In this document: positions 1-64,000 of the stretch, in pieces | Position numbering within the stretch: position 1 is the stretch's first letter | How the letters are laid out: every line of letters starts with the position of its first letter | DNA from: Tsuneonella aeria | Lineage (GTDB): Bacteria > Pseudomonadota > Alphaproteobacteria > Sphingomonadales > Sphingomonadaceae | Reading direction: 5' to 3' | Length of the DNA: 64,000 bases | Assembly (NCBI RefSeq): GCF_009827495.1 | Contig: NZ_WTZA01000002.1 | Span: forward strand, 561,894 to 625,893 | The notes under the pieces: model-generated | What the model was told of the DNA's origin: nothing | The model's input: the letters and a program-made list of their open reading frames with translations, nothing else | Database searches by the model: none | Program-made: the position numbers and the translations under genes

Positions 1-2
1 TC

Positions 3-320
3 CTGGCGCTGTCGCTGGTCTGGGTGGTCGCGGCGCAGGCGCAGATGGGCGCGTCGTGGCGGATCGGGATCGATGCCGGAACGCGGCTGCCGCTGGTGAC
101 GACCGGCATCTTCGCCCTCAGCCGTAACCCGATCTTCCTCGGAATGCGCGGGAGCCTGCTCGGCCTGTTCCTGGTGCTGCCCAACGCCTTCACGCTCGCG
201 ATCCTGCTCGTCGGCGAGGTACTGATCCAGGTGCAGGTGCGGTTGGAGGAGGCTCATCTGCTGGCGAGCCATGGCCCTCAATATGAGGCTTATCGCCAAT
301 CCGTGCGGCGGTGGATCTAA
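3..320 (+). CDS. Isoprenylcysteine carboxyl methyltransferase-like membrane protein (5' partial)
   Basis: The reading frame is open from the left edge, so the start is missing. About 105 C-terminal residues remain. They show hydrophobic segments and the motif SRNPIFLGM, then a Glu/Tyr-rich tail (EEAHLLASHGPQYEAY). This matches the C-terminal half of the ICMT/PEMT family, whose members methylate cysteine or lipid substrates at the membrane using SAM. Such genes often accompany czc and cation-efflux operons in sphingomonads. The stop TAA shares a base with the ATG of the next gene, so the two are probably cotranscribed. The substrate is unknown. Confidence 0.7.
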   Translation: MALSLVWVVAAQAQMGASWRIGIDAGTRLPLVTTGIFALSRNPIFLGMRGSLLGLFLVLPNAFTLAILLVGEVLIQVQVRLEEAHLLASHGPQYEAYRQSVRRWI

Positions 321-730
321 TGACACCCTCGCACCATCGCAGATTCTCGCGTAGGGACGCGGGCATGTTCTTCTCGAGGGCTTGGAACGCGATCGTTCGC
401 GCCACGGCGGCCTTGCTGCTCGCCATGGCCTTCGTGACGCCCGCCCTCGCCGAGATCGGCTGCGTCGAGGAGAGCATCGTCCATATCCAGGATGGCTACG
501 GTTCGGGAGTCGGCGAGCAAGCCGCGTCCGATCCGGCAGAACCTGACGATGAAAGTAGTACGGGGCAGCCCGACCACTGCGCCTTCAATCATGGTCATTG
601 CTCCGGCCTCCTTACGGCAAGTGCTCGAAGCGAACAGTCGCTCTCCGACTCCGATCGATACTTGAGGCTGGCGGTGAGGCCCCTGACCGCCAACGCCCTC
701 GACGCTCCGGAGCGCCCTCCGTCCGCCTGA
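320..730 (+). CDS. Small secreted Cys/His-containing protein preceding czcCBA
   Basis: The ATG at 320 overlaps the upstream TAA (TAATG); a GTG at 311 is a less likely start. The protein has 136 residues. A basic N-terminus and a hydrophobic stretch ending in TPALA form a clear signal peptide, so the mature protein is probably periplasmic. It is acidic in the middle and carries the cluster DHCAFNHGHCSG, two Cys and three His within 12 residues, which suggests metal binding. Its position just before the RND efflux genes supports a role as metal chaperone or sensor. I recognise no named family, so the function is inference. Confidence 0.65.
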   Translation: MTPSHHRRFSRRDAGMFFSRAWNAIVRATAALLLAMAFVTPALAEIGCVEESIVHIQDGYGSGVGEQAASDPAEPDDESSTGQPDHCAFNHGHCSGLLTASARSEQSLSDSDRYLRLAVRPLTANALDAPERPPSA

Positions 731-783
731 GATCCAGCCCTCCCGTCGTCGGGATTGCATCAGCTTGGATTTCAGGATGAGTC

Positions 784-1663
784 ATGACACTCAAATTCAC
801 GTGGGTCCGCGCCATCGCCGGCGCGATCGCTCTTGCGCTAGCGGCCGTGGCGAGCGTGCCCGCCGCCGCTCGAACCATCACGCTCCCTGAGGCTCTAGCC
901 CGAGCCCAGGAGAATTCGCCGCGTCTGACGGCCTCGGAAGCCGCCGTCGCGGCGGCGGAGGCGAGAGCGCGGCAGGCCGGCGCGCGCCGAGGCCTCGCTG
1001 GCGGAGGCGCGCGCCGCCGGACAGCGCTCTCTAGCTGAGACGCAGCAGGCGGCGCGGGCTCTCGCGACCTTGATCGGTCTGCCCGAGGAAGAGCTCGATG
1101 CGGCCGGTGCCATTCCCGAGGCCTCCGCCAGCGCTCCTTCTGTCGATGGCGTGCCTCTGGCCGTGCGGGTTGCCGAAGCCGAGCGGCGCGTCGCGGAGGC
1201 TCGGATCGATGTCGAGCGCAGTGCGGGGATTTCCGACATTACGGCAAGGGCCGGTGTTCGCGGCTTTGCGGAAAGCGACGATGTCGCGCTGGTCGCCGGC
1301 ATCTCGGTCCCTCTCGCCATCCGGGACCGCAACCGTGGCGGAATCGAAGCCGCCCGCGCCGAGCTTCTGGCTGCCGAGGCTCGCGTGGCGCAGGCCCGGC
1401 TCGATGCGAACCGTGAGCTTCGCGACGCCCAGTCACTGCTTAGCGCGGCGGATGCCCGTCTGGCCGCGCTGGAAGGCGCGGGGATCGAGCAGGCCCGCGA
1501 AGCAGTGCGCGTGGCGCGGCTCGGCTATGCCGCCGGCCGCTTCTCGCTCCTGGAAGTCCTGGACGCGGAAGCAGCGCTCAACACCACTCTCACCTCAATC
1601 ATCGAGGCGCGGCGCGATCGCGCCCGCGCCCTCGCCGCGCTCGAGCGCGCGCAGGCGCAGTAA
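784..1663 (+). pseudogene. czcC: czcC-type outer-membrane efflux protein, broken by internal deletion and frameshift
   Basis: CzcC/TolC-type proteins form the outer-membrane channel of tripartite metal efflux pumps. The 5' part (from ATG 784) encodes a signal peptide and the start of the family domain (TLPEALARAQENSPRL ... ARARQAGAR), then runs out of frame to a stop at 1036-1038. Reading resumes in another frame near 983 with RAEASLAEARAAGQRSLAE and continues as a normal CzcC C-terminal half to the stop at 1663. Only about 293 codons are present against roughly 400 to 430 usual for the family, so some 110 to 130 codons are missing. The junction lies in a GCGCGCGC tract around 979-988. A full channel cannot be made from this copy. 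Confidence 0.85.
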
Positions 1664-1674
1664 GGATTCGACCT

Positions 1675-2844
1675 ATGGACAGGAAGACCCTGATCTCGCT
1701 CACCACCGTCGGGATCGCCGCCGCCGTCGCAGGCCTGGGCGCCGGCTCGCTGATCTGGCGCGATGCCCCAGCAGCCGAGGAGCATGCGGAGGGCGAACAC
1801 GCCGAGGGCGAGCATGAGGAAAGCACCGAGGGAGGGGCCGCCGAGGAAGGCTTCGTCGCCTTGCCGCCGCAGACCGCCTCCACCGCCGGAGTCGAGGTCA
1901 CGACCGTGGGACGCGGCGGCGGAGCCGAGCTGCTGATACCCGGCCGGGCGACTTTTGCTCCCAATGCGGAGGCGTCCGTCGGCGCGCCGCTGGCGGGCGT
2001 CGTCGAAGCGGTGCACGTCGCCGCCGGCTCCAATGTCGGAGCGGGTGCGCCGCTGGTCACGATCCGAAGCGCCGAGGGCGCATCGTTCCGGGCTTCGGCT
2101 GACGCGGCGCGAGCCGAGGTCGAAGCCGCACGGGCCGCCTACCGGCGCGAGACCAGGCTTTATGAAGAGCGTGTGACGGCCCGTCAGGACTGGGAAGCGG
2201 CACGCGCGGCGGCGCTCAAGGCGGAAGCCAATCTGCGCGCAGCCCAGGCACAGGTGGCTGCGGTGGGATCGCCCGGCTCGGCAGGCCGTACCGTCGTCAG
2301 ATCCCCCATGGCCGGGACGATCACGGCGGTCGACGCCGCGCCGGGCGCGGTGCTGGCGCAAGGCGCCACAGTCGCCCAGGTTGCCGACCAAAGGCGCGTC
2401 GAGCTCATCTTCGAGGCTCCGGCCGCCGTTTCCCGCTCGATACGGGTCGGGAGCCCGATCTATGCTACCATGGCCGGCGGCGAGGAGGTCCGCGCGATTG
2501 TCACCGCCATCTCGCCGCACGCAACCGATGCTGGCGCGCAGGTTCGCGCGCGCCCGGTAGGCTTCGTGCCCCCTGCCGGAACACCCGTTTCCGGACGCGT
2601 GCTCACCGGCGCCGCCAACACGCTGGTGGTGCCTTCGGACGCCGTGCAGACGGTGGACGGACGACCGGTCGTGTTCGTGGTAGATGGACAAGGCTTCCGG
2701 GCCACGCCCGTGGTGCCCGGCCGCGTCGCAGCGGGCCGCACCGAAATTCTGCGCGGGCTCAGCGGCGACGAGCGCATCGCCGGGCGCGGCGCCTTCCTTC
2801 TCAAGGCCGAGCTCTCGCGGGGCGAAGCGGAGCACGAGCACTAA
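1675..2844 (+). CDS. czcB: Efflux RND periplasmic adaptor subunit, CzcB type
   Basis: Membrane fusion protein of 389 residues that links the inner-membrane RND pump to the outer-membrane channel. An N-terminal membrane anchor (about residues 7-28) is followed by an acidic/His linker with repeated AEGEH units, a likely metal-binding site. Then come a lipoyl-like half (GAPLAGVVEAVHVAAGSNV), an alpha-helical hairpin rich in Ala, Glu and Arg, the second lipoyl half (RSPMAGTITAVDAAPGAV) and beta-barrel domains. The C-terminus ends EAEHEH. It begins 11 bp after the broken czcC and ends one base before czcA, so it is in one operon with them. Its usual channel partner is damaged here. Confidence 0.92.
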   Translation: MDRKTLISLTTVGIAAAVAGLGAGSLIWRDAPAAEEHAEGEHAEGEHEESTEGGAAEEGFVALPPQTASTAGVEVTTVGRGGGAELLIPGRATFAPNAEASVGAPLAGVVEAVHVAAGSNVGAGAPLVTIRSAEGASFRASADAARAEVEAARAAYRRETRLYEERVTARQDWEAARAAALKAEANLRAAQAQVAAVGSPGSAGRTVVRSPMAGTITAVDAAPGAVLAQGATVAQVADQRRVELIFEAPAAVSRSIRVGSPIYATMAGGEEVRAIVTAISPHATDAGAQVRARPVGFVPPAGTPVSGRVLTGAANTLVVPSDAVQTVDGRPVVFVVDGQGFRATPVVPGRVAAGRTEILRGLSGDERIAGRGAFLLKAELSRGEAEHEH

Positions 2845-2845
2845 G

Positions 2846-5800
2846 ATGCTGCAGAAGCTAATCGACGCATCCGTCCGCTATCGCTGGTTCGTGGCCGCGC
2901 TCACGCTGGTGCTCGTCATCGTCGGAGCACGAGAGCTCCTTCGGCTGCCGATTGACGCCGTGCCCGACATCACCAATCGCCAGGTCGTCGTCACCAGCGT
3001 AGCGCCGGCGCTGGGGCCGGAAGAGGTCGAGTCCCAGGTGACATTTCCGCTGGAGACGGCGCTCGCGGGCATCCCCGGACTTGTCGAGACGCGATCGATC
3101 TCCCGGCATGGCCTGTCGCAGATCACCGCGATCTTCACCGACTCCACCGACATTTACTTCGCCCGGAACCAGGTGAACGAGCGGTTGCAGACCGCGCGGG
3201 AAGCGCTCCCCGCGGATGTGGACTCGAACCTGGGCCCGATTGCGACCGGCCTTGGCGAGGTCTTCATTTGGACGGTCGAGTTCACCGGCCGGGCCGCGCG
3301 CGGAGTCTACGTCACCCCCGAGGGGCGGCGGCTCACGACCGAGGAGGACCGCGCAACCTATCTTCGCACGGTCCAGGACTGGATCATCGCGCCCCAGCTC
3401 CGCAACGTCGAGGGCGTCGCCGCCATCGACGTCCTCGGCGGCTATGTGAAGGAATATCTCGTCCACCCCGACCCGGCGCGGCTCGCAGCCTATGGCATCG
3501 GGCTCAGGCAGCTCGTCGATGCGCTGGAGCATGCGAACCGGGTGGCGGGCGCCGGCTACATCACGCGAGCGGGCGAGGCCTATATCGTGCGGGCCGACGC
3601 GCGGGTGCGGACGCTCGAGGAGTTGGCGCAGACGCCGGTTGGTCGCCAAGGCGGCCTGGTCATCCGGGTGTCCGACATCGCGACGGTGGAGGAGGGTCAC
3701 GGGCCGCGCCTCGGCTCCGCCAGCGAAAACGGCCGCGAGGTCGTCATCGGCACCGCGATGATGCTTGCGGGCGAGAACAGCCGAACGGTCGCGGCCCGCG
3801 TCGGCGAGAAGCTCGAGGAGATCAACCGGAGCCTTCCGCCCGGCGTCATCGCCAATCCCGTGCTCGACCGCACCAAGCTGGTCGACTCCACGATCCGCAC
3901 GGTCGAGCACAATCTCGCCTTCGGCGCGCTGCTCGTGATCGCTGTGTTGTTCTTCATGCTCGGCAACGTCCGCGCGGCGCTGATCACCGCTGCCGTGATC
4001 CCGCTTTCATTCCTGGTCGCGGCGATCGGCATGAACCGCTTCGGCATCAGCGGAAACCTGATGAGCCTCGGCGCGCTCGACTTCGGATTGATCGTCGACG
4101 GCGCCGTGGTCGTCATCGAGAACACGCTGCAGCGGATGGGGCTTCGACGGAGCGAGCTCGGCCGCGACCTCGAGGTTCGCGAGCGGCTCGCGGTAGCCGG
4201 CGGAGCCGCCAAGGAAATGGTGCGCCCGGCGGCGTTCGGCCAGGCGATCGTGCTGCTCGTTTTCGCGCCGCTTCTCACCTTCGAGGGGGTCGAGGGGAAG
4301 ATGTTCACGCCGATGGCGGCGACCTTCATGTTCGCGCTCGCGGGTGCGTTCGTTCTGTCCTTCACCTTCGTTCCCGCCATGGCAGCACTCTTCCTCAAGG
4401 CGCCGAAGCAGGGACATGAGGACACGAAGGTCACCCGGGTCGCGCGCGGGCGATACGAGCCGTGGCTCCGGTCGGCTGTCGTTCGCCCGGGCCGTGTGGC
4501 AATCGCCGCTCTGGTGTCGGTCGCAATCGGCATCGCGGCATTCATGAGCCTCGGCCGGGAGTTCATCCCGCAGCTCGACGAGCACGACATGCTGGTCCAG
4601 GCGGTGCGCGTCCCCTCCATCTCGCTCGAGCAGGCGCAGGAGATGCAGTTCAGGGTCGAGCGAGCCCTCATGGCCATGCCTGAAGTCGAGCGCGTCTTTA
4701 CGCGCACTGGCACGGCCGAGCTCGCATCGGACCCGATGCCGCCGAACGTCTCCGACACCTTCGTGATGCTGAAGCCGAGGGAGCAATGGCCCGACCGTCG
4801 GCTTCCGAAGGAGGAGCTTGTCGAGCGGATGGAAACCGAGCTCGGGAAGCTCCTCGGCAACAATTACGAGTTCACCCAGCCGATCCAGATGCGCTTCAAC
4901 GAGCTGATCGCCGGCGTTCGCTCGGACGTCGCGGTGCAGATCTTCGGCGACGATTTCGATGTCCTCACCGAGCAGGCCGAGCGGATCGCCGCCATCCTCC
5001 GGGATATCGAAGGATCGGCGGACGTTCGCGTAGAGCAGGTCAGCGGCCAGCCGACCATCACTGCGTCAGTCGACCGGACCGCTGCGGCGGCGCTCGGTGT
5101 TCATGCCAGCGATGCGGCCGAGGCGCTGTCGATCGCCTTCGGCGGCAAGGAAGCGGGCCAGGTGCTTGAAGGCGACCGCCGTTTCGACGTCGTTGTCCGT
5201 CTGGACGAGCAGGCGCGGCAGGATCCGGCCGTGATGGGCCAGCTTCCGGTGATCCCCGAGGAAGCCGAAGCAGGCTTCGCGGCACCGGTCCCGCTCTCAT
5301 CGGTCGCGCGCTTCGACACGATGGAGGGGCCGAACCAGATCAGCCGCGAGAACGGTAAGCGGCGCATCACCGTCCAGGCGAATGTTCGCGGCCGTGACCT
5401 CGGTTCGTTCGTCGCCGAGGCCCAGGAACGCGTGACCGAGGAGGTTCAGGTGCCTGCGGGCTATTGGCTCGACTGGGGCGGCCAGTTCGAGAACCTGCAG
5501 CGGGCGAGCGCTCGGCTGATGGTGATCGTCCCGATCGTCTTCCTGCTCATCGGCGTGCTGCTGTTTCTGGCGCTCGGGTCCGTGGGAGAAGCCGCCCTTG
5601 TCTTCGCCGGGGTGCCGCTGGCGCTGGTCGGCGGTGCGCTCGCGCTTCTCCTCAGGGGTATGCCATTCTCGATATCGGCGGCGGTTGGCTTCATCGCCGT
5701 CTCAGGCGTCGCCACTCTCAACGGGCTCGTCCTGATGCAGAGCATCAACGGCCGTCTGGCGGCCGGCGCCAAGCCGGCGGACGCCGCCGTCGAAGGGGCG

Positions 5801-6100
5801 AGCAGCCGCCTTCGGGCTGTTCTCACCACCGCCCTGGTCGCGATCCTCGGCTTCGTACCGATGGCAGTGGCGACGGGCGCCGGGGCGGAGGTCCAGAAGC
5901 CGCTCGCCACGGTGGTGATCGGCGGCCTCACCAGCTCGACCATCCTCACGCTTCTCGTGCTGCCCACGCTCGCCGCTTGGGCCGCCGCGCGGCCGGGTCT
6001 GCTGGAGAGCTGGTTCAAGCGCGGGCGCTTGGGAGACTTCCCGGGCTGGAAGAGGTTCACATCATCGAGAGCGGCCGAGACGCAGACGAGCGATAGCTGA
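2846..6100 (+). CDS. czcA: Heavy-metal efflux RND transporter permease, CzcA type
   Basis: Inner-membrane proton/metal antiporter of the HME-RND family, 1084 residues, the normal length. ATG 2846 is chosen because it follows the czcB stop by one base and gives the canonical N-terminus MLQKLIDASVRYRW. Longer in-frame starts lie inside czcB. The TM4 signature DFGLIVDGAVVVIEN (from about residue 412), with its essential acidic residues, identifies the heavy-metal subgroup (Co/Zn/Cd or Cu/Ag). The protein shows the expected duplicated layout of 12 TM helices and two large periplasmic loops. The exact metal cannot be read from sequence; a neighbouring czcD and ZIP favour Zn/Co/Cd. Confidence 0.95.
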   Translation: MLQKLIDASVRYRWFVAALTLVLVIVGARELLRLPIDAVPDITNRQVVVTSVAPALGPEEVESQVTFPLETALAGIPGLVETRSISRHGLSQITAIFTDSTDIYFARNQVNERLQTAREALPADVDSNLGPIATGLGEVFIWTVEFTGRAARGVYVTPEGRRLTTEEDRATYLRTVQDWIIAPQLRNVEGVAAIDVLGGYVKEYLVHPDPARLAAYGIGLRQLVDALEHANRVAGAGYITRAGEAYIVRADARVRTLEELAQTPVGRQGGLVIRVSDIATVEEGHGPRLGSASENGREVVIGTAMMLAGENSRTVAARVGEKLEEINRSLPPGVIANPVLDRTKLVDSTIRTVEHNLAFGALLVIAVLFFMLGNVRAALITAAVIPLSFLVAAIGMNRFGISGNLMSLGALDFGLIVDGAVVVIENTLQRMGLRRSELGRDLEVRERLAVAGGAAKEMVRPAAFGQAIVLLVFAPLLTFEGVEGKMFTPMAATFMFALAGAFVLSFTFVPAMAALFLKAPKQGHEDTKVTRVARGRYEPWLRSAVVRPGRVAIAALVSVAIGIAAFMSLGREFIPQLDEHDMLVQAVRVPSISLEQAQEMQFRVERALMAMPEVERVFTRTGTAELASDPMPPNVSDTFVMLKPREQWPDRRLPKEELVERMETELGKLLGNNYEFTQPIQMRFNELIAGVRSDVAVQIFGDDFDVLTEQAERIAAILRDIEGSADVRVEQVSGQPTITASVDRTAAAALGVHASDAAEALSIAFGGKEAGQVLEGDRRFDVVVRLDEQARQDPAVMGQLPVIPEEAEAGFAAPVPLSSVARFDTMEGPNQISRENGKRRITVQANVRGRDLGSFVAEAQERVTEEVQVPAGYWLDWGGQFENLQRASARLMVIVPIVFLLIGVLLFLALGSVGEAALVFAGVPLALVGGALALLLRGMPFSISAAVGFIAVSGVATLNGLVLMQSINGRLAAGAKPADAAVEGASSRLRAVLTTALVAILGFVPMAVATGAGAEVQKPLATVVIGGLTSSTILTLLVLPTLAAWAAARPGLLESWFKRGRLGDFPGWKRFTSSRAAETQTSDS

Positions 6101-6128
6101 TGGAAAGACGGTGCGGAGAGATTCAGCG

Positions 6129-7046
6129 ATGAGTGCGGGCCACGACCATGGCGCCGAGGGGATGAGCGACGCCCGCCTCGTCTGGGCCGTCATCGTCAAT
6201 GTGGGGCTCACGGTCGCGCAGATCGTCGGCGGCATCGTCTCCGGCTCGCTCGCCCTCATCGCCGACGCGCTCCATAACTTCAGCGATGCCGCTTCCCTCG
6301 GTCTGGCGCTGTTCGCCCGCAAGATCGGGCGGCGGCCCGCCGACAAGCTGATGACCTTCGGCTACGGCCGCGCCGAGGTGGTGGCGGCGCTCATCAACCT
6401 CACCACCCTGGTCATCGTCGGCTTCTACCTGCTGATCGAAGCGGCGACGCGTTATCTCGACCCGCAGCCGATCGAGGGCTGGACGATCGTCATCGTCGCA
6501 GGGATCGCGCTGATCGTCGACGTCGCCACGGCAGCCATGGTCCACAAGGGCTCGAAAGACAGCCTCAACATCAAGGCGGCTTTCCTGCACAACGTCTCGG
6601 ACGCGCTCGCCTCCGTGGGCGTGATTGTGGCGGGCACCCTGATCCTGCTCTACCACCTCTACGTCGCGGACCTCATCATGACGGTCCTCATTGCGGCCTA
6701 CGTCCTCTACCAGGGCTTCTCGCTGCTCCCGAAGACGATCAAGCTCCTGATGGGGGCGGTCCCGGACGACGTGGAGTTCGACGCCATCGTCCGGGCGCTC
6801 GGCGATATCGAAGGCGTCGCAAGCCTGCACCACGTTCATATCTGGAGCATCGACGAGCACCATAGGTCACTCGAGGCGCATCTGGTCCCCTCCGAGCGAT
6901 CTCTCGAAGCGTTCGAGGCCGTAAAAGCGGACGCGCGGCGAATGCTGGAACAGCGCTTCTCCATCGGGCACGCCACCTTGGAGGCATGCCTCGATGTCGA
7001 AGGAGCAGACCATGAGCCGAGGCTGCCCGCTCATCCTTCGAAATAG
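6129..7046 (+). CDS. czcD: Cation diffusion facilitator, CzcD type
   Basis: Proton-coupled exporter of divalent metals from cytoplasm to periplasm, 305 residues. ATG 6129 is preceded by GCGGAGAG; a GTG at 6111 is less likely. There are six TM helices with paired metal-site motifs HNFSD in TM2 (around residue 50) and HNVSD in TM5 (around residue 154), the pattern of Zn-transporting CDFs. A cytoplasmic ferredoxin-like C-terminal domain follows (VASLHHVHIWSID). The N-terminus has a short His motif (GHDHG). It lies 28 bp after czcA in the same direction. Its 3' end overlaps the oppositely oriented ZIP gene by 16 bp. Confidence 0.93.
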   Translation: MSAGHDHGAEGMSDARLVWAVIVNVGLTVAQIVGGIVSGSLALIADALHNFSDAASLGLALFARKIGRRPADKLMTFGYGRAEVVAALINLTTLVIVGFYLLIEAATRYLDPQPIEGWTIVIVAGIALIVDVATAAMVHKGSKDSLNIKAAFLHNVSDALASVGVIVAGTLILLYHLYVADLIMTVLIAAYVLYQGFSLLPKTIKLLMGAVPDDVEFDAIVRALGDIEGVASLHHVHIWSIDEHHRSLEAHLVPSERSLEAFEAVKADARRMLEQRFSIGHATLEACLDVEGADHEPRLPAHPSK

Positions 7047-7786
7047 GAGGCGACTGCCGCGAACAGGCCGAACCCGCCGATCAAGGCGAAGCTCGACAGC
7101 TTCGATGGCGGATAGACCTCATGCGCCTCCTTCATGATTTCCTCGGCCGCCGCCACCAGCAGCATGCCGGCGATGAAGGCGAGCGCCGTCAGTTGATATG
7201 CCTCGGGCTGATCCCTCAGGAAGAAATAGGAGAGGAAAGCGCCCGCGAGCACAGGCACGACGAATGATGCCGACAGCAGGATGCGCTTCGTCCTCGCCAC
7301 GCCGGCGTCGCGGAATGTAGCGATCGTGGCGAAGCCTTCGGGTATGTCCGCCGTCACCTGTCCGAGCGCCAGGACCAGGGCGAGCTCGAACGACAACGAC
7401 GAGCCGGCGCCGATCAGGAGCCCGTCGGCGAACAAATCCACGGCCACGGCAGCGTAGATGGCCCATGCGCCGCCGGTGCCTCCCTGGCCGGAACCTTCGA
7501 CATCATCTTCGGGCGACGACTGGAAGCGCTCGATCAGGGCATCCAGACCGATGAAAGCCGCACCCCCTGCAATGAACCCCATCACCGCGAGACAGGGATC
7601 CAAGCCCTCGAGCGTTCGCGGCGCCAGTTCCACCGCGATGACGCCGAAGATAATCCCAGCGGCGAGGTGCAACGCAATCGACAGGCTTCGGCGTGACGTC
7701 CGGATTGCCTCGGCAAGCATGCCCCCGGCGAAATTGCCCACTGCCGGGAATAGCGCCAGCAGGAGGACTCGCACTATGTCCGGCAT
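7031..7786 (-). CDS. ZIP family metal transporter
   Basis: ZIP proteins move Zn or other divalent cations into the cytoplasm. The product has 251 residues and about eight TM helices. The conserved histidine/acidic metal motifs appear here as VDLFADGLLIGAG and TADIPEGFATIATF, with an acidic loop (SSPEDDVEGSGQGG) between the helix groups. ATG 7786 is preferred because the 22 residues encoded upstream from an alternative start at 7852 look non-coding. It converges on czcD with a 16-bp overlap. An importer next to exporters suggests metal balancing, though some ZIP-like proteins may act in other directions. Confidence 0.85.
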   Translation of the reverse strand: MPDIVRVLLLALFPAVGNFAGGMLAEAIRTSRRSLSIALHLAAGIIFGVIAVELAPRTLEGLDPCLAVMGFIAGGAAFIGLDALIERFQSSPEDDVEGSGQGGTGGAWAIYAAVAVDLFADGLLIGAGSSLSFELALVLALGQVTADIPEGFATIATFRDAGVARTKRILLSASFVVPVLAGAFLSYFFLRDQPEAYQLTALAFIAGMLLVAAAEEIMKEAHEVYPPSKLSSFALIGGFGLFAAVASYFEG

Positions 7787-7926
7787 GATGTCGCGTTCGT
7801 TCGATCCACCATAGCGAGTGAACCGGGCAGTTGGCCGCTCGTTCCGTGACATGTGGAACGGCAGCGAGGCTCAATGCCCGCCGCGCCGGTAACGAGCCGC
7901 GACTTAATCTCCTAGGTGAGGCCCTT

Positions 7927-8547
7927 ATGGCAGAGTGTGGATGCGAACCGGCGCCGGCAGATACCAAGGCTCAGCAAAGAACGCTGTGGATCGCCCTTGC
8001 CCTCAACGCGACCATGTTTGTCGCAGAGACGACAGCCGGCGTCATCGCCGATTCTACCGGCCTCATTGCGGATGGCCTCGACATGCTGGCGGACGCCGCA
8101 GCCTATGGAATCGCACTCGCCGCAGTCGGGCGAAGCGGCAGGTTCAAGGCCAATGCCGCGATGGGCAGCGGTCTGTTGCTGCTGCTTCTCGGGATAGGCG
8201 TTGTCGTTGATGTCGTGCGGAGGCTGATCTCGGGCGCGTCGCCCGAAGGAGCGTGGATGATTGCCGTCGCGGCGGTCGCGCTCACCGTGAATGCGATCGT
8301 CCTTCGGCTCCTGAGCAAGCAGCGGCAGAAGGAGGTCCATATCCGCGCGACTTGGATTTTCACGCGCGCTGACGTGGTGGCCAACACCGCAGTCATCCTT
8401 TCCGGTATTGCGGTGCTCGCCACCGGCATCCGCTACTTCGATCTGGTCGTTGGCGCCGCGATCGGCATTTACGTTGTCAAGGAAGCCTTGGAGATACTGT
8501 CTGAAGCACGTGAGGCGAGGTCGGCGACACGTCGCTCGGCATCGTAG
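7927..8547 (+). CDS. Small CDF-superfamily cation transporter
   Basis: The protein has 206 residues, shorter than CzcD because it lacks the cytoplasmic C-terminal domain. ATG 7927 follows GGTGAGG at good spacing. The N-terminus carries CGC, a possible metal site. About five or six TM helices follow, with CDF-like acidic motifs DGLDMLADAAAYG and TRADVVANTAVI in the places of the TM2 and TM5 metal sites. It resembles the short cation transporters found on metal-resistance islands. It is transcribed divergently from the ZIP gene, with 140 bp between the starts for promoters. Substrate not determinable. Confidence 0.8.
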   Translation: MAECGCEPAPADTKAQQRTLWIALALNATMFVAETTAGVIADSTGLIADGLDMLADAAAYGIALAAVGRSGRFKANAAMGSGLLLLLLGIGVVVDVVRRLISGASPEGAWMIAVAAVALTVNAIVLRLLSKQRQKEVHIRATWIFTRADVVANTAVILSGIAVLATGIRYFDLVVGAAIGIYVVKEALEILSEAREARSATRRSAS

Positions 8548-8557
8548 TGCCTAGCCC

Positions 8558-8711
8558 CTACGGGACTGCGGAAGCGTACTGCATGCGGCTATGCCGCTCT
8601 TGGACCCCAGAGTATGACGGACGCTCCCGGGCCCAGAAGGCGAAGCAGCCGGCAATCCCTGCCAAGGCTGCGCCGATGTAGACGAAGACGGTGGTGAGGA
8701 GCGTCCTGCCA
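8558..8711 (-). pseudogene. Remnant of a YnfA (UPF0060) family membrane protein
   Basis: On the minus strand this interval translates without a stop to TTVFVYIGAALAGIAGCF and then AFWAR, the conserved first TM helix of the YnfA family. The following 25 residues (ERPSYSGVQERHSRMQ ...) do not continue the family, and the frame ends at TAG 8558-8560. No convincing start codon precedes it. YnfA proteins are about 105 residues with four TM helices, so only the first quarter survives. The fragment sits between the last transporter and the integrase and marks decayed cargo of the island. Confidence 0.55.
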
Positions 8712-8770
8712 GCCAGACATGAAGCTCACAACAGAATGTCTGCTGACCGGAGCCTCAGTTAGCGCCTTGA

Positions 8771-8798
8771 AGGTCCGCTATGGGCGCAAAGCGGACCT
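8771..8798. repeat. REP-like palindrome on the integrase stop codon
   Basis: AGGTCCGCT and AGCGGACCT form a perfect 9-bp inverted repeat around a 10-nt loop (ATGGGCGCAA). The right arm covers the first two bases of the integrase stop (8797-8799 on the minus strand). GTCCGC/GCGGAC stem-loops of this kind recur in intergenic DNA of sphingomonads as I recall them, so this may be a REP-type element. It may also end transcription or protect the mRNA 3' end. Only one copy is seen in the window. Confidence 0.6.
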
Positions 8799-10800
8799 AC
8801 CGAATCCGGCTGCCCTTAAATCCTGTGGCGGATGACGATCGCATCTTGGCCGGCAATAAGCGCAGCTGCGCACTTGCAAGCGAAGCCGTGACATTGGGTA
8901 TGGCCGATACCGCTTCACGCAGCAGATCGAGGTGGGCCTTGGAATAACGGCCCTCGGTTTCCGAAGACAGCGCGTGTCCCGCAAAGTCGGCACGTATCTC
9001 GGGTGCTATGCCGGCGCCCTTCATGGTGTCGATGGCGGTATGCCGAAACGAATGGATGGACTGTTTGTGCGTTAGATCGGGCACCGCCGCTGCAATCTTC
9101 ACCCACATGCGCTTATAGAACACGTCGCCCATGCTGGCCTTGCCAGCGATCGACACAAGTTCAGGAAACAGCTGGGTCTCACCCTCGGCTTTCAGCGCTG
9201 CGACATAATCGGCCAGACCGAGGCGGATCAATTCGTCGGCGATCGGCACCATGCGGTCAGAACTCGTGTTCTTGAGACCGCGCGTCTCGTTCGGTCTCAC
9301 CCGAAATTGCCAGTGCCCGTCCACCTTTTCGATGTCGCTCAACTCCATTCCGCAGATCTCGTCTCTCCGCATACCGGAGTACCACGCGATCATGGGCACG
9401 AAGTAGAAGGCATCATGGACGATCAAATCCCCGGCGGTCATTCGGCGCGCCAAGGATTTCGCGCCGGTCCAGGGCGGCAGATGGAAAATCGCTAAACCCT
9501 GCTCGACGGTAAATCGCTCACGCATGTCACGGGCATTACGTTTATCGGCGGCGATAAAGGCGTTGTAATCAAGTCGTGCGAGCGGATGGTGGTCGTGAAA
9601 CCAGCGAGTAAGTTGGCGCAAAAAGCTCCAATGCCGGTTGGTGGTCGCGACGCTGAGGCCGACCGAGTCGCGCGTGATCGCGGTGTTTGCTTTTTCGGTG
9701 GGCAGGGCCTTTGCCTTGCGCTTCTTCTCCTCCGCCTTCTCGGCTTTATCGACCAGCTTTCTTGTCTCATCCGCAATCTCGACAATCGTCTTATGTCGAT
9801 CGCGCTCGGACTTGCGGAACGACTTGGCGTGGATCCAGCCGAAGCAGCCATCCAACGTTACCAGGTCATCGTGTGTAACCGCGGCGAGAGGCCGGCCCTC
9901 CATGACTTCTTCGAGGAACTGTGCCGCGAGCATGAACTGTTCACGCGTCTTCGGGGTCCATCCCTTCCGGCCCCGCTTGATGCTCTTGCCGTCTAATCCG
10001 CCAGTTCTCGGATTGTGCTCGAAGAACTTTGCCGCAGCCTGCGTAGGGGTTAGGGTACCCCACGGCCCGTGCCCGCTTACGGCGGGTGAGGTCTCGGCGC
10101 CCATTGAGGGGAGAGGGACCGCAACCATGTTGAAAGCGTCCAAGGGTACAGGCGCATAGGATGCTGACGGATCGGACAGCGCCCGGCGAAACTCTTCAAG
10201 CGCGGACAATCGCGCCTGATTCACCACCTTACGAGCCATAACCTCGCGAAGTTGCGTCGGCTCAATTCCCAAGTCTACAAGGCGGGATGAGGCTTGCGCC
10301 TCAGCACCTTCGTCGGCCATGGTTTCCGCCAAATCCGACCACAGCATGGCTTCGATCGGCATGCTGGGATCGTCGCTGATTGGGGAAGTCGCGACGAGGA
10401 AGTCCTCTACTACGCCTTTCGCTATTCCGTCAGCGGCCGCCATTCCGCTTATTCCAAGCCGCAGCTCCAAAGCTTCTTCGGCATCGGGGTAATCACACCG
10501 CGCTACGACGTAGAGGCTTGCGTGCATCGCTTCGAGCCGATCACGCTCGATCAGCATCTGCCGGCGGAATATCTCGGCGCGTTGTTGGGCGGTGAGGCCA
10601 TCAAGCGTAAGCTTCGCCGTCATCGTCACCATCAGCCTTTCCGCAATCAGGGTCATCGCCGGGGCAAGCAATCGAGCCCGCCGCCAGCAAGTTGTGCGAA
10701 GTGACAGGCGTAGCCGAAAGGGCTGGTCGGTGCCTAGTCGAATGAGGCGGCGGTAATAGTAGGTGCCGTGGGCACGGGTGACGTTCTGGAGCTTGCACAT
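8797..10800 (-). CDS. Large site-specific tyrosine recombinase / integrase
   Basis: Integrase-type protein of 667 residues. The start MCKLQNVTRAHGTYYYRR (ATG 10800) matches the N-terminal domain of large phage/island integrases; an ATG at 10839 would add 13 residues. The middle holds a SAM-like core-binding region and a Lys/Glu-rich coiled stretch (KAEKAEEKKRKAK). The C-terminal catalytic domain shows the Arg in YSGMRRDEICGM, the HxxR box in SIHSFRHTA, a further His in AGHALSS and the nucleophile Tyr in EGRYSKAH. It reads toward the metal genes and lies at the island-chromosome boundary, so it probably mobilises the region to its left. No attachment site could be proven. Confidence 0.9.
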   Translation of the reverse strand: MCKLQNVTRAHGTYYYRRLIRLGTDQPFRLRLSLRTTCWRRARLLAPAMTLIAERLMVTMTAKLTLDGLTAQQRAEIFRRQMLIERDRLEAMHASLYVVARCDYPDAEEALELRLGISGMAAADGIAKGVVEDFLVATSPISDDPSMPIEAMLWSDLAETMADEGAEAQASSRLVDLGIEPTQLREVMARKVVNQARLSALEEFRRALSDPSASYAPVPLDAFNMVAVPLPSMGAETSPAVSGHGPWGTLTPTQAAAKFFEHNPRTGGLDGKSIKRGRKGWTPKTREQFMLAAQFLEEVMEGRPLAAVTHDDLVTLDGCFGWIHAKSFRKSERDRHKTIVEIADETRKLVDKAEKAEEKKRKAKALPTEKANTAITRDSVGLSVATTNRHWSFLRQLTRWFHDHHPLARLDYNAFIAADKRNARDMRERFTVEQGLAIFHLPPWTGAKSLARRMTAGDLIVHDAFYFVPMIAWYSGMRRDEICGMELSDIEKVDGHWQFRVRPNETRGLKNTSSDRMVPIADELIRLGLADYVAALKAEGETQLFPELVSIAGKASMGDVFYKRMWVKIAAAVPDLTHKQSIHSFRHTAIDTMKGAGIAPEIRADFAGHALSSETEGRYSKAHLDLLREAVSAIPNVTASLASAQLRLLPAKMRSSSATGFKGSRIR

Positions 10801-10892
10801 TGGGCGTGGTACCTCGTCGTGGCACCTAGCCGTGGTCATCCACGGGCAGGCTGGATCGAGAAACCATTCGTTTCAGGCGCTTAGTTCATTTG

Positions 10893-10926
10893 TGGCTGGG
10901 GATCCTGCCGCCCCAGCCAGATTTTT
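10893..10926 (+). terminator. Orphan plus-strand hairpin with T-tract between integrase and yghU
   Basis: TGGCTGGGG (10893-10901) pairs perfectly with CCCCAGCCA (10911-10919) and is followed by GATTTTT, the form of an intrinsic terminator on the plus strand. Both flanking genes run on the minus strand and no plus-strand gene is visible in the preceding 2.3 kb. It could be the 3' end of an unrecognised small RNA, or a leftover of an attachment site. The rest of 10801-11020 holds no gene I can support. Confidence 0.55.
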
Positions 10927-11020
10927 CTCGAAGTCGTTGAAACCAAGCTTTCCTGCTCGCCCCCCAGTCCTTCGCTTGCGTCCTCGCGCCGGGGTACCCC
11001 GGCCCCTCCCACCGCTTTTG

Positions 11021-11890
11021 CTACGGCGCGCTTTTCCATTCGATCGGGCCGAGCACTGCTGGGTCGAGCGTGTCGAAATCCGCGGCCGCGTGACGCTCGC
11101 GCATCTTCTCGGTGTTGACGATCCGGCCTCGACGGGCGGCGGGGCGTGCGTCGATGGTGCGGACCCAGCGGGCAAGATGCGTGTATTCGTGCACTGACAG
11201 GAACGTGGCGGCGTCGCCATAGGCATCGCCGCGCACGATGGCGCCCAGCCATCCCCAGGCGGCGACGTCGGCGATCGAGTAATCGTCGCCCGCCAGGTAC
11301 TCGGTCTTCGCCAGCTGGTTGTCCGCCACCGAGAAGATGCGCTTGGCTTCCATGGCATAGCGGTTGATCGGGTATTCGAACTTTTCCGGCGCATAGGCGT
11401 AGAAGTGACCAAAGCCGCCGCCGAGAAACGGTGCCGTGCCCATCTGCCACATCAGCCAGCTGAGTACTTCGGCCCGTGCGGGGTTGTCGCGCGGGAGGAG
11501 GTAATCGAACTTTTCCGCCAGGTGGATCAGGATCGCGCCGCTTTCGAACACCCGGAACGGGGCTGGGCCGCTGCGGTCCTCCAGCGCGGGAATCTTGCCG
11601 TTGGGGTTGAGCGCGGTGAAGCCGCTGCCAAACTGGTCGCCTTCGCGGATGTCGATCAGCCAGGCGTCGTATTCGGCCGGATGGCCCGCCTCGATAAGCT
11701 CTTCCAGCATCACCGCCGCTTTCTGTCCGTTCGGGGTGCCGAGCGAATAGAGCTGAAACGGATGCTCCCCCACCGGCAGCTCTTTTTCGTGCCGGGCGCC
11801 GGCCGTCGGGCGGTTTATGCCGGCGAAGGCGCCGCCATTCTCCGTGTCGTTGACCCAGACCTTTGGCGGGACGTAGGCGGCAGTGGACAT
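11021..11890 (-). CDS. yghU: Glutathione-dependent disulfide-bond oxidoreductase, YghU type
   Basis: Nu-class glutathione S-transferase-like enzyme of 289 residues that reduces organic disulfides or peroxides with glutathione. ATG 11890 (MSTAAYVPPKVW) follows CCGGAGTT. An N-terminal extension is followed by a thioredoxin-fold domain (PFQLYSLGTPNGQKAAVMLEE; glutathione site NPNGKIPAL and FESGAILIHLAEK) and an all-helical C-terminal domain (YSIADVAAWGWL). It starts 82 bp from the divergent topoisomerase gene, so the two share a promoter region. It is the first chromosomal gene beyond the integrase. Confidence 0.9.
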   Translation of the reverse strand: MSTAAYVPPKVWVNDTENGGAFAGINRPTAGARHEKELPVGEHPFQLYSLGTPNGQKAAVMLEELIEAGHPAEYDAWLIDIREGDQFGSGFTALNPNGKIPALEDRSGPAPFRVFESGAILIHLAEKFDYLLPRDNPARAEVLSWLMWQMGTAPFLGGGFGHFYAYAPEKFEYPINRYAMEAKRIFSVADNQLAKTEYLAGDDYSIADVAAWGWLGAIVRGDAYGDAATFLSVHEYTHLARWVRTIDARPAARRGRIVNTEKMRERHAAADFDTLDPAVLGPIEWKSAP

Positions 11891-11972
11891 CGGCAACTCC
11901 GGGCAAGGAACGGGTATTCGAAGATGGGCCGCAGGCGGAGGAACCGCAAGCCGGACCGCTGGTTGGCGAAAC

Positions 11973-12983
11973 ATGGCTGCATCTTCAAAGCTCATCTACG
12001 TGGATGACGACATGCCCGGCATCACGCGCAAGCGCAGCGGCAAGGGCTGGACATATTACGATCCCAAGGGCGCGCGGATCACCGACCCTGACGAACGCGA
12101 CCGGCTGAATTCGGTGGCATTGCCGCCGGCGTACACAGATGCCTGGTTCTGCCCGGCGGCCAACGGCCACATCCTGGCCACCGGCATCGACGCCAAGGGC
12201 CGCAAGCAATACCGCTACCACCCCGAATTTCGCACCGCGCGCGAGAGCGAGAAGTTCGATGGTTGCGTCACTTTCGGCAGTCTGCTGCCGCTGGTCCGCA
12301 AGCGCGTGGAAAGCGACCTCCAGGCCCGCACGCTGACCCGCGAACGCGCGATCGCCAGCGTGGTCCGCCTGCTCGACCTGGGCGCGATCCGGATCGGCAA
12401 CGATGCGTATGCGAAAGAGAACAAGAGCTTCGGGGCCACTACCCTGCGCCAGAAGCACGCGAACGTGAAGGGGCAGACCCTGCGCCTGAAATTCAAGGGG
12501 AAGCACGGCATCGAACGCGAGATGGTGCTGAGCGACCGCAGCCTGTCGCGCGTGGTTCGCGCCATGCAGGACCTGCCGGGGCAGCGCCTGTTTCAATACG
12601 TCGATGAAGGCGGCGCCGCCCATGCGGTCGGCTCCGCGGACGTCAACGAATACTTGTGCGAGACGATGGGGGAGCGGTTCACGGCCAAGAACTTCCGCAC
12701 CTGGCATGGGAGCGTGCTGGCATTGAAGGTGCTGGCAGAAGGTGAAGGGCAGATGTCGTTGAAGGTTCTCTTGCAGGAAGTGGCCAACAGCCTGGGCAAT
12801 ACCCCGGCCGTCACGCGCCGAAGTTACGTGCACCCCGCCGTGCTTGCCCTGGTGGACAGCCAGGCGAAATGGCGGGAGGGGCTGAAACTGCCGCGCGAAA
12901 CGCGGTGGTTGAGCCGGGAGGAACGGGCCCTCATCCAGCTTCTGGAAAGCGGGCCCAGCGCGGCGCGGTTCCTGGCGGCATGA
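11973..12983 (+). CDS. DNA topoisomerase IB (poxvirus/bacterial type)
   Basis: Relaxes supercoils by nicking one strand through a 3'-phosphotyrosine. The protein has 336 residues, the normal size for bacterial topoisomerase IB. Landmarks are the N-terminal DNA-binding domain (GWTYYDPKGARITD), the catalytic-domain motif GNDAYAKENKSFGATTLRQKH, KNFRTWHGS, and the nucleophile Tyr at about residue 285 in TPAVTRRSYVHP. ATG 11973 is chosen because the upstream in-frame stretch overlaps the divergent yghU start. The stop overlaps the ATG of pncC (ATGA), so the two are translationally coupled. Confidence 0.92.
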   Translation: MAASSKLIYVDDDMPGITRKRSGKGWTYYDPKGARITDPDERDRLNSVALPPAYTDAWFCPAANGHILATGIDAKGRKQYRYHPEFRTARESEKFDGCVTFGSLLPLVRKRVESDLQARTLTRERAIASVVRLLDLGAIRIGNDAYAKENKSFGATTLRQKHANVKGQTLRLKFKGKHGIEREMVLSDRSLSRVVRAMQDLPGQRLFQYVDEGGAAHAVGSADVNEYLCETMGERFTAKNFRTWHGSVLALKVLAEGEGQMSLKVLLQEVANSLGNTPAVTRRSYVHPAVLALVDSQAKWREGLKLPRETRWLSREERALIQLLESGPSAARFLAA

Positions 12984-13525
12984 GCGATCGGCAAGGCAAG
13001 TCCGGCGAGCCCCAGGCCGAGGCGCTGCACGAAGCGCTACCCAATGCGCTCGAGGATCGCGCCTGCGCCGTCCTCGACGCCGCGCACGACCGCGAGCTCA
13101 CGATCGCGACCGCCGAAAGCTGCACCGGCGGTTTGCTCGCCGCGCTGCTCACCGACGTTCGGGGCAGGGGGCACGTATTCGATCGCGGGTTCGTGACGTA
13201 TTGCGACGCTGCCAAGGCCAGCATGCTGGGGATCGATCCCGACCTGATCGAAGACAAGGGCGCGGTGAGCCGCGAGGTGGCGCTGGAGATGGCGAAAGGC
13301 GCGCTCGCGCACTCGGACGCCCATATCAGCCTGTCGATCACCGGGTTCGCCGGGCCTGGCGGGCCGGACGACGAGGAGGGCCTGGTCCACTTCGCCTGCG
13401 CCGTGCGGGACGACGGGGAGCCGGCGCACCGCGAAGAGCACTTCGGCGCGATCGGCCGCGGCGGGGTTCGAATCGCCGCGCTTGAAGTCGCGCTGGCTAT
13501 GGTCGAAGACGCTCTGCGCACATGA
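12980..13525 (+). CDS. pncC: Nicotinamide-nucleotide amidohydrolase PncC (CinA C-terminal family)
   Basis: Deamidates NMN to nicotinate mononucleotide, recycling pyridine nucleotides. The product has 181 residues and contains the CinA C-terminal domain only, with TIATAESCTGGLLAALLTDV, GFVTYCDAAKASMLGI and SITGFAGPGGP. The ATG overlaps the topoisomerase stop and the TGA overlaps the ATG of the next gene, NAD synthase. Direct coupling to nadE fits a shared role in NAD metabolism. Confidence 0.9.
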   Translation: MSDRQGKSGEPQAEALHEALPNALEDRACAVLDAAHDRELTIATAESCTGGLLAALLTDVRGRGHVFDRGFVTYCDAAKASMLGIDPDLIEDKGAVSREVALEMAKGALAHSDAHISLSITGFAGPGGPDDEEGLVHFACAVRDDGEPAHREEHFGAIGRGGVRIAALEVALAMVEDALRT

Positions 13526-15585
13526 CCGACGACCGTACCCATCCGTTCTACTCGCTCCACGCCCAAGGCATGGTGCGGGTCGCCGCCAGCACGCCGCACG
13601 TTCGCACAGCCGACGTCACGTTCAACCGGGATGCGATCATTGCGGAGGCGCGGCGGGCGCACGACGCGGGGGTCGACCTGGTCGTTTATCCGGAGCTGTG
13701 CCTGTCATCCTACGCGCTCGACGATCTGCACATGCAGCTTGCCCTGCTCGACGCGGTGGAGCGCGAGGTGGGCGCCATAGCGCAAGCCAGCGGCGAACTC
13801 GTGCCCCTGCTGCTGATCGGCGCGCCGCTGCGGCACAACGGGCGCATCTACAACTGCGCGATCGCGATCCATCGGGGCCGTGTGCTGGGCGTGCTGCCCA
13901 AGAGCTTCCTGCCCAACTACCGCGAATTCTACGAGAAGCGGTGGTTCGCCAACGGCCGGCGTATCCAGGGTATGGACATTGCCGTGGGCGGGGAAACGGT
14001 TCCCTTCGGCACGGACCTGATCTTCGCCGCAGCCGAGCTGCCGGGGTTCCGGGTGGGGGTGGAGATCTGCGAGGATTTCTGGGCCCCGATCCCGCCATCG
14101 ACATATGCCGCGATGGCCGGCGCGACGATCATCGCGAACCTTTCGGCATCGAACATCACCATCGGCAAGTCCGACGAACGGCACATGCTCTGTCAGTCGC
14201 ATTCGAGCCGCTCCGTCACCGCCTACGTCTATTCGGCCTCGGGGCACGGGGAAAGCACCACGGATCTGGCGTGGGACGGGCAGGGGATGATCTACGAACT
14301 GGGCGATCTCCTGGCCGAAAGCGAACGGTTCGCGCGCGAGCCAGAGCTGTGCGTGGCCGATGTCGACTGCGACCGCGTCCTGTCCGATCGGATGCGGATG
14401 CAGACGTTCAACGACGCGGTGGAGGAAGCCGGCCGCCCGGAAGACGAATTCCGCCTGATTACGTTCGAACATCGCCCCGCGGCGGGCGATCTCGGCCTGA
14501 TCCGGCCGGTTCGCCGGTTCCCGTTCGTGCCCAACCGGCGCGACAAGCTCGATGCCGACTGCTTCGAAGCGTTCAATATCCAGGTCGACGGCCTCATGCG
14601 GCGGTTCGAGGCGACCAGCGGCAATTCGATGGTGATCGGCGTTTCGGGCGGGCTCGATTCCACCCATGCACTGATCGTCGCCGCCAAGGTGTGCGACCGC
14701 CTGGGCCTGCCCCGCACGACCATCCGCGGCTACACGATGCCCGGGTTCGGCACGTCGGAAGGCACGCGTTCCAATGCCTGGAAGCTGATGGAAGCGCTTG
14801 GCATCGTTGCCGAGGAGATCGATATCAAGCCCGCCGCCACGCGGATGCTCCAGGATATCGGCCATGCCTTCGCCGGCGGAGAACCTGTTTACGACACCGT
14901 GTTCGAAAACGTGCAGGCGGGCCTTCGCACGGACTATCTGTTCCGGCTGGCGGGCCAGCACCGCGGGTTCGTGATCGGCACGGGCGACATGAGCGAGCTT
15001 GCGCTCGGCTGGTGCACCTATGGCGTGGGCGATCACATGAGCCACTACGGGGTGAACGCGGGCGTGCCCAAGACGCTGATGCAGTACCTGATCGGCTGGG
15101 CGACGCGCACGGACCAGTTCGATCCCGCGACCGACGCGGTACTCGAGGCTATCCTGGCGCAGGAGATCAGCCCCGAACTGGTCCCGGCGGGCGAGGACGG
15201 CGCGGTGCAGAGCACCGAGGCGACGGTCGGCCCTTACGAACTCAACGACTTCTTCATGCATCACGTGATCCGCTGGGGCCAGCGCCCGGGCAAGGTGGCC
15301 TTCCTGGCCTGGCACGCCTGGCGCGACCGGGAGCAGGGCGCATGGCCCGCGGGCATGGCCCCTGAAGCGCGCAACGAATACGATCTGGCGACGATCGCCG
15401 CGTGGCTGGAAAAGTTCTTCGGCCGTTTCTTCGCCGCGCAGTACAAGCGCAGCGCCTTGCCCAACGGCCCCAAGGTCAGCGCGGGCGGTTCGGTCAGCCC
15501 GCGGGGCGATTGGCGCATGCCGTCGGACGCGGTGGCCGACGTCTGGCTCGACCAGTTGCGCGCCGCGTTGCCCGACCTCAGATGA
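13522..15585 (+). CDS. nadE: Glutamine-hydrolysing NAD(+) synthase
   Basis: Converts nicotinic acid adenine dinucleotide to NAD using ATP and glutamine ammonia. The product has 687 residues, the long two-domain form. The N-terminal nitrilase-type glutaminase has the Glu-Lys-Cys triad at about E58 (YPELCLS), K127 (LPKSFLPNY) and C183 (VEICEDFW). The C-terminal synthetase has the PP-loop SGGLDST (from about residue 375), with GTGDMSELALGW downstream. ATG 13522 overlaps the pncC stop (ATGA). The next gene starts 42 bp later in the same direction. Confidence 0.96.
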   Translation: MTDDRTHPFYSLHAQGMVRVAASTPHVRTADVTFNRDAIIAEARRAHDAGVDLVVYPELCLSSYALDDLHMQLALLDAVEREVGAIAQASGELVPLLLIGAPLRHNGRIYNCAIAIHRGRVLGVLPKSFLPNYREFYEKRWFANGRRIQGMDIAVGGETVPFGTDLIFAAAELPGFRVGVEICEDFWAPIPPSTYAAMAGATIIANLSASNITIGKSDERHMLCQSHSSRSVTAYVYSASGHGESTTDLAWDGQGMIYELGDLLAESERFAREPELCVADVDCDRVLSDRMRMQTFNDAVEEAGRPEDEFRLITFEHRPAAGDLGLIRPVRRFPFVPNRRDKLDADCFEAFNIQVDGLMRRFEATSGNSMVIGVSGGLDSTHALIVAAKVCDRLGLPRTTIRGYTMPGFGTSEGTRSNAWKLMEALGIVAEEIDIKPAATRMLQDIGHAFAGGEPVYDTVFENVQAGLRTDYLFRLAGQHRGFVIGTGDMSELALGWCTYGVGDHMSHYGVNAGVPKTLMQYLIGWATRTDQFDPATDAVLEAILAQEISPELVPAGEDGAVQSTEATVGPYELNDFFMHHVIRWGQRPGKVAFLAWHAWRDREQGAWPAGMAPEARNEYDLATIAAWLEKFFGRFFAAQYKRSALPNGPKVSAGGSVSPRGDWRMPSDAVADVWLDQLRAALPDLR

Positions 15586-15627
15586 CGCGGGCCGCGGATC
15601 GGCATCCGGCGATGGAGCGCGGCTGAC

Positions 15628-16692
15628 ATGGCCGTCATCACAGCGATAGCCACCGCGGTCCCCGATCTCGATTTCGAAAAGGACTATCGCCGCTGGGCGA
15701 TCGGCCGCCTGGGCGAGAGCCGGGAGGCGAAGCTGTACGAACGCATGGCCCAGCGTTCCGGCATCGAGCACCGCTGGTCCGTCCTCGGCGAAGAGGATGC
15801 GCGGCTCGACGAAGGGCTCGGCTTCTACGGCAATGGCGCACCGTCCACCTCGGCGCGGATGGCGATTTATGCGCGCGCGGCGCCGGACCTGGCATTGCGG
15901 GCCATCGCCAGCCTGCCGGAGCTGGGCCGGCCCACGCATATCGTCGTGGCAAGCTGCACCGGCTTCGTCGCGCCGGGGATCGACCAGATCATCGCCCTGC
16001 GCCTCGGCCTCGGCAGCGATGTGGAGCGGGTGCTGATTGGGTTCATGGGCTGCTACGCCGCCGTCACCGCGCTCAGGACGGCGCGGCATATCGTTCGATC
16101 GCAGCCTGGCGCCCGCGTGCTGGTGGTGACGGTCGAGCTGTCGAGCCTGCATCACCAGGAGGAAATGGACCTTGAGCCATTGCTGATGGGCGCGCAGTTC
16201 GGCGACGGGGCGGCAGCGGCCATCGTTACCCATAATGCGCCCGGCCTTGTCCTTGGCGAAGGCATCTCCGCCGCGCTGGAAGACAGCGAGGGCCTGATCA
16301 CCTGGCGCATCGGAGACACCGGCTTCCACATGAAACTATCGGGCGAAGTGCCCGGCCGTATCGCGGCCGCGCTTGCCGACCCGGCGGTGCGCGCGCGGAT
16401 CACCGGAGGGGTGCCGCCGGAGGAAATCGCGGCGTGGGCGGTCCACGCCGGCGGCCGATCGATCCTCGACGCGGTGGAGAAAGGGCTGCACCTCCCCCCG
16501 GCGGCGCTCGACGCATCGCGCGAGGTGCTGCGAATGTGCGGCAACATGAGTTCGTCTACCCTGATGTTCGCGCTCAATCGCATCATGCGGGGCCGGCCGG
16601 CGAGCGGGGTGGCACTGGCCTTCGGGCCCGGGCTGGCGATGGAGGGCTTCCGGTTCGGCTGGCAGGATGCCGATAAGCGCGATGCTGCGTGA
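15628..16692 (+). CDS. Type III polyketide synthase (chalcone synthase-like)
   Basis: Homodimeric ketosynthase that extends an acyl-CoA starter with malonyl-CoA and cyclises the product to a resorcinol, pyrone or phloroglucinol. The 354 residues carry the family catalytic triad: Cys about 110 (VVASCTGFVAPG), His about 273 (WAVHAGG) and Asn about 306 (MCGNMSSST). The GFGPG-like loop near the C-terminus reads AFGPGLAMEGF. It overlaps the methyltransferase gene by 26 bp, which in turn overlaps the flavoprotein gene, so the three form one unit. By analogy with srsABC of Streptomyces griseus, a methylated and oxidised alkylresorcinol or quinone lipid is a reasonable guess, but starter and product cannot be read from sequence. 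Confidence 0.93.
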   Translation: MAVITAIATAVPDLDFEKDYRRWAIGRLGESREAKLYERMAQRSGIEHRWSVLGEEDARLDEGLGFYGNGAPSTSARMAIYARAAPDLALRAIASLPELGRPTHIVVASCTGFVAPGIDQIIALRLGLGSDVERVLIGFMGCYAAVTALRTARHIVRSQPGARVLVVTVELSSLHHQEEMDLEPLLMGAQFGDGAAAAIVTHNAPGLVLGEGISAALEDSEGLITWRIGDTGFHMKLSGEVPGRIAAALADPAVRARITGGVPPEEIAAWAVHAGGRSILDAVEKGLHLPPAALDASREVLRMCGNMSSSTLMFALNRIMRGRPASGVALAFGPGLAMEGFRFGWQDADKRDAA

Positions 16693-17368
16693 CCGGGCCA
16701 CTGATGACGAGCTGATGGACGACCCCGCGCTTGGCGCGGACACCTACACCGCCGTGCTTCACGACCTGGCGCAAGTGAACACGGTCACGCTCGCCCGGCG
16801 GCCGACCTTGCGGTTCCTGGAACGCGCCATCGGCACGCGGGCGAGTTTCACCCTGCTCGACGTGGGGTTCGGCGATGGCGACATGCTGCGGGCAATCGCG
16901 CGGTGGGCAGGGCGGCGCGGGATCGCGGCGCGACTGGTCGGCATCGATCTCAATCCCCGAAGCGTCGATGCAGCGCGTCAGGCCACGCCCGGCGGTCTGG
17001 GCATCGACTACCGTACGGGCGATTATGCCGGCTTGGCGGGCGAGGGCTGGGACTTCGTGGTGTCCAGCCTGGTGGCCCATCACATGAGCCATGACCAGCT
17101 CGTCGCCTTCCTGCGGTTCATGGAGCGGGAGGCTGTGGTGGGATGGCTGGTCAACGATCTCCATCGGCACGGGTTTCCCTATGCCGGCTGGCCTCTGCTG
17201 GCGGGGCTGATGCGCTGGCACCCGGTGGTGCGGCGCGATGGGCACCTGTCGATCGCGCGATCGTATCGACCCCGCGAATGGCCGCCGATCCTGGCGGAAG
17301 CAGGGGTGCGAAGGGCGCGGGTCGTCCGCCGCTTCCCCTTCCGGCTGTGCGTCGAATCCATTCAGTGA
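16667..17368 (+). CDS. Class I SAM-dependent methyltransferase of the type III PKS unit
   Basis: The product has 233 residues with a Rossmann methyltransferase fold: motif I LLDVGFGDGDMLRAIA (around residues 64-79), an acidic loop after VGIDLNPRSVD and motif IV-like WDFVVSSLVAHHM. ATG 16667 lies inside the end of the PKS gene and the stop overlaps the GTG of the flavoprotein (GTGA), so all three are coupled. The likely substrate is the PKS-derived phenolic (O- or C-methylation), by inference from context. Confidence 0.85.
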   Translation: MPISAMLRDRATDDELMDDPALGADTYTAVLHDLAQVNTVTLARRPTLRFLERAIGTRASFTLLDVGFGDGDMLRAIARWAGRRGIAARLVGIDLNPRSVDAARQATPGGLGIDYRTGDYAGLAGEGWDFVVSSLVAHHMSHDQLVAFLRFMEREAVVGWLVNDLHRHGFPYAGWPLLAGLMRWHPVVRRDGHLSIARSYRPREWPPILAEAGVRRARVVRRFPFRLCVESIQ

Positions 17369-18432
17369 AGGCCCCGCTAATCCTTGGGGCGGGGCCCGCG
17401 GGATCGATGGCGGCAATCCACCTGGCGCGTGCGGGGACGGCGCCGGTCCTGGTCGATCGCGACCCCCGGGTGGGCGACGCGCTGTGCGGCGGGTTCCTGT
17501 CGTGGCGCACTGCGGAGCGGTTGCGCGCGGTCGGGCTCGACCCGGTGCGTCTGGGGACGCACACGGTCAGCGAACTGGCGCTCTACGGCGGCAGCAGGGT
17601 CGCGACGGCAGGGCTTCCGCAGGCGGGCTACGGCGTGTCGCGGCGCGCGCTCGACGGTGCGCTGCGGGACCTTGCAGTCGAAGCGGGCGCGCAGCTTGCG
17701 ATCGAGCGGATTCGCGCGGTCGCGCCGAGGATTGTCGAAGGCGAAAACGGCACCTGGCACCCCGAAGCCGTGTTCCTCGCCAGCGGGAAGCACGACGTGC
17801 GGGGCGCCGGGCGACCGCGCGTGGCGGACGATCCGGCGCTGGGGCTGCGCGTCCGCCTGCCGCCTGCGCCCGCGCTCCATGCCCTGCTGCGGGGCCGGAT
17901 CGAGCTGCACCTGTTTCGCGGTGGCTATGCGGGAATCGTATTGCAGGAAGACGGCAGCGCCAATGTCTGCCTCGCGGTGCGAAAGTCGCTGCTTGCCCGG
18001 TTTGGCGGCAATCCGCAGCGATTGCTGGACAGCCTTGCCGATGAATATCCTCCATTCGCGGAGCGCATGGCGCACGCGCCCCCCGGCCTGCCGGTCGATA
18101 CGGTGGGCGCAGTCCCTTATGGCTACATCGCGCGGGCGACGACACCCGGCGTCTATCGCCTGGGGGACCAGGCCGCCGTGATCCCATCGATGGCGGGGGA
18201 AGGCATGGGCATCGCGGTGGCGAGCGGAGCGCTGGCGGCACGGGCCTGGTTGGGCAAGCAGGGCGCGCCCGAATACCAGCGCGCCTTCGCCGGCCAGGTC
18301 CGGCGGCCGGTCCGCGCGGCGCAGGCGATCTGGGCCCTTTCGGAAACGCCAGCAGGGGCCGCGCTGATGGCCCGTGCAACGCGCATCGCGCCCGCGCTGG
18401 CGCGCGGTGTGATGGCGCTGACCCGGCTCTAG
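17365..18432 (+). CDS. FAD-dependent oxidoreductase of the type III PKS unit (geranylgeranyl-reductase-like)
   Basis: Flavoprotein of 355 residues. The GTG at 17365 is chosen because it overlaps the preceding stop and places the dinucleotide fold at the very N-terminus (LILGAGPAGSMAAIHLA), as usual for this family. A second FAD motif is GVYRLGDQAAVIPSMAGEG, typical of group A hydroxylases and geranylgeranyl reductases. In the srs-type system a flavoprotein hydroxylates the phenolic ring, which would fit here. Its TAG interlocks with the stop of the convergent ilvE (CTAG). Confidence 0.87.
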   Translation: MKAPLILGAGPAGSMAAIHLARAGTAPVLVDRDPRVGDALCGGFLSWRTAERLRAVGLDPVRLGTHTVSELALYGGSRVATAGLPQAGYGVSRRALDGALRDLAVEAGAQLAIERIRAVAPRIVEGENGTWHPEAVFLASGKHDVRGAGRPRVADDPALGLRVRLPPAPALHALLRGRIELHLFRGGYAGIVLQEDGSANVCLAVRKSLLARFGGNPQRLLDSLADEYPPFAERMAHAPPGLPVDTVGAVPYGYIARATTPGVYRLGDQAAVIPSMAGEGMGIAVASGALAARAWLGKQGAPEYQRAFAGQVRRPVRAAQAIWALSETPAGAALMARATRIAPALARGVMALTRL

Positions 18433-19520
18433 AGCCGCACGACCCACCCGTGCGGATCGGGCTGCGTGCCTTTCTGGATGCCGACAAGCCGATCCCGCAG
18501 CTTGCCGGCGAGTTGACCCGGCCCGCCCGAACCGATCGTGAAGCCGCCGTCCGGGCCCGCGACCTTGCCGACGGGGGTGACGACCGCCGCGGTGCCGCAG
18601 GCCAGCGTCTCCACCAGCCGGCCCGATTCCGCATCGGCGCGCCACTGGTCGATGGCATAGCGTTCTTCCCGCACGGTCAGGCCTTCGTCGCGCAGCAGGG
18701 CGATCAGGCTATCGCGGGTGATGCCGGGCAGGATCGTTCCGCCCAGCGGCGGCGTGATTACGCTGCCATCGGCGAACGCGAAGAACAGGTTCATGCCGCC
18801 CAGCTCCTCGATCCAGCGACGCTCGACCGCGTCGAGGAACACGACCTGGTCGTGCCCCTTGGCGATCGCCTCTGCCTGGGGGACGAGGCTGGCGGCGTAA
18901 TTTCCCCCGGTCTTGGCCGCGCCGGTGCCGCCCGGCGCGGCGCGGACGTAGTCCTGGCTCACCCAGATGCTCACCGCCGGAACGCCCGACTTGAAGTAAT
19001 TGCCCACCGGGCTCGCTATCACGATGAACTTGTATTCGCGGGCGGGCCGCACGCCCAGGAACGCCTCGGACGCGAACATGAAGGGGCGCAGATAGAGCGA
19101 ACCGCCCTCGATATCGGGAAACCAGTCGCGATCCTTCAGCACCAGTTGCCGGCACGCTTCGACGAACAGGTCCTCGGGCAAGGTGGGCATTGCCAGCCGC
19201 TCGGCCGACTGGTTGAGGCGGCGGGCGTTCTCGTACGGGCGGAACAGCGCGAAGCTGCCGTCCGGGTGGCGGTATGCCTTCAGCCCTTCGAATATCTCCT
19301 GGGCATAGTGGAGGACCGCGCAGGCAGGATCGAGCGACAACGCCTCGCGCGGGCCGATCCGGGCATCGTGCCAGCCACCAAGGTCGCCGGAATGGTCGGC
19401 ATGGTAGTCGATCGTGACCATGTGGTCGGTGAAGACCGATCCGAAGCCGGGGTCTGCGATCGCCTGCGCGCGGCTTTCGCCAGGCACGGGCGCGGGGTGG
19501 GGCAGTTGCGCGAAATCCAT
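18429..19520 (-). CDS. ilvE: Branched-chain amino-acid aminotransferase
   Basis: PLP enzyme that interconverts Leu/Ile/Val and their 2-oxo acids. The product has 363 residues, as in the longer bacterial/eukaryotic group. Landmarks are YAQEIFEGLKAYR, GSLYLRPFMFASE, the PLP-lysine region TGGNYAASL, the conserved VFLDAVERRWIEELGGMN and the phosphate-binding GTAAVVTPVG. ATG 19520 gives the usual N-terminus. About 200 bp upstream on the same strand lies a structured RNA with a very strong ribosome site, which may control this gene. Confidence 0.94.
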   Translation of the reverse strand: MDFAQLPHPAPVPGESRAQAIADPGFGSVFTDHMVTIDYHADHSGDLGGWHDARIGPREALSLDPACAVLHYAQEIFEGLKAYRHPDGSFALFRPYENARRLNQSAERLAMPTLPEDLFVEACRQLVLKDRDWFPDIEGGSLYLRPFMFASEAFLGVRPAREYKFIVIASPVGNYFKSGVPAVSIWVSQDYVRAAPGGTGAAKTGGNYAASLVPQAEAIAKGHDQVVFLDAVERRWIEELGGMNLFFAFADGSVITPPLGGTILPGITRDSLIALLRDEGLTVREERYAIDQWRADAESGRLVETLACGTAAVVTPVGKVAGPDGGFTIGSGGPGQLAGKLRDRLVGIQKGTQPDPHGWVVRL

Positions 19521-19619
19521 GGCGCGGGCGTTAAGGCGGGCCACCGGCAGTGGCAAGGGCCGGGGGGGTTCGCATCGTCGGCTATTGGGCGGCGGAAGCA
19601 CTCGCGGTTGCCGCCCGGA

Positions 19620-19795
19620 TATGAGAAGGGCGGCCCCTGCGTTGCAAGGAACCGCCCTCCACATGGTCAGCGGCCAGTGCGGCCGCCCACGAAGCCTCTA
19701 TCGGCAAAAGAAAGCTCTACCGATAATGCTCCGCGAGGGTCGACACCGACCTCCCTGCTGAACCATGAGACATCGGATCACCTCCTTTCGCGCTG
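19620..19795 (-). ncRNA. Structured leader or small RNA with an 18-codon ORF, upstream of ilvE
   Basis: Minus-strand DNA from about 19795 contains GAAAGGAGGTGATCC (19789-19775), complementary to the 3' end of 16S rRNA over 15 nt, then the 18-codon ORF at 19773-19717. Three hairpins follow: TATCGG/CCGATA (arms 19720-19725 and 19699-19704, spanning the ORF stop), GCGGCC/GGCCGC (19670-19675 and 19681-19686), and AGGGCGG/CCGCCCT (19652-19658 and 19627-19633), the last followed by TTCTCAT. The layout suggests a short structured transcript or leader. No convincing promoter was found; limits are approximate. It ends about 100 bp before ilvE. Confidence 0.6.
19717..19773 (-). CDS. 18-residue ORF with a near-perfect Shine-Dalgarno
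   Basis: ATG 19773 to TAG 19717-19719 encodes MSHGSAGRSVSTLAEHYR. The ribosome site GAAAGGAGGTGATCC ends one base before the ATG, much closer than normal spacing from the core AGGAGG would need with so long a duplex. The peptide has no run of Leu, Ile or Val codons, so classical branched-chain attenuation is not supported. It may encode a real micropeptide, or translation may only serve to remodel the hairpins downstream. Similar sequences are, to my recollection, widespread in sphingomonads, but I cannot verify this here. Confidence 0.5.
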   Translation of the reverse strand: MSHGSAGRSVSTLAEHYR

Positions 19796-19870
19796 GATAG
19801 CCAGACCCGCCATTTCACCGGGGGCCGAGAGCCGCGTGGGTCGCTGGCCTCAAGCCGGAATGTGAGTCGT

Positions 19871-19882
19871 TTGCGCGCGCAA
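19871..19882. promoter_or_regulatory. 12-bp perfect palindrome TTGCGCGCGCAA
   Basis: An isolated perfect palindrome lies between the lipoprotein gene and the 5' end of the structured RNA. It could be a dimeric repressor site for the RNA upstream of ilvE, or chance in GC-rich DNA. The remaining intergenic sequence 19796-19959 shows no gene. Confidence 0.3.
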
Positions 19883-19959
19883 CGCAAGACTTGCATTTAA
19901 GTTTTTCCCCGTCAGGATCGGCCCTTCGCGCGGACGTGCCGGGGCCCGTCGCCACGGCG

Positions 19960-20493
19960 TCAGCGGCAGTCCTCGATCACGCGCGTGACCTCGGGCCAGC
20001 TCGGCAGGTAGAGCGGCGTCATGCCCTGCACCTCGATGCCGAAGCGCCCCTTGGAAAAGGCCATCGCGTCGAGCAGAGGGTCGTTCGCCTGCAGGGTCGC
20101 GGCCACCGCCGGAATAGCGCCGGGCACCGGATTGGCGGTGAGCGTGCGGCCGGTGAATTCCGTGCGCACCTGCATCGGCACGGGGCCGGTGGCGGCACCC
20201 GCGCGGTAGATCGTGATCGTGCGCCGCGCCGGATCGCACGTGAGCGTGAGGCGCGATTCCTGGTTCGCCTCCCCAAACAGCGCGCGCGTGGTGCCGCCGC
20301 CGGTGCGGTAGTACCAGTCGCCGGGCGTCGCGGGGGCGTCCATCCAGTTGGACGGCGGCGGCGCGGGCAGCGGGGATGGCGTCGGCGTGGGCGCGGTGCT
20401 GGTCGGCGGGGCCGGGGTGGGAGCGGGCTTGGGCGCGGTGCAGCACGCCGCCGCGAGGCTGGCCGTCACCACGAATGGGACACGAAAACGCAT
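19960..20493 (-). CDS. Proline-rich secreted or lipoprotein-like hypothetical
   Basis: The product has 177 residues. The start ATG 20493 follows GGGAG. The N-terminus (MRFRVPFVVTASLAAACCTA) looks like a lipoprotein signal with Cys at 17 or 18. A Pro/Thr/Ala linker (about residues 20-48) precedes a small globular domain (DWYYRTGGGTTRALFGEANQ ... VTRVIEDCR). The domain probably faces the periplasm. I do not recognise a characterised family. It is divergent from tlyA with only 52 bp between starts. Confidence 0.75.
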   Translation of the reverse strand: MRFRVPFVVTASLAAACCTAPKPAPTPAPPTSTAPTPTPSPLPAPPPSNWMDAPATPGDWYYRTGGGTTRALFGEANQESRLTLTCDPARRTITIYRAGAATGPVPMQVRTEFTGRTLTANPVPGAIPAVAATLQANDPLLDAMAFSKGRFGIEVQGMTPLYLPSWPEVTRVIEDCR

Positions 20494-20545
20494 GAATTCT
20501 CCCGGTTTCACCTTTGGCCAACGCACGCTAGGCGATGACGGGTCC

Positions 20546-21313
20546 ATGGGAAAGAAGCGCCTCGACCAGTTGCTCGTTGAACGCGGCCTCGCCGAAAGCC
20601 GCACGCGCGCGCAGGCGCTGGTCATGGCGGGGCTGGTTTTCGCAGGGGAAACCAGGCTTTCCAAGAGCGGCCAATCGCTTGCCGAGGACACGCCGCTGGA
20701 GGTGCGCGGGCGCGACCATCCGTGGGTTTCGCGCGGCGGGATCAAGCTCGCCCATGCGCTCGATGCGTTCATGATCGATCCCGCCGGCGCGACGGCCATG
20801 GATATCGGCAGCTCCACCGGCGGTTTCACCGACGTGCTGCTGCAGCGCGGCGCCACGCGCGTTTTCGCGGTGGATTCGGGGACGAACCAGCTGGCCTGGT
20901 CGCTGCGGCAGGATCCGCGGGTCACCGTGCTGGAGCAAACCAGCGCCCGGGTCCTCACCGCGCAGCAGATCGACGCCCCCTGCAGCTGGGTGGTGTGCGA
21001 TGCGTCCTTCATCGCCCTTTCCAAGGTGCTGGAGCGCCCGCTTGCGCTCGCCGCGCCCGATTGCCGCCTCGTCGCGCTCATCAAGCCGCAGTTCGAGGTG
21101 GGGCGTGACGAGGTGGGCAAGGGCGGGGTGGTGCGCGATCCGACGCTCCACGCACGGGTCTGCGCGGAGGTGGAGGCGTGGCTGACGGCCGGGGGCTGGA
21201 CGGTCGACGGGATCGTCCCGAGTCCGATCACCGGGCCGGAAGGCAACGTGGAGTTCCTCATTGCCGCGCGCCGGGGTGCGATTGCGCCCGCCGCGCGGCT
21301 CCGCCAAGAGTAG
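20546..21313 (+). CDS. tlyA: TlyA family rRNA 2'-O-methyltransferase
   Basis: TlyA proteins methylate ribose in 16S and/or 23S rRNA and can act as hemolysins. The 255 residues comprise an N-terminal S4 RNA-binding domain (KKRLDQLLVERGLAESRTRA) and a C-terminal FtsJ-like Rossmann domain with MDIGSSTGGFTDVLLQRGA, the acidic VVCDASFIALSK and LIKPQFEVGR. ATG 20546 gives the standard N-terminus. It is followed by tspO after 28 bp in the same direction. Confidence 0.92.
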   Translation: MGKKRLDQLLVERGLAESRTRAQALVMAGLVFAGETRLSKSGQSLAEDTPLEVRGRDHPWVSRGGIKLAHALDAFMIDPAGATAMDIGSSTGGFTDVLLQRGATRVFAVDSGTNQLAWSLRQDPRVTVLEQTSARVLTAQQIDAPCSWVVCDASFIALSKVLERPLALAAPDCRLVALIKPQFEVGRDEVGKGGVVRDPTLHARVCAEVEAWLTAGGWTVDGIVPSPITGPEGNVEFLIAARRGAIAPAARLRQE

Positions 21314-21341
21314 CCGCGGTCGATTCGAACCAGGAGCGTCA

Positions 21342-21896
21342 ATGACCCGACTTGCATCGCGCGGACAATTGCGGACCAGTCTCCTGCGCTGGGCCCTGTT
21401 TACCGTTCCCCTGGTCCTGCTGCTGGGCTTCATATCCGGCCAGGTCGGCGGCGATGCGCGCAGCATGTGGTTCCAGTCGCTGGAAAAGCCGGCGATCTTC
21501 CCGCCGCCGATGTGGTTCGGGATCGTGTGGTCGATCCTCTACGCGATGATGGGCCTGGCACTCGCCATCGTCTGCGCGGCGTGGGGCGCGCGCGGGCGGG
21601 TCGCGGCAATAGCGGCGTTCTGCGTGCAGCTTGCCGTGAACCTTGCGTGGTCGCCGGTCTTCTTCGGCCTGCACGATATCCGATCTGCGCTGGCCGTGAT
21701 CGTGGTGCTGGACGTGCTGGTGCTGATCACGATCGTGCTGTTCTGGCGCGTACGCCGCTGGGCAGCCCTGTTGCTGCTGCCCTATCTTGCCTGGATCGGC
21801 TTTGCGACCGTGCTCAATTACGAATTCCTGCGGCTGAACCCGCATGGCGGGATCGAGGCGCCGGTGAACGGCGCGGTGCAGCGTTACGAATTCTGA
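21342..21896 (+). CDS. tspO: TspO/MBR family tryptophan-rich sensory protein
   Basis: Five-TM outer- or inner-membrane protein that binds porphyrins and modulates tetrapyrrole or stress responses. The product has 184 residues, slightly longer than the usual 155-165 because of an N-terminal extension. Motifs are WFQSLEKPAIFPPPMWFGIV, NLAWSPVFFG, LFWRVRRWAALLLLPYLAW and the end VLNYEFLRLNP. ATG 21342 has AGGAG upstream (CAGGAGCGTCA). Confidence 0.92.
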   Translation: MTRLASRGQLRTSLLRWALFTVPLVLLLGFISGQVGGDARSMWFQSLEKPAIFPPPMWFGIVWSILYAMMGLALAIVCAAWGARGRVAAIAAFCVQLAVNLAWSPVFFGLHDIRSALAVIVVLDVLVLITIVLFWRVRRWAALLLLPYLAWIGFATVLNYEFLRLNPHGGIEAPVNGAVQRYEF

Positions 21897-21923
21897 CTTG
21901 CCGGGCGCCTCCCCGGTGGCCAC

Positions 21924-22199
21924 ATGAGCGACATGCAAAGCGAAAACCCCCTGATCGCCGATTTCGTGAAGCTCGCCAACGCGGCGGCGGGCACGTTCGC
22001 GGGCATGACCCGCGAAGCGCGGGAAGGCGCGCGCGAGCGGATCAAGGCGACTGTCGGCGGGCTGGACTTCGTGAGCCGCGAGGAATTCGACGCGGTCAAG
22101 GACATGGCCTCGCGTGCGCGAGAAGACAGCGAGCGCTTGGCGGCCCGGGTCGCCGCTCTGGAGGCGAAGCTCGCGTCAGGGGGCAACCCCGCCGTCTGA
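21924..22199 (+). CDS. ubiK: UbiK/BMFP family ubiquinone accessory factor
   Basis: Small protein of 91 residues. UbiK binds the UbiJ-like lipid carrier and helps late ubiquinone biosynthesis; the BMFP family has membrane-fusogenic activity. The sequence has a helical middle and a C-terminal coiled coil (FVSREEFDAVKDMASRAR, then RLAARVAALEAKL), the hallmark of the family. A second ATG three codons in (MQSEN) could be used. It lies between tspO and an uncharacterised gene on the same strand. Confidence 0.8.
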   Translation: MSDMQSENPLIADFVKLANAAAGTFAGMTREAREGARERIKATVGGLDFVSREEFDAVKDMASRAREDSERLAARVAALEAKLASGGNPAV

Positions 22200-22265
22200 T
22201 TGCCTTTTGGCAAGCGTGGAACGACCCGTCCCATCTGCCGGTTGATTCGGCAGGAGGCCCGTTTC

Positions 22266-22577
22266 ATTTTTACCCAGCTTAACCCGCCGATCCCGCTTCA
22301 TGTCCTCGACAAGGGCGACGGCCTGGCAATCGGGCTGATCGATTACGGCCCCGAGCACAACCTGATCTGGATCACCGCGATCGACGCGACGGGCGAGATC
22401 TGGTGCGCGCCCAATCCCAAGGTGCGAATGCAGGCGAACTGGAGCATGGGCCGTGGCAAGAGCGAAGCCGTCGAGGCTTCGCGCCGCCGCATGGCGTCAA
22501 CGAAAACGGGGCTGGGGGTGGATCCGGCGAGCGAACCGTGCACCGGCTGCGCCGAGGGTTTGACGGTCCGCGGCTAA
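22266..22577 (+). CDS. Conserved hypothetical protein with a probable ATT start codon
   Basis: The conserved-looking region begins [20 protein letters not shown], and AGGAGG (22252-22257) lies 8 nt before an ATT at 22266, the normal ribosome-site distance. No ATG or GTG is available in frame upstream. A TTG at 22200 would add 22 odd residues and lacks a comparable site. The 103-residue product has a compact N-terminal domain ([20 protein letters not shown]) and a C-terminal tail ending in [12 protein letters not shown]. No known function. Its stop interlocks with that of convergent recF (CTAA). Confidence 0.7.
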
Positions 22578-23641
22578 GCCCGGCGGGCAGCGCCCGCTTC
22601 CAGTTCCCAGACCGCGGCGGAATCCGCGACAGGCGCGAACGGCGCGCGTTCCGTGCCGGTAAGCCAGACCTGGGTTCCGCCCGCGGCCAACCTTTCGAAC
22701 AGCGCCGCCCGGCGAACCGGATCGAGATGGGCGGCGACTTCGTCCAGCAGCAGCACGCCGGTCCGGCCATGCGCGGCGAGCTCTGCGTGGGCCAGCGTGA
22801 TCGCGATCAGCAGCGCCTTCTGCTCGCCGGTGGAGCACCGCCCTGCCGCTTGCGCCGTGCCGGCCATCGTCACGACGAGATCGGCCCGGTGCGGCCCTTC
22901 CAGCGTCCGCCCGGCCCCCCTATCGCGGGCGCGGTTCGCTCGCCACGCGCCCGCATCGGCTGCGCCGCCGCTCTCCAGCGCCAGCAGCGGCCGGGCGAAA
23001 GGCTGGTCGGGCAGGGCGGCCAGCCGGTCGTTCAGCGCGTCGACGAGATCACCGCGCCCCCCGGCCAGCGCGGCGCCGGCTTCGGCCATCTGCGCCTCCA
23101 CCCCGTCGAGCCAAAGGGGATCGGGAGAGGTCTCGCCCGCCAGCAGCCGGTTGCGTTCGCGCAAGGCCGCTTCGTAGCGCGCGGCGTGGCGGGCGTGGCC
23201 TGCGTCCCGCGCCACCGCCATGCGGTCGATCCACCGCCGCCGTGCCCCGGCGCTGCCGGTGAACAGCCCGTCCATGGCGGGCGTCAGCCAGGATATCGCC
23301 AGCCATTCGCCCAGTCCGATGGCGCTGGCCTCCGCGCCATTGATCCGCACCGTCCGCCGGGTGGGCCGTGCGGGATCGACCTGGGTGCCGATGCGCACCG
23401 CCTCGTCCGCGCCGGTCAGCGACGCGCCGACCGCGAAGCCGCCGTCCCCGGCCTGCGCGGCGATCTCGGGCAGGGCCGCGCGGCGCAGCCCCCGCCCGGG
23501 CGCGAGCAGGGACAACGCCTCCAATACGTTGGTCTTGCCCGCGCCGTTGTGGCCCACCAGCAGGTTGAACTGCCCGGTCCCTTCGAGAACCGTCGCCATA
23601 TGGTTGCGGAAGCGGGAAAGGGAGATGCGGTCGAGCGCCAT
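22574..23641 (-). CDS. recF: DNA replication/repair protein RecF
   Basis: SMC-like ATPase that loads RecA at gaps with RecO and RecR. The product has 355 residues. It has Walker [10 protein letters not shown] (about residues 30-38), the ABC signature-like STGEQKALL and Walker [16 protein letters not shown] 23641 gives the family N-terminus [14 protein letters not shown]. It is not in the usual dnaA-dnaN-recF operon here. The gene faces a sigma-54-controlled operon across a 240-bp intergenic region. Confidence 0.95.
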
Positions 23642-23807
23642 GCGGAATGCGGATTAGCGCCGGCCGGGCGGGGTGGCCAGCGCGCAGTTCCGCAGGCCGG
23701 AAACGCGATCCCAAATAGTGGCGAAATTTCCCGAAGCTGAGCAATCGGTTAATCTCGCATCCACGTTGGGCTTTCCGAAAATGGCTGAATTCCGCGGTTT
23801 TCGCGAA

Positions 23808-23824
23808 TTGGCACGGCCATTGCA
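23808..23824 (+). promoter_or_regulatory. Sigma-54 (RpoN) promoter
   Basis: TTGGCACG-GCCA-TTGCA matches the sigma-54 consensus (YTGGCACG N4 TTGCW) at every position, with GG at 23810-23811 and GC at 23822-23823. Transcription should start near 23835, about 45 bp before the 41-codon gene and pspC. Sigma-54 promoters need an enhancer-binding activator. For phage-shock genes this is PspF, whose gene is not in the window. Confidence 0.8.
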
Positions 23825-23834
23825 AACATGTCTG

Positions 23835-23858
23835 CATCCGCCGGATGGTCCGCCGGAC
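23835..23858 (+). repeat. Tandem palindromes in the 5' leader of the sigma-54 operon
   Basis: CATCCGCCGGATG (23835-23847) is followed without a gap by GTCCGCCGGAC (23848-23858). Each has a CCGCCGG core. They fall at or just after the predicted start site and could form two small hairpins in the mRNA leader or a tandem repressor site. Confidence 0.5.
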
Positions 23859-23881
23859 AATAGCTTGGACAAGGAGTTTTC

Positions 23882-24007
23882 ATGATGCAGGCCCTCCACA
23901 ATAAGATCGCCGCCGCGGTCTTCTCGCTCGCCTTCAGCCTGGTGATGTTCGCCACCGCGATCGCCCCCGCCAACCAGGGCGTCCTGCTTCCCGGCGTCGT
24001 CGCATGA
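23882..24007 (+). CDS. 41-residue small hydrophobic protein, first gene of the sigma-54 operon
   Basis: ATG 23882 follows AAGGAG at normal spacing. The product is MMQALHNKIAAAVFSLAF followed by SLVMFATAIAP and a short tail ending PGVVA. One hydrophobic segment indicates either a single-pass inner-membrane micropeptide or a cleaved signal. Its last four bases (ATGA) contain the start of pspC, so the two are coupled. No family recognised; co-regulation suggests an envelope-stress role. Confidence 0.65.
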   Translation: MMQALHNKIAAAVFSLAFSLVMFATAIAPANQGVLLPGVVA

Positions 24008-24222
24008 GCGCGCTGGAACGCGAACGCCCCCCGGTCAGCCCGGTCGAGCAGGGATTTCGGCTCGACCGGCAGAACGCGAAGATCTCGGGCGTCTGCGCCG
24101 GGATTGCACGCTGGGCCGGCATCGACCCGATGATCGTGCGGGTCGCCTTTGTCGCCGGCACGCTGCTCGGCCTGGGATCGCTGATCCTGGTTTACCTGGC
24201 GATCGCCCTGATCGCCGACTGA
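24004..24222 (+). CDS. pspC: PspC domain-containing protein
   Basis: Phage-shock PspC domain protein of 72 residues. The conserved block FRLDRQNAKISGVCAGIARW precedes a TM helix (FVAGTLLGLGSLILVYLAIALIA). PspC proteins sense or relay inner-membrane stress. The gene overlaps the upstream micropeptide gene and both lie behind a perfect sigma-54 promoter. No pspA, pspB or pspF is adjacent. Confidence 0.88.
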   Translation: MSALERERPPVSPVEQGFRLDRQNAKISGVCAGIARWAGIDPMIVRVAFVAGTLLGLGSLILVYLAIALIAD

Positions 24223-24256
24223 GAGGGCGCGGGGGAGACCTTGCGCCCTTTCCCCT

Positions 24257-25039
24257 TCACATCGCGCTGATGCCGCCGTCCAGCTTCAGCTCGGCGCCGG
24301 TCATGAAGCTGCTCTCGTCACTGGCGAGGAACAGCACGCCATCGGCGATCTCGCGCGGTTCGCCCACGCGCTTCAGCGGGATCTGCCGCGCCAGTTTATC
24401 CATGATCACGCTCTTCTCGCGCCCGCTGCCCGCCGCGATGCCATCGAGGATCGGGGTATCGACAAAAGTCGGATGAACAGAGTTGCAGCGGATGTTCCAG
24501 CCCATCTTGGCGCAATGCAGTGCGATCGATTTCGACAGCATCCACACCGCCGCCTTGCTGGCGTTGTAACCCGGCATCGTGTCGCTGGCGATCAGGCCGG
24601 CGATGGAGCTGATGTTGACGATGGAGCCGGGCTGGTGATCCTTCATCAGCGGCAGTGCCTTCTGGCAACCGAGGAATACGGAATCCACGTTGATCGCGAA
24701 CCCCCGGCGCCATTCTTCCAGCGTGCACGTCTCAATGTTCCCGCGCACGCCGACGCCGGCGTTGTTGACCAGCACCGACAGGCCGCCCAGCACGTCGCCG
24801 GCAAGGGCGATCGCCGCGTCCCAGTCTTCCGCGCTGGTGACATCGTGCCGCATGGAGAAAGCGGTGCCGGCCCCCCGCTCCGCGTTGATCGCCGCCGCCG
24901 TCGCCTCGGCCCCCTCGCCGTTGATATCGGTGCACAGGACCCGCGCGCCTTCCCGCGCCAGGACTTCGCAATGCGCGGCGCCAAGGCCCTGGGCCGCGCC
25001 GGTCACCAGCGCCAGCTTGCCCGCAACCCGTCCCGCCAT
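24257..25039 (-). CDS. SDR family NAD(P)-dependent oxidoreductase
   Basis: Classical short-chain dehydrogenase of 260 residues. The cofactor motif TGAAQGLG lies near the N-terminus, an acidic residue in LCTDINGEG suggests NAD preference, NNAGVGV follows, and the catalytic Ser-Tyr-Lys are in NISSIAG and YNASKAAV. The C-terminus DESSFMTGAELKLDGGISAM is typical of 3-oxoacyl-ACP reductase or hydroxysteroid/cyclohexanol dehydrogenase-like SDRs. Substrate not determinable. It lies 13 bp after the NUDIX gene on the same strand. Confidence 0.88.
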   Translation of the reverse strand: MAGRVAGKLALVTGAAQGLGAAHCEVLAREGARVLCTDINGEGAEATAAAINAERGAGTAFSMRHDVTSAEDWDAAIALAGDVLGGLSVLVNNAGVGVRGNIETCTLEEWRRGFAINVDSVFLGCQKALPLMKDHQPGSIVNISSIAGLIASDTMPGYNASKAAVWMLSKSIALHCAKMGWNIRCNSVHPTFVDTPILDGIAAGSGREKSVIMDKLARQIPLKRVGEPREIADGVLFLASDESSFMTGAELKLDGGISAM

Positions 25040-25052
25040 CGCAATTCTCCCG

Positions 25053-25577
25053 TCAGGCCAGGGCTGTCAGCAGCAGCCCCATTATGCGCACGTCGATCCC
25101 GACGCCGGCCTTGCGGCGGTCTTCAACGAAATCCGCAAGCTCGGCAAGGGGGACGCGGTGCACGGTGATGTCCTCGCCCTCCGTGCCGCCGCCGGGGCCG
25201 GTGCGGGTGAGTTCGCTCGCGCAGACGAGGGTGAAATGTTCGCTGACCATGCCGGGCGAGCTGTAATATTCGCCCGCGATGGAAAGCGATGCGGCGCGCC
25301 AGCCGGTCTCCTCCTCCAGTTCGCGCGCCGCGGCCGCCAGCACGTCTTCACCGGCGGTGTCGTCGAGATCGCCGACCAGCCCGGCGGGAAGCTCCAGGCA
25401 GGGCTTGCCGAGCGGGACGCGGTACTGCTCGACCAGCAGGATATGGCCATCGTCTATCGCCAGGATCGCGGCCGCGCGGATGCCGCGGGCGCGCCCGACG
25501 TATTCCCACCGGCCTTTCTGCTTCACGGTGATGAAGCGGCCCTGCCAGACGATATGTTCCGGCGCGTCCTGGTCCAT
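25053..25577 (-). CDS. NUDIX hydrolase, ADP-ribose pyrophosphatase-like
   Basis: Hydrolyses nucleoside diphosphates linked to another moiety, probably ADP-sugars. The product has 174 residues. The Nudix box is seen as ELPAGLVGD ... AAARELEEETGW, with the REx2EE core intact and an insertion between its Gly and Arg parts. The conserved YSSPGMVSEHFTL resembles ADP-ribose pyrophosphatases. ATG 25577 gives a normal start. Confidence 0.87.
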   Translation of the reverse strand: MDQDAPEHIVWQGRFITVKQKGRWEYVGRARGIRAAAILAIDDGHILLVEQYRVPLGKPCLELPAGLVGDLDDTAGEDVLAAAARELEEETGWRAASLSIAGEYYSSPGMVSEHFTLVCASELTRTGPGGGTEGEDITVHRVPLAELADFVEDRRKAGVGIDVRIMGLLLTALA

Positions 25578-25624
25578 GGGGGCTTTTCCTTTGAGCGGTG
25601 ACGGCGCCGCGCCATCGCCGACGA

Positions 25625-26299
25625 TCAGACTTCTATCAGACGGTCGGGCAGTTCGTTCACGTCATCGTCGCTGCGGGGGAAGTGTTCGGCCAGCACGTGG
25701 CCGACGTCGCTGGCCCCGGCGATCAGCCCTTCGGCGATGCGGCCTTCGCGGATGTGGGACAGCATGTCGGCCATTGCCCCGCCCCATACCTCGGCAGGTA
25801 CTTTCGAAGCGATCGCTTCGTCCGCGACGATCTCCGCGCGGTGTTCGCGCATGGAAAGATACAGCAGCACGCCGGTGCGCCCGTGAGTCCGGCGCTCCGC
25901 CCCCACCTTGAACTTGCGCACCGCGGCCTCGCGCACCCGGGCCTTCTTCACCGGGCCGGGGATCAGCGCGAAGCGGAGCGGCTGCCAGAACTGGATCGCC
26001 CATACCGCCAGGAATTTCAGGATCACTATCGCCAGCGCCAGCGACAGCACCGCCTGCGGATGCCACTGGTGGTTCCACCCGCCCAGCACGCGGTCCACGA
26101 TACCCAGGAAGAAATCGGGAAACAGCGTCAGGACCGCGAGCGCCGTGGTCGCCGCTGCGATCGCCCAGCCAAGCTGGATATCGCTGTATCCGTCCGACCG
26201 GTCGGCCAGGACGGTCACGATCTCGCCCGCGGTATGTTCTTCGGCCGCGGCGACCGCCGCGGAAATCCGCGCGTGCTGAGCCTCGTTCAGATATGCCAT
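25625..26299 (-). CDS. TPM-domain membrane protein (C-terminal TPM type)
   Basis: The product has 224 residues. ATG 26299 is chosen; the longer frame runs into the Gly-rich tail of the preceding gene. The N-terminal part has a TPM-like segment (HARISAAVAAAEEHTAGEI), then two hydrophobic stretches (AIAAATTALAVLTLFP and ALAIVILKFLAVWAIQF) and a soluble domain (GVLLYLSMREHRAEIVAD, AEGLIAGASDVG). It forms a three-gene set with the next TPM gene and lemA, a common arrangement in Gram-negatives that is linked to envelope quality control, though the exact role is unknown. Confidence 0.82.
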   Translation of the reverse strand: MAYLNEAQHARISAAVAAAEEHTAGEIVTVLADRSDGYSDIQLGWAIAAATTALAVLTLFPDFFLGIVDRVLGGWNHQWHPQAVLSLALAIVILKFLAVWAIQFWQPLRFALIPGPVKKARVREAAVRKFKVGAERRTHGRTGVLLYLSMREHRAEIVADEAIASKVPAEVWGGAMADMLSHIREGRIAEGLIAGASDVGHVLAEHFPRSDDDVNELPDRLIEV

Positions 26300-26312
26300 C
26301 AGGCGCCCCTGC

Positions 26313-27143
26313 CTACCATCCGCCGGATGCGCCGCCGCCGCCGAAGCTGCCGCCGCCGCCGGAGAACCCGCCGCCGCCGAAACCGCCGCCTCCGCCAAAG
26401 CCGCCGCCCCAGCCGCTGTTGCCCGATGCGCCGCGCGCGATCGCCTTGCCCGCTTCCCACAGGATGATGTCGCCGACCACGTTGCCGGTGACGGTGCCGT
26501 TGTACCGCTTGCCCCGGCGGGCCCCGCGAAACAGCGGCAGGATGAAGAACAGGAACAGGAAGCCGATCCAGATCAGGCCGCCGATGGGAAAGCCGCCATC
26601 GCGCTCGCTCGCCCGGGCTTCGGCCCGCTGCGCGACTTGCGCGGCTTCCTCTGCAGGCAATTCGAGCTGTTTTATTATCGCATCGGCCCCGTCAAGAATT
26701 CCTTTTGACATGTTTCCGTCACGGAAGCGGGGCAGGATCGTGTTCTGGACGATCAGCGTGGAATAGCCATCGGTCAGCACCGGCTCCAACCCGTAACCGA
26801 CCTCGATCCGCACCTTGCGATCGTTGGGCGCGACCAGGAGGATCACGCCGTCGTTGCGCTGTTCGTCGCCGATCCCCCACTCGCGCCCCAGGCGGTAACC
26901 ATAGTCGGCGATGTCGTAACCTTCGAGGCTGGGCACCGTCGCGACCACGAACTGCCGGTCGGTGCGCGCTTCGAATTGCGCGAGCTTGGCGTCGAGCGCG
27001 GCCTCCTCCGCGGGCGGCAGGATGTTCGCGGCGTCGGTCACCCGCCCGGCCAGCGCCGGGAACGTCTGCGCCGTGGCTGGCGACGCCATCAGCATCGCCA
27101 GCCACGCGAAACAGAGCGCAAGCGCGCGCACGCTTCGGCTCAA
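26313..27143 (-). CDS. TPM-domain protein with Gly-rich tail (YgcG-like)
   Basis: The product has 276 residues. The TTG at 27143 overlaps the lemA stop (TTGA); a GTG four codons later is also possible. A signal peptide (SPATAQ) is followed by a TPM domain (GRVTDAANILPPAEEAALDA, RNDGVILLVAPNDRKVRIE, GYGLEPVLTDGYS), a TM helix (GGLIWIGFLFLFFILPLF) and a Gly/Ser/Phe-rich C-terminus (about residues 238-276) typical of YgcG. It lies in operon with lemA upstream and another TPM gene downstream. Confidence 0.88.
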   Translation of the reverse strand: MSRSVRALALCFAWLAMLMASPATAQTFPALAGRVTDAANILPPAEEAALDAKLAQFEARTDRQFVVATVPSLEGYDIADYGYRLGREWGIGDEQRNDGVILLVAPNDRKVRIEVGYGLEPVLTDGYSTLIVQNTILPRFRDGNMSKGILDGADAIIKQLELPAEEAAQVAQRAEARASERDGGFPIGGLIWIGFLFLFFILPLFRGARRGKRYNGTVTGNVVGDIILWEAGKAIARGASGNSGWGGGFGGGGGFGGGGFSGGGGSFGGGGASGGW

Positions 27144-27817
27144 TTATTGACGGCGGTGGCCGTCGGCGCAGGCGCCGTATTGTCATTGGCACCGGCGGCC
27201 GGACGAGTAGCCGATCCGTTCGGCGTCATGTCGAGCGTGGGGGCGACTTCCGCACCGGGAGTCGTCGCCTGGTAGGGCACGATCGGTTTCGCACCATAGA
27301 TCACGTTCGCGCCGATCGCGCTCGGGAACGTGCGGATCTCGGTGTTATAGTCGCGCACCGCCTCGTTATAGTCGCGGATCGCGATGCGGACCTTGTTCTC
27401 GGTCCCTTCCAGCTGGCCCTGGAGCATCTGGTAATTGGTGATCGACTTCAGTTCGGGATAGGCTTCGAAGTTGGCGAGCAGGCGACCGAGGCCGCTGCTG
27501 AGCTGCGCCTGCGCCTGCTGGAATTCGGCCATCTTGGCAGGATCGGTCAGATCGTCGCCGCTTATCTGGACGCTGGTGGCGCGGGCACGCGCCTCGATCA
27601 CGTCGGTCAGGATGCCGCGCTCCTGCTCGGCCGCGCCGCGCGCGACTTCGGCGAGGTTGGGGACGAGGTTGGCGCGTTCCTGGAAGGCGGCCTCCACGTC
27701 GGCCCAGCGAGCCTTGGCGGTTTCTTCCTTGGTCGGGATCGAGTTGATCCCGCACGATGCGAGGCCGGCGGCGGCGAGCACGACGATCGCGGCGCGGCGG
27801 ATGGCGTTGAAGGTCAT
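27140..27817 (-). CDS. lemA: LemA family lipoprotein
   Basis: The product has 225 residues. ATG 27817 places a lipobox (VLAAAGLASC) at about residues 14-23. The LemA domain is a long helical bundle (VEAAFQERANLVPNLAEV, then IRDYNEAVRDYN, FPSAIGANVIYG). A Thr/Ala/Pro-rich tail of about 40 residues follows. LemA proteins are envelope-associated and usually coded beside TPM proteins, as here. The stop overlaps the TTG of the next gene. Confidence 0.92.
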   Translation of the reverse strand: MTFNAIRRAAIVVLAAAGLASCGINSIPTKEETAKARWADVEAAFQERANLVPNLAEVARGAAEQERGILTDVIEARARATSVQISGDDLTDPAKMAEFQQAQAQLSSGLGRLLANFEAYPELKSITNYQMLQGQLEGTENKVRIAIRDYNEAVRDYNTEIRTFPSAIGANVIYGAKPIVPYQATTPGAEVAPTLDMTPNGSATRPAAGANDNTAPAPTATAVNN

Positions 27818-27973
27818 CTTTTTCCGGTAACCCTTTGTGCAAGTCGCCGGAAGACCCGGCCTGTGTTGCCGGTCTAGCACACCCTAGCCGGGGTTCAAGG
27901 CGAATGGACGATTGACGCGCGCATCTTCCGGAAAGAAAACATGAGCCGGGTCGCTGAACATGAAGGGCAGTCT

Positions 27974-28399
27974 ATGCTTGCAGAATTCAGGGAATTCATC
28001 GCGCGGGGCAACGTGCTCGATCTCGCCGTTGCGGTGGTCATCGGCGCCGCGTTCGGCAGCATCGTCACTTCGCTGACAGAAGACGTCATCATGCCCGTTA
28101 TCGGCGCGGTGTTCGGTGGGCTCGACTTTGCGAACTACTTCATCCGGCTGGGCCCGATTCCGGCGGACTTCTCCGGAGACCCGACAAGCTATGCCGCGCT
28201 GAAGGCGGCGGGCGTGGCCATGATCGGATACGGCCAGTTCGTGACTGCCGCGGTCAACTTCCTGATCATCGCCTTCATCATCTTCCTGATCGTGAAGGCC
28301 GCCAACAAGGCGATGCGCAGGCAGCCCGATGCGCCCGCGGGACCGACCGAAGTCGAGCTCCTGGCCGAAATCCGCGACGAGCTTCGCCGTCGCACCTGA
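27974..28399 (+). CDS. mscL: Large-conductance mechanosensitive channel MscL
   Basis: Pentameric inner-membrane channel that opens under hypo-osmotic tension. The product has 141 residues. ATG 27974 is chosen to give the canonical N-terminus MLAEFREFIARGNVLDLA; an ATG at 27941 would add 11 residues. Two TM helices (VVIGAAFGSIVTSL and AAVNFLIIAFIIFLIVKAAN) flank a periplasmic loop, and a cytoplasmic helix ends the protein (EVELLAEIRDELRRR). Confidence 0.95.
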   Translation: MLAEFREFIARGNVLDLAVAVVIGAAFGSIVTSLTEDVIMPVIGAVFGGLDFANYFIRLGPIPADFSGDPTSYAALKAAGVAMIGYGQFVTAAVNFLIIAFIIFLIVKAANKAMRRQPDAPAGPTEVELLAEIRDELRRRT

Positions 28400-28430
28400 A
28401 GGGGGTGGCCCCGGCCGTTGCCGAAGTCAC

Positions 28431-28458
28431 TTCACATTCATGCGGCAATGCCTATATC
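28431..28458 (+). promoter_or_regulatory. Probable sigma-70 promoter of the tmRNA gene
   Basis: TTCACA (28431-28436), a 16-bp spacer and TATATC (28453-28458) form a reasonable housekeeping promoter. Transcription would begin near 28465, just before the acceptor half of tmRNA. It lies directly downstream of mscL. Confidence 0.5.
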
Positions 28459-28464
28459 GGGCGT

Positions 28465-28815
28465 TGCCGGCTTTCGGGCCGGCTATGGCGATAAAGTGCA
28501 GTGTGCAATAGGCGCAGCGGACCCGGGGGCAGTACCCGGCGGCTCCACCACTTTCCCCGGGCCAGGCCCGGGGGACATGACGGGGCCGAACCAGGATCGA
28601 CGTGTGTTGAAAAGCATTGTTTTCGCCCGGGCTGAGTAACCCGTTCAAGGCTCAAAACTCACAAGTGCCAACGACAACGAAGCACTTGCTCTCGCTGCGT
28701 AATCTGACGGCCTAACGGCCTGATCTTACAAGGACTTGAGCACGGTTCGGACCGAACCGGGTAACAGAATCGGAAACCGGGGGCCCGGGGGAGCCTAGCA
28801 ACAGAATCCCCCACC
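28465..28815 (+). ncRNA. ssrA: Permuted two-piece tmRNA
   Basis: tmRNA rescues stalled ribosomes and tags the nascent chain. The gene is circularly permuted, as in alphaproteobacteria. The acceptor half comes first, with a T-arm (ACCCGGGGGCAGTACCCGG) and the 3' end CGGCTCCACCA at 28540-28550. After a spacer the coding half starts GGGGCCG at 28582, which pairs with CGGCTCC to make the acceptor stem. The tag frame 28667-28702 reads ANDNEALALAA then TAA. Pseudoknot-like stems follow (GGTTCGG/CCGAACC at 28744-28758; GGGGG/CCCCC further on). The outer ends are approximate. Confidence 0.9.
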
Positions 28816-28840
28816 CTCGTGCACTGCCGGTCAGCACCCC

Positions 28841-29086
28841 TCAGCCGGGCTGCGGGCTCTCCGCGTCCCGGCGCTGGTTCTCGTAGCGGATGCAATCGAA
28901 GATCTTGGCCCCGGCCAGGAACACCGATCCCGTCGCCGCCAGAAACAGCAGCTTGCCGCCGAAACCGGGTATCTGTTCGAGATACGCCGAGCCGCGCTCC
29001 ACCGCGCCGAGAGCCAGCGCGAAGATGATCAGGCACGCTTCGAAGCGCGTCTTGATGACGAACAGGCGGCCGATTTTCTTCAGCAT
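28841..29086 (-). CDS. Small two-TM membrane protein, conserved hypothetical
   Basis: The product has 81 residues, starting at ATG 29086 after GTGAGAG. Two hydrophobic helices (ACLIIFALALGAVERG and LLFLAATGSVFLAGAKIF) flank a short loop, with a basic N-terminus (KKIGRLFVIKTRFE). I do not recognise a function. The upstream region holds a hairpin and TTAAC motifs. Confidence 0.65.
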   Translation of the reverse strand: MLKKIGRLFVIKTRFEACLIIFALALGAVERGSAYLEQIPGFGGKLLFLAATGSVFLAGAKIFDCIRYENQRRDAESPQPG

Positions 29087-29101
29087 AAGCTCTCACAATC
29101 C

Positions 29102-29210
29102 TTAACGTCATGAAGAGCAACAACCGTGCCAGTTGCACGGTTCCGCGTCTTACGAAGGTTAACGATGGTGAGAGTGTAAAACGCTCCGTCAGCGGGTCAA
29201 ACGCGTTAAC
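29102..29210. promoter_or_regulatory. Regulatory-looking spacer with TTAAC motifs and a perfect hairpin
   Basis: Three TTAAC words occur (29102-29106; 29158-29163 and 29205-29210 as GTTAAC). AACCGTGC and GCACGGTT (29122-29129, 29135-29142) form a perfect 8-bp stem with a 5-nt loop. TTAA-containing sites recall half-sites of the alphaproteobacterial cell-cycle regulator CtrA, but no full TTAA-N7-TTAA box is present. The hairpin may lie in the leader of the 81-residue membrane protein gene. Confidence 0.35.
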
Positions 29211-30450
29211 CGAGCTCGCTTAATCCGAGTGTTTCGAGAAGGGACAACCGCGCCGCCGTGACGCTGGCGGCGAGGGCCTCGCTGCCGATGTCGGAGGGGT
29301 CAATCTGTTCGGGCCATTCGCGCGCGATGACTGCCTCGATACGGTCCGCGCCGGCCGACTCGAGGAGAAACCGAGGGTCAATCGTTGCCGGGTCCGCCAC
29401 GACGCGCAGGCGCAGGCAGGCAGGGCCGCCCCCGTTTGCCATCGATTGCCGGACGTCCACCGGCCGGACCTGCCGGATCGGCCCGTTGCCGGCGAGCATT
29501 GCCGAGAGCCACTGCGAGACCGCGGGGCTTTCTACGCATTCCGTCGGCACGATCAGCGCCATCTCGCCTGCCGGCAGAGTGACGAGCTGCGCATTGAACA
29601 GGTAGGTGCGGATCGCCTCGGTCAGGGAGACGGCCGATGAGGGCACCTCCACGATCTCCAAGGCGGGAAATGCCGCGCGCATCGCTTCGTAGGCGGCCTC
29701 CTGGTTCGCGAAGGCTTCGGCATGCGTGAACAGGACCGGCCCGTTGGCGACGGCCACCACGTCGTTGTGGAACGCGCCGGCGGCGATGGCCGCAGGGTTC
29801 TGTTCGATGAAGACCGAGCGATCCGGGTCAAGCCCGTGGAGGCGGGCGACCGCACGGCTCGCCTGCTCGTGCTGGCGCGCAGGGAAGGCGCCACCGCTGC
29901 GGCCATAAACGAACACTTCCACCCCTGGCGCGTCGTGCCGCTCGGCCAGGCGCATGTGGTTGGCAGCGCCCTCGTCGCCGTAGCTCGGGGGCACCGGGTC
30001 GTGGAGTGCAAAGTGGGCCGTGTCCGCAAAAGCCACGGCGAGTTGGCGCGCAGTATCGGGCCACTCCTGAGCCCGGTGCGGCATGGTGACGAGGTTGGCA
30101 GGGGTGAGGTGGCAACGTCCGTCGGCGGTATCGGCTGAGGGGCTGACCGTGGCCGCGTTGGCCGTCCACATCGATGACGCCGACCACGCCGCGGCGGTGA
30201 GCGCCGGCTCCGCTCCCGCGTCTGCCCCAAGCCGCCGCAAGTATAAAGGGTTGGGCCGGGGCAATGGCACGAAAAATCCCTGCGCCAAACCCAGCGCCAG
30301 GTTGTGGCGCATCTTGGCAATCCCCTGCAACGCCGCCGCGCGCGGATAGCTGACGTCGCCGGCATGCCGGGTGGCGGCAAGGTTCCCGGTGCTCAGGCCC
30401 GCATAGTTGTGACTTGGTCCGACGATCCCGTCGAAATTGATCTCCTGCAC
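29206..30450 (-). CDS. astB: N-succinylarginine dihydrolase
   Basis: Second step of the arginine succinyltransferase pathway: succinylarginine to succinylornithine, CO2 and two ammonia. The product has 414 residues. The GTG at 30450 gives the family start QEINFDGIVGPSHNYAGLS two bases after astA; a GTG at 30471 would overlap astA. Conserved regions of the amidinotransferase fold include HDPVPPSYGDEGAANHMRL, GAFHNDVVAVANG and SMANGGGPACLRLRV with the catalytic Cys. Confidence 0.93.
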   Translation of the reverse strand: MQEINFDGIVGPSHNYAGLSTGNLAATRHAGDVSYPRAAALQGIAKMRHNLALGLAQGFFVPLPRPNPLYLRRLGADAGAEPALTAAAWSASSMWTANAATVSPSADTADGRCHLTPANLVTMPHRAQEWPDTARQLAVAFADTAHFALHDPVPPSYGDEGAANHMRLAERHDAPGVEVFVYGRSGGAFPARQHEQASRAVARLHGLDPDRSVFIEQNPAAIAAGAFHNDVVAVANGPVLFTHAEAFANQEAAYEAMRAAFPALEIVEVPSSAVSLTEAIRTYLFNAQLVTLPAGEMALIVPTECVESPAVSQWLSAMLAGNGPIRQVRPVDVRQSMANGGGPACLRLRVVADPATIDPRFLLESAGADRIEAVIAREWPEQIDPSDIGSEALAASVTAARLSLLETLGLSELG

Positions 30451-30452
30451 GG

Positions 30453-31469
30453 TCAACGCGGGACGCTCCACACCATGTCGCCTTCGCCCACTTCCAACAC
30501 GCCGGCGGAAATCCGGTCGATCTCCACCGTCCCGTCGGGCTGGATATCGCGCATGCCGAATGCGGCGCGAAACGTGCCCAACGCGCCTGTTGCGATGATC
30601 GCGCGTTCGCCGATGTCGAGGTTCGCGTGGGAAATCCGCGTGGGCCGGGCCTCGCGCACGGATTTCACGTCGCTGGTGCGGGCGGTCATCGTCGGGCCTC
30701 CATCGAAAATATCGACGTAGCCGTCGTGCCGGAATCCTTCTTCCTCCAGCATGCGCATCGCCGCACGGCCCGTGGGGTGCGGCATGCCAATCGCGGTGCG
30801 GGCCGATTCTTCCAACATCGCAATGTAAACCGGGTGCTTGGGCATAAGGTCCGCGATGAACTGGTTGCCGTTGATCGCGTTGAAATAGTCCGCTTCCTGA
30901 AAGGTCATGCCGAAGAAACGGCCGGCGACCCCGTCCCAGAATGGCGAACCGCCGCGTTCGTCGATGATGCCGCGCAGTTCCGCCAGAATGCGGTCGGCAA
31001 AGCGCGAACGGTGCATCGCTATGAACAGATAGCGGCTACGCGCGAGCAACAGGCCGAGCCCGCCGGCGCGTTCGCTGGGGTGGAGGAACAGGCCTCCGAC
31101 TTCGCTTGAGCCTTCGAGATCGGTGACCAGGCTCAACAGGTCGGCACGGACCGTGCGCTGCAATTCCTGCGATTGCTGGGTGAGCGTGGTGATGCGGTAG
31201 GAATAGAACGGCCAACGCTGGCCCACCTGGGTCATGACCTGGCAGGTGCCCCGCACTTCGCCGGTCGCGGTGTTCTCCAGCACCAGCACGAACTGTTCGT
31301 CGGCCACCCCCTCCTCGTCGCGCCGGAATGCGTCCTCCGCGCGCTCGAGCTTGGCGGCCAGGGAATTGCGGTCGGCCGGCAGATTGGTGAAGCCGCCGCC
31401 GGTCAGCTTGGCCATTTCGTAAAGCGGCTCGAGGTCGTCGGGGTGTGCGGCGCGCAGGCGAAACGTCAA
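30453..31469 (-). CDS. astA: Arginine N-succinyltransferase
   Basis: First step of the AST arginine catabolic pathway, succinyl-CoA plus arginine. The product has 338 residues, with an N-terminal GNAT-like region (FRLRAAHPDDLEPLYEMA), LFLHPSERAGGLGLLLARSR, and conserved blocks SPFWDGVAGRFFGMTFQEAD and GRAAMRMLEEEGFRHDGYVD. The TTG start overlaps the stop of the upstream hydrolase gene (TTGA). It is followed by astB. Confidence 0.94.
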   Translation of the reverse strand: MTFRLRAAHPDDLEPLYEMAKLTGGGFTNLPADRNSLAAKLERAEDAFRRDEEGVADEQFVLVLENTATGEVRGTCQVMTQVGQRWPFYSYRITTLTQQSQELQRTVRADLLSLVTDLEGSSEVGGLFLHPSERAGGLGLLLARSRYLFIAMHRSRFADRILAELRGIIDERGGSPFWDGVAGRFFGMTFQEADYFNAINGNQFIADLMPKHPVYIAMLEESARTAIGMPHPTGRAAMRMLEEEGFRHDGYVDIFDGGPTMTARTSDVKSVREARPTRISHANLDIGERAIIATGALGTFRAAFGMRDIQPDGTVEIDRISAGVLEVGEGDMVWSVPR

Positions 31470-32668
31470 GCAAGGTCTCCGGAAGCGAGGCGGGTGAGGA
31501 CGAGCGCCGAAAGCGCCGCGCGCTCGGCGAGGCTGGGTACGATCAGGAATTCATCGGGCGAATGGATCGCGCCGCCGCGTACGCCCATCGTGTCGACCAC
31601 CGGCACGCCGCAGGCGGCGATGTTGTTGCCGTCGCACACCCCGCCCGACGGCTGCCAGCCAATCTCCTGGCCCAGCTCCGCGCCACAATCGCGCACCAGG
31701 TCGAACAGCTTCTGCGCGCGGGCGTCGACGGGCTTCGGCGGGCGGGTGATGCCGCCATGGCTGCGCACCGACACTTCGTGCGCGGTTTCAATGTCGTGCA
31801 GCAGTGCACTGAAATCGCGCTGGAATTTCTCGGCTGCCTCGACAGACTTTGGCCGGATATTGAATCGCAACACGGCATGATCGGGCACCACGTTGTTGGC
31901 GGCCCCGCCTTCGATCCTGGCCGGGTTCACCGACAGGCCGGCGTGTCCCAGTGCCTTCAGCCGCACGGCGAGGTCGGCGGCGGCGACCAGCGCATTGCGC
32001 CCTTCGTCAGGGTTGCGCCCCGCGTGCGCCGAGCGACCGGTCACGACCACGCTGAAGTTGCCTGAACCACCACGCGCATGGGCCAGCGTGCCGTCGGGAA
32101 GGGCGCTGGGCTCATAGGTCAGCGCGGCGTGCTTGCCCCGGGCGAGATCGGCGATAAGCGCCGCGGAGGAAAGCGATCCGGTCTCCTCGTCAGAATTGAT
32201 CATCACGTCGTAACCGAGACGCGCTGCATCCTCCGTCTGCTCGAAGGCGAGGAGGGCATGCAGGATCGCCGCGATCCCGCCCTTCATGTCTGCCAGGCCG
32301 GGGCCGTTGAGCGTCTCGGCGTCGATCCAGCGCTGTTCCTGGAAGGGATGGTCCGCAGGAAATACGGTATCCATGTGCCCGGTCAGAAGCACGCGGCGCG
32401 CAGCATCGGGCCGGACGCGGAGGACCATGTGCGATCCGTGCGCGATCTCTCGCATGCTGCCGTCGGGGGCGATCGCCGTGACGGGCCGAGGGCGCACGTC
32501 GGCCAACGTGCCGGGCAAGTCGCTGAACGCGTCGGCCAGCATGTCCCATTGGCGCGACAACCCTTCGAGGTTGGCGGTTCCTGTATTGATCGCGCTCCAC
32601 GACCGGGTCTGCGCCAGCATGGCGTCGGCGTCGATTCCGTAGGCAATCCTGGCGGGAACACGTTTCAT
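31466..32668 (-). CDS. M20 family metallopeptidase/hydrolase at the head of the ast operon
   Basis: The product has 400 residues. ATG 32668 gives MKRVPARIAYGIDADAMLAQ. Dinuclear zinc site motifs of the M20 family are clear: LLTGHMDTVF (His, Asp), GPGLADMKGG (Asp), NSDEETGS (Glu-Glu), with the lid domain (HARGGSGNFSVVVTGRSAHAG) between. It resembles carboxypeptidase G2 / acetylornithine deacetylase-like hydrolases. Its position before astA and astB suggests hydrolysis of an arginine-pathway N-acyl intermediate, perhaps replacing AstE, but this is inference. Confidence 0.85.
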   Translation of the reverse strand: MKRVPARIAYGIDADAMLAQTRSWSAINTGTANLEGLSRQWDMLADAFSDLPGTLADVRPRPVTAIAPDGSMREIAHGSHMVLRVRPDAARRVLLTGHMDTVFPADHPFQEQRWIDAETLNGPGLADMKGGIAAILHALLAFEQTEDAARLGYDVMINSDEETGSLSSAALIADLARGKHAALTYEPSALPDGTLAHARGGSGNFSVVVTGRSAHAGRNPDEGRNALVAAADLAVRLKALGHAGLSVNPARIEGGAANNVVPDHAVLRFNIRPKSVEAAEKFQRDFSALLHDIETAHEVSVRSHGGITRPPKPVDARAQKLFDLVRDCGAELGQEIGWQPSGGVCDGNNIAACGVPVVDTMGVRGGAIHSPDEFLIVPSLAERAALSALVLTRLASGDLA

Positions 32669-32840
32669 CTGCAACCGCCTCCTAGCCGCGCGAGAGCCGG
32701 CCTCCAACCCCTGCCGGCTGCTGTTGCATCACGCGCGCGAGTTGGCCATAGGCGCAGCTCGCTTCCTCCCCGGACGATAGGCTAAACCACCGACGCGCGC
32801 CCGATCGTTGCGCGCCGGCCAGCAAGTGCGAGGGACTGAC

Positions 32841-34925
32841 GTGAGCGATACCGTTTCCAAAGCCGGACTGACTGTCGATGCCGCTCTGGCGGAATTCATC
32901 GACCGCGATGTCCTTGCGCCTCTCGGCCGGGATGCGGCGCGGTTCTGGGAGGGATTTGCGGCGCTGTTGGACGAATACGCGCCGCGGAACCGCGCGCTGC
33001 TGGCCACGCGGGAAGAGCTCCAGGTGCGGATCGATGAGTGGCACCGGGGGGGGCGCGGGCAGCCGCACGATGCGCAGGCCTATCGCACCTTTCTGGAAGA
33101 GATCGGTTACCTCGTGCCGGAGCCCGAACCGTTCACCATCGGCACGCGCAACGTCGATCCCGAGATCGCGACGATGGCCGGGCCGCAGCTCGTGGTGCCG
33201 GTCCTCAATGCGCGGTTTCTGCTTAATGCCGCCAACGCGCGCTGGGGCAGCCTGTATGACGCCTATTACGGTACCGATGCCCTCGAAGCGCCGCCCGCGC
33301 GGCCCGGCGGTTATGATGCGGAGCGCGGCGCGGCGGTTATCGCTGCGGCGCGCGGCTTCCTCGACGGGGCGCTGCCGCTGGCAGATGGGAAAAGCTGGTC
33401 GGCGCTTGCGGGCCCGGACGATATCGACCTCGCCGACCCGGCGCAGTTTGTGGGCGCGACGGACAAGGGGCACATGTTCGCCAACAACGGCCTGCATATC
33501 CACGTGGTGTTCGACAGCGACACCCCGGTGGGGAGTGGCGATGCGGCGGGAATCTCCGACGTGATCCTGGAAAGTGCGCTCACGACGATCGTCGACCTCG
33601 AGGATTCCGTCGCGGCGGTGGACGCGGCGGACAAGCTGGCGGCTTATCGCAACTGGCTCGGGGTCATCCGCGGCGACCTCGCGGAAACGTTCGAGAAAGG
33701 CGGAGAGCAACTGACTCGTCGGCTGGCCGGCGATGTCGCGGCCGGCGATGCCACGTTGCCCGGACGCAGCTTGCTGTTTGTGCGGAACGTGGGACACCTG
33801 ATGACCAATCCCGCCATCCGACTGCCCGATGGGTCTGAGGTGCCCGAAGGCATCATGGACGCGGTCTTCACCAGCGCCATCGGCGCGCACGACGTGGCAA
33901 GGTTGGGCAAATGGCCCAACAGCCGCACCGGCAGCATCTACATCGTGAAGCCCAAGCAGCACGGACCCGAAGAATGCGCGTTTACCAACGACTTGTTCGA
34001 CGCGGTTGAGGATCTGCTCGAACTGCCGCGTCACACCATCAAGGTCGGCGTCATGGACGAGGAGCGCCGCACCAGCGCCAACCTCGCCGCGTGCATCCAT
34101 GCAGTAAAAGACCGCATCGTCTTCATCAACACCGGCTTCCTCGACCGCACCGGTGACGAGATTCACACGTCGATGCAGGCCGGACCGATGATCCGCAAGG
34201 CGGAGATGAAGACATCGCGGTGGCTGCGATCCTACGAGGCGCGCAACGTCGCCATCGGCCTGCGGCACGGCCTGTCGGGCAGGGCGCAGATCGGCAAGGG
34301 AATGTGGGCCGCGCCCGACATGATGCGCGACATGATGGTGCAGAAGATCGGCCACCTGGAGGCCGGTGCGAACACCGCCTGGGTCCCTTCGCCGACGGCG
34401 GCCACGCTCCATGCCACGCATTATCACACGATGGACGTGTTCGAACGGCAGAAGGAACTGGGGGAGGCGCCCGGGCTCGACGGATTGCTTGATATACCCG
34501 TGGCGCAGGGCGCCAACTGGTCGGCGGAAGATATCCGCGAAGAACTGGACAACAACGCCCAGGGGCTGCTCGGCTACGTCGTGCGGTGGGTTGACCAGGG
34601 GGTCGGGTGCTCCAAGGTGCCCGACCTCCACGATGTCGGCCTGATGGAAGACCGCGCGACCTTGCGGATATCCAGTCAGCATATGTCCAACTGGTTGCTC
34701 CACGGCGTCTGCACACGCGAACAGGTCATGGACAGCCTGCGACGGATGGCGGCGAAAGTGGACGCGCAGAACGCCGGGGACGCCGGCTACCTGCCGCTCG
34801 CCGCCAATGAGGACGGGCCGGCTTTTCGCGCAGCGTGCGACCTCGTGTTCAAAGGCGTGGAGCAGCCAAGCGGGTATACCGAACCGCTGCTTCACGCTTG
34901 GCGCATGCGCGCCAAGGCCGGCTGA
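32841..34925 (+). CDS. glcB: Malate synthase G
   Basis: Glyoxylate-cycle enzyme that condenses glyoxylate and acetyl-CoA to malate. The product has 694 residues; malate synthase G is usually about 720. The GTG at 32841 follows GAGGG at good spacing. Conserved regions are [47 protein letters not shown], the active-site block [16 protein letters not shown], and [18 protein letters not shown]. It is divergent from the ast operon across about 170 bp that hold no gene. Confidence 0.96.
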
Positions 34926-35001
34926 AACCTGTCTTTCCGGGTTTGCCGCGTCCGGCGCTCTGCCGTAAGGGCGCGCCTCAATCGGGAGGAATGAAAGCAA
35001 C

Positions 35002-35697
35002 GTGCGCACGCTGGGCCTGATCGGAGGGATGAGCTGGGTTTCGACCCGTGATTATTACGAGCATCTCAACCGCGGCGTCCGCCGCCGGACCACGGCCATG
35101 GCGAGCGCGCCGCTGCTTATCGAAAGCCTCGACTTCTCACGCCTGTGGGGCCTCGTCGATCAGGCGGACTGGGATCGCGCCGCGGGCACACTCGGTGACA
35201 GCGCCCGGCGGCTGGAGGCGGCCGGCGCGCAGGGCCTGCTGATCTGCGCGAACTCGATGCACAAGGTGCACGACCGGGTGGCCGCCGCGGTGAACGTCCC
35301 TGTGTTCCATATCGCTGATTGCGTCGGCGCGGCGATGCAAGCCGCCGGGGCAACCAACGCCGCGCTCATCGGCACGCGCAACGTGATGACGGAGCGGTTC
35401 TACCGCGAGCGGCTGGTCGCGCATGATATCGACCTGATGCCGCCCGACCTTGCGATGGCGGACGAGATCGACCGCATCATCTATGAAGAGCTGATGCGCG
35501 GCAAGGTCACGCGCGAGGCGGAACGGACGCTGAAGACCTGGATCACGCGCAAGCAGCAGGACGGTGCCGGGGCCATCGTGCTCGCCTGCACCGAACTGGC
35601 GATGATCGTGGATATCGATGCCAACGTGCTGCCGGTGTTCGATTCCACCCGTATCCACGCTGCCGCGGCGGTGGAATGGATGCTGGCGGAGGACTGA
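35002..35697 (+). CDS. Aspartate/glutamate racemase family protein
   Basis: Cofactor-independent racemase of 231 residues. The two catalytic Cys are in LLICANSMHKV and IVLACTELAMIV. The N-terminus MRTLGLIGGMSWVSTRDYYE is characteristic of the aspartate racemase group. The GTG at 35002 is the only suitable start; GGGAGGA lies somewhat far upstream. Racemisation of Asp or Glu is likely; related amino acids are possible. Confidence 0.88.
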   Translation: MRTLGLIGGMSWVSTRDYYEHLNRGVRRRTTAMASAPLLIESLDFSRLWGLVDQADWDRAAGTLGDSARRLEAAGAQGLLICANSMHKVHDRVAAAVNVPVFHIADCVGAAMQAAGATNAALIGTRNVMTERFYRERLVAHDIDLMPPDLAMADEIDRIIYEELMRGKVTREAERTLKTWITRKQQDGAGAIVLACTELAMIVDIDANVLPVFDSTRIHAAAAVEWMLAED

Positions 35698-35806
35698 ACC
35701 GCCTTTTCTCCGGGCGCGCGCCCCGTCTGTGGATACCGCCGATTCCCGCTTTTCTTTCCCGAAACATCCGGCATCTTCCGGACACTTTTTGAGGGAGGAT
35801 CCACAC

Positions 35807-36931
35807 ATGAAGAACTGGGTTGCAGGCCGCCTTGCGGTCGTGAGTGCGGGCGCCATCGCCATGGCCATGATCGCCTCGCCGGCGCACGCCGAGAAGATTG
35901 CCGGATCGTATATCTGCGTGTTCAAGAAAGACCGCGTGTCCAAGGACGACGCCCCCGGCCGCGCAGCCGCAGCGGTGCGGGCACACGGCGGCAACGTGAA
36001 GTTCGTGTACCGCAACACGATCCGCGGATTCGCCGCGAACATGTCGGAAAATGCGGTCACCGCGATGCGCCGGTCGAACCCTGCGATCGCTTTTTGCGAA
36101 CAGGACCAGGTCGCCAGCCTCGGCCCGATCGTCATCAACGCCAAGCCGGGCACCGGAACACCTGCTGGCCAGAGCACGCCGTGGGGCATCACCCGGGTGG
36201 GCGGATCGGCTTCGGGCGTCGGCAAGACCGCATGGGTGATCGACAGCGGCATCGACGGCAGTCATCCCGATCTCACTGTCGACCAGGCGCGCAGCCGCGA
36301 CTTCACCGGGTCGCGCAACGGCTGGAAAGACGAAAATGGACACGGCACGCACGTTGCCGGCACGATCGCCGCGAAGGATAACTCGATCGGTGTGATCGGA
36401 ATTGCCGCGGGGGCGACCGTGGTTGCCGTGCGCGTGCTCGACCGGCGCGGGTCGGGCGCCTATTCCGGCGTGATCGCGGGCGTCGATTACGTCGCGGCAC
36501 AGGGCAAGGCGGGCGATGTCGCCAATATGAGCCTGGGTGGGCCGGTGTCCGCCGCGCTCGACGAGGCGGTTATCGCTGCCGCCGGCACGGTGAAGTTCGC
36601 GCTCGCCGCGGGCAACGAAAGCGACGACGCAGACAACCACTCGCCCGCGCGGGTAGGCGGCGTTTCGGCGGCAGACAATATTTTCACCATCTCTGCTTTC
36701 GCCAAGGGTGATACGTTCGCAAGCTTCTCCAATTACGGCGCCGACGTGGCATGGGCGGAGCCTGGCGTGTCCATTCCATCCACCTACAAGGACGGCGGGT
36801 ATGCCACGATCAGCGGCACCTCGATGGCATCGCCGCACTTCGCCGGCCTGATGCTCCTCGGCACGGTGAGGAGCGGCGGGACGGTCACCAACGATCCCGA
36901 CGGCAGGGCAGACCCGATCGGCGTTCGCTGA
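35807..36931 (+). CDS. Secreted S8 family serine protease (subtilase)
   Basis: The product has 374 residues. ATG 35807 follows GGGAGG. A signal peptide (about residues 1-28, cleaved after SPAHA) precedes an I9-like inhibitor prodomain ([17 protein letters not shown]) and the peptidase domain. The catalytic triad is D146 ([12 protein letters not shown]), H179 (NGHGTHVAG) and S339 (GTSMASPH). The oxyanion Asn is in [10 protein letters not shown]. It ends soon after the catalytic Ser, making a compact enzyme without an autotransporter. An intrinsic terminator follows. Confidence 0.92.
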
Positions 36932-36972
36932 ACGCGGTCTTCCGTGGACTGCACCTGATTAGAACACGGGAA

Positions 36973-37001
36973 GGGCCGTGCAGGGAATGCGCGGCCCTTT
37001 T
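36973..37001 (+). terminator. Intrinsic terminator after the subtilase gene
   Basis: GGGCCG (36973-36978) and CGGCCC (36992-36997) form a stem and are followed by TTTT. It is 41 bp after the protease stop and 62 bp before the next gene, so the two genes are separate units. Confidence 0.7.
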
Positions 37002-37062
37002 CGCGTTCCCGGACTGTTCCCGTTGTGGGGCCCGACGCGCCGCCCTATCGCCCTCGCTGGAC

Positions 37063-38223
37063 ATGACACGCGCCCCTTACGCCGCCGATCCCGCCGCCGG
37101 GCGTGGACGCGAATTTGCAGAAGACCGGGCAGGCGCCCGCGGGCCGCGGAGCGAATTCCAGCGCGACCGTGACCGGATCATCCATTCCATCGCGTTCCGC
37201 CGGTTGCGGTCGAAGACCCAGGTCTTCATCGCGCCGGACGGGGATCATTATCGCACCCGCCTGACACACAGCCTGGAGGTTGCCCAGATCGGCCGGGTCA
37301 TCGCCCGCGCGCTCGGCCTCGACGAGGACCTCACGGAAGCGCTCTGCCTCGCGCATGACATAGGCCATCCACCTTTCGGCCATGCGGGGGAGGCAGCGCT
37401 GCAGGCCGCTATGGGCGAGCGCGGCGGCTTCGACCACAACGCCCACACCCTGCGGGTGCTGATGCGGCTGGAAAGCCCCTACTGCGGCCACCCGGGCCTC
37501 AATCTTTCGTGGGACGTGCTGGAGGGGCTGGCGAAGCATAACGGACCGCTCGCCGCGCCGAACTGGGCGATGCACGAGCTCGACCAGGCGTTCCCCCTGG
37601 ACCTGGGCGCCTGGCCCAGCCTGGAGGCCCAGGTGGCCGCCCTGGCCGATGACATCGCCTATGACAACCACGACATCGACGATGGGCTGCGCGCCGGTTT
37701 CCTGACGCTCGATGACCTGATGGAGCTGCCTTTGCTGGCCGACCGCTACCGCGAGGTGGAGCGTCGCTTCCCGGCAGCGCCCGTGGACCGCCGACTGCGC
37801 GAACTTGTCCGCAGCCAGATCGGGGCGATGGTGAATGATGTGCTGGAAACGACCCGCGGTGCCATCGCAGGCGTGGCCAGCGTGGCGGAGGTCCGCGCGC
37901 ATCCCGGCCCTCTGGTGTCGTTCTCCCCCGGCATGGCCCAGGCCGAACGGACCCTGAAGCAGTTCATGTACGCGCGCCTTTATCTGCACCCGGAACAGGT
38001 CGGTGCGGCAGAAGCTGCGAGCGACGTGGTATCGCGCCTGTTCGCGGCCTTCGATCAGGATCCCGGATCGCTGCCCGCTACCTGGGGCGCGCGCTTGCCG
38101 GCGACGGAGCCGGAACGGAGCCGCCATCTGGCGGACTACATCGCCGGCATGACCGACCGTTACGCGATCGACAACTGCGTGCGCATCTTCGGCCAGGCGC
38201 CGGCGGGGCTGCGCAATGTCTGA
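37063..38223 (+). CDS. dgt: Deoxyguanosinetriphosphate triphosphohydrolase-like protein
   Basis: HD-domain dNTP triphosphohydrolase of 386 residues, of the Dgt-like type common in alphaproteobacteria. ATG 37063 gives [12 protein letters not shown] residues are seen in [15 protein letters not shown] (His), [16 protein letters not shown] (His-Asp) and [15 protein letters not shown] (Asp). [14 protein letters not shown] is conserved. It probably trims dNTP pools. It overlaps the next gene by 8 bp. Confidence 0.93.
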
Positions 38224-38917
38224 TCCGTTGCGCATCGCGCTGGTCGGCGCAACGGGCCTTGTCGGCAGTGAGGTGGTGAAGCTCGCGGTGGGGCGGGGCG
38301 ACGTGCGCCTCGTCGCAGTCGCGCGCCGCGAATCGCCGCTGCCGCAGGGGGCGCGCATGGAGATGTTCGTCGCGGAGCCCGACAAATGGGGCGAGGTGTT
38401 CGACGCGGTGCGGCCGACGGGGCTGATCTGTGCGCTTGGCACCACATGGCGCAAGTCGGGCAAGGACGAGGCCGCGTTCCGCGCGGTGGACCAGGACCTG
38501 GTGCTTGCGACCGCCCGCGCGGCGAAAGCCGCCGGCGTCGAACGCCTCGTCGCCGTGAGCTCGGTAGGGGCCGATGCGCGGTCGAAGAACTTCTACCTGC
38601 GCGTGAAGGGCGAGGTCGAGCGGGAGCTTCAGGCCATGCGCTTCAAGCGGCTCGATATCCTGAGGCCAGGCTTGCTCAAGGGTGCACGCAGCCATGATCT
38701 GCGGCTGGGCGAGCGACTGGCGACCATCATCTCGCCGCTTGCCGACCTGGCAATGCAGGGCCGCTTTTCAGCCTATCGCTCCGTTCGCGCGGAGTTGGTG
38801 GCGAAAGCCGCCCTGACGCTAGCGATGCGCAAGGCTGCCGGGCGGTTCGTGCACGATAATGACGCGATTTTACGTGCGGCCGCTGGATTGCCGATCCCGT
38901 TGCGGGCGGGGGATTAG
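38216..38917 (+). CDS. NAD(P)-binding Rossmann protein, HTATIP2/atypical SDR-like
   Basis: The product has 233 residues. An N-terminal cofactor loop [15 protein letters not shown], then [20 protein letters not shown] and [20 protein letters not shown] (with a YxxxK pair) and [13 protein letters not shown] place it in the atypical SDR/oxidoreductase HTATIP2 group. Substrate unknown. It starts inside the end of dgt and its stop interlocks with ruvX (TTAG). Confidence 0.85.
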
Positions 38918-39402
38918 CCCAGACGGCCGCCGGTCAGCGCATCGATCGCGGCCTGCAGGATCACGGCGGCGGCGTGGGCGTCGATCCGGTCCTTGCGCTT
39001 GGCGCGGCTGAGATCGAGTTCGATGAGCGCGCGTTCGGCGCTGCTGGTAGACCAGCGTTCGTCCCACATCAGGATCGGCAGCAAGAGCGCTTCGGCCAGA
39101 TTGTGGGCATAGGCGCGGCTCGCCTGCGCGCGCGGTCCTTCCGTGCCGTCCATGTTGCGCGGCAAGCCGATGACGATTCCACCCACCGCCCGCTCCGCGA
39201 CGATCGATGCCAGGGCATCGCGGTCACGGCCGAACTTGCCTCGCGGAAGAGTCTTGCCCGGTGTTGCGAAACGCCACCCGGCATCGCACAGGGCGGTGCC
39301 GATGGTCTTTGTGCCGATATCGAGTGCCAGCAGCACGCCGCCGTCAGGCAAGCGGTCCGCGAAATCGAATGCGCTGTCGGTAATCAGCGCGCGGGTGCCC
39401 AT
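38914..39402 (-). CDS. ruvX: Putative Holliday junction resolvase RuvX (YqgF)
   Basis: RNase H-fold nuclease of 162 residues involved in rRNA processing and possibly recombination. It shows LLALDIGTKTIGTALCD (first Asp), GGIVIGLPRNMDGTEGP, LLPILMWDERWSTSSAERAL (Glu) and DRIDAHAAAVILQ (Asp). It overlaps the preceding DUF3089 gene by 19 bp on the same strand. Confidence 0.9.
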   Translation of the reverse strand: MGTRALITDSAFDFADRLPDGGVLLALDIGTKTIGTALCDAGWRFATPGKTLPRGKFGRDRDALASIVAERAVGGIVIGLPRNMDGTEGPRAQASRAYAHNLAEALLLPILMWDERWSTSSAERALIELDLSRAKRKDRIDAHAAAVILQAAIDALTGGRLG

Positions 39403-40595
39403 GCCGCCAGCCGTCGTTCGACATCCGCCTTCAGGTTCGCCCAGAACAGCGGGATGTCATAGACATGGTAATTGTTCCCCGGAAGGACGCCCGGGCCGAG
39501 ATCCACCGGCTCCGGGATCAAAAGCAGGCCGGTTTCGGGATCGCACCGCGCGCCGACCATGCCGGTGACGAGCTCTCCATCCGAAAAGTCGGCGGTCGGC
39601 TTCAGCGTGCCCAGATTGGCGTCGGCCGGGGCGGTGCCGTTGGCAGTGCCCGTGAGCGGGTTGACGCACAGGATCGGCCCGTCGCCGCGCGGCTGCCCGT
39701 CAAAGCCGGGCGTGGATGTGAAGCGTTCGAACACCTGGCTGGCATCGGCCGGTTCGGCGAAGGTCGACCAGGTGACGATGCAGCGCGACTGTTCGGGCGT
39801 CGCGCACGCAGGCAGCTTCAGCGCGGGAAGGTCGTGCGCGACCGACACCGGCCAGCCGATCGGATAGACCATCGCCACCCGCGCTTCGAGCGGAGTGCCG
39901 ATGATTTTTTCCCGCAGCAAGCGCAGCGTGTGGAGCGCGCCCTGGCTGTGGCCGGCGAGCACGATGGGTTCATCGGGATCGACGGTTGCGATGAAGAAAT
40001 CGAACGCTTGCGCCACGTCTCGGTAGGCAAGATCGAGGGCCTTCGCGGCCTCCGGCCGGTCGGTCAGGAACGCGCCAAACACGGCCTGGCGGTACTTCGG
40101 TGCCCAGATCTCGTCCGCTCCGGCAAACGGGCTCGCCATGCCGCGCAGGAACAGCCGCGCGCGGGTCGACGATTCGGGGTCGTCAACCGGTCCGTTCCAT
40201 GGCGCATCGGCACCGATCGCGGGCTGAATGAAGCTCGTCGGGTGGACGAAGAATACCGCGAAGCCTCGGCGCGAGCCGGCGGGAACGGGGGTCAGGACCG
40301 GAGAAGGCGAAGCGGCGGGCGCTTGGCCCTCGACCGCCGCGCGCGGCGGGGTCGGAAGGCCCTCGGCAGCGGCGGGCGCGAAACGGGCCGGGTCCTGCGC
40401 GCCCATGCCGGGCCGCGAATGCCACATCGCCGGGTCCGCATAGGCATTGCTGTCGAGCGCAGGCTGGGCCACGAATTCCCCGCGCGGCACGAAGGCAAGC
40501 TCGGTCGCTTCCTTCGACCATATCGTGAGGGCGATGGCCCCCGCGATCACGAGGAAAATGATGATCGCAACAGCGTAGAGGAACTTGCGGGCCAT
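39384..40595 (-). CDS. DUF3089 family alpha/beta hydrolase-like protein
   Basis: The product has 403 residues. An N-terminal TM anchor (VAIIIFLVIAGAIALTIW) is followed by an alpha/beta hydrolase-type domain with VFFVHPTSF (oxyanion strand) and the nucleophile elbow VLAGHSQGALH. DUF3089 proteins resemble lysophospholipases, but no substrate is established. A Pro/Ala-rich insert (about residues 75-105) separates anchor and domain. The ATG shares a base with the upstream permease stop (TGATG). Confidence 0.85.
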   Translation of the reverse strand: MARKFLYAVAIIIFLVIAGAIALTIWSKEATELAFVPRGEFVAQPALDSNAYADPAMWHSRPGMGAQDPARFAPAAAEGLPTPPRAAVEGQAPAASPSPVLTPVPAGSRRGFAVFFVHPTSFIQPAIGADAPWNGPVDDPESSTRARLFLRGMASPFAGADEIWAPKYRQAVFGAFLTDRPEAAKALDLAYRDVAQAFDFFIATVDPDEPIVLAGHSQGALHTLRLLREKIIGTPLEARVAMVYPIGWPVSVAHDLPALKLPACATPEQSRCIVTWSTFAEPADASQVFERFTSTPGFDGQPRGDGPILCVNPLTGTANGTAPADANLGTLKPTADFSDGELVTGMVGARCDPETGLLLIPEPVDLGPGVLPGNNYHVYDIPLFWANLKADVERRLAAWAPAR

Positions 40596-41686
40596 CAGCT
40601 GTGCGCTTCCTCACCCATGGGCGGGTCGCCATCCAGCCTGCGGGCGCGGCGCTCGAGCGCGACCTTGATCATCGCCAGCATGGGATCGGCGAAAGTCAGG
40701 CCCATTACGCCGAACAGAACACCCATGATGAGCTGGAAGCCGAGGACGAGCGCGGGCGCAAGGTCCACCGTCTTCTTCGCGATCATCGGCACGATCACGT
40801 AACCGTCAAAATTCTGGATCGCGATGTAGATGCCGATCGTCCAGAGACCCATCTCCGTGCCGCCGGAAAAGCCCACCAGCACCATCAACACGCCCGAGAT
40901 GAATGCGCCGATGTTCGGAACGAATGCGAACAGTGCGGTGATCAGCGCCAGCAGCGCCGCCATCGGCACGCCTACCAGGGTCAGCGCGATATAAGTGAAG
41001 ACGCCTTCCACCGCCATGCCGAGCAGACGTCCGGCGAGCAGGCGGCGCATCGTAAAGGCCATGTGACCCAGCGTGTCGGACACCTTGGCGCGGTGCTCTT
41101 CCGCGATCATCCACGAAAGTCCGCGCTCGTACGGCCGGGGATCGATGGCAAGATAGATGCCGATGATGACGATCAGCAGGATCGTCGTCACCGCGCCGAA
41201 CGCACCGCCGATTGCGCGCGTCACGGTGCCGACCCCGCTAAGCAGGCTGCTGGCGACGTTCTGGATATCGCCTTCGCCGATCTCCAGCCCCTGGGTGCGC
41301 AGAAACGCGACAAGCCGGCCGAGCTGGTCAGTGATGAGCGCTGGGAATTCCGCGGCCTGCGTCGCGATCTGTGATCCGGCGAAGCGGAACAGCCAGACCG
41401 TGAACGCAAGGGCGAGCAGCATGACGATGAACACGCGCCACGATCTGCCGATGGGCAATACGCGGCCGAGCAGGCGTGCTCCGCCATCGAGCATCGATGC
41501 GAACACCAGCGCGCCGAAGATTACCAGCAGCGTCTGGGCGAGATAGACGGCAAGCACAGCAAGTCCGACGACCGCCACCCAGACGAGCGCCCGGTTCGCT
41601 TCGTAGCGAAGTTTGGGATTGCTGATCTGCGTGGGACTGACGCCGACGGCTTCGGCCGGCTGTTCGACGTGCTCCGGTTCCGTCAT
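40595..41686 (-). CDS. AI-2E family transporter (PerM/YdiK type)
   Basis: The product has 363 residues and about eight TM helices (LAVLAVYLAQTLLVIFGALV, VFIVMLLALAFTVWLFRFAG, FGAVTTILLIVIIGIYLAID, MAALLALITALFAFVPNIG). ATG 41686 overlaps the lepB stop (ATGA). Family members include AI-2 exporters and Na/H antiporters, so the substrate is open. The motif ALFAFVPNIGAFISG is the family signature. Confidence 0.88.
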   Translation of the reverse strand: MTEPEHVEQPAEAVGVSPTQISNPKLRYEANRALVWVAVVGLAVLAVYLAQTLLVIFGALVFASMLDGGARLLGRVLPIGRSWRVFIVMLLALAFTVWLFRFAGSQIATQAAEFPALITDQLGRLVAFLRTQGLEIGEGDIQNVASSLLSGVGTVTRAIGGAFGAVTTILLIVIIGIYLAIDPRPYERGLSWMIAEEHRAKVSDTLGHMAFTMRRLLAGRLLGMAVEGVFTYIALTLVGVPMAALLALITALFAFVPNIGAFISGVLMVLVGFSGGTEMGLWTIGIYIAIQNFDGYVIVPMIAKKTVDLAPALVLGFQLIMGVLFGVMGLTFADPMLAMIKVALERRARRLDGDPPMGEEAHS

Positions 41687-42582
41687 TCCGCTTTGCCCCC
41701 AGTCCTCACGTCCGGCCCGTTGGCCACGGCGGGCCTCAGCGTGGTCCAGGCGCGGCCTTCGCGCAAGGAACTCCACCACGTCGCCGGATTGAAGGTCGTC
41801 GTCCCATCGAGCGAGAAGGTGATGAATTCGGCGCGCCCGCCGACATTGGCCAGCGGCACCGGTCCCCCCAGCCCGCGTTCCCAGGTTTCCGCGCGGCTGT
41901 CGGCTGAATGGTCGCGGTTGTCGCCCATCAGGAACACGTGGCCTTCCGGAATCACGGTTTCCGGATGGTTGTCCAGCATCTGGTCGACGTGATCGACCAC
42001 CAGGTAAGTGGCGCCGTTAGGCAGCGTTTCGCGCAGGGCCGGCACTTCGTAATAATCCCGGCCGTCCGCGCCCCGGACCCGGAAATTGTCCCAATAGCCG
42101 AGGCATGGGCGCCCTTCGCAAAGCTGAGCGTCGACCGGGATGCGGATGTCGGGCTCCACCTTCTGCGGGACGGGCCGGCCATTGAGTACGATCTGGCCGT
42201 TCACCACCGCGATCCGGTCTCCCGGCAAGCCGACCACGCGCTTGATGTAATCCTCGTCGCGGTCCGGTGGCACGGCAATCACGATGTCGCCGTACTGCGG
42301 CGTTGCCGGCAACAGCCGCCAGTCGCCGCGGGGCAGGAGATGGAAGCTCGCCGAAACCCAGCTCCACCCATAAGGGTATTTCGACACGACCAGGCGGTCG
42401 CCCACCATCAGGTTCGGCACCATCGACGTCGACGGGATGTAGAACGGCTTCGCGAGCAGGCTGTGGAATGCCAGCACCGCAAGCAGCATCAGCCCCAAGC
42501 CGCGCGCCTCCGCGAACCAGTCGATCTTCTCGCGCTTTTTCGGGGACTTGGTCACGGGTTGCGTGTCGCTCAGGGAGTTCAC
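41683..42582 (-). CDS. lepB: Signal peptidase I
   Basis: Membrane serine protease that removes secretory signal peptides. The product has 299 residues. The GTG at 42582 overlaps the acpS stop (GTGA). A TM anchor ([19 protein letters not shown]) precedes the catalytic Ser ([16 protein letters not shown]) and Lys ([16 protein letters not shown]); box E is [17 protein letters not shown]. It lies in the pyrE-pdxJ-acpS-lepB run typical of sphingomonads. Confidence 0.95.
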
Positions 42583-42980
42583 AGGGGCAGGGCCTCGATG
42601 ACGATGAAGGCCTGCGCCCATGGGTTGTCGTCGGTTAGGGTGAGATGAATGCGCGGCTCATGGCCCGGCGGTATCATTTCGGCAAGTCGCAACGCCGCCC
42701 CCCCCGTGAGCGCCAGCGTCGGCGCGCCGCTGGGCGCGTTCACCACGCCGATGTCCTTGTGGAACACCCCGCGGCGAAAGCCCGTGCCGACGGCCTTGGC
42801 GAAGGCTTCCTTGGCCGCCCACCGCTTCGCGAATGTCCCGACCCGGGTATAGGGGCGCCGGGCCGCCTTGGCCCGCTCGACGTCGGTGAAGCAGCGCGCC
42901 TCGAACTTCTCGCCCCAGCGTTCGAGCGAATTGGCGATGCGATCCATGTTTGTGAGGTCGGAGCCGAGGCCGATGATCAC
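42579..42980 (-). CDS. acpS: Holo-[acyl-carrier-protein] synthase
   Basis: Transfers 4'-phosphopantetheine from CoA to ACP. The product has 133 residues. Signature motifs are [14 protein letters not shown] (Asp for Mg), [18 protein letters not shown] (Glu-Lys) and the C-terminal [16 protein letters not shown]. It is coupled to lepB by GTGA and lies 10 bp after pdxJ. Confidence 0.95.
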
Positions 42981-42990
42981 TGCGGCACTC

Positions 42991-43743
42991 TCATCTTGCG
43001 TGATCCATCAGCTCGCGCATCCTCCGCACGGCCGCCTCCAGGCCCACGAACACCGCCTCGCCCACCAGGTAGTGACCAATATTGAGCTCCGCGAGCTGGG
43101 GTATCGCAGCGATCGGCTGCACATTGGTGTAGGTCAGGCCGTGCCCTGCGTGAGCCTCGATCCCGTTTTTCGCCGCGAGGGCGGCCATGTCGGCAATGCG
43201 CTTCAGTTCCACCGATACCTGTTCACCGCGCGCGTGAGCATATTCGCCCGTGTGGAACTCGACCACCGGCGCGCCGAGGCGGAGCGCGGCTTCCAGTTGT
43301 CGCTCGCTCGCCTCGATGAACAGGCTCACCCGTATGCCGGCATCGGTGAGCCGCGCGACGACGGGGGCGAGGTGGTTGTGCTGTCCCGCTGCATCCAGCC
43401 CGCCTTCGGTGGTGCGTTCCTCGCGCTTTTCGGGGACGATGCAGGCCGCATGGGGCCTGTGGCGCAGCGCGATGGCGAGCATCTCGTCCGTCGCCGCCAT
43501 TTCCAGGTTGAGCGGCAGATCCGTCGCCGCCTGGATGCGGGCGAGGTCCTCGTCGCGGATATGGCGCCGGTCCTCGCGCAAGTGCGCGGTGATGCCATCG
43601 CTTCCGCAGGCTGCGACGATCTCTGCCGCGCGCACGGGGTCAGGATGATCGCCGCCGCGGGCGTTGCGGATCGTGGCAACGTGATCGATGTTGACGCCGA
43701 GACGCAAGCGGGCCGTGGCGCCCGGGATCTGGCCGGCACTCAA
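42991..43743 (-). CDS. pdxJ: Pyridoxine 5'-phosphate synthase
   Basis: Condenses 3-amino-2-oxopropyl phosphate and deoxyxylulose phosphate to PNP in vitamin B6 synthesis. The 250-residue TIM barrel shows [45 protein letters not shown] and GHGLTYTNV. The TTG at 43743 overlaps the pyrE stop (TTGA); the family usually starts a few residues before GVNIDH, so a later start is possible, but no ATG or GTG is available before that motif. Confidence 0.94.
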
Positions 43744-44321
43744 ATCGTGCGGCTCCCCGGCCTGGTCACCGGCCGGGCGGCAAGGGCTGAGGGGATTTCG
43801 TCTTCGGCATAAGTGGGAAAATTGATGTCGATGAGGGGATAGAACGGCACGCCCAGGTCGGCGGTGCCTTCGGAGCGGTCGACCAGCGCGGCTTCCGCGA
43901 TCACCTTGCCGCCCTCGCGCGCCACGGCGGCGATCGCCTCGCGGCTCGAAAGGCCGGTGGTGACGACATCTTCCACCATCAGGACTTTCGCCCCGGCTTC
44001 AAAGCGGAAGCCGCGGCGCAGCTCGAACGTGCCGGTCGGGCGCTCCAGGAAAAGTGCGTCCTTCCCCAGCGCGCGGCCCATCTCGTGCCCGATGATGATG
44101 CCGCCCATCGCCGGGCTGACGACCACGTCGATCGCGGCGCGAACTTCCCGCGGCAGCTTCTGCGCCAGCGCGCGGGCGAGCCTGTCGGCCCGGTCCGGGT
44201 TCATCAAAACCCGGGCGCATTGCAGGTAGTGCGCGCTGTGGCGTCCGCTCGACAGAACGAAATGCCCTTCCAGCAAGGCGTCGCAGCTGCGGAATTCGTG
44301 GAGGACTTCTTCGTCGGTCAT
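43740..44321 (-). CDS. pyrE: Orotate phosphoribosyltransferase
   Basis: Makes OMP from orotate and PRPP. The product has 193 residues. ATG 44321 gives [17 protein letters not shown]. It has the PRPP-binding motif [14 protein letters not shown] and the conserved [17 protein letters not shown] and [16 protein letters not shown]. The C-terminal 40 residues are longer than in E. coli, as in alphaproteobacterial forms. First gene of the pyrE-pdxJ-acpS-lepB run. Confidence 0.94.
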
Positions 44322-44384
44322 CGGGCGGGGCGGGCCACTTCGAACGGGGCGGGTGAGGCCGGGGAAAAATCCTCCTAGAAGCGC

Positions 44385-44413
44385 TTGAGGCACGGGGCAA
44401 GCGCGCGTATAGG
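44385..44413 (+). promoter_or_regulatory. Probable sigma-70 promoter of the cytochrome oxidase operon
   Basis: TTGAGG (44385-44390), a 17-bp spacer and TATAGG (44408-44413) form a good housekeeping promoter about 110 bp before ctaC. It lies in the 200-bp region divergent from pyrE, which holds no gene. Confidence 0.55.
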
Positions 44414-44522
44414 CCCGCCAAACCCGCGCCCGGCGGGGCGTTTGCGGTCACCTCCATACAATGAGGGTGGGGGCGCAATTTCCGCGGGGCAGAACAAGAC
44501 AAAGACGGAAAGCTTCGCAGCG

Positions 44523-45638
44523 ATGATCTTCGGCAAATCGACCGCCCGCTACTTCGCTCCTGTGTGGGCCGCGCTGCTCATCGCGCTGGTGCCGCAGGCT
44601 TCGCTTGCGCAGGAAACGCCGGTCTCGGCCGCCAGCCAGCCGGCCGCCGCCACCGAAGCAGCGCCCGCCGCTGCCGAAGTCGGCGCGCCTGCCGCAGGTG
44701 CGGTGGACGACAAGGCCGATGCCTCGACCGAGAACGTCGCCGCCGGTTCGTCGGCCTACACCCCGCTTGGCCCGGAATGGATCAAGGGCCAGCCGAAGCC
44801 GGGCGGGCTGGATGTCCAGCCGCAATATTCCCCCACCGGCGAACAGGCGTACAAGCTGCACGTCGGCCTTGTGTGGGTGATGGCAATCATCTGCCTCTTC
44901 GTGCTGGGCCTGATGATCTACGTCATGGTGAAGTTCCGGCGGAAGGCGAACCCAACGCCGTCGCGCACCACGCACAACACGATGATCGAAGTCGTGTGGA
45001 CCCTGCTTCCGGTGCTGATTCTCGTCGGCATCGCGGTGCCCTCGATCAGCCTGCTTTCGGCGCAATACCAGTCCGCGCCCAAAGATGCGCTGACAATTAA
45101 GGTGACCGGGTACCAGTGGTACTGGGGCTACACTTATCCCGACAATGGCGGCTTCGAGGTGATCTCGAACATGATGCCCGAGGACGAAGCGAAGGCGAAG
45201 GGTTTCCCCACGCACCTTGAAGTGGACAATCGCATGGTCGTGCCGGCCGGCGAATGGATCCGCATCCAGACCACGGCTGCCGACGTCATCCACTCGTTCG
45301 CGGTGCCCAGCCTGTGGTTCAAGCTCGACGCCGTACCCGGACGCCTGAATGAAAAGCGCATGATGGTGAAGGAGCCGGGCATCTATTACGGCCAGTGTTC
45401 CGAACTGTGCGGCGCGAAGCACGGTTACATGCCGATCGCGGTGGAAGCGCTGCCTCGTCCGCAGTTCGAGGCTTGGGTCCGCTCGCAGGGCGGCACCGTC
45501 GGCGCGCCGGAACCGGCCGCTGCCCCCGCGGCCGCGCCGCTCCAGCAGCCCGAATCCGGGGCGCAGCAGCCCGCTGCCGACGCGACCACCCCTGCCGCCG
45601 CCACCACGCCTGCCGCGACCGCGTCGCCGGCCGCCTGA
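44523..45638 (+). CDS. ctaC: Cytochrome c oxidase subunit II
   Basis: Carries the CuA centre that accepts electrons from cytochrome c. The product has 371 residues, long because of an Ala/Glu-rich segment after the signal peptide and a low-complexity Ala/Pro/Thr/Gln C-terminus (about residues 325-371). Two TM helices ([20 protein letters not shown] and [18 protein letters not shown]) precede the cupredoxin domain. CuA ligands are in VIHSFAVPS (His) and [15 protein letters not shown] (Cys, Cys, His, Met). The aromatic [10 protein letters not shown] is conserved. Confidence 0.96.
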
Positions 45639-45669
45639 ACACGATACGATAAAGCGCAGAGACCCGATC

Positions 45670-47394
45670 ATGGCCACCACCGCCGACACCTTCCAGGCTC
45701 ACCACGATGATCACGCGCATCACGATGCGGATCACAAGCCGGGCTTCTTCGCCCGCTGGTTCATGTCCACGAACCACAAGGACATCGGCACGCTGTACCT
45801 GATCTTCGCGATCATGGCGGGCGTCATCGGCGGCGCCATTTCGGGCGTGATGCGCGCCGAGCTGTCCGAGCCGGGCATTCAGGTGCTGGGCCAGTGGGTG
45901 GCGTTCATGGGGGGGGAAGCCGGCTTCGAGGCCAACCTTCACGCGTGGAACGTGCTGATCACGGCGCACGGTCTCATCATGGTGTTCTTCATGGTCATGC
46001 CGGCCATGATCGGCGGATTCGGCAACTGGTTCGTGCCGCTGATGATCGGCGCGCCCGACATGGCGTTCCCGCGCATGAACAACATCTCGTTCTGGCTGAC
46101 CGTGGCGGGTTTCATATCGCTGTGCATCAGCATGTTCGTGCCGGGCGATGCCACCGGCATGGGTTCCGGCACCGGCTGGACGGTTTACGCGCCGCTCTCG
46201 ACGAGCGGTTCGCCCGGCCCGGCGACGGACTTCGCGATCTTCGCGCTGCACCTTGCCGGGGCGGCTTCGATCATGGGCGCGATCAACTTCATCACGACCA
46301 TCTTCAACATGCGCGCACCGGGCATGACCCTGCACAAGATGCCGCTGTTCGTGTGGTCGGTGCTGGTCACCGCTTTCCTGCTGCTGCTGGCGCTCCCGGT
46401 CCTGGCCGCGGCGATCACCATGCTGATCACGGACCGCAACTTCGGAACGACGTTCTTCTCGGCTGACGGTGGCGGCGATCCGATTCTTTACCAGCACCTG
46501 TTCTGGTTCTTCGGCCACCCCGAAGTGTACATCATGATCCTGCCGGGCTTCGGCATGATCAGCCAGATCGTGGCGACCTTCAGCCGCAAGCCGGTGTTCG
46601 GCTACCTCGGCATGGCATACGCGATGGTCGCGATCGGCGTGGTCGGCTTCGTCGTGTGGGCGCACCACATGTACACCGTCGGCCTCGATGTGAACACGAA
46701 GATGTACTTCACGGCCGCCACCATGGTCATCGCGGTGCCCACGGGCGTGAAGATCTTCAGCTGGATCGCCACGATGTGGGGCGGATCGATCGAGTTCAAG
46801 AGCCCGATGGTCTGGGCGCTGGGCATGATCTTCCTGTTCACGATCGGCGGCGTCACCGGCGTCTATCTCGCCAACGGCGGCGTGGACGATGTGGTGCACG
46901 ACACCTACTTCGTGGTCGCGCACTTCCACTACGTGTTGTCGATGGGTGCCGTGTTCAGCCTGTTTGCAGGCTTCTACTACTGGTTCCCGAAGATGAGCGG
47001 CCGGATGCACTCCGAACTGCTGGCGCACCTCCACTTCTGGGTGTTCTTCATCGGCGTGAACGTGATCTTCTTCCCCCAGCACTTCCTGGGCTGGCAGGGC
47101 ATGCCGCGCCGTTATCCGGACTATGCGGCCGCCTATGCCGAATGGAACCACGTCAGCACGATCGGCTACATGATCATGGCCGGTTCGATGATCTTCTTCT
47201 TCGCCAACCTGATCTACGCCTTCACGGCAGGCAAAAAGGCACCGGCAAACTACTGGGGCGAAGGTGCGACGACGCTGGAATGGACGCTCACCAGCCCGCC
47301 GCCCTATCACCAGTTCGAAACGCTGCCGGTGATCGAGGACGACCACGATTACCACAACCACCTGCCGAAGGGCGGCGCGCCGGCCACGGCCTGA
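45670..47394 (+). CDS. ctaD: Cytochrome c oxidase subunit I (aa3 type)
   Basis: Catalytic haem-copper subunit of 574 residues and 12 TM helices. The His-rich N-terminus ([14 protein letters not shown]) is unusual in density and precedes the normal start [18 protein letters not shown]. The Cu(B)/Tyr region is [16 protein letters not shown], the K-channel region is [16 protein letters not shown], and the haem ligands are in [15 protein letters not shown]. The helix-X block and the C-terminus are normal. It starts 31 bp after ctaC and is followed by a strong terminator. Confidence 0.97.
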
Positions 47395-47420
47395 GCCTCT
47401 CCCTCGACATGATCTCCATG

Positions 47421-47455
47421 CGGCCGGTCCCCAACAGGACCGGCCGTTTGTTTTT
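47421..47455 (+). terminator. Strong intrinsic terminator after ctaD
   Basis: CGGCCGGTCC (47421-47430) pairs perfectly with GGACCGGCCG (47437-47446) and is followed by TTTGTTTTT. It separates ctaC-ctaD from the downstream hydrolase and oxidase assembly genes. Confidence 0.85.
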
Positions 47456-47572
47456 GGGCGCCGCGGGACCAGCAGGGCAGGCGTGCTATCCGCACCGGTG
47501 AATCGCGTGGCGCTGAAGCAGGGTGAAAACGGCCGCCCCCGAAGGAAGGCAGCAAGCAGGAGGACCTAACTA

Positions 47573-48550
47573 ATGCCGGAAATGCGCCTGATCGACACCG
47601 GCGAGGCCACGCTGCGCCGCGCCATCGAAGTGCCACAGTCAGGCAGCGGGCCGCTGGTGATCTTCGTCCACGGCTTCCCGGAAAGCTGGTATTCGTGGCG
47701 CCATCAGCTCGCGCCGGTGGCGGATGCCGGGTTCATTGCCTGTGCCATCGACGTGCGCGGCTATGGCGGATCGGACAAGCCGCCCCGTATCGAGGATTAC
47801 GCGATGGAGGCGATTGTCGGCGATCTCGTCGGCCTTGCGCGTGCCCTTCAGCCCGGTGCACCGGCGATCCTGGTGGGACACGACTGGGGCGCGCCGATCG
47901 TCTGGAATTCCGCGCTGACGCATCCGGAGCAGTTCTCCGCAGTGGCCGGCTTGTCGGTCCCGTTCGCGGGGGTGCCTGCCCGTCCCTTCACGGACGTTTT
48001 TCGCGAGCATTTCACCGCCAAGGGCCGGTTCTTCTATCAAGAATACTTCCAGGAACCGGGCGTCGCGGAGGCCGAGGCGGAGGCCGATCCCGCCGACTTC
48101 GTGCACCGCATGATGTATGCCATCAGCGGCGATGTCCCGCCAGGCGACTATTTCGACAAGCCGCTTGGTGCGACTTTCCTGGAGGGCCTGCCCGATCCCC
48201 GGCCAGTCGCCTGGCTGACGGAAGATGACGTGGCATTCTATGGCAGGGAATTCGCCGCCAGCGGATTTCGCGGTCCGCTCAACCGCTATCGCAATCACGA
48301 ACGCGACTTCGAATGGCTGCAGGGCTGGGCCGGCCAGCGGATCGAGCAGCCCTGCCTGTTCATCGGCGGCGCGCGCGATCCGGCGACGACGCTGTTCGGC
48401 GCCGTGACGGATCCGGTGGCGATGATGCGGATGTTCGCGCCGAGGGTAGAAGGCCATGTGCTTCCCGGTGTCGGGCATTGGACCCAGCAGGAATCTCCCG
48501 GCGAGGTAAACACGCTACTGCTGGACTGGCTCGCCCGCCTGCCCGGCTGA
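47573..48550 (+). CDS. Alpha/beta hydrolase, epoxide-hydrolase-like
   Basis: The product has 325 residues. ATG 47573 follows AGGAGG. It shows VIFVHGFPESWYSWRHQL (HGFPE oxyanion motif of epoxide hydrolases), the nucleophile elbow VGHDWGAPIV (Asp nucleophile, as in epoxide hydrolases and dehalogenases) and the catalytic His in GVGHWTQQESP. A cap domain lies between. It sits within the oxidase cluster but behind its own terminator-bounded unit, so it probably has no role in respiration. Confidence 0.87.
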   Translation: MPEMRLIDTGEATLRRAIEVPQSGSGPLVIFVHGFPESWYSWRHQLAPVADAGFIACAIDVRGYGGSDKPPRIEDYAMEAIVGDLVGLARALQPGAPAILVGHDWGAPIVWNSALTHPEQFSAVAGLSVPFAGVPARPFTDVFREHFTAKGRFFYQEYFQEPGVAEAEAEADPADFVHRMMYAISGDVPPGDYFDKPLGATFLEGLPDPRPVAWLTEDDVAFYGREFAASGFRGPLNRYRNHERDFEWLQGWAGQRIEQPCLFIGGARDPATTLFGAVTDPVAMMRMFAPRVEGHVLPGVGHWTQQESPGEVNTLLLDWLARLPG

Positions 48551-48752
48551 CGAGGGTTTCCCAAGGACCCCTGCGCGTGCGACGGTCTGCGCGTATTTGT
48601 CTCGTCCTTCCCTCAACGTTGGTCGCCTGAATCGCCGCGTATCTGACAAGGAGCGTTCTTCCGTCAGGGCCGTGTAGCAGCCCTCGCTGCGACTCTGTCC
48701 CCAATCCGCTTCCCACGGGGAGCGGGCGGGCCTATAGCGCGGCGCACCCCTC
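48551..48752. other. Intergenic region before ctaB, no gene seen
   Basis: About 200 bp between the hydrolase and ctaB. An imperfect stem CCGCT/AGCGG surrounds a short loop near 48706-48725. No ORF, tRNA or clear promoter is visible, although a promoter for ctaB must lie here if the upstream hydrolase unit is separate. Confidence 0.5.
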
Positions 48753-49670
48753 ATGACCGAATCCGCCACCATCCGCATGCCGACCGACTGGCGCGATTTC
48801 TTCGCGCTGACGAAGCCGCGCGTGATGAGCCTTGTCATCTTCACCGGCCTGTGCGGCCTGCTCGCCGCGCCGGGGGACATCCACCCCCTGATCGGGTTCG
48901 TCGCCGTCCTGTGCATTGCCATCGGCGCGGGCGGCGCGGCGGCGCTCAACCAGTGGTGGGAAGCGGACATTGACGCAGGGATGAAGCGGACCGCCGCGCG
49001 GCCGATCCCGGGCGGCCGGATGCATCGAACCGATGCACGCGATTTCGGGGTGGTACTCTCGGCCGGTTCCGTGATCCTGATGGGGATCGCGGTGAACTGG
49101 CTGGCAGCGGCCATCCTGGCAGTTTCGATCGTGTACTACGCGGTGGTTTACACAATCTGGCTCAAGCCGCGCACGCCGCAGAACATCGTCATCGGCGGCG
49201 GCGCGGGCGCATTCCCGCCGATGATCGGGTGGATCGCGGTGACGGGCGACATCACGCTGATGCCGGTGCTGCTGTTTGCCATCATCTTCTTCTGGACCCC
49301 ACCGCATTTCTGGGCCCTCGCGCTGTTCGTGCAGACCGATTATGCCCGGGTCGGCATCCCCATGATGCCGGTGGTGAAGGGCGAAGCGAGCACGCGGCGG
49401 CAAATCCTGGCCTATTCCGTGCTTCTCTTGCCGGTCGCCGCCGCGCCATGGCTGATCGGGGGCACCGGCGCCATTTATGGCGGGTTGGCGATCGCGCTGA
49501 CGCTGGTGTTTATCGCGCTCGCCGCGCCCGTTGCGTTGCGGCGGGCGGGTCCGGAAGATCCGATGAAGCCTGAAAAACGCCTGTTCGGATACAGCGTGCT
49601 CTATCTTTTCGCGCTGTTCGCCGCACTGGTTGCGGATCGGGTGATTTACGGGCAGGGGCTGCTCGCATGA
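48753..49670 (+). CDS. ctaB: Haem o synthase (protohaem IX farnesyltransferase)
   Basis: Adds farnesyl to haem b on the path to haem a. The product has 305 residues. It has the prenyltransferase aspartate motif [19 protein letters not shown] and the second conserved block VFYxxxY-like region [19 protein letters not shown], with about nine TM helices. The stop overlaps the next ATG (ATGA). Confidence 0.95.
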
Positions 49671-49789
49671 CGCCCGAAGAGGAAACCGAATTCAAGCGCC
49701 GCCGGAAAAGCCGCAACGCCGCCCTTGCGCTGGTGCTGGTGTTCTTCGTGGTGCTTTTCTACGCCCTCACGATCGTACGGATGGACTGA
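49667..49789 (+). CDS. 40-residue single-TM protein between ctaB and ctaG
   Basis: The ORF encodes [18 protein letters not shown], then a TM helix ([19 protein letters not shown]) and RMD. It overlaps ctaB by four bases (ATGA) and shares a base with the ctaG ATG. Small single-span genes at this place in alphaproteobacterial oxidase operons are common (CoxF/CtaF-like). The tight coupling suggests a role in oxidase assembly or as a minor subunit, but the function is not established. Confidence 0.75.
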
Positions 49790-50361
49790 TGACCGCCGCC
49801 GCAAACCTGCAGAAGAACAACGCCCGCGTGGGGCTTTATGCCCTGTTGCTGGCGCTGGGCATGCTGGGCCTGGGATATGCGGCTGTGCCCCTTTACCAGA
49901 TGTTCTGCCAGGTGACCGGTTTCGGCGGGACCACGCAGCGCGCGACAGAGGACGAGGCATCGCTCGCCGCCGCGCGCGCGCAGCAGCTTGCCGGCGCAAC
50001 CGTATCCGTACGGTTCGATGCGAACGTCGATTCCGACCTGCCGTGGACGTTCCGCCCCGAACAGGTCACGCAGACGGTCAGGCTGGGGCAACGGCAGATG
50101 GCGTTCTATTACGCCAGGAACAATTCCGACCAGCCGATAACCGGTACGGCCAGCTTCAACGTTTCGCCTGCCCAGACGGGCGGATACTTCAACAAGGTGC
50201 AGTGCTTCTGCTTCACGGAGCAGACCCTCCAGCCCGGGCAGGAGGTGGTGATGCCGGTCCTGTTCTTCGTCGATCCTTCCATCCGCAGCGATCGCAACGC
50301 CGCGCGCGTGGAACAGATCACTCTCAGCTATACGTTCCACCGGACCGAAGATCCGGCGTAA
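49789..50361 (+). CDS. ctaG: Cytochrome c oxidase assembly protein CtaG/Cox11
   Basis: Delivers copper to the CuB site of subunit I. The product has 190 residues: one N-terminal TM helix (VGLYALLLALGMLGLGYAAV) followed by PLYQMFCQVTGFGG and a periplasmic Ig-like domain. The copper-binding motif is KVQCFCFTEQ (CFCF). The C-terminal VEQITLSYTF is conserved. Confidence 0.96.
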   Translation: MTAAANLQKNNARVGLYALLLALGMLGLGYAAVPLYQMFCQVTGFGGTTQRATEDEASLAAARAQQLAGATVSVRFDANVDSDLPWTFRPEQVTQTVRLGQRQMAFYYARNNSDQPITGTASFNVSPAQTGGYFNKVQCFCFTEQTLQPGQEVVMPVLFFVDPSIRSDRNAARVEQITLSYTFHRTEDPA

Positions 50362-50437
50362 CACCCACTGGACCACGCCCCCGGCGCGCATTAAGGGCCG
50401 AGGCGATAACACTGCTCGAACAGGGACCAGATTCCTC

Positions 50438-51259
50438 ATGGCCGGCGCCAAGAACCACCAGTATCACATTCTCCCGCCCGACATCTGGCCGCTGATCGCG
50501 TCGATCTCGGCGCTGGCGTTCACCAGCGGCCTCGCGATGTACATGCACGACATGTCGAACGGCCGGCTCGTGTTCGCCCTTGGCATCCTGGGCCTGGCGG
50601 CGACGTTCTTCAGCTGGTTCTACAACATCGTGAAGGAAGCGCAGGCAGGCGATCATACCCCGGTCGTCCAGCTTCATCTGCGCTACGGCATGATCCTGTT
50701 CATCGCGTCGGAAGTGATGTTCTTCGTTGGCTGGTTCTGGGCCTTCTTCGACTTCGCGCTGTTCCCCAGCACCCTGGCGGAGGCGGTCGGCGGCCAGTTC
50801 CCGCCCGTCTCGATCGAGGCGGTGATGGACCCGTTCGACCTGCCGCTGCTGAACACGCTGATCCTGCTGTGTTCGGGCACCACCGTAACCTGGGCGCACC
50901 ATTCGCTGATTCACGGCGATCGTGACGGGCTGAAGAAGGGTCTCTGGCTGACGATCTTGCTCGGTATCCTGTTCTCGGCCATCCAGGCCTACGAATACGC
51001 CCATGCTCCGTTCGCCTTCGGTGGGAACACTTACAGTTCGGCGTTCTACATGGCGACGGGCTTTCACGGGTTTCACGTGATCATCGGCACGATCTTCCTG
51101 ATCGTCTGCCTGGTGCGCGCCTACAAGGGGCACTTCACCCCGCAGCAACACTTCGGCTTCGAAGCCGCCGCGTGGTACTGGCACTTCGTCGACGTGGTGT
51201 GGTTGTTCCTTTACGTCTCCATTTACGTCTGGGGCAGCTGGGGTGCGCCGCTCCACTGA
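50438..51259 (+). CDS. ctaE: Cytochrome c oxidase subunit III
   Basis: Seven-TM subunit of 273 residues that stabilises the oxidase and carries bound lipids. Conserved segments are YHILPPDIWPLIASISALAF, LRYGMILFIASEVMFFVGWF, TVTWAHHSLIHGDR, FYMATGFHGFHVIIGTIFL and AAWYWHFVDVVWLFLY. ATG 50438 gives MAGAKNHQYHI. A 12-bp-stem hairpin begins 26 bp after its stop. Confidence 0.96.
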   Translation: MAGAKNHQYHILPPDIWPLIASISALAFTSGLAMYMHDMSNGRLVFALGILGLAATFFSWFYNIVKEAQAGDHTPVVQLHLRYGMILFIASEVMFFVGWFWAFFDFALFPSTLAEAVGGQFPPVSIEAVMDPFDLPLLNTLILLCSGTTVTWAHHSLIHGDRDGLKKGLWLTILLGILFSAIQAYEYAHAPFAFGGNTYSSAFYMATGFHGFHVIIGTIFLIVCLVRAYKGHFTPQQHFGFEAAAWYWHFVDVVWLFLYVSIYVWGSWGAPLH

Positions 51260-51284
51260 TGACGGCGCTCCAGCCGGGAACATC

Positions 51285-51320
51285 GAAAGGGCAGCCCGGC
51301 ATCGTCCAGGCTGCCCTTTC
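51285..51320 (+). terminator. Perfect 12-bp-stem hairpin between ctaE and surf1
   Basis: GAAAGGGCAGCC (51285-51296) pairs perfectly with GGCTGCCCTTTC (51309-51320) around a 12-nt loop. With A-rich bases before and T-rich bases at its end it can act as a terminator in either direction, though no long U-tract follows. It may attenuate transcription into surf1-thrC. It lies within a 37-codon ORF that I judge non-coding. Confidence 0.65.
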
Positions 51321-51368
51321 CGATTTGCGCTGTTTGCTGGGCACGAATGAAGTCGTGAAAACGGGCAA

Positions 51369-51959
51369 GTGACGGACCGAAACCGCCTGCCGGTGATCGC
51401 CACCCTCATCGTCGCGATCGCGGTGGTCATCATGATCGCGTTGGGCGTCTGGCAACTGCAGCGCATGCAGGAGAAGGAGGCGCTGCTCGCCCGGTACGCC
51501 GCTATCCCGGCCGATGCCCCGGCCGTCGCGTGGCCGCAGGTCCCGGCCGATTACGAAGACGCGCTTTACCGCCGCGCGCAGGTCGATTGCGCCCGGGTTT
51601 CCAGAATCGAGGAACGTGCGGGACGCTCGGAAAATGGCGCAATCGGTTGGGGCCACTATGCCCGGTGCGTGCTTGCCGGCGGCGGCACGGCGGACGTCGC
51701 GCTGGGCTGGTCGGTCGATCCGGTGCGCGTGCGCTGGAACGGCGGAGTGGTCGCAGGGACGATAGGCCCGGCCGGCAACGGGGTGAAACTCGTCGCGGAG
51801 CCGGCGCAGGCGGGCCTCGATCAGCTCGCCACGCCTGACCCGCGCGACCTGCCGAACAACCATCTGTCCTACGCGGTCCAGTGGTTCCTGTTCGCGGCGA
51901 CCGCAGTGGTGGTGTTCTGGCTGGCCGTCCGAGCCCGTTGGCGCGCTAGCGCACGGTAA
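51369..51959 (+). CDS. SURF1 family oxidase biogenesis protein
   Basis: Assists haem a insertion into subunit I. The product has 196 residues, at the short end for SURF1. There is one TM helix near each end (VIATLIVAIAVVIMIALGVW and YAVQWFLFAATAVVVFWLAV). The N-terminal GVWQLQRMQEKEALLARY and C-terminal NNHLSYAVQWF are family hallmarks. The GTG at 51369 is the start. Confidence 0.9.
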   Translation: MTDRNRLPVIATLIVAIAVVIMIALGVWQLQRMQEKEALLARYAAIPADAPAVAWPQVPADYEDALYRRAQVDCARVSRIEERAGRSENGAIGWGHYARCVLAGGGTADVALGWSVDPVRVRWNGGVVAGTIGPAGNGVKLVAEPAQAGLDQLATPDPRDLPNNHLSYAVQWFLFAATAVVVFWLAVRARWRASAR

Positions 51960-52010
51960 AGGCGGGCTTGCTTGCCGCTAACCCGGCACTTGGCTAGGCG
52001 CAGGGCACCC

Positions 52011-53411
52011 ATGGACTACATCTCCACCCGCGGCATCGCGCCCTCCCTGGATTTCGAAGGCGTGACGCTGGCCGGCCTCGCGCGCGATGGGGGACTGTAT
52101 CTGCCGCGCGTATGGCCGCGCTTCACCGCGGACGAGATCGCCGCAATGCGGGGACTTCCTTACCCCGCGCTCGCCGCCCGCGTCATGCAGCCCTTCGTAG
52201 GCGACAGCCTGACGCCCGAACGCCTCCAGGCTCTGTGTGAACAGGCCTATGGCCGTTTCGCCCATGCTGCCGTCACGCCGCTCATCCAGTTGGACGAACG
52301 GCATTGGCTGCTGGAGCTGTTCCACGGCCCCACGCTGGCCTTCAAGGACGTAGCGCTCCAGCTGCTGGGCCTGTTGTTCGAGGAGTTTCTCGGCCGCGTA
52401 CAGGGGCACCTCACCATCGTGGGCGCAACCAGCGGCGATACGGGCAGCGCCGCGATCGGCGCGGTGGCCGGGCGCGATGGCGTGGAGATATTCATGATCC
52501 ACCCCGCAGGCCGGGTCAGCGAGGTTCAGCGCCGGCAGATGACCAGCGTGCGCGCACCAAACGTCCACAACATCGCGATCGACGGTTCGTTCGACGATGC
52601 GCAGGCGATGGTGAAGCGGATGTTCGGCGACCAGGAGATGACCGACCGTTTCCGCATCAGCGCGGTCAACTCGATCAACTGGGCGCGGCTGATGGCCCAG
52701 GTGGTCTATTATTTCGCGGCTGCATTGCAGCTCGGTGCGCCGGATCGACGGGTGGCCTTCAGCGTGCCGACGGGCAATTTCGGCGATGTCTTCGCAGGGT
52801 ACGTCGCGGCCCAGATGGGGCTGCCGGTCGAACGACTGATCGTGGCGACCAACGTCAACGACATCCTCCATCGTGCGGTTGCCGAAGGGGACTATTCTGC
52901 CGGCACTGTCACCGCCACCGCCGCGCCGAGCATGGACATCCAGGTCAGCTCAAACTTCGAACGCCTGCTGTTCGATGCCGGCGGCCGGGACGGGGCGGCG
53001 CTTGCCGAACAGATGCGCGGTTTCGAATCGACCGGCGCGATGCGGCTGACCGAAGCGCAGCGCAGCGCGATCGCAACGCTGTTCGGCAGTGCACGCGCAG
53101 AGCCTGCCGACATGACCGCCGCGATGCGCTGGGCGCGCGAGGCGGCCGGCCAGGCCATCGATCCGCATACCGCGATCGGCCTGCACGCGGCGCGCGCGGC
53201 GGACATCGCCCCACACGTGCCCGTCGTCACGCTCGCCACCGCGCATCCCGCAAAGTTTCCCGACGCGGTGGAGCGCGCCATAGGCGTGCGCCCACCGCTT
53301 CCCACGCGGATCGGCGATCTGTTCGCGCGCGAGGAACACTATGTCGAGCTCCCGGGCGACTATGCCGCCGTCAGCGCCTGGATCGCCGAGCGGGCAACTC
53401 CGAGCGCGTGA
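52011..53411 (+). CDS. thrC: Threonine synthase
   Basis: PLP enzyme that converts O-phosphohomoserine to threonine. The product has 466 residues, the long form. ATG 52011 gives MDYISTRGIAPSLDFEGV. It has the PLP lysine in HGPTLAFKDVALQL, the glycine-rich VGATSGDTGSAAIGAVAG, and NSINWARLMAQVVYYF and VPTGNFGDVFAGYVA. The stop shares a base with the next ATG (TGATG). Confidence 0.96.
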   Translation: MDYISTRGIAPSLDFEGVTLAGLARDGGLYLPRVWPRFTADEIAAMRGLPYPALAARVMQPFVGDSLTPERLQALCEQAYGRFAHAAVTPLIQLDERHWLLELFHGPTLAFKDVALQLLGLLFEEFLGRVQGHLTIVGATSGDTGSAAIGAVAGRDGVEIFMIHPAGRVSEVQRRQMTSVRAPNVHNIAIDGSFDDAQAMVKRMFGDQEMTDRFRISAVNSINWARLMAQVVYYFAAALQLGAPDRRVAFSVPTGNFGDVFAGYVAAQMGLPVERLIVATNVNDILHRAVAEGDYSAGTVTATAAPSMDIQVSSNFERLLFDAGGRDGAALAEQMRGFESTGAMRLTEAQRSAIATLFGSARAEPADMTAAMRWAREAAGQAIDPHTAIGLHAARAADIAPHVPVVTLATAHPAKFPDAVERAIGVRPPLPTRIGDLFAREEHYVELPGDYAAVSAWIAERATPSA

Positions 53412-54313
53412 TGGCGGGGCTTGTCGAACAACCTGTGATCCTCGCGGGGGAGGACTGGGCGCACTACGGGCTGGTCGACAGCGGCAACGGGCGCAAGCTG
53501 GAGCGGTATGGCCCTTATCGCTTCATTCGGCCGGAGCTGCAGGCCATGTGGCGGCCCCGCCTCGCGGACTGGGATGCCGACGGCGAGTTCGTGCCCGGGA
53601 GCGACGAGGACGGCGGCGGGCGATGGCAATTCGCCCGTCCGGTCCCCTCGGACGGTTGGCCATTGGCATGGCCCAATGGCAGCGAAACGGTTCAGTTCAC
53701 CGCGCAATGCACGCCATTTCGCCACCTGGGGTTCTTTCCGGACATGGCGCCGGTCTGGCAATGGATGCGCGGCCAGCTTGCAGGCAAGGCCGATGCGGCC
53801 ACGCTGAACCTGTTCGGCTACACGGGCGTCGGCACCCTGGCACTGAGCGCATCGGGCCCGGTCACTCATGTCGATGCCAGCAAGAAGTCGGTCGCCCAGG
53901 CACGCGAGAATGCCGCGCTGTCGGGCATGGCGGATCGCCCGGTGCGCTGGCTGATCGATGACGCCGCGAAGTTTGCCGCGCGCGAGGTGCGCCGCGGGAA
54001 GCGATACGACGGCATCATCCTGGACCCGCCGAAGTTCGGTCGCGGGCCGAATGGGGAGACGTGGCGGATCGAAGAGGATCTCGCGCCGCTGGTGGCCGAT
54101 TGCCGCCGACTGCTGGATGCCCAAAGCCGGTTCCTGTTCCTGACCGTTTACGCCGTGCGGATGAGCAGCCTCGCGCTCGCGGGCCTGGTCGCGGAGCTGT
54201 TTGCCGACTTGCCGGGCCGCGTCGAGCACGGCGACCTTGCTGTGCGCGAAGAGGGCGCCGGCGGACGCCTTCTGCCGACCGCGATCTTCGCACGATGGAC
54301 GAATCCCGGCTAA
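53411..54313 (+). CDS. SAM-dependent RNA methyltransferase, RlmI/RlmK-like
   Basis: The product has 300 residues. It shows ERYGPYRFIRPELQAMW, motif I-like LNLFGYTGVGTLALSASG, VDASKKSVAQARENAALSG, and the catalytic-site motif DGIILDPPKFGRGPNG (DPP). This is the class I family with 23S rRNA m5C enzymes such as RlmI, but it lacks the N-terminal PUA domain, so the target may differ. It is coupled to thrC. Confidence 0.87.
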   Translation: MAGLVEQPVILAGEDWAHYGLVDSGNGRKLERYGPYRFIRPELQAMWRPRLADWDADGEFVPGSDEDGGGRWQFARPVPSDGWPLAWPNGSETVQFTAQCTPFRHLGFFPDMAPVWQWMRGQLAGKADAATLNLFGYTGVGTLALSASGPVTHVDASKKSVAQARENAALSGMADRPVRWLIDDAAKFAAREVRRGKRYDGIILDPPKFGRGPNGETWRIEEDLAPLVADCRRLLDAQSRFLFLTVYAVRMSSLALAGLVAELFADLPGRVEHGDLAVREEGAGGRLLPTAIFARWTNPG

Positions 54314-54324
54314 GGCGCCGCACC

Positions 54325-54699
54325 ATGGCCGATTCGCTGATTCTCGAAGTTGCCGACCTCGAGGTCGATGTCCTCACCGGCATCTATTCGGAGGAGACAG
54401 GCAAGCCGCAACCCCTGCGCATTTCGATCACCGCGCACATGAAGCCGGCGCCCCGTTACGAGCCCGAGACGCCGCTTTCCGCCAGCAAGAACTACATGGA
54501 TCTGAAGTTCGCGGCGACCGAGGCGCTGACGCCGGGCCTGCACTTCAAGTTGATTGAATCGGTGGCGGATCACATTTGCGACACGCTCTTTCTGTCCGAC
54601 CCGCGGGTGGACGCGGTCTCCGTGAAAATCGTGAAACTTGCCATCGCCGAAGGGGCGGAGAAAATCGGCATGACGCTGACGCGGGACCGGCTCGGGTGA
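54325..54699 (+). CDS. folB: Dihydroneopterin aldolase
   Basis: Folate pathway enzyme that cleaves dihydroneopterin to hydroxymethyl-dihydropterin and glycolaldehyde. The product has 124 residues. ATG 54325 is preferred; an in-frame ATG at 54295 overlaps the previous gene. It has LEVADLEVDVLTGIYSEETG (substrate Tyr/Glu region), the catalytic region LHFKLIESVADHICDTLF and VKIVKLAIAEGAEKIG. The stop shares a base with the next ATG. Confidence 0.86.
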   Translation: MADSLILEVADLEVDVLTGIYSEETGKPQPLRISITAHMKPAPRYEPETPLSASKNYMDLKFAATEALTPGLHFKLIESVADHICDTLFLSDPRVDAVSVKIVKLAIAEGAEKIGMTLTRDRLG

Positions 54700-55016
54700 T
54701 GCAGGCCGAACTTCGGGTCGACATGCTCCCCGGCCCGGCGATCGAAGCGGCCGCGGCATTTCACGGCGAATGGGCAGGCAAGGCCTTGGCGATGCTTTCC
54801 GGGAAGTGCGCCGCGCTGGCGATCGTGCTGCCGCCGGCGGCCGGCGACCACGGGGACTGGCGCCTCGCCGCTGCGCGCGATCTTGCCCGGCGTGCCGCGC
54901 CGTGCAGAGTCAACCTGGTTGCGGGGGATGATGCTGCGTCGATCGCCGCGGTACTGGACTACCTGGCCTGTGCGCCCGGGGTCACGGGCCAGTATTTGCG
55001 GGTTGCGCAGACTTAG
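54699..55016 (+). CDS. Small Rossmann-like hypothetical protein
   Basis: The product has 105 residues, starting at ATG 54699 (TGATG junction with folB). The sequence alternates predicted strands and helices (LAIVLPPAAGDH, WRLAAARDLARRAAP, CRVNLVAGDDAASIAAVLDYL), as in a truncated Rossmann-type fold without a cofactor motif. The tight link to folB suggests cotranscription; function unknown. The stop interlocks with the convergent lipoprotein gene (TTAG). Confidence 0.65.
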   Translation: MQAELRVDMLPGPAIEAAAAFHGEWAGKALAMLSGKCAALAIVLPPAAGDHGDWRLAAARDLARRAAPCRVNLVAGDDAASIAAVLDYLACAPGVTGQYLRVAQT

Positions 55017-55513
55017 CCGATGCGACCACGCAGGCGGGCCAGAGTTTCGTCCTCACGCGTGATCAGGGCGATCACTGCATCGCGCGTGGCACCCACGGCA
55101 TCGCGCGGCCCCCCTTCGAGCGTGGCATCGGCCCACAGGATGTCGAGCTCTGCCAGCGCGACGGCCGCGCGGCTGCGCAGCGAATCGAGATCGGCCAGCG
55201 CGACCTGGGCGGCGGCCCAGCTGTCGCTTCCGGTCGATCCGGCGCCGCGCGCGAGACGCTCCGCCGCCGGCGCAGATCGGATGAATTCGGCGTGGATGGA
55301 CTGTGCGTCCCGCATCAATGTGTCGAGCCGGGCAACGAGGTCGGCGCTGGGAGCAGGCTCCGCTACGGGAGGCGCAGGATCGGCCGGTGGGCCGAATGTG
55401 CCGGATGCGCGTTCCGCCGGGCGCTGCGCAAGCGAGGGATAGTCACCCGAACTGGCGCAGGCGCCCAGCATGAGCGACGGGACGATCAGAGCAAGGCGTT
55501 GGATGTTCTTCAC
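55013..55513 (-). CDS. Outer-membrane lipoprotein-like hypothetical
   Basis: The product has 166 residues. The signal peptide with lipobox (SLMLGAC, Cys 19) is followed by a Pro/Ala linker and a helical C-terminal domain (LVARLDTLMRDAQSIHAEFI, AAAQVALADLDSLRSRAAVA). No family recognised. It is divergent from rplU across 175 bp. Confidence 0.75.
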   Translation of the reverse strand: MKNIQRLALIVPSLMLGACASSGDYPSLAQRPAERASGTFGPPADPAPPVAEPAPSADLVARLDTLMRDAQSIHAEFIRSAPAAERLARGAGSTGSDSWAAAQVALADLDSLRSRAAVALAELDILWADATLEGGPRDAVGATRDAVIALITREDETLARLRGRIG

Positions 55514-55573
55514 GCCAACCCCCTTAGCATGGCGGCTGGCGGAGCAAAGGGCGGGTTGAGCGGGCCATGGCCG

Positions 55574-55602
55574 TTGACTTCATGCGGCCCATCGCTTAAC
55601 GG
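55574..55602 (+). promoter_or_regulatory. Probable promoter of rplU-rpmA
   Basis: TTGACT (55574-55579), a 17-bp spacer and TAACGG (55597-55602) resemble alphaproteobacterial housekeeping promoters. A leader of about 80 nt follows, with a possible GGCCC/GGGGCC stem-loop around 55600-55621, before rplU at 55689. Confidence 0.5.
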
Positions 55603-55688
55603 CCCTCGTCTTTCCGGGGCCTTCGGGCGTTCCGGTCCTGCCGCCTTGCATGGGGTGGCTACATACATAAGCGGAAAGTGAATTACCC

Positions 55689-56216
55689 ATGTTCGCAGTA
55701 GTGCGTACTGGCGGCAAGCAATACCGGGTTGCCGCCGGCGACAAGATCGCAGTCGAGAAGCTGGCAGGCGATGCCGGCGATACCGTGACGCTGGGCGATG
55801 TCCTGCTCGCGGGTGAGGGCGATTCGCTCGCCGACGCTGCAAAGACGGTCGTTTCGGCGGAGATCATCGCCCAGGCGAAGAGCGAAAAGGTCGTCGTTTT
55901 CAAGAAGCGCCGCCGCCATAACTATCGTCGCAAGGCGGGCCACCGCCAGCAGATGACCCTGCTCCGCATCGTTTCGGTCGGCGATTCTAAGGCCGAAAAG
56001 GCTGCGCCCAAGGCCGCCGCCGCCCCGAAGGCCGATGCCGCCGCGCAGGCGAGCGAACCGGCAAAGGGCGTCGACACCGCCAAGGCGACCAAGGCGAAGG
56101 CCGCCGCGCCGGTGAAGGATACGGGCATCGCCGGCGAAGGCACTGTGGACGCTGCTCCCGCCAAGACGAAGCCGGCTGCCAAGAAGGCCGCCGCTCCGAA
56201 GACCGACAGCGAATAA
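55689..56216 (+). CDS. rplU: 50S ribosomal protein L21 with long Ala/Lys tail
   Basis: The product has 175 residues. The first about 102 form the standard L21 domain ([20 protein letters not shown] ... [19 protein letters not shown]). The remaining about 70 residues are a low-complexity Ala/Lys/Pro tail ([18 protein letters not shown] and similar), an extension known in alphaproteobacteria, probably disordered on the ribosome surface. It lies 14 bp before rpmA. Confidence 0.96.
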
Positions 56217-56230
56217 GGTAGGACGAGACA

Positions 56231-56500
56231 ATGGCACATAAAAAAGCAGGCGGTTCGTCCCGCAACGGCCGCGACAGCGCGGGGCGCCGCCTCGGCGTCA
56301 AGAAGTTCGGCAGCCAGGAAGTGATCCCGGGCAACATCATCGTGCGCCAGCGCGGTACCAAGTTCTATCCCGGCACCGGTGTCGGCATGGGCAAGGACCA
56401 CACGCTGTTCGCGCTGACCGAAGGCCGCGTCCGATTCCATTCGGGCAAGCTCGGCCGTAAATACGTATCGGTCGACATGATGGCCCAGGCCGCAGAGTAA
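56231..56500 (+). CDS. rpmA: 50S ribosomal protein L27
   Basis: The product has 89 residues. The N-terminus [20 protein letters not shown] reaches the peptidyl-transferase centre and, as in most Gram-negatives, has no cleaved leader. [20 protein letters not shown] is conserved. It forms the standard rplU-rpmA pair. Confidence 0.97.
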
Positions 56501-56567
56501 CCGGACGGACCGATAACGGGGCCGTCCACGGGATGGCCCCCCGCCGGGATTCGCGATTCCGGCAGAT

Positions 56568-56616
56568 AGAGGGAGAAGGGGCCAGCCCGAGCAATCGGGA
56601 GGCTCCATCTCCCTCT
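56568..56616 (+). terminator. Long inverted repeat after rpmA
   Basis: AGAGGGAGA (56568-56576) pairs perfectly with TCTCCCTCT (56608-56616); an inner CCG/CGG stem (56587-56589, 56595-56597) and GGCC/GGCTCC bases can extend it. The tail TGTCGCTTTCT is moderately T-rich. It probably ends or attenuates the ribosomal protein transcript. The rest of 56501-56723 shows no gene. Confidence 0.55.
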
Positions 56617-56723
56617 TGTCGCTTTCTCCCTCGATCGCTGGCGTCCTTCGCAAGGGGACGTCGCCACGAGAATGTCACGCGCCCCCACTAACGGGCGGGC
56701 GCGGACGAGGAGGAGAAGGCAAG

Positions 56724-57260
56724 GTGTTCCATCGCACGACAAGGCTGTTCCTCAGGCCTGCGTGGCCGGAGGATTGGGAAGCGGTCCTTGGGGGCATCGC
56801 GGATGAAGGGGTCGTTCGAAACCTCGCCCGCGCGCCGTGGCCCTATGGCCCTGACGATGCCGCGTCGTTCGTATCGCGCGCGCAGGAGCCGATGGCGCCG
56901 GACTTCCTGGTGATTCACGCCGCCAGCGGCACGGCCATCGGATGCGCCGGGCTGGGTGCCGTTGGGGCCGAGGTGGAACTGGGCTACTGGATCGCCCGCC
57001 AGCACTGGGGCAGGGGCTATGCCACCGAAGCCGGGGCAGGTGTGATCGAAGTCGCCCGCGCGCTCGGGCACCGCCGGGTGACGGCTGGGCACTTCACCGA
57101 CAATCCCGCTTCGGGACGCGTGCTCCGCAAACTGGGCTTCCGATCGACCGGCCAGATCCGCCCCCGGATGAGCTGCGCGCGCGGGCACGCTGTGCCGTCC
57201 GTCGAGTACGTGCGCGATCTGGCGAACGACGACACCGCGCCGCGAATGCGCGCCGCGTAG
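56724..57260 (+). CDS. GNAT family N-acetyltransferase (RimJ/RimL-like)
   Basis: The product has 178 residues. The GTG at 56724 follows GAGGAGGAGAAGG. It contains TTRLFLRPAWPEDWEAVL, the acetyl-CoA loop WGRGYATEAGAGVIEVA (Q/RxxGxG/A type) and NPASGRVLRKLGFRSTGQ. RimJ/RimL-type enzymes acetylate ribosomal or other N-termini, and the position after rplU-rpmA is common in sphingomonads. The target is unknown. A terminator follows. Confidence 0.87.
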   Translation: MFHRTTRLFLRPAWPEDWEAVLGGIADEGVVRNLARAPWPYGPDDAASFVSRAQEPMAPDFLVIHAASGTAIGCAGLGAVGAEVELGYWIARQHWGRGYATEAGAGVIEVARALGHRRVTAGHFTDNPASGRVLRKLGFRSTGQIRPRMSCARGHAVPSVEYVRDLANDDTAPRMRAA

Positions 57261-57269
57261 ATACGAAAA

Positions 57270-57301
57270 GACGCCGCCCTGGCGCTGGCCGGGGCGGCGT
57301 C
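57270..57301 (+). terminator. Hairpin terminator between GNAT and metal-dependent hydrolase genes
   Basis: GACGCCGCCC (57270-57279) pairs perfectly with GGGCGGCGTC (57292-57301). AAAAG precedes it and CTGTCC follows, so it suits the minus-strand hydrolase gene ending at 57321 (U-tract CTTTTCG on that strand) at least as well as the plus-strand GNAT gene; it can serve both. Confidence 0.7.
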
Positions 57302-57320
57302 CTGTCCGTAATGGCCGCGC

Positions 57321-58193
57321 TCAGGCGCTGGGGAGAAGGGCGTCGGCGAAGTCGCCTTCATATTTCGCGATGAGGTGGCGGTCGTCTTCGTTCCACGGAT
57401 GGAAGCCGGGCAGGAAGTACGCCAGCCATGGCAGGGCAATCCGGCGGAGGAAACCGGGGCGCCCAAGAAGATAGGCCCAGATCTTGGCCTTCCACTTCCA
57501 GCCGGTCAGGCCGTCCTGTGCCAGCAGGTCCTGCATGTCCCTGACCCGGTGGAAGACGAAACGCCGCGAAACGATCAGCATCAGCAGGCTTTTCACCTTC
57601 CACCTGCGCCAGCGGCTCCAGTCGCGGGTGGCGTGCAGCCAGGTATCGTAGGCGACGCCCTTGTGTTCGATCTCCTCGACCGAATGCCAGCGCCAGATTT
57701 CGCCGAGATCGCCTTCCGCCCCGTGAAGGTGAACCGGGTTGTCGAGCAGTTCCTTGCCGAACATCGCCGTGAAGTGTTCCAGCGCCATCGTGGCGGCAAG
57801 GTTCACTTCCGCGGGGCGGCCCTTGGTGAGGGCCAGCAGTTCTTCCACCCGGCGGTCTATGAATGCGACGTCATAGCCGCTCGCTTCGGCGAGCCTGTTC
57901 AGCACGATGTGTTCGCGCGTGTGATTGATTTCCTGGCGCACGAAGGCGCGGATTTCCGCCGCCAGGCGTGGGCTGGCGCCATCGCGGCAGGCCTTCACCG
58001 AGTCGACGAAGAACGCCTCGCCACGTGGAAACGTGGCCGACAGCGCGTTGAACCAGGCGGTCGCGACCGGATCGCCGTTAAGCCACCAGCGCCTGGGGGC
58101 CGCCCCGCGCAGGAAGCGCCGGTCGCGGACGACAATATCGAGATCGTCGGGCGTCGCCGTTCCCTCCAGATCGAACTTGGCAGGCGCGTTCAT
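57321..58193 (-). CDS. Predicted metal-dependent hydrolase (PF10118 type)
   Basis: The product has 290 residues. The conserved acidic/His residues lie in FVRQEINHTREHIVLN, MALEHFTAMFG and WRWHSVEEIEHKGVAYD, a helical, ferritin-like metal site. The reaction catalysed by this family is not established. It is divergent from a TetR gene 104 bp away with an operator-like palindrome just before its start, so it is probably the target of that regulator. Confidence 0.85.
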   Translation of the reverse strand: MNAPAKFDLEGTATPDDLDIVVRDRRFLRGAAPRRWWLNGDPVATAWFNALSATFPRGEAFFVDSVKACRDGASPRLAAEIRAFVRQEINHTREHIVLNRLAEASGYDVAFIDRRVEELLALTKGRPAEVNLAATMALEHFTAMFGKELLDNPVHLHGAEGDLGEIWRWHSVEEIEHKGVAYDTWLHATRDWSRWRRWKVKSLLMLIVSRRFVFHRVRDMQDLLAQDGLTGWKWKAKIWAYLLGRPGFLRRIALPWLAYFLPGFHPWNEDDRHLIAKYEGDFADALLPSA

Positions 58194-58210
58194 CGCGGCA
58201 TCTCCATTTA

Positions 58211-58228
58211 ACTGACAACAATGTAAGT
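58211..58228. promoter_or_regulatory. Probable TetR-family operator
   Basis: ACTGACA (58211-58217) and TGTAAGT (58222-58228) form an inverted repeat with six of seven matched positions around ACAA. It is 18 bp upstream of the minus-strand hydrolase start and 70 bp from the divergent tetR start, the usual place for autoregulation and control of the neighbour. Confidence 0.5.
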
Positions 58229-58297
58229 AGTGGGCACGCGATGCGGTGTCAATCAGGCGAGTTGCCGCCTCGCAACCAGCGTTCTACGCACGGGTCC

Positions 58298-58897
58298 ATG
58301 ACTGCCCGCAAACGGCTGAGACCCGAAGAATCCCGTACCGCCGCGCTGGAAGCCGCGCGGGTGCTGTTGATCGAAACCGGCCCGCAATCGGTGACGCTGA
58401 AGGCGGTTGCCGCGCGAATCGGACGAACGCACGCCAATCTCCTGCACCATTTCGGCTCCGCGTCCGGGCTGCAGAAGGCGCTGGCGCAGCACCTCGCCGA
58501 AACGGTGTGCGACACGATCGGGGATGCCGTGCGCGCCAGCCGCGCCGGGCTCGGCTCTCCGCGGGAAGTGGTGGACCTGACTTTCGACGCGTTCGACCGG
58601 GAAGGGGCGGGCGCGCTCGCCAGCTGGATGCTCCTCAGCGGCAACGAAGATGCGCTGAACCCGATCGTCGAGACAATTCACCAGCTTGTCGATGAAATCG
58701 CGCCGGAGGAAGCTGCGGGCCATGCCACGCCGCTTCGCCTGCACGAAGACACGCTGACCCTGGTCCTGCTCGCGCTCGGCGACGCGTTGATGGGCCGAGC
58801 ACTCGCGCGGTCGCTCGGCCTGCCGGAAAGCGCGGCGCGCGACCGTGCGGAGCAGCTCCTGACCGCCTCGCTCGAACGAGGCGCGCTGCCCGCCTAG
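58298..58897 (+). CDS. TetR/AcrR family transcriptional regulator
   Basis: The product has 199 residues. The N-terminal helix-turn-helix is RTAALEAARVLLIETGPQ then VTLKAVAARIGRTHANLLHHFGS; the remainder is a helical ligand domain. ATG 58298 is chosen. The divergent metal-dependent hydrolase and the palindrome between them suggest local repression, with a lipid-like inducer possible. The stop interlocks with the S41 protease gene (CTAG). Confidence 0.88.
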   Translation: MTARKRLRPEESRTAALEAARVLLIETGPQSVTLKAVAARIGRTHANLLHHFGSASGLQKALAQHLAETVCDTIGDAVRASRAGLGSPREVVDLTFDAFDREGAGALASWMLLSGNEDALNPIVETIHQLVDEIAPEEAAGHATPLRLHEDTLTLVLLALGDALMGRALARSLGLPESAARDRAEQLLTASLERGALPA

Positions 58898-60336
58898 AAC
58901 AGGCCGGGCGATTCGTGCTGCGCGGCGGTCGGCTGGGCCGGGCGAATCAGCTCACGCGTCGGCGCAACCGACAGGGCGCGCTGGCCCTGGGCCGACGTGA
59001 TCGCGGTGCACGCGCGCCCGCCAAGGAAATCGAGCGCCACCTTGATCGCGGTTTCGTTCGGATCGCCCAGTGGAACCGTGATGTTGTCATTCGCCACGCA
59101 CGTGTTGGGGAACACGCTGGCAAGTCCGGTATAATATTCGCCCCGACGGTCGGCATTCTCCGTCTTGAATGCGACGACGCGCATGCGATCGTCGCATTCG
59201 GTCTTGTCGAGCGGGATCTGGCCCACCGGCTTGCCGTAGGTGTTGGAACCGATCAACGCGACGTTCGGGCCGAGGTGCGGAATGAACGCGTTGGCGACCA
59301 GCTCGCTTGCCGATGCAGTGCCGGAATAGCCGATGAACGCAATCTTCGTGGCGGCAATGGCCTGCGGTTGGGCCATGAAATAGCGGGTGGAATTGTTCGC
59401 CGCCTTGCTGTCGCGGAACGTGGTGTAACTGAACACCTGGCCCACTCGGTTGGCCGCCATGAGGTCGCCGAACAGGTCGGCAATGCGCACCAGGCCCCCG
59501 CCGTTGTAGCGCACGTCGACGATCACTTCGGTCACGCCCTGGGCACGGAAATCGGCGAATGCCGCGCGCAAGTCGCTTTCGGCAGTGCCGATGAAGGTGC
59601 GCAGGTTGATGTATCCCACCTTCTTGGCGCCATCCATGATGATCTTCGCGCCATAGCGGTTGGATACCGGATCAAGCTCGTATGCCGTCTTGGCCAGCGT
59701 GATGTCGCGCACCGTTCCGCCGATATTGACCCGCAGGACGCGGGTCACCCCGGCGTCCGACGGGCCCAGTGCATCGACCACGCCCTGCGGACCATGGGCC
59801 GCCATCAGGGTGGCGACGTTCTGCAACGCCCCGGCGCTGGTCCCGATCGCCACGATCTCCGCCCCGCGGTCAATCCCCTCGGCGAGCGCTGGCGCGCCTT
59901 CGTATGCTTCGAGGACGAACACGCGGTTCTGCGAGGTATCGTACGCCAGCCGCACGCCGAACCCCGCACTGCTGCCGGAGTTGATGAACGCGTTCTCTTC
60001 GGCAATCGAGGTGATGTAGGTGAAATACCGGTCCCGCGACTGGGCGCGTGCAGGCGCCACCAGCGCGTCAATATATCCCTGGACGGTGGAATAGGCGGCC
60101 TTGTTCACCGTGTTGTCGACCAGCGAGGGGAACAGGTACCACTCGTCGATCACGGCCTTCGCGAAATCCTGCCGCGCGGACAGCGAACATGCTGCGGTTT
60201 GCGGAGGTGTCGTCGAAGTCGGCGTGGGAGTCGGAATGACGCCGGTGTTGCCACCCGAACCGCCCGAACCGCCTCCACCGCAAGCGACAACCAGACCAGC
60301 CAGCGCCACCGCCAGCGAATTGCGACCCACACCCAT
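58894..60336 (-). CDS. S41 family peptidase lipoprotein (C-terminal processing protease-like)
   Basis: The product has 480 residues. ATG 60336 places a lipobox (LAGLVVAC, Cys 19) and a Gly/Ser then Thr/Pro linker (about residues 20-48) at the N-terminus. A PDZ-like region (VFVLEAYEGAPALAEGIDRG) precedes the S41 core: VIVDVRYNGGGLVRIADL and the nucleophile Ser in IGYSGTASASELVANAF; YGKPVGQ follows. It is membrane-anchored on the periplasmic side and likely degrades or processes envelope proteins. Confidence 0.9.
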   Translation of the reverse strand: MGVGRNSLAVALAGLVVACGGGGSGGSGGNTGVIPTPTPTSTTPPQTAACSLSARQDFAKAVIDEWYLFPSLVDNTVNKAAYSTVQGYIDALVAPARAQSRDRYFTYITSIAEENAFINSGSSAGFGVRLAYDTSQNRVFVLEAYEGAPALAEGIDRGAEIVAIGTSAGALQNVATLMAAHGPQGVVDALGPSDAGVTRVLRVNIGGTVRDITLAKTAYELDPVSNRYGAKIIMDGAKKVGYINLRTFIGTAESDLRAAFADFRAQGVTEVIVDVRYNGGGLVRIADLFGDLMAANRVGQVFSYTTFRDSKAANNSTRYFMAQPQAIAATKIAFIGYSGTASASELVANAFIPHLGPNVALIGSNTYGKPVGQIPLDKTECDDRMRVVAFKTENADRRGEYYTGLASVFPNTCVANDNITVPLGDPNETAIKVALDFLGGRACTAITSAQGQRALSVAPTRELIRPAQPTAAQHESPGLF

Positions 60337-60673
60337 GCTCCACGCTCCCCGAAACCGGGCCTTCGGCCGCGCTTGCTGGCGCGCCATGGACCGGGACTCA
60401 TGATGAAACCGATTCCAGCTTAACTGTTCGTGAGCGCGTTTGCAGCGACTTGCGGCGGAGAATTTGCATTTTTCCCGCCGAAACCCGCGCTTTGCCTGTC
60501 GAAAACTTGCCTTCGGCGCAATCTTCCCCTCGCAGTGTGCGCGGCGACCGCCTAGTATTCGCTGTGGAAGAGGGCGCCCGACACACCCTGTCGCCTTTCG
60601 CGGGCGGGGGTGGACCGGTTCAACCCTGTTCGACTAGCTTATCCGCATAGCCAAGCAGGAAAGGATCAATACC
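60337..60673. other. Intergenic region between S41 protease and SWIB genes, no gene seen
   Basis: The 337 bp separate two divergent genes. Short ORFs are present on both strands but show no ribosome site or coding character. The right end holds AGGAAAGGATC before the SWIB start. The stretch GGCGGGGGTGGACCGG lacks clear promoter boxes. Both promoters must lie here. Confidence 0.5.
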
Positions 60674-60925
60674 ATGGCTGGCAAGAACAATGCCCTGCAG
60701 AAGCCCGTCAACCTGACCCCCGATCTCGAAGCGGTCTGCGGCAAGGGGCCGATGACGCGCGCACAGGTCACGTCGAAGGTCTGGGACTACATCAAGAAGA
60801 ACGATCTTCAGGACGCCAAGGATCGCCGGATGATCAATCCCGACGCGGCGCTGGGCAAGGTTACCGGCAAGGACCAGATCTCGATGTTCAAGATGACCGG
60901 TGCTGTTTCCAAGCACATGAGCTGA
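60674..60925 (+). CDS. SWIB/MDM2 domain protein
   Basis: The product has 83 residues and is essentially one SWIB domain: LQKPVNLTPDLEAVCGKG, RAQVTSKVWDYIKKNDLQD, RRMINPDAALGKV and FKMTGAVSKHMS. In eukaryotes the domain is part of SWI/SNF; in bacteria short forms occur in alphaproteobacteria and chlamydiae, sometimes fused to topoisomerase, and may bind DNA. AGGAAAGGATC is a good ribosome site. Confidence 0.92.
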   Translation: MAGKNNALQKPVNLTPDLEAVCGKGPMTRAQVTSKVWDYIKKNDLQDAKDRRMINPDAALGKVTGKDQISMFKMTGAVSKHMS

Positions 60926-60949
60926 TTGCATCCGCGGGCGGGGCAGGCG

Positions 60950-61395
60950 TCAGGTCTGCTCCGCCCGTTCCCTTTCCGGCGTGGCCGCGCGGCAGGTGCG
61001 GGACGCGCCGATTGCGCCCCCGGTCCACAGGGCAAGCCAGATCAGCGCCGGCTGCGCGACGAGCCGCGGAACGTGGTATCCAAGGCCGAGGCCGCCTGAT
61101 CCCCCACCTTCACGCAGCGCAAGATCGTTCAGCATGTGCTGGACGTTGGCCGGCCACACCGACAGTGCGTAAGCGCCAGTCCGACGCCTGCCGCATATCG
61201 CAAGCGCCGCGACCATGGTTGCAGCAGGCCCGCCGCACCCGCCAGTTCCGCAACGCCGGTCGCCATGACGACCGTGGGCGGGGCCGGGACCCAGCGCGGC
61301 ATGATCGCCAGAAAAGGGTCCGGCGCGACGAGGTGAAGGATCCCCGCCGCCCCGTAGAATAGTGCGAGTAAGGTGCGCAGAAGGCCGCGGATCAA
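60950..61395 (-). pseudogene. DoxX-like membrane protein with a frameshift
   Basis: The 5' part from TTG 61395 (or GTG 61410) encodes GLLRTLLALFYGAAGILHLV, PTVVMATGVAELAGAAGLL and AAGVGLAL. At about 61171 the frame is lost, while another frame continues AYALSVWPANVQHMLND and ends at 60950. The combined protein would have about 148 residues and four TM helices, typical of DoxX-like proteins. One missing base explains the break. The TTG overlaps the stop of the upstream flavin-protein gene (TTGA). A sequencing error is possible. Confidence 0.75.
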
Positions 61396-61862
61396 GGGCC
61401 TTCGGTCCACACTTTGCGATCAGGCAGGCTGACTTCGCCTTCATCTTCGCCATCCCAGTAATGGATCCGGCCGGCGGTTACTTGCAGCATCACCATGCCC
61501 GGCGTGTCCACGCCTTGCGGGAACCAGCGGTCGAGAGAAGTCGTCCAATGTTCCGCGAACCGGGCCTTGTCCCGGATCACCTGCGCCTTGCCTTCGACAT
61601 GGATATACTGGCCCGGCGCGCCCAGCACGCCCTTCAATCCCGCACTGCCGAGGTACGTCAGGCCGACGTTCGCATCGCGTTCGATGTCCGCCACCATCTG
61701 CCGGTCTTCATAGGTGAAGAACCAGGAATCGCCGTCGAAATCCACCTCGCTGTTGTTGCTCATCGGGCGCGCGCCGATCGTGCCGCCGGGCGCGTGCGTA
61801 ACCAGCGTGCAGAAATCGATCTGCTTCATGTCCTTCGATATATCGGCGAGCGACTTGGCCAT
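61392..61862 (-). CDS. Pyridoxamine 5'-phosphate oxidase-like general stress protein
   Basis: The product has 156 residues. ATG 61862 follows GGAGA. The split-barrel flavin-binding family is recognised by IDFCTLVTHAPGGTIGARPM, DGDSWFFTYEDRQMVADIE and YIHVEGKAQVIRDKARFAEHW. It resembles general stress protein 26 and probably binds FMN or F420; activity unknown. It is coupled to the frameshifted DoxX-like gene. Confidence 0.87.
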   Translation of the reverse strand: MAKSLADISKDMKQIDFCTLVTHAPGGTIGARPMSNNSEVDFDGDSWFFTYEDRQMVADIERDANVGLTYLGSAGLKGVLGAPGQYIHVEGKAQVIRDKARFAEHWTTSLDRWFPQGVDTPGMVMLQVTAGRIHYWDGEDEGEVSLPDRKVWTEGP

Positions 61863-62031
61863 GCATTGTCTCCTTTGGTTTCGTCTTTCAGCAAGCATCC
61901 AGCGCGGCGGCGGTTCCGCCGGATGTCGCAGGCACGCCGGGCGCCGACCAAACTTTTGTTGGGGTTTCGGGGCGTTACGCGCCGGCGCATAAGACAGCCG
62001 CGACCCGAAGGGCATTGGCCCTGAACCTTCC

Positions 62032-62062
62032 GGCCCCGGCGTGATTGCCGGGGCCTTTTTTT
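62032..62062 (+). terminator. Strong orphan intrinsic terminator, possible end of a small RNA
   Basis: GGCCCCGGC (62032-62040) pairs perfectly with GCCGGGGCC (62047-62055) and is followed by seven T. It is a model intrinsic terminator on the plus strand, yet the nearest upstream plus-strand gene (SWIB) ends 1.1 kb away with minus-strand genes between. A small RNA starting between 61863 and about 61990 is the simplest explanation. That stretch also has GGCGG/CCGCC and GCGCCGGCGC repeats. No promoter was identified with confidence. Confidence 0.8.
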
Positions 62063-62151
62063 GGCGTCGGTCCGCCCGAACTTGCAATCCCCGGGCTATC
62101 CCGCCGATAACCCGGCCACGCGCCGCTAGGGGGCGGAAGGGGAGATTGCGA

Positions 62152-63414
62152 ATGTTGCGTCGTGCGCCGATCATTCTGGCCGGGATCATGTTGTTGCCCG
62201 GGGCGGCCCTGGCGGCGCCCTCTCCGGAACAAGTGGCCCAGGCCGCGCTATCGTCGGCACCGGTCTGGGATGGCCACAACGATGTGCCGGAGCAATTCCG
62301 CGACCGCTATCGCAACGTGATCGCCGGGGTCGATTTCGCCGACACGCGCGATACCGCCGATCCCGCCCGGGGGAAGGGGCCGATGCACACCGACCTCGCG
62401 CGGCTCGCGCAAGGGCGGGTGGGGGCACAGTTCTGGTCGGTCTATGTTGACGCCGGGCTGAGCGAGCAGCAGGCGGTCCAGGCCACGCTGGAACAGATCG
62501 ACGTCATGAAGCGCGTGCTGGCCCGTCATCCGGACCGGCTGGAGTTCGTGACCACCGCCGACGGCGCGGCACGCGCGATGCGGGCCGGGCGAATCGCTTC
62601 GCTGATCGGGATGGAAGGGGGCCACTCGATCGGATCGAGCCTGGCGGTGCTGCGCCAGATGCACGCGCTCGGCGCGCGCTACCTGACGCTGACCCATTCG
62701 CGCAACACGCCGTGGGCCGACAGTTCGACCGACACCCCCACTCACAACGGACTCACCGATTTCGGGCGCGACGTGGTCCGCGAGATGAACCGGCTCGGGA
62801 TGCTGGTCGATCTCAGCCACGTGAGCGAGAAGACGATGTCGGACGTGCTCGACATCACGGGCGCGCCGGTCATGTTCAGCCATTCCGGCGCGCGCGCGGT
62901 CAACGGCCACGCGCGCAACGTGCCGGACGCCATCCTGGCACGAATGAAAGCCAACGGCGGCATCGTGATGGCTGTTGGCTACCCCGATTTCCTTAGCGAG
63001 AAGCGCCGCCAGTGGAGCGCGATCCTCGCCGGGGAAGAAGCGCGGCTGAAGGCGCTGTGGCGCGGCGATCCTGCCGCGGTCTCGGCGGGCCTGGCGGCAT
63101 GGCGCGCGAACAATCCGGAGGTCAAGGCCACCGTCTCCGACTGGGCGGATCACATCGACCACATACGGAAAGTCGCCGGTATCGACCATATCGGGATCGG
63201 CGGCGACTATGACGGAATGGAAACCGGCCCTGTCGGCGCGGAAGATGCCGCCGGTTATCCCGCCCTGTTCACCGAGCTTGCGCGGCGCGGCTACTCGCGC
63301 GCGGACCTCGAGAAGATCGCCAGCCGCAACATGGACCGGGTGCTGCGGGGGGCCGAAGCGTACGCCGTATCACGCCGCGGCGACCCACCGTTCGAGAATC
63401 CGGCCGTCTTCTAG
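62152..63414 (+). CDS. Membrane dipeptidase (M19, renal dipeptidase family)
   Basis: Zinc dipeptidase of 420 residues with a signal peptide ([15 protein letters not shown]). Metal and active-site motifs of M19 are [17 protein letters not shown] (HxD), [17 protein letters not shown] (bridging Glu), [12 protein letters not shown] (His), [16 protein letters not shown] (His) and [11 protein letters not shown] (Asp). It is periplasmic and probably hydrolyses dipeptides, including D-amino-acid ones. GGGGAGA is the ribosome site. The stop interlocks with the DUF1810 gene (CTAG). Confidence 0.94.
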
Positions 63415-63833
63415 AGGCGCCGAAGAGTCTCCGGATCGCGTTGCCCGCCATAAAAGGCGGTTAGCGCGGCGCCGAACGGCGCTCGGCCGGCACTCACCGT
63501 GTCGAACAAGGTCATCGAGCTGCGGAACTTGATGGCGTCGATCGCGCCGAGAATCGTTTCGGCCGATCGCCGCCCGGCCCACGTCAACATGGCATCCGTG
63601 CAGGTCAGCAGCCGCGCGCCCAGCACCGGATGGTCGAGGTAGTCACGTGCTTCGGACGGGCTTTCGATTGTGTAGAAACGGGCCAGATCGCTGCGGCCCA
63701 GCCCTGCGATCTGCGGAAACACGAACCACATCCAGTGGCTGCGCTTCTCGCCGGCGCGAAGCTCTGCCAGCGCCATTTCGAACACACCGTTGTCCTGCGC
63801 AGCCAGAAACCGGGCAAGACCGGATGCGGCCAC
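63411..63833 (-). CDS. DUF1810 family protein
   Basis: The product has 140 residues. The GTG at 63833 places the family start at once ([20 protein letters not shown]). [21 protein letters not shown] is the hallmark of DUF1810 (calpastatin-like annotation in older databases). Function is unknown. No better ribosome site is visible and no ATG precedes the domain. Confidence 0.85.
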
Positions 63834-63887
63834 GCTATCGCCGGGTGCTGCGCGGGTGAAACCTGTGTCCCACCGGCAGCGCTTCCG

Positions 63888-64000
63888 ATGGTGGAGGTCC
63901 TCCCCGACAGCGATTTGCAGGCACTGGCCGATCACCCGCGGTTGCGGGGATCGGTGACGGAGGAATCCCGAAACCGCCGCGAAATGTATCGCGCCGCCTC
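63888..64000 (+). CDS. Possible 5' end of a gene cut by the window edge
   Basis: From ATG 63888 the frame is open to the edge, giving MVEVLPDSDLQALADHPRLR and then GSVTEESRNRREMYRAA. Codon use looks like the neighbours but no clear ribosome site precedes it, and the frame is also open upstream without a start. Too short to assign. Confidence 0.35.
   Translation, partial: MVEVLPDSDLQALADHPRLRGSVTEESRNRREMYRAA

Follow-up and report, generated by a model that had tools for sequence, protein, structure and literature searches.

The closest described relative of the RNA considered here is Rfam family RF01867 (CC2171), which is filed as a Caulobacter 'sRNA' and whose name reportedly goes back to Landt in 2008. 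The family is named in two reports (PMC11701678; PMC5596092), and in the available sections of the latter a Mesorhizobium match is listed among predicted sRNAs with a sequenced product of 215 nt. In the literature searched, no published description of an ORF in CC2171, or of its complementarity to 16S rRNA, was found. Ribosome profiles of Caulobacter have been reported in which, going by the available part of the study, most ncRNA regions are untranslated while two earlier ncRNAs are actually translated, and 375 leaderless mRNAs were reported there as well (Schrader 2014, PMC4117421). Caulobacter is also described, in the available excerpt, as containing abundant small RNAs with an anti-Shine-Dalgarno motif, along with a sponge that counters them (PMC12559287). 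Identity of the present RNA with CcnA is unsupported, CcnA having been described in the accessible text as a 182-nt RNA that acts through a CCCC loop (PMC8959179); the two are set apart by this description rather than by coordinates.

Two further systems invite comparison. The rnTrpL RNA of Sinorhizobium is a small structured RNA containing a short ORF whose translation matters, as far as the excerpted account goes (PMC10117765), and in this it resembles the Tsuneonella RNA. The latter differs from rnTrpL and from leader-peptide RNAs in having neither an amino-acid codon run nor a conserved downstream operon, and in carrying its own terminator-like hairpin and a sequence complementary to almost all of the 16S tail; in addition, the peTrpL peptide is functional, whereas the Tsuneonella peptide looks unselected. 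In Staphylococcus aureus an extended Shine-Dalgarno sequence pairs with 16S rRNA past GGAGG toward the start codon, and in the part of that report available the solved complex contains two extra base pairs and concerns a protein gene (PMC13009471), whereas the Tsuneonella element comprises 15 contiguous nucleotides in a dedicated small RNA.

Layout of the locus and kinship with CC2171

Within the window (the whole stretch of DNA analysed, 64,000 nucleotides), a compact RNA gene lies entirely on the minus strand at 19789-19625, flanked by a small lipoprotein-like gene at 19960-20493 and by the ilvE start codon at 19520. In the order of that strand come the 15-mer, one base, an ATG, the ORF, a hairpin that spans its stop codon and a terminator-like hairpin.

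19859..19887, minus strand: possible promoter TTGCGT-17-CACATT (by eye)
19775..19789, minus strand: 15-nt exact complement of the 16S rRNA 3' tail, an extended Shine-Dalgarno, GAAAGGAGGTGATCC (from the sequence)
19717..19773 with stop, minus strand: 18-codon ORF, MSHGSAGRSVSTLAEHYR, with TAG at 19719-19717 (from the sequence and in-frame stop conservation)
19757..19767, minus strand: 5' strand of helix P1, CATGGTTCAGC, from codon 3 of the ORF, pairing with 19671-19662 (cross-group covariation)
19699..19725, minus strand: hairpin TATCGGTAGAGC..TTTGCCGATA across the ORF stop, the tip of a longer covarying helix (compensatory changes)
19669..19687, minus strand: middle self-complementary stretch, a possible local hairpin competing with P1 and its inner extension (in silico masking; unproven)
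19662..19671, minus strand: 3' strand of P1, GCTGACCATG, immediately 5' of the terminator-like hairpin (cross-group pairing counts)
19625..19659, minus strand: terminator-like hairpin with weak T-tract TTCTCATATCC (compensatory changes)
18429..19520, minus strand: ilvE (branched-chain aminotransferase), the downstream neighbour, outside the conserved unit (NCBIfam PRK13357 and ilvE_II above cut-off)

A single G separates GAAAGGAGGTGATCC (19789-19775) from the ATG at 19773-19771, as stated in the original prediction of an 18-codon ORF one base from a 15-nt anti-16S element, and the 104 bp between the terminator-like hairpin and the ilvE ATG agree with the roughly 100 bp given there. A CTTG..GACTCACATT block resembling the putative promoter was seen by eye upstream in several of the relatives listed; the promoter itself was absent from the results of a consensus promoter scan of the window. 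The consensus terminator scan does not list the hairpin at 19659-19625, because its T-tract is weak here.

The RF01867 model aligns to the Tsuneonella RNA over its full length (1-159 of 159, with no truncation), including the closing helix and terminator, at 53.5 bits and E 1.2e-10, which does not reach the gathering score of 75 bits. The Tsuneonella RNA is therefore a relative of RF01867 and not a formal member, and a gathering-level Rfam scan of the whole window returned tmRNA models only, RF01867 being seen at the E-value level alone. In a sample of the class, 75 of 289 genomes matched the model at E≤0.01 and 10 of the 289 exceeded the cut-off; among 14 control genomes one did so, the two that matched being Caulobacter vibrioides and Deinobacterium chartae. 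In this alignment the two share the 15-mer, the start codon, the closing helix and the terminator. By eye, the RF01867 consensus contains a GTG-started ORF of about 22 codons, though it is filed as non-coding, and the Tsuneonella RNA differs in having an ATG and an 18-codon ORF of sphingomonad type. Twelve further loci from a pattern search, in several families, carry the 15-mer or a one-base variant of it, a start codon and a short ORF, and gave no gathering-level Rfam match except two tRNAs. RF01867 and the Tsuneonella RNA thus look like two separate branches of a larger group.

The 16S complement and its distribution

The 16S tail used for comparison (..GGATCACCTCCTTTCT) was taken from plasmid-borne rRNA and not from the 16S genes of the Tsuneonella genome; it is matched in 237 records of a plasmid collection, 209 of them at ≥99 per cent, and most of the organism names listed belong to Alphaproteobacteria, 8 being Acinetobacter. 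The 15-mer complements this tail through its last but one base, starting at what we take to be about the end of 16S helix 45, and the calculated energy of the duplex is -28.0 kcal/mol compared with -8.7 kcal/mol for GGAGG. It is the only site in the window, on either strand of the 64 kb, with at least 10 contiguous nucleotides complementary to the tail, and a search of the genome sequence with GAAAGGAGGTGATC at up to one mismatch found this locus alone. A chance match was rejected on the basis of this uniqueness, in the 64 kb and in the genome searched, and of conservation in relatives.

There is reason to think that the constraint on the 15-mer would be pairing with 16S rRNA. Among 185 loci 29 changes were counted, 18 of them at interior positions; 16 of these 18 are A>G and retain a G-U pair with the tail (11 of the 16 sit at one position and are partly shared by descent), and the other two are T>C and lose the pair. 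Because interior changes mostly keep pairing in this way, the pattern speaks more for 16S pairing than for a protein site or an unspecific GGAGG tract. Immediately 5' of the 15-mer the sequence is rich in A and C (position -7 is A in 154 of the 185 loci), consistent with an unstructured docking region.

Close kin carry the RNA locus, as found by DNA similarity search. Within the order, 158 of 247 genomes contain a 25-nt core at up to three mismatches: 158/186 in Tsuneonella's own family and 0/61 in other families. Samples of the class and of the phylum gave the same core in 79 of 387 and 80 of 397 genomes respectively, the latter all but one (G789) from the same class, and the reversed-pattern control produced no match in any listed row of the order, class and phylum scans. 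An exact-core scan of named genomes yielded at least 120 stretches, and the 80 titles listed among these are Alphaproteobacteria or unplaced Proteobacteria MAGs by name; together with the alpha_tmRNA match in the window, these names point to Alphaproteobacteria as its class. The invariance of the core is partly built in, the core having served as the search query; ORF length, the 3' strand of P1 and the terminator lay outside the 25-nt query. Two core sites occur in 11 of the 158 order genomes (G069, G850, G857, G895, G911, G928, G943, G949, G961, G978 and G982); the printed pairs usually consist of one GATCC and one GGTC variant, and in G978 and G982 they lie ∼4 kb apart.

Fold and reading frame

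The original prediction described a structured RNA with three hairpins. Structure was borne out, in that the fold (-97.1 kcal/mol, z -4.6) beats all 200 dinucleotide shuffles; the stop-spanning and terminator-like hairpins are present, but the lowest-energy fold is one long-range domain in which the ORF pairs with the 3' half. A structure of 43 pairs, applied to 31 sphingomonad relatives, has 92.9 per cent of cells paired and reaches a covariation score of 0.390, compared with a shuffle mean of 0.179 (0/500 as high) and a slid maximum of 0.138, with the structure derived from the same alignment that was used for counting, which leans toward support. Every one of the 15 pairs in the stop-spanning element has compensatory changes in these 31 relatives, as do 10 of the 12 aligned pairs in the terminator-like hairpin; none was found in the inner extension of P1.

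P1 is nearly invariant among the 31 sphingomonads and was for that reason tested across groups instead. Codons 3-5 pair at 7/7 positions with the pre-terminator strand in 95 of 176 loci (9 of 185, in which no terminator was found, were left out), against 91 of 5280 mismatched combinations with partners drawn from loci with a different 5' strand. The fourth position is T-A in 62 loci, G-C in 46, C-G in 9, A-T in 3 and another combination in 4, counted in loci with at least 6/7 P1 pairs, a restriction that leans toward pairing. Because codons 3-5 form a strand of P1, the closed fold and translation start should be mutually exclusive, and a ribosome at the start codon should, given the size of its footprint, cover that strand.

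Segments were folded in sets of 150, 172, 171 and 168 from the 176 loci, those outside the set lengths being left out. The closed full domain has a mean z of -3.6 relative to shuffles (171 loci) and the ORF alone -0.1 (172 loci), so the ORF is structured via its 3' partner; the 3' segment alone gives -1.49 (150 loci). In the predicted closed fold the Shine-Dalgarno is only partly open, with a mean unpaired value of 0.44 versus 0.28 for the rest of the RNA. A role for P1 as a helix that hides the Shine-Dalgarno was rejected, since the latter lies outside P1 and is more open than the remaining RNA, if not fully so.

Upon in silico masking of the ORF, at least 3 nt of the local hairpin at 19669-19687 re-pair in 157 of 168 loci. 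Folding favours this hairpin and covariation does not (90.9 per cent of its cells are paired, with no covariation), and it is not claimed as an evolved alternative state; were it one, it would complete an attenuator-like two-state picture. Loci of other subfamilies (L228, L230, L231, L244 and L246, together with L238 and L239) show, by eye, a short hairpin close to the stop codon whose loop resembles CAGC (GAGCAGCCT, CTAGGGCAGCCCCTAG), possibly the counterpart of the stop-spanning hairpin.

The short ORF is kept across relatives with respect to its length. In 181 of 185 loci less than 80 per cent alike, an in-frame stop falls at 14-35 codons, with none shorter and four longer (L101, L128, L184 and L188), while frames +1 and +2 of the same loci have a stop in this range in only 64 and 79, and 31 per cent of shuffled sequences stop before codon 14. 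A smaller set of 144 loci less than 85 per cent alike (kept from 179) places the in-frame stop at codons 16-27 in 140, as against 23 and 42 in the other frames, 13 per cent at random positions and 21 per cent in shuffled sequences; when the 55 loci of exactly 18 codons are removed, 85 of 89 stay within that range. Both sets were dereplicated of near-copies, and although relatedness lowers the independence of the counts, the frames were compared on identical sequences. L049, scored as having no start by the start rule, has by eye a GTG followed by 25 codons. The lower bound is informative because avoidance of run-off requires an upper bound only, and from such comparisons the predicted ORF is judged to be under selection for length. 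The question of whether ORF and stems are kept in relatives, raised along with the original prediction, is answered in the affirmative by the conserved in-frame stop and the covarying stems.

The encoded amino acids behave differently from ORF length. Between close pairs of the 185-locus set, substitutions at codon positions 1, 2 and 3 number 128, 120 and 103, and the nonsynonymous share is 0.80 versus 0.66 for random changes; neither third-position bias nor peptide conservation was found in these substitutions, and the amino-acid sequence looks unselected. A TW[IV]..A.. motif recurs in peptides of a non-sphingomonad group and could be a local exception, in which peptide-level selection was missed by the substitution test. 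Of what would be expected of a dual-function or translated sRNA, selection on the ORF is thus indicated (181/185 loci) and selection on the peptide sequence is not.

Six loci (L101, L128, L140, which is Azospirillum by title, L184, L185 and L188) have the same 15-mer and an MSHG.. start before an ORF of 56-59 aa with a signal-peptide-like N-terminus (MSHGASPVVAALFGLAALLTAGIANA..), L184 with one base changed; either a protein gene took over the module or the micro-ORF became longer. A 14-codon version of the ORF ending in KRCHLAGIAR or KRCHLAEAAR is nearly identical in L235, L236 and L237, all from one family; L235 and L236 have a tRNA gene immediately upstream, on the opposite strand.

Candidate functions of the RNA

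It is about as probable as not (roughly 0.5) that this is a stand-alone, translated small RNA serving as a ribosome-loaded RNA switch that acts in trans. The comparison shows a 16S complement before the start, P1 overlapping codons 3-5, a covarying inner domain, and an ORF selected for length whose peptide appears unselected. A 30S subunit would dock via the 15-bp duplex with the 16S tail, initiation and translation of the ORF would keep P1 and the stop-spanning hairpin open, and an RNA without a ribosome would close into one compact domain. The signal would then be the act of translation and not the peptide, and what follows might be, at a guess, an altered stability of the RNA or the freeing of its 3' strand GACnAUG for a trans partner.

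A more tentative and on the whole doubtful extension is that the RNA serves throughout the class to gauge free 30S subunits. As an autonomous gene product it would bind almost all of the exposed 16S 3' tail, undergo translation solely to stay open, and switch its partner or lifetime once initiation capacity drops. 6S RNA is an abundant RNA that captures RNA polymerase, and the likeness to it would lie in an abundant RNA capturing a central machine, should the gauge or a sequestering role hold; the target would differ, being the 30S subunit and not RNA polymerase. If true, the gauge would be the ribosome-side counterpart of 6S RNA, with translation of a sequence-free ORF as its signal. As it stands, many families of one class share a 15-nt element, hardly varying, that is complementary to the 16S tail; relatives of a family catalogued as non-coding are, on comparative grounds, mRNA-like RNAs with a selected ORF and an unselected peptide; and a widespread short ORF is suggested to have been overlooked by annotation pipelines. 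Should translation as such be the signal, this RNA would be a clean system for asking how cells gauge initiation capacity.

The main rivals to the switch reading are a micropeptide mRNA and a sink for small subunits. A messenger whose purpose is to produce a small peptide through very frequent initiation, its structure serving for stability alone, would account for a selected ORF behind a maximal Shine-Dalgarno, the conserved N-terminus MSH, the recurrent TW[IV] motif of one group and the six loci of one group with the same start region before a secreted-like protein of 56-59 aa. It is nevertheless unlikely, given that amino-acid changes are at least as frequent as random prediction, that the conserved first codons overlap the P1 strand, and that the peptides of 14-35 residues vary widely among groups; the unusual micropeptide of the original prediction is weakened as an option, because ORF length is conserved and its amino acids are not. 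Should the 15-bp duplex instead serve mainly to sequester small subunits, with the short ORF recycling the captured ribosome, its calculated advantage over GGAGG and the tendency of interior 15-mer changes to retain 16S pairing would be explained. The minimum ORF length, the covarying stop-spanning element and P1 would not be, and a copy number comparable to that of free 30S would be required, which makes this reading improbable too. The ribosome-sensing and ribosome-sequestering proposals made earlier are both live. Still less probable is an ordinary trans-acting sRNA, or a sponge for anti-Shine-Dalgarno sRNAs, with an incidental ORF: the nearest Rfam relative is catalogued among sRNAs, and Caulobacter offers a precedent for such a sponge in the available text (PMC12559287), but neither reading accounts for the in-frame length constraint on the ORF or for conservation that reaches GGUGAUCC, past a CCUCC partner.

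It had also been proposed that the RNA is a leader of ilvE, which lies on the same strand 104 bp downstream of a terminator-like hairpin with a weak T-tract. We give a leader or attenuator of ilvE very little credence. The gene is clustered downstream in just 15 of 148 oriented loci, all with a sphingomonad-type ORF, and the core occurs in many other families, so the proposal is unsupported. MSHGSAGRSVSTLAEHYR contains one Val and one Leu and no branched-chain run, as the original prediction had correctly noted, and thus lacks the end-product codon run of an attenuator; and since the terminator-like hairpin lies wholly outside P1, it would be released in neither fold. An ilvE attenuator is accordingly unlikely, and returning to the switch reading, the lack of a common downstream neighbour together with the RNA's own terminator-like hairpin argues for a predicted autonomous gene. 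Of all neighbours, the lipoprotein-like gene on the upstream side is met most often (51 of 148 loci, all with a sphingomonad-type ORF), and no other downstream cluster among the 148 exceeded the 51- and 15-locus counts, all of which are approximate because the clustering took ORFs at face value, including some that only mirror real genes on the opposite strand.

Elsewhere around the locus, the lipoprotein-like gene at 19960-20493 (minus strand) has 0 NCBIfam matches. Genes resembling a type III polyketide synthase, a methyltransferase and a geranylgeranyl-reductase-like flavoprotein stand in a row at 15628-18432 (plus strand), labels that come from NCBIfam matches below cut-off and, for the methyltransferase, from inspection by eye. 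An alphaproteobacterial (permuted) tmRNA lies at 28427-28778 on the plus strand, with a score of 224 bits (alpha_tmRNA).
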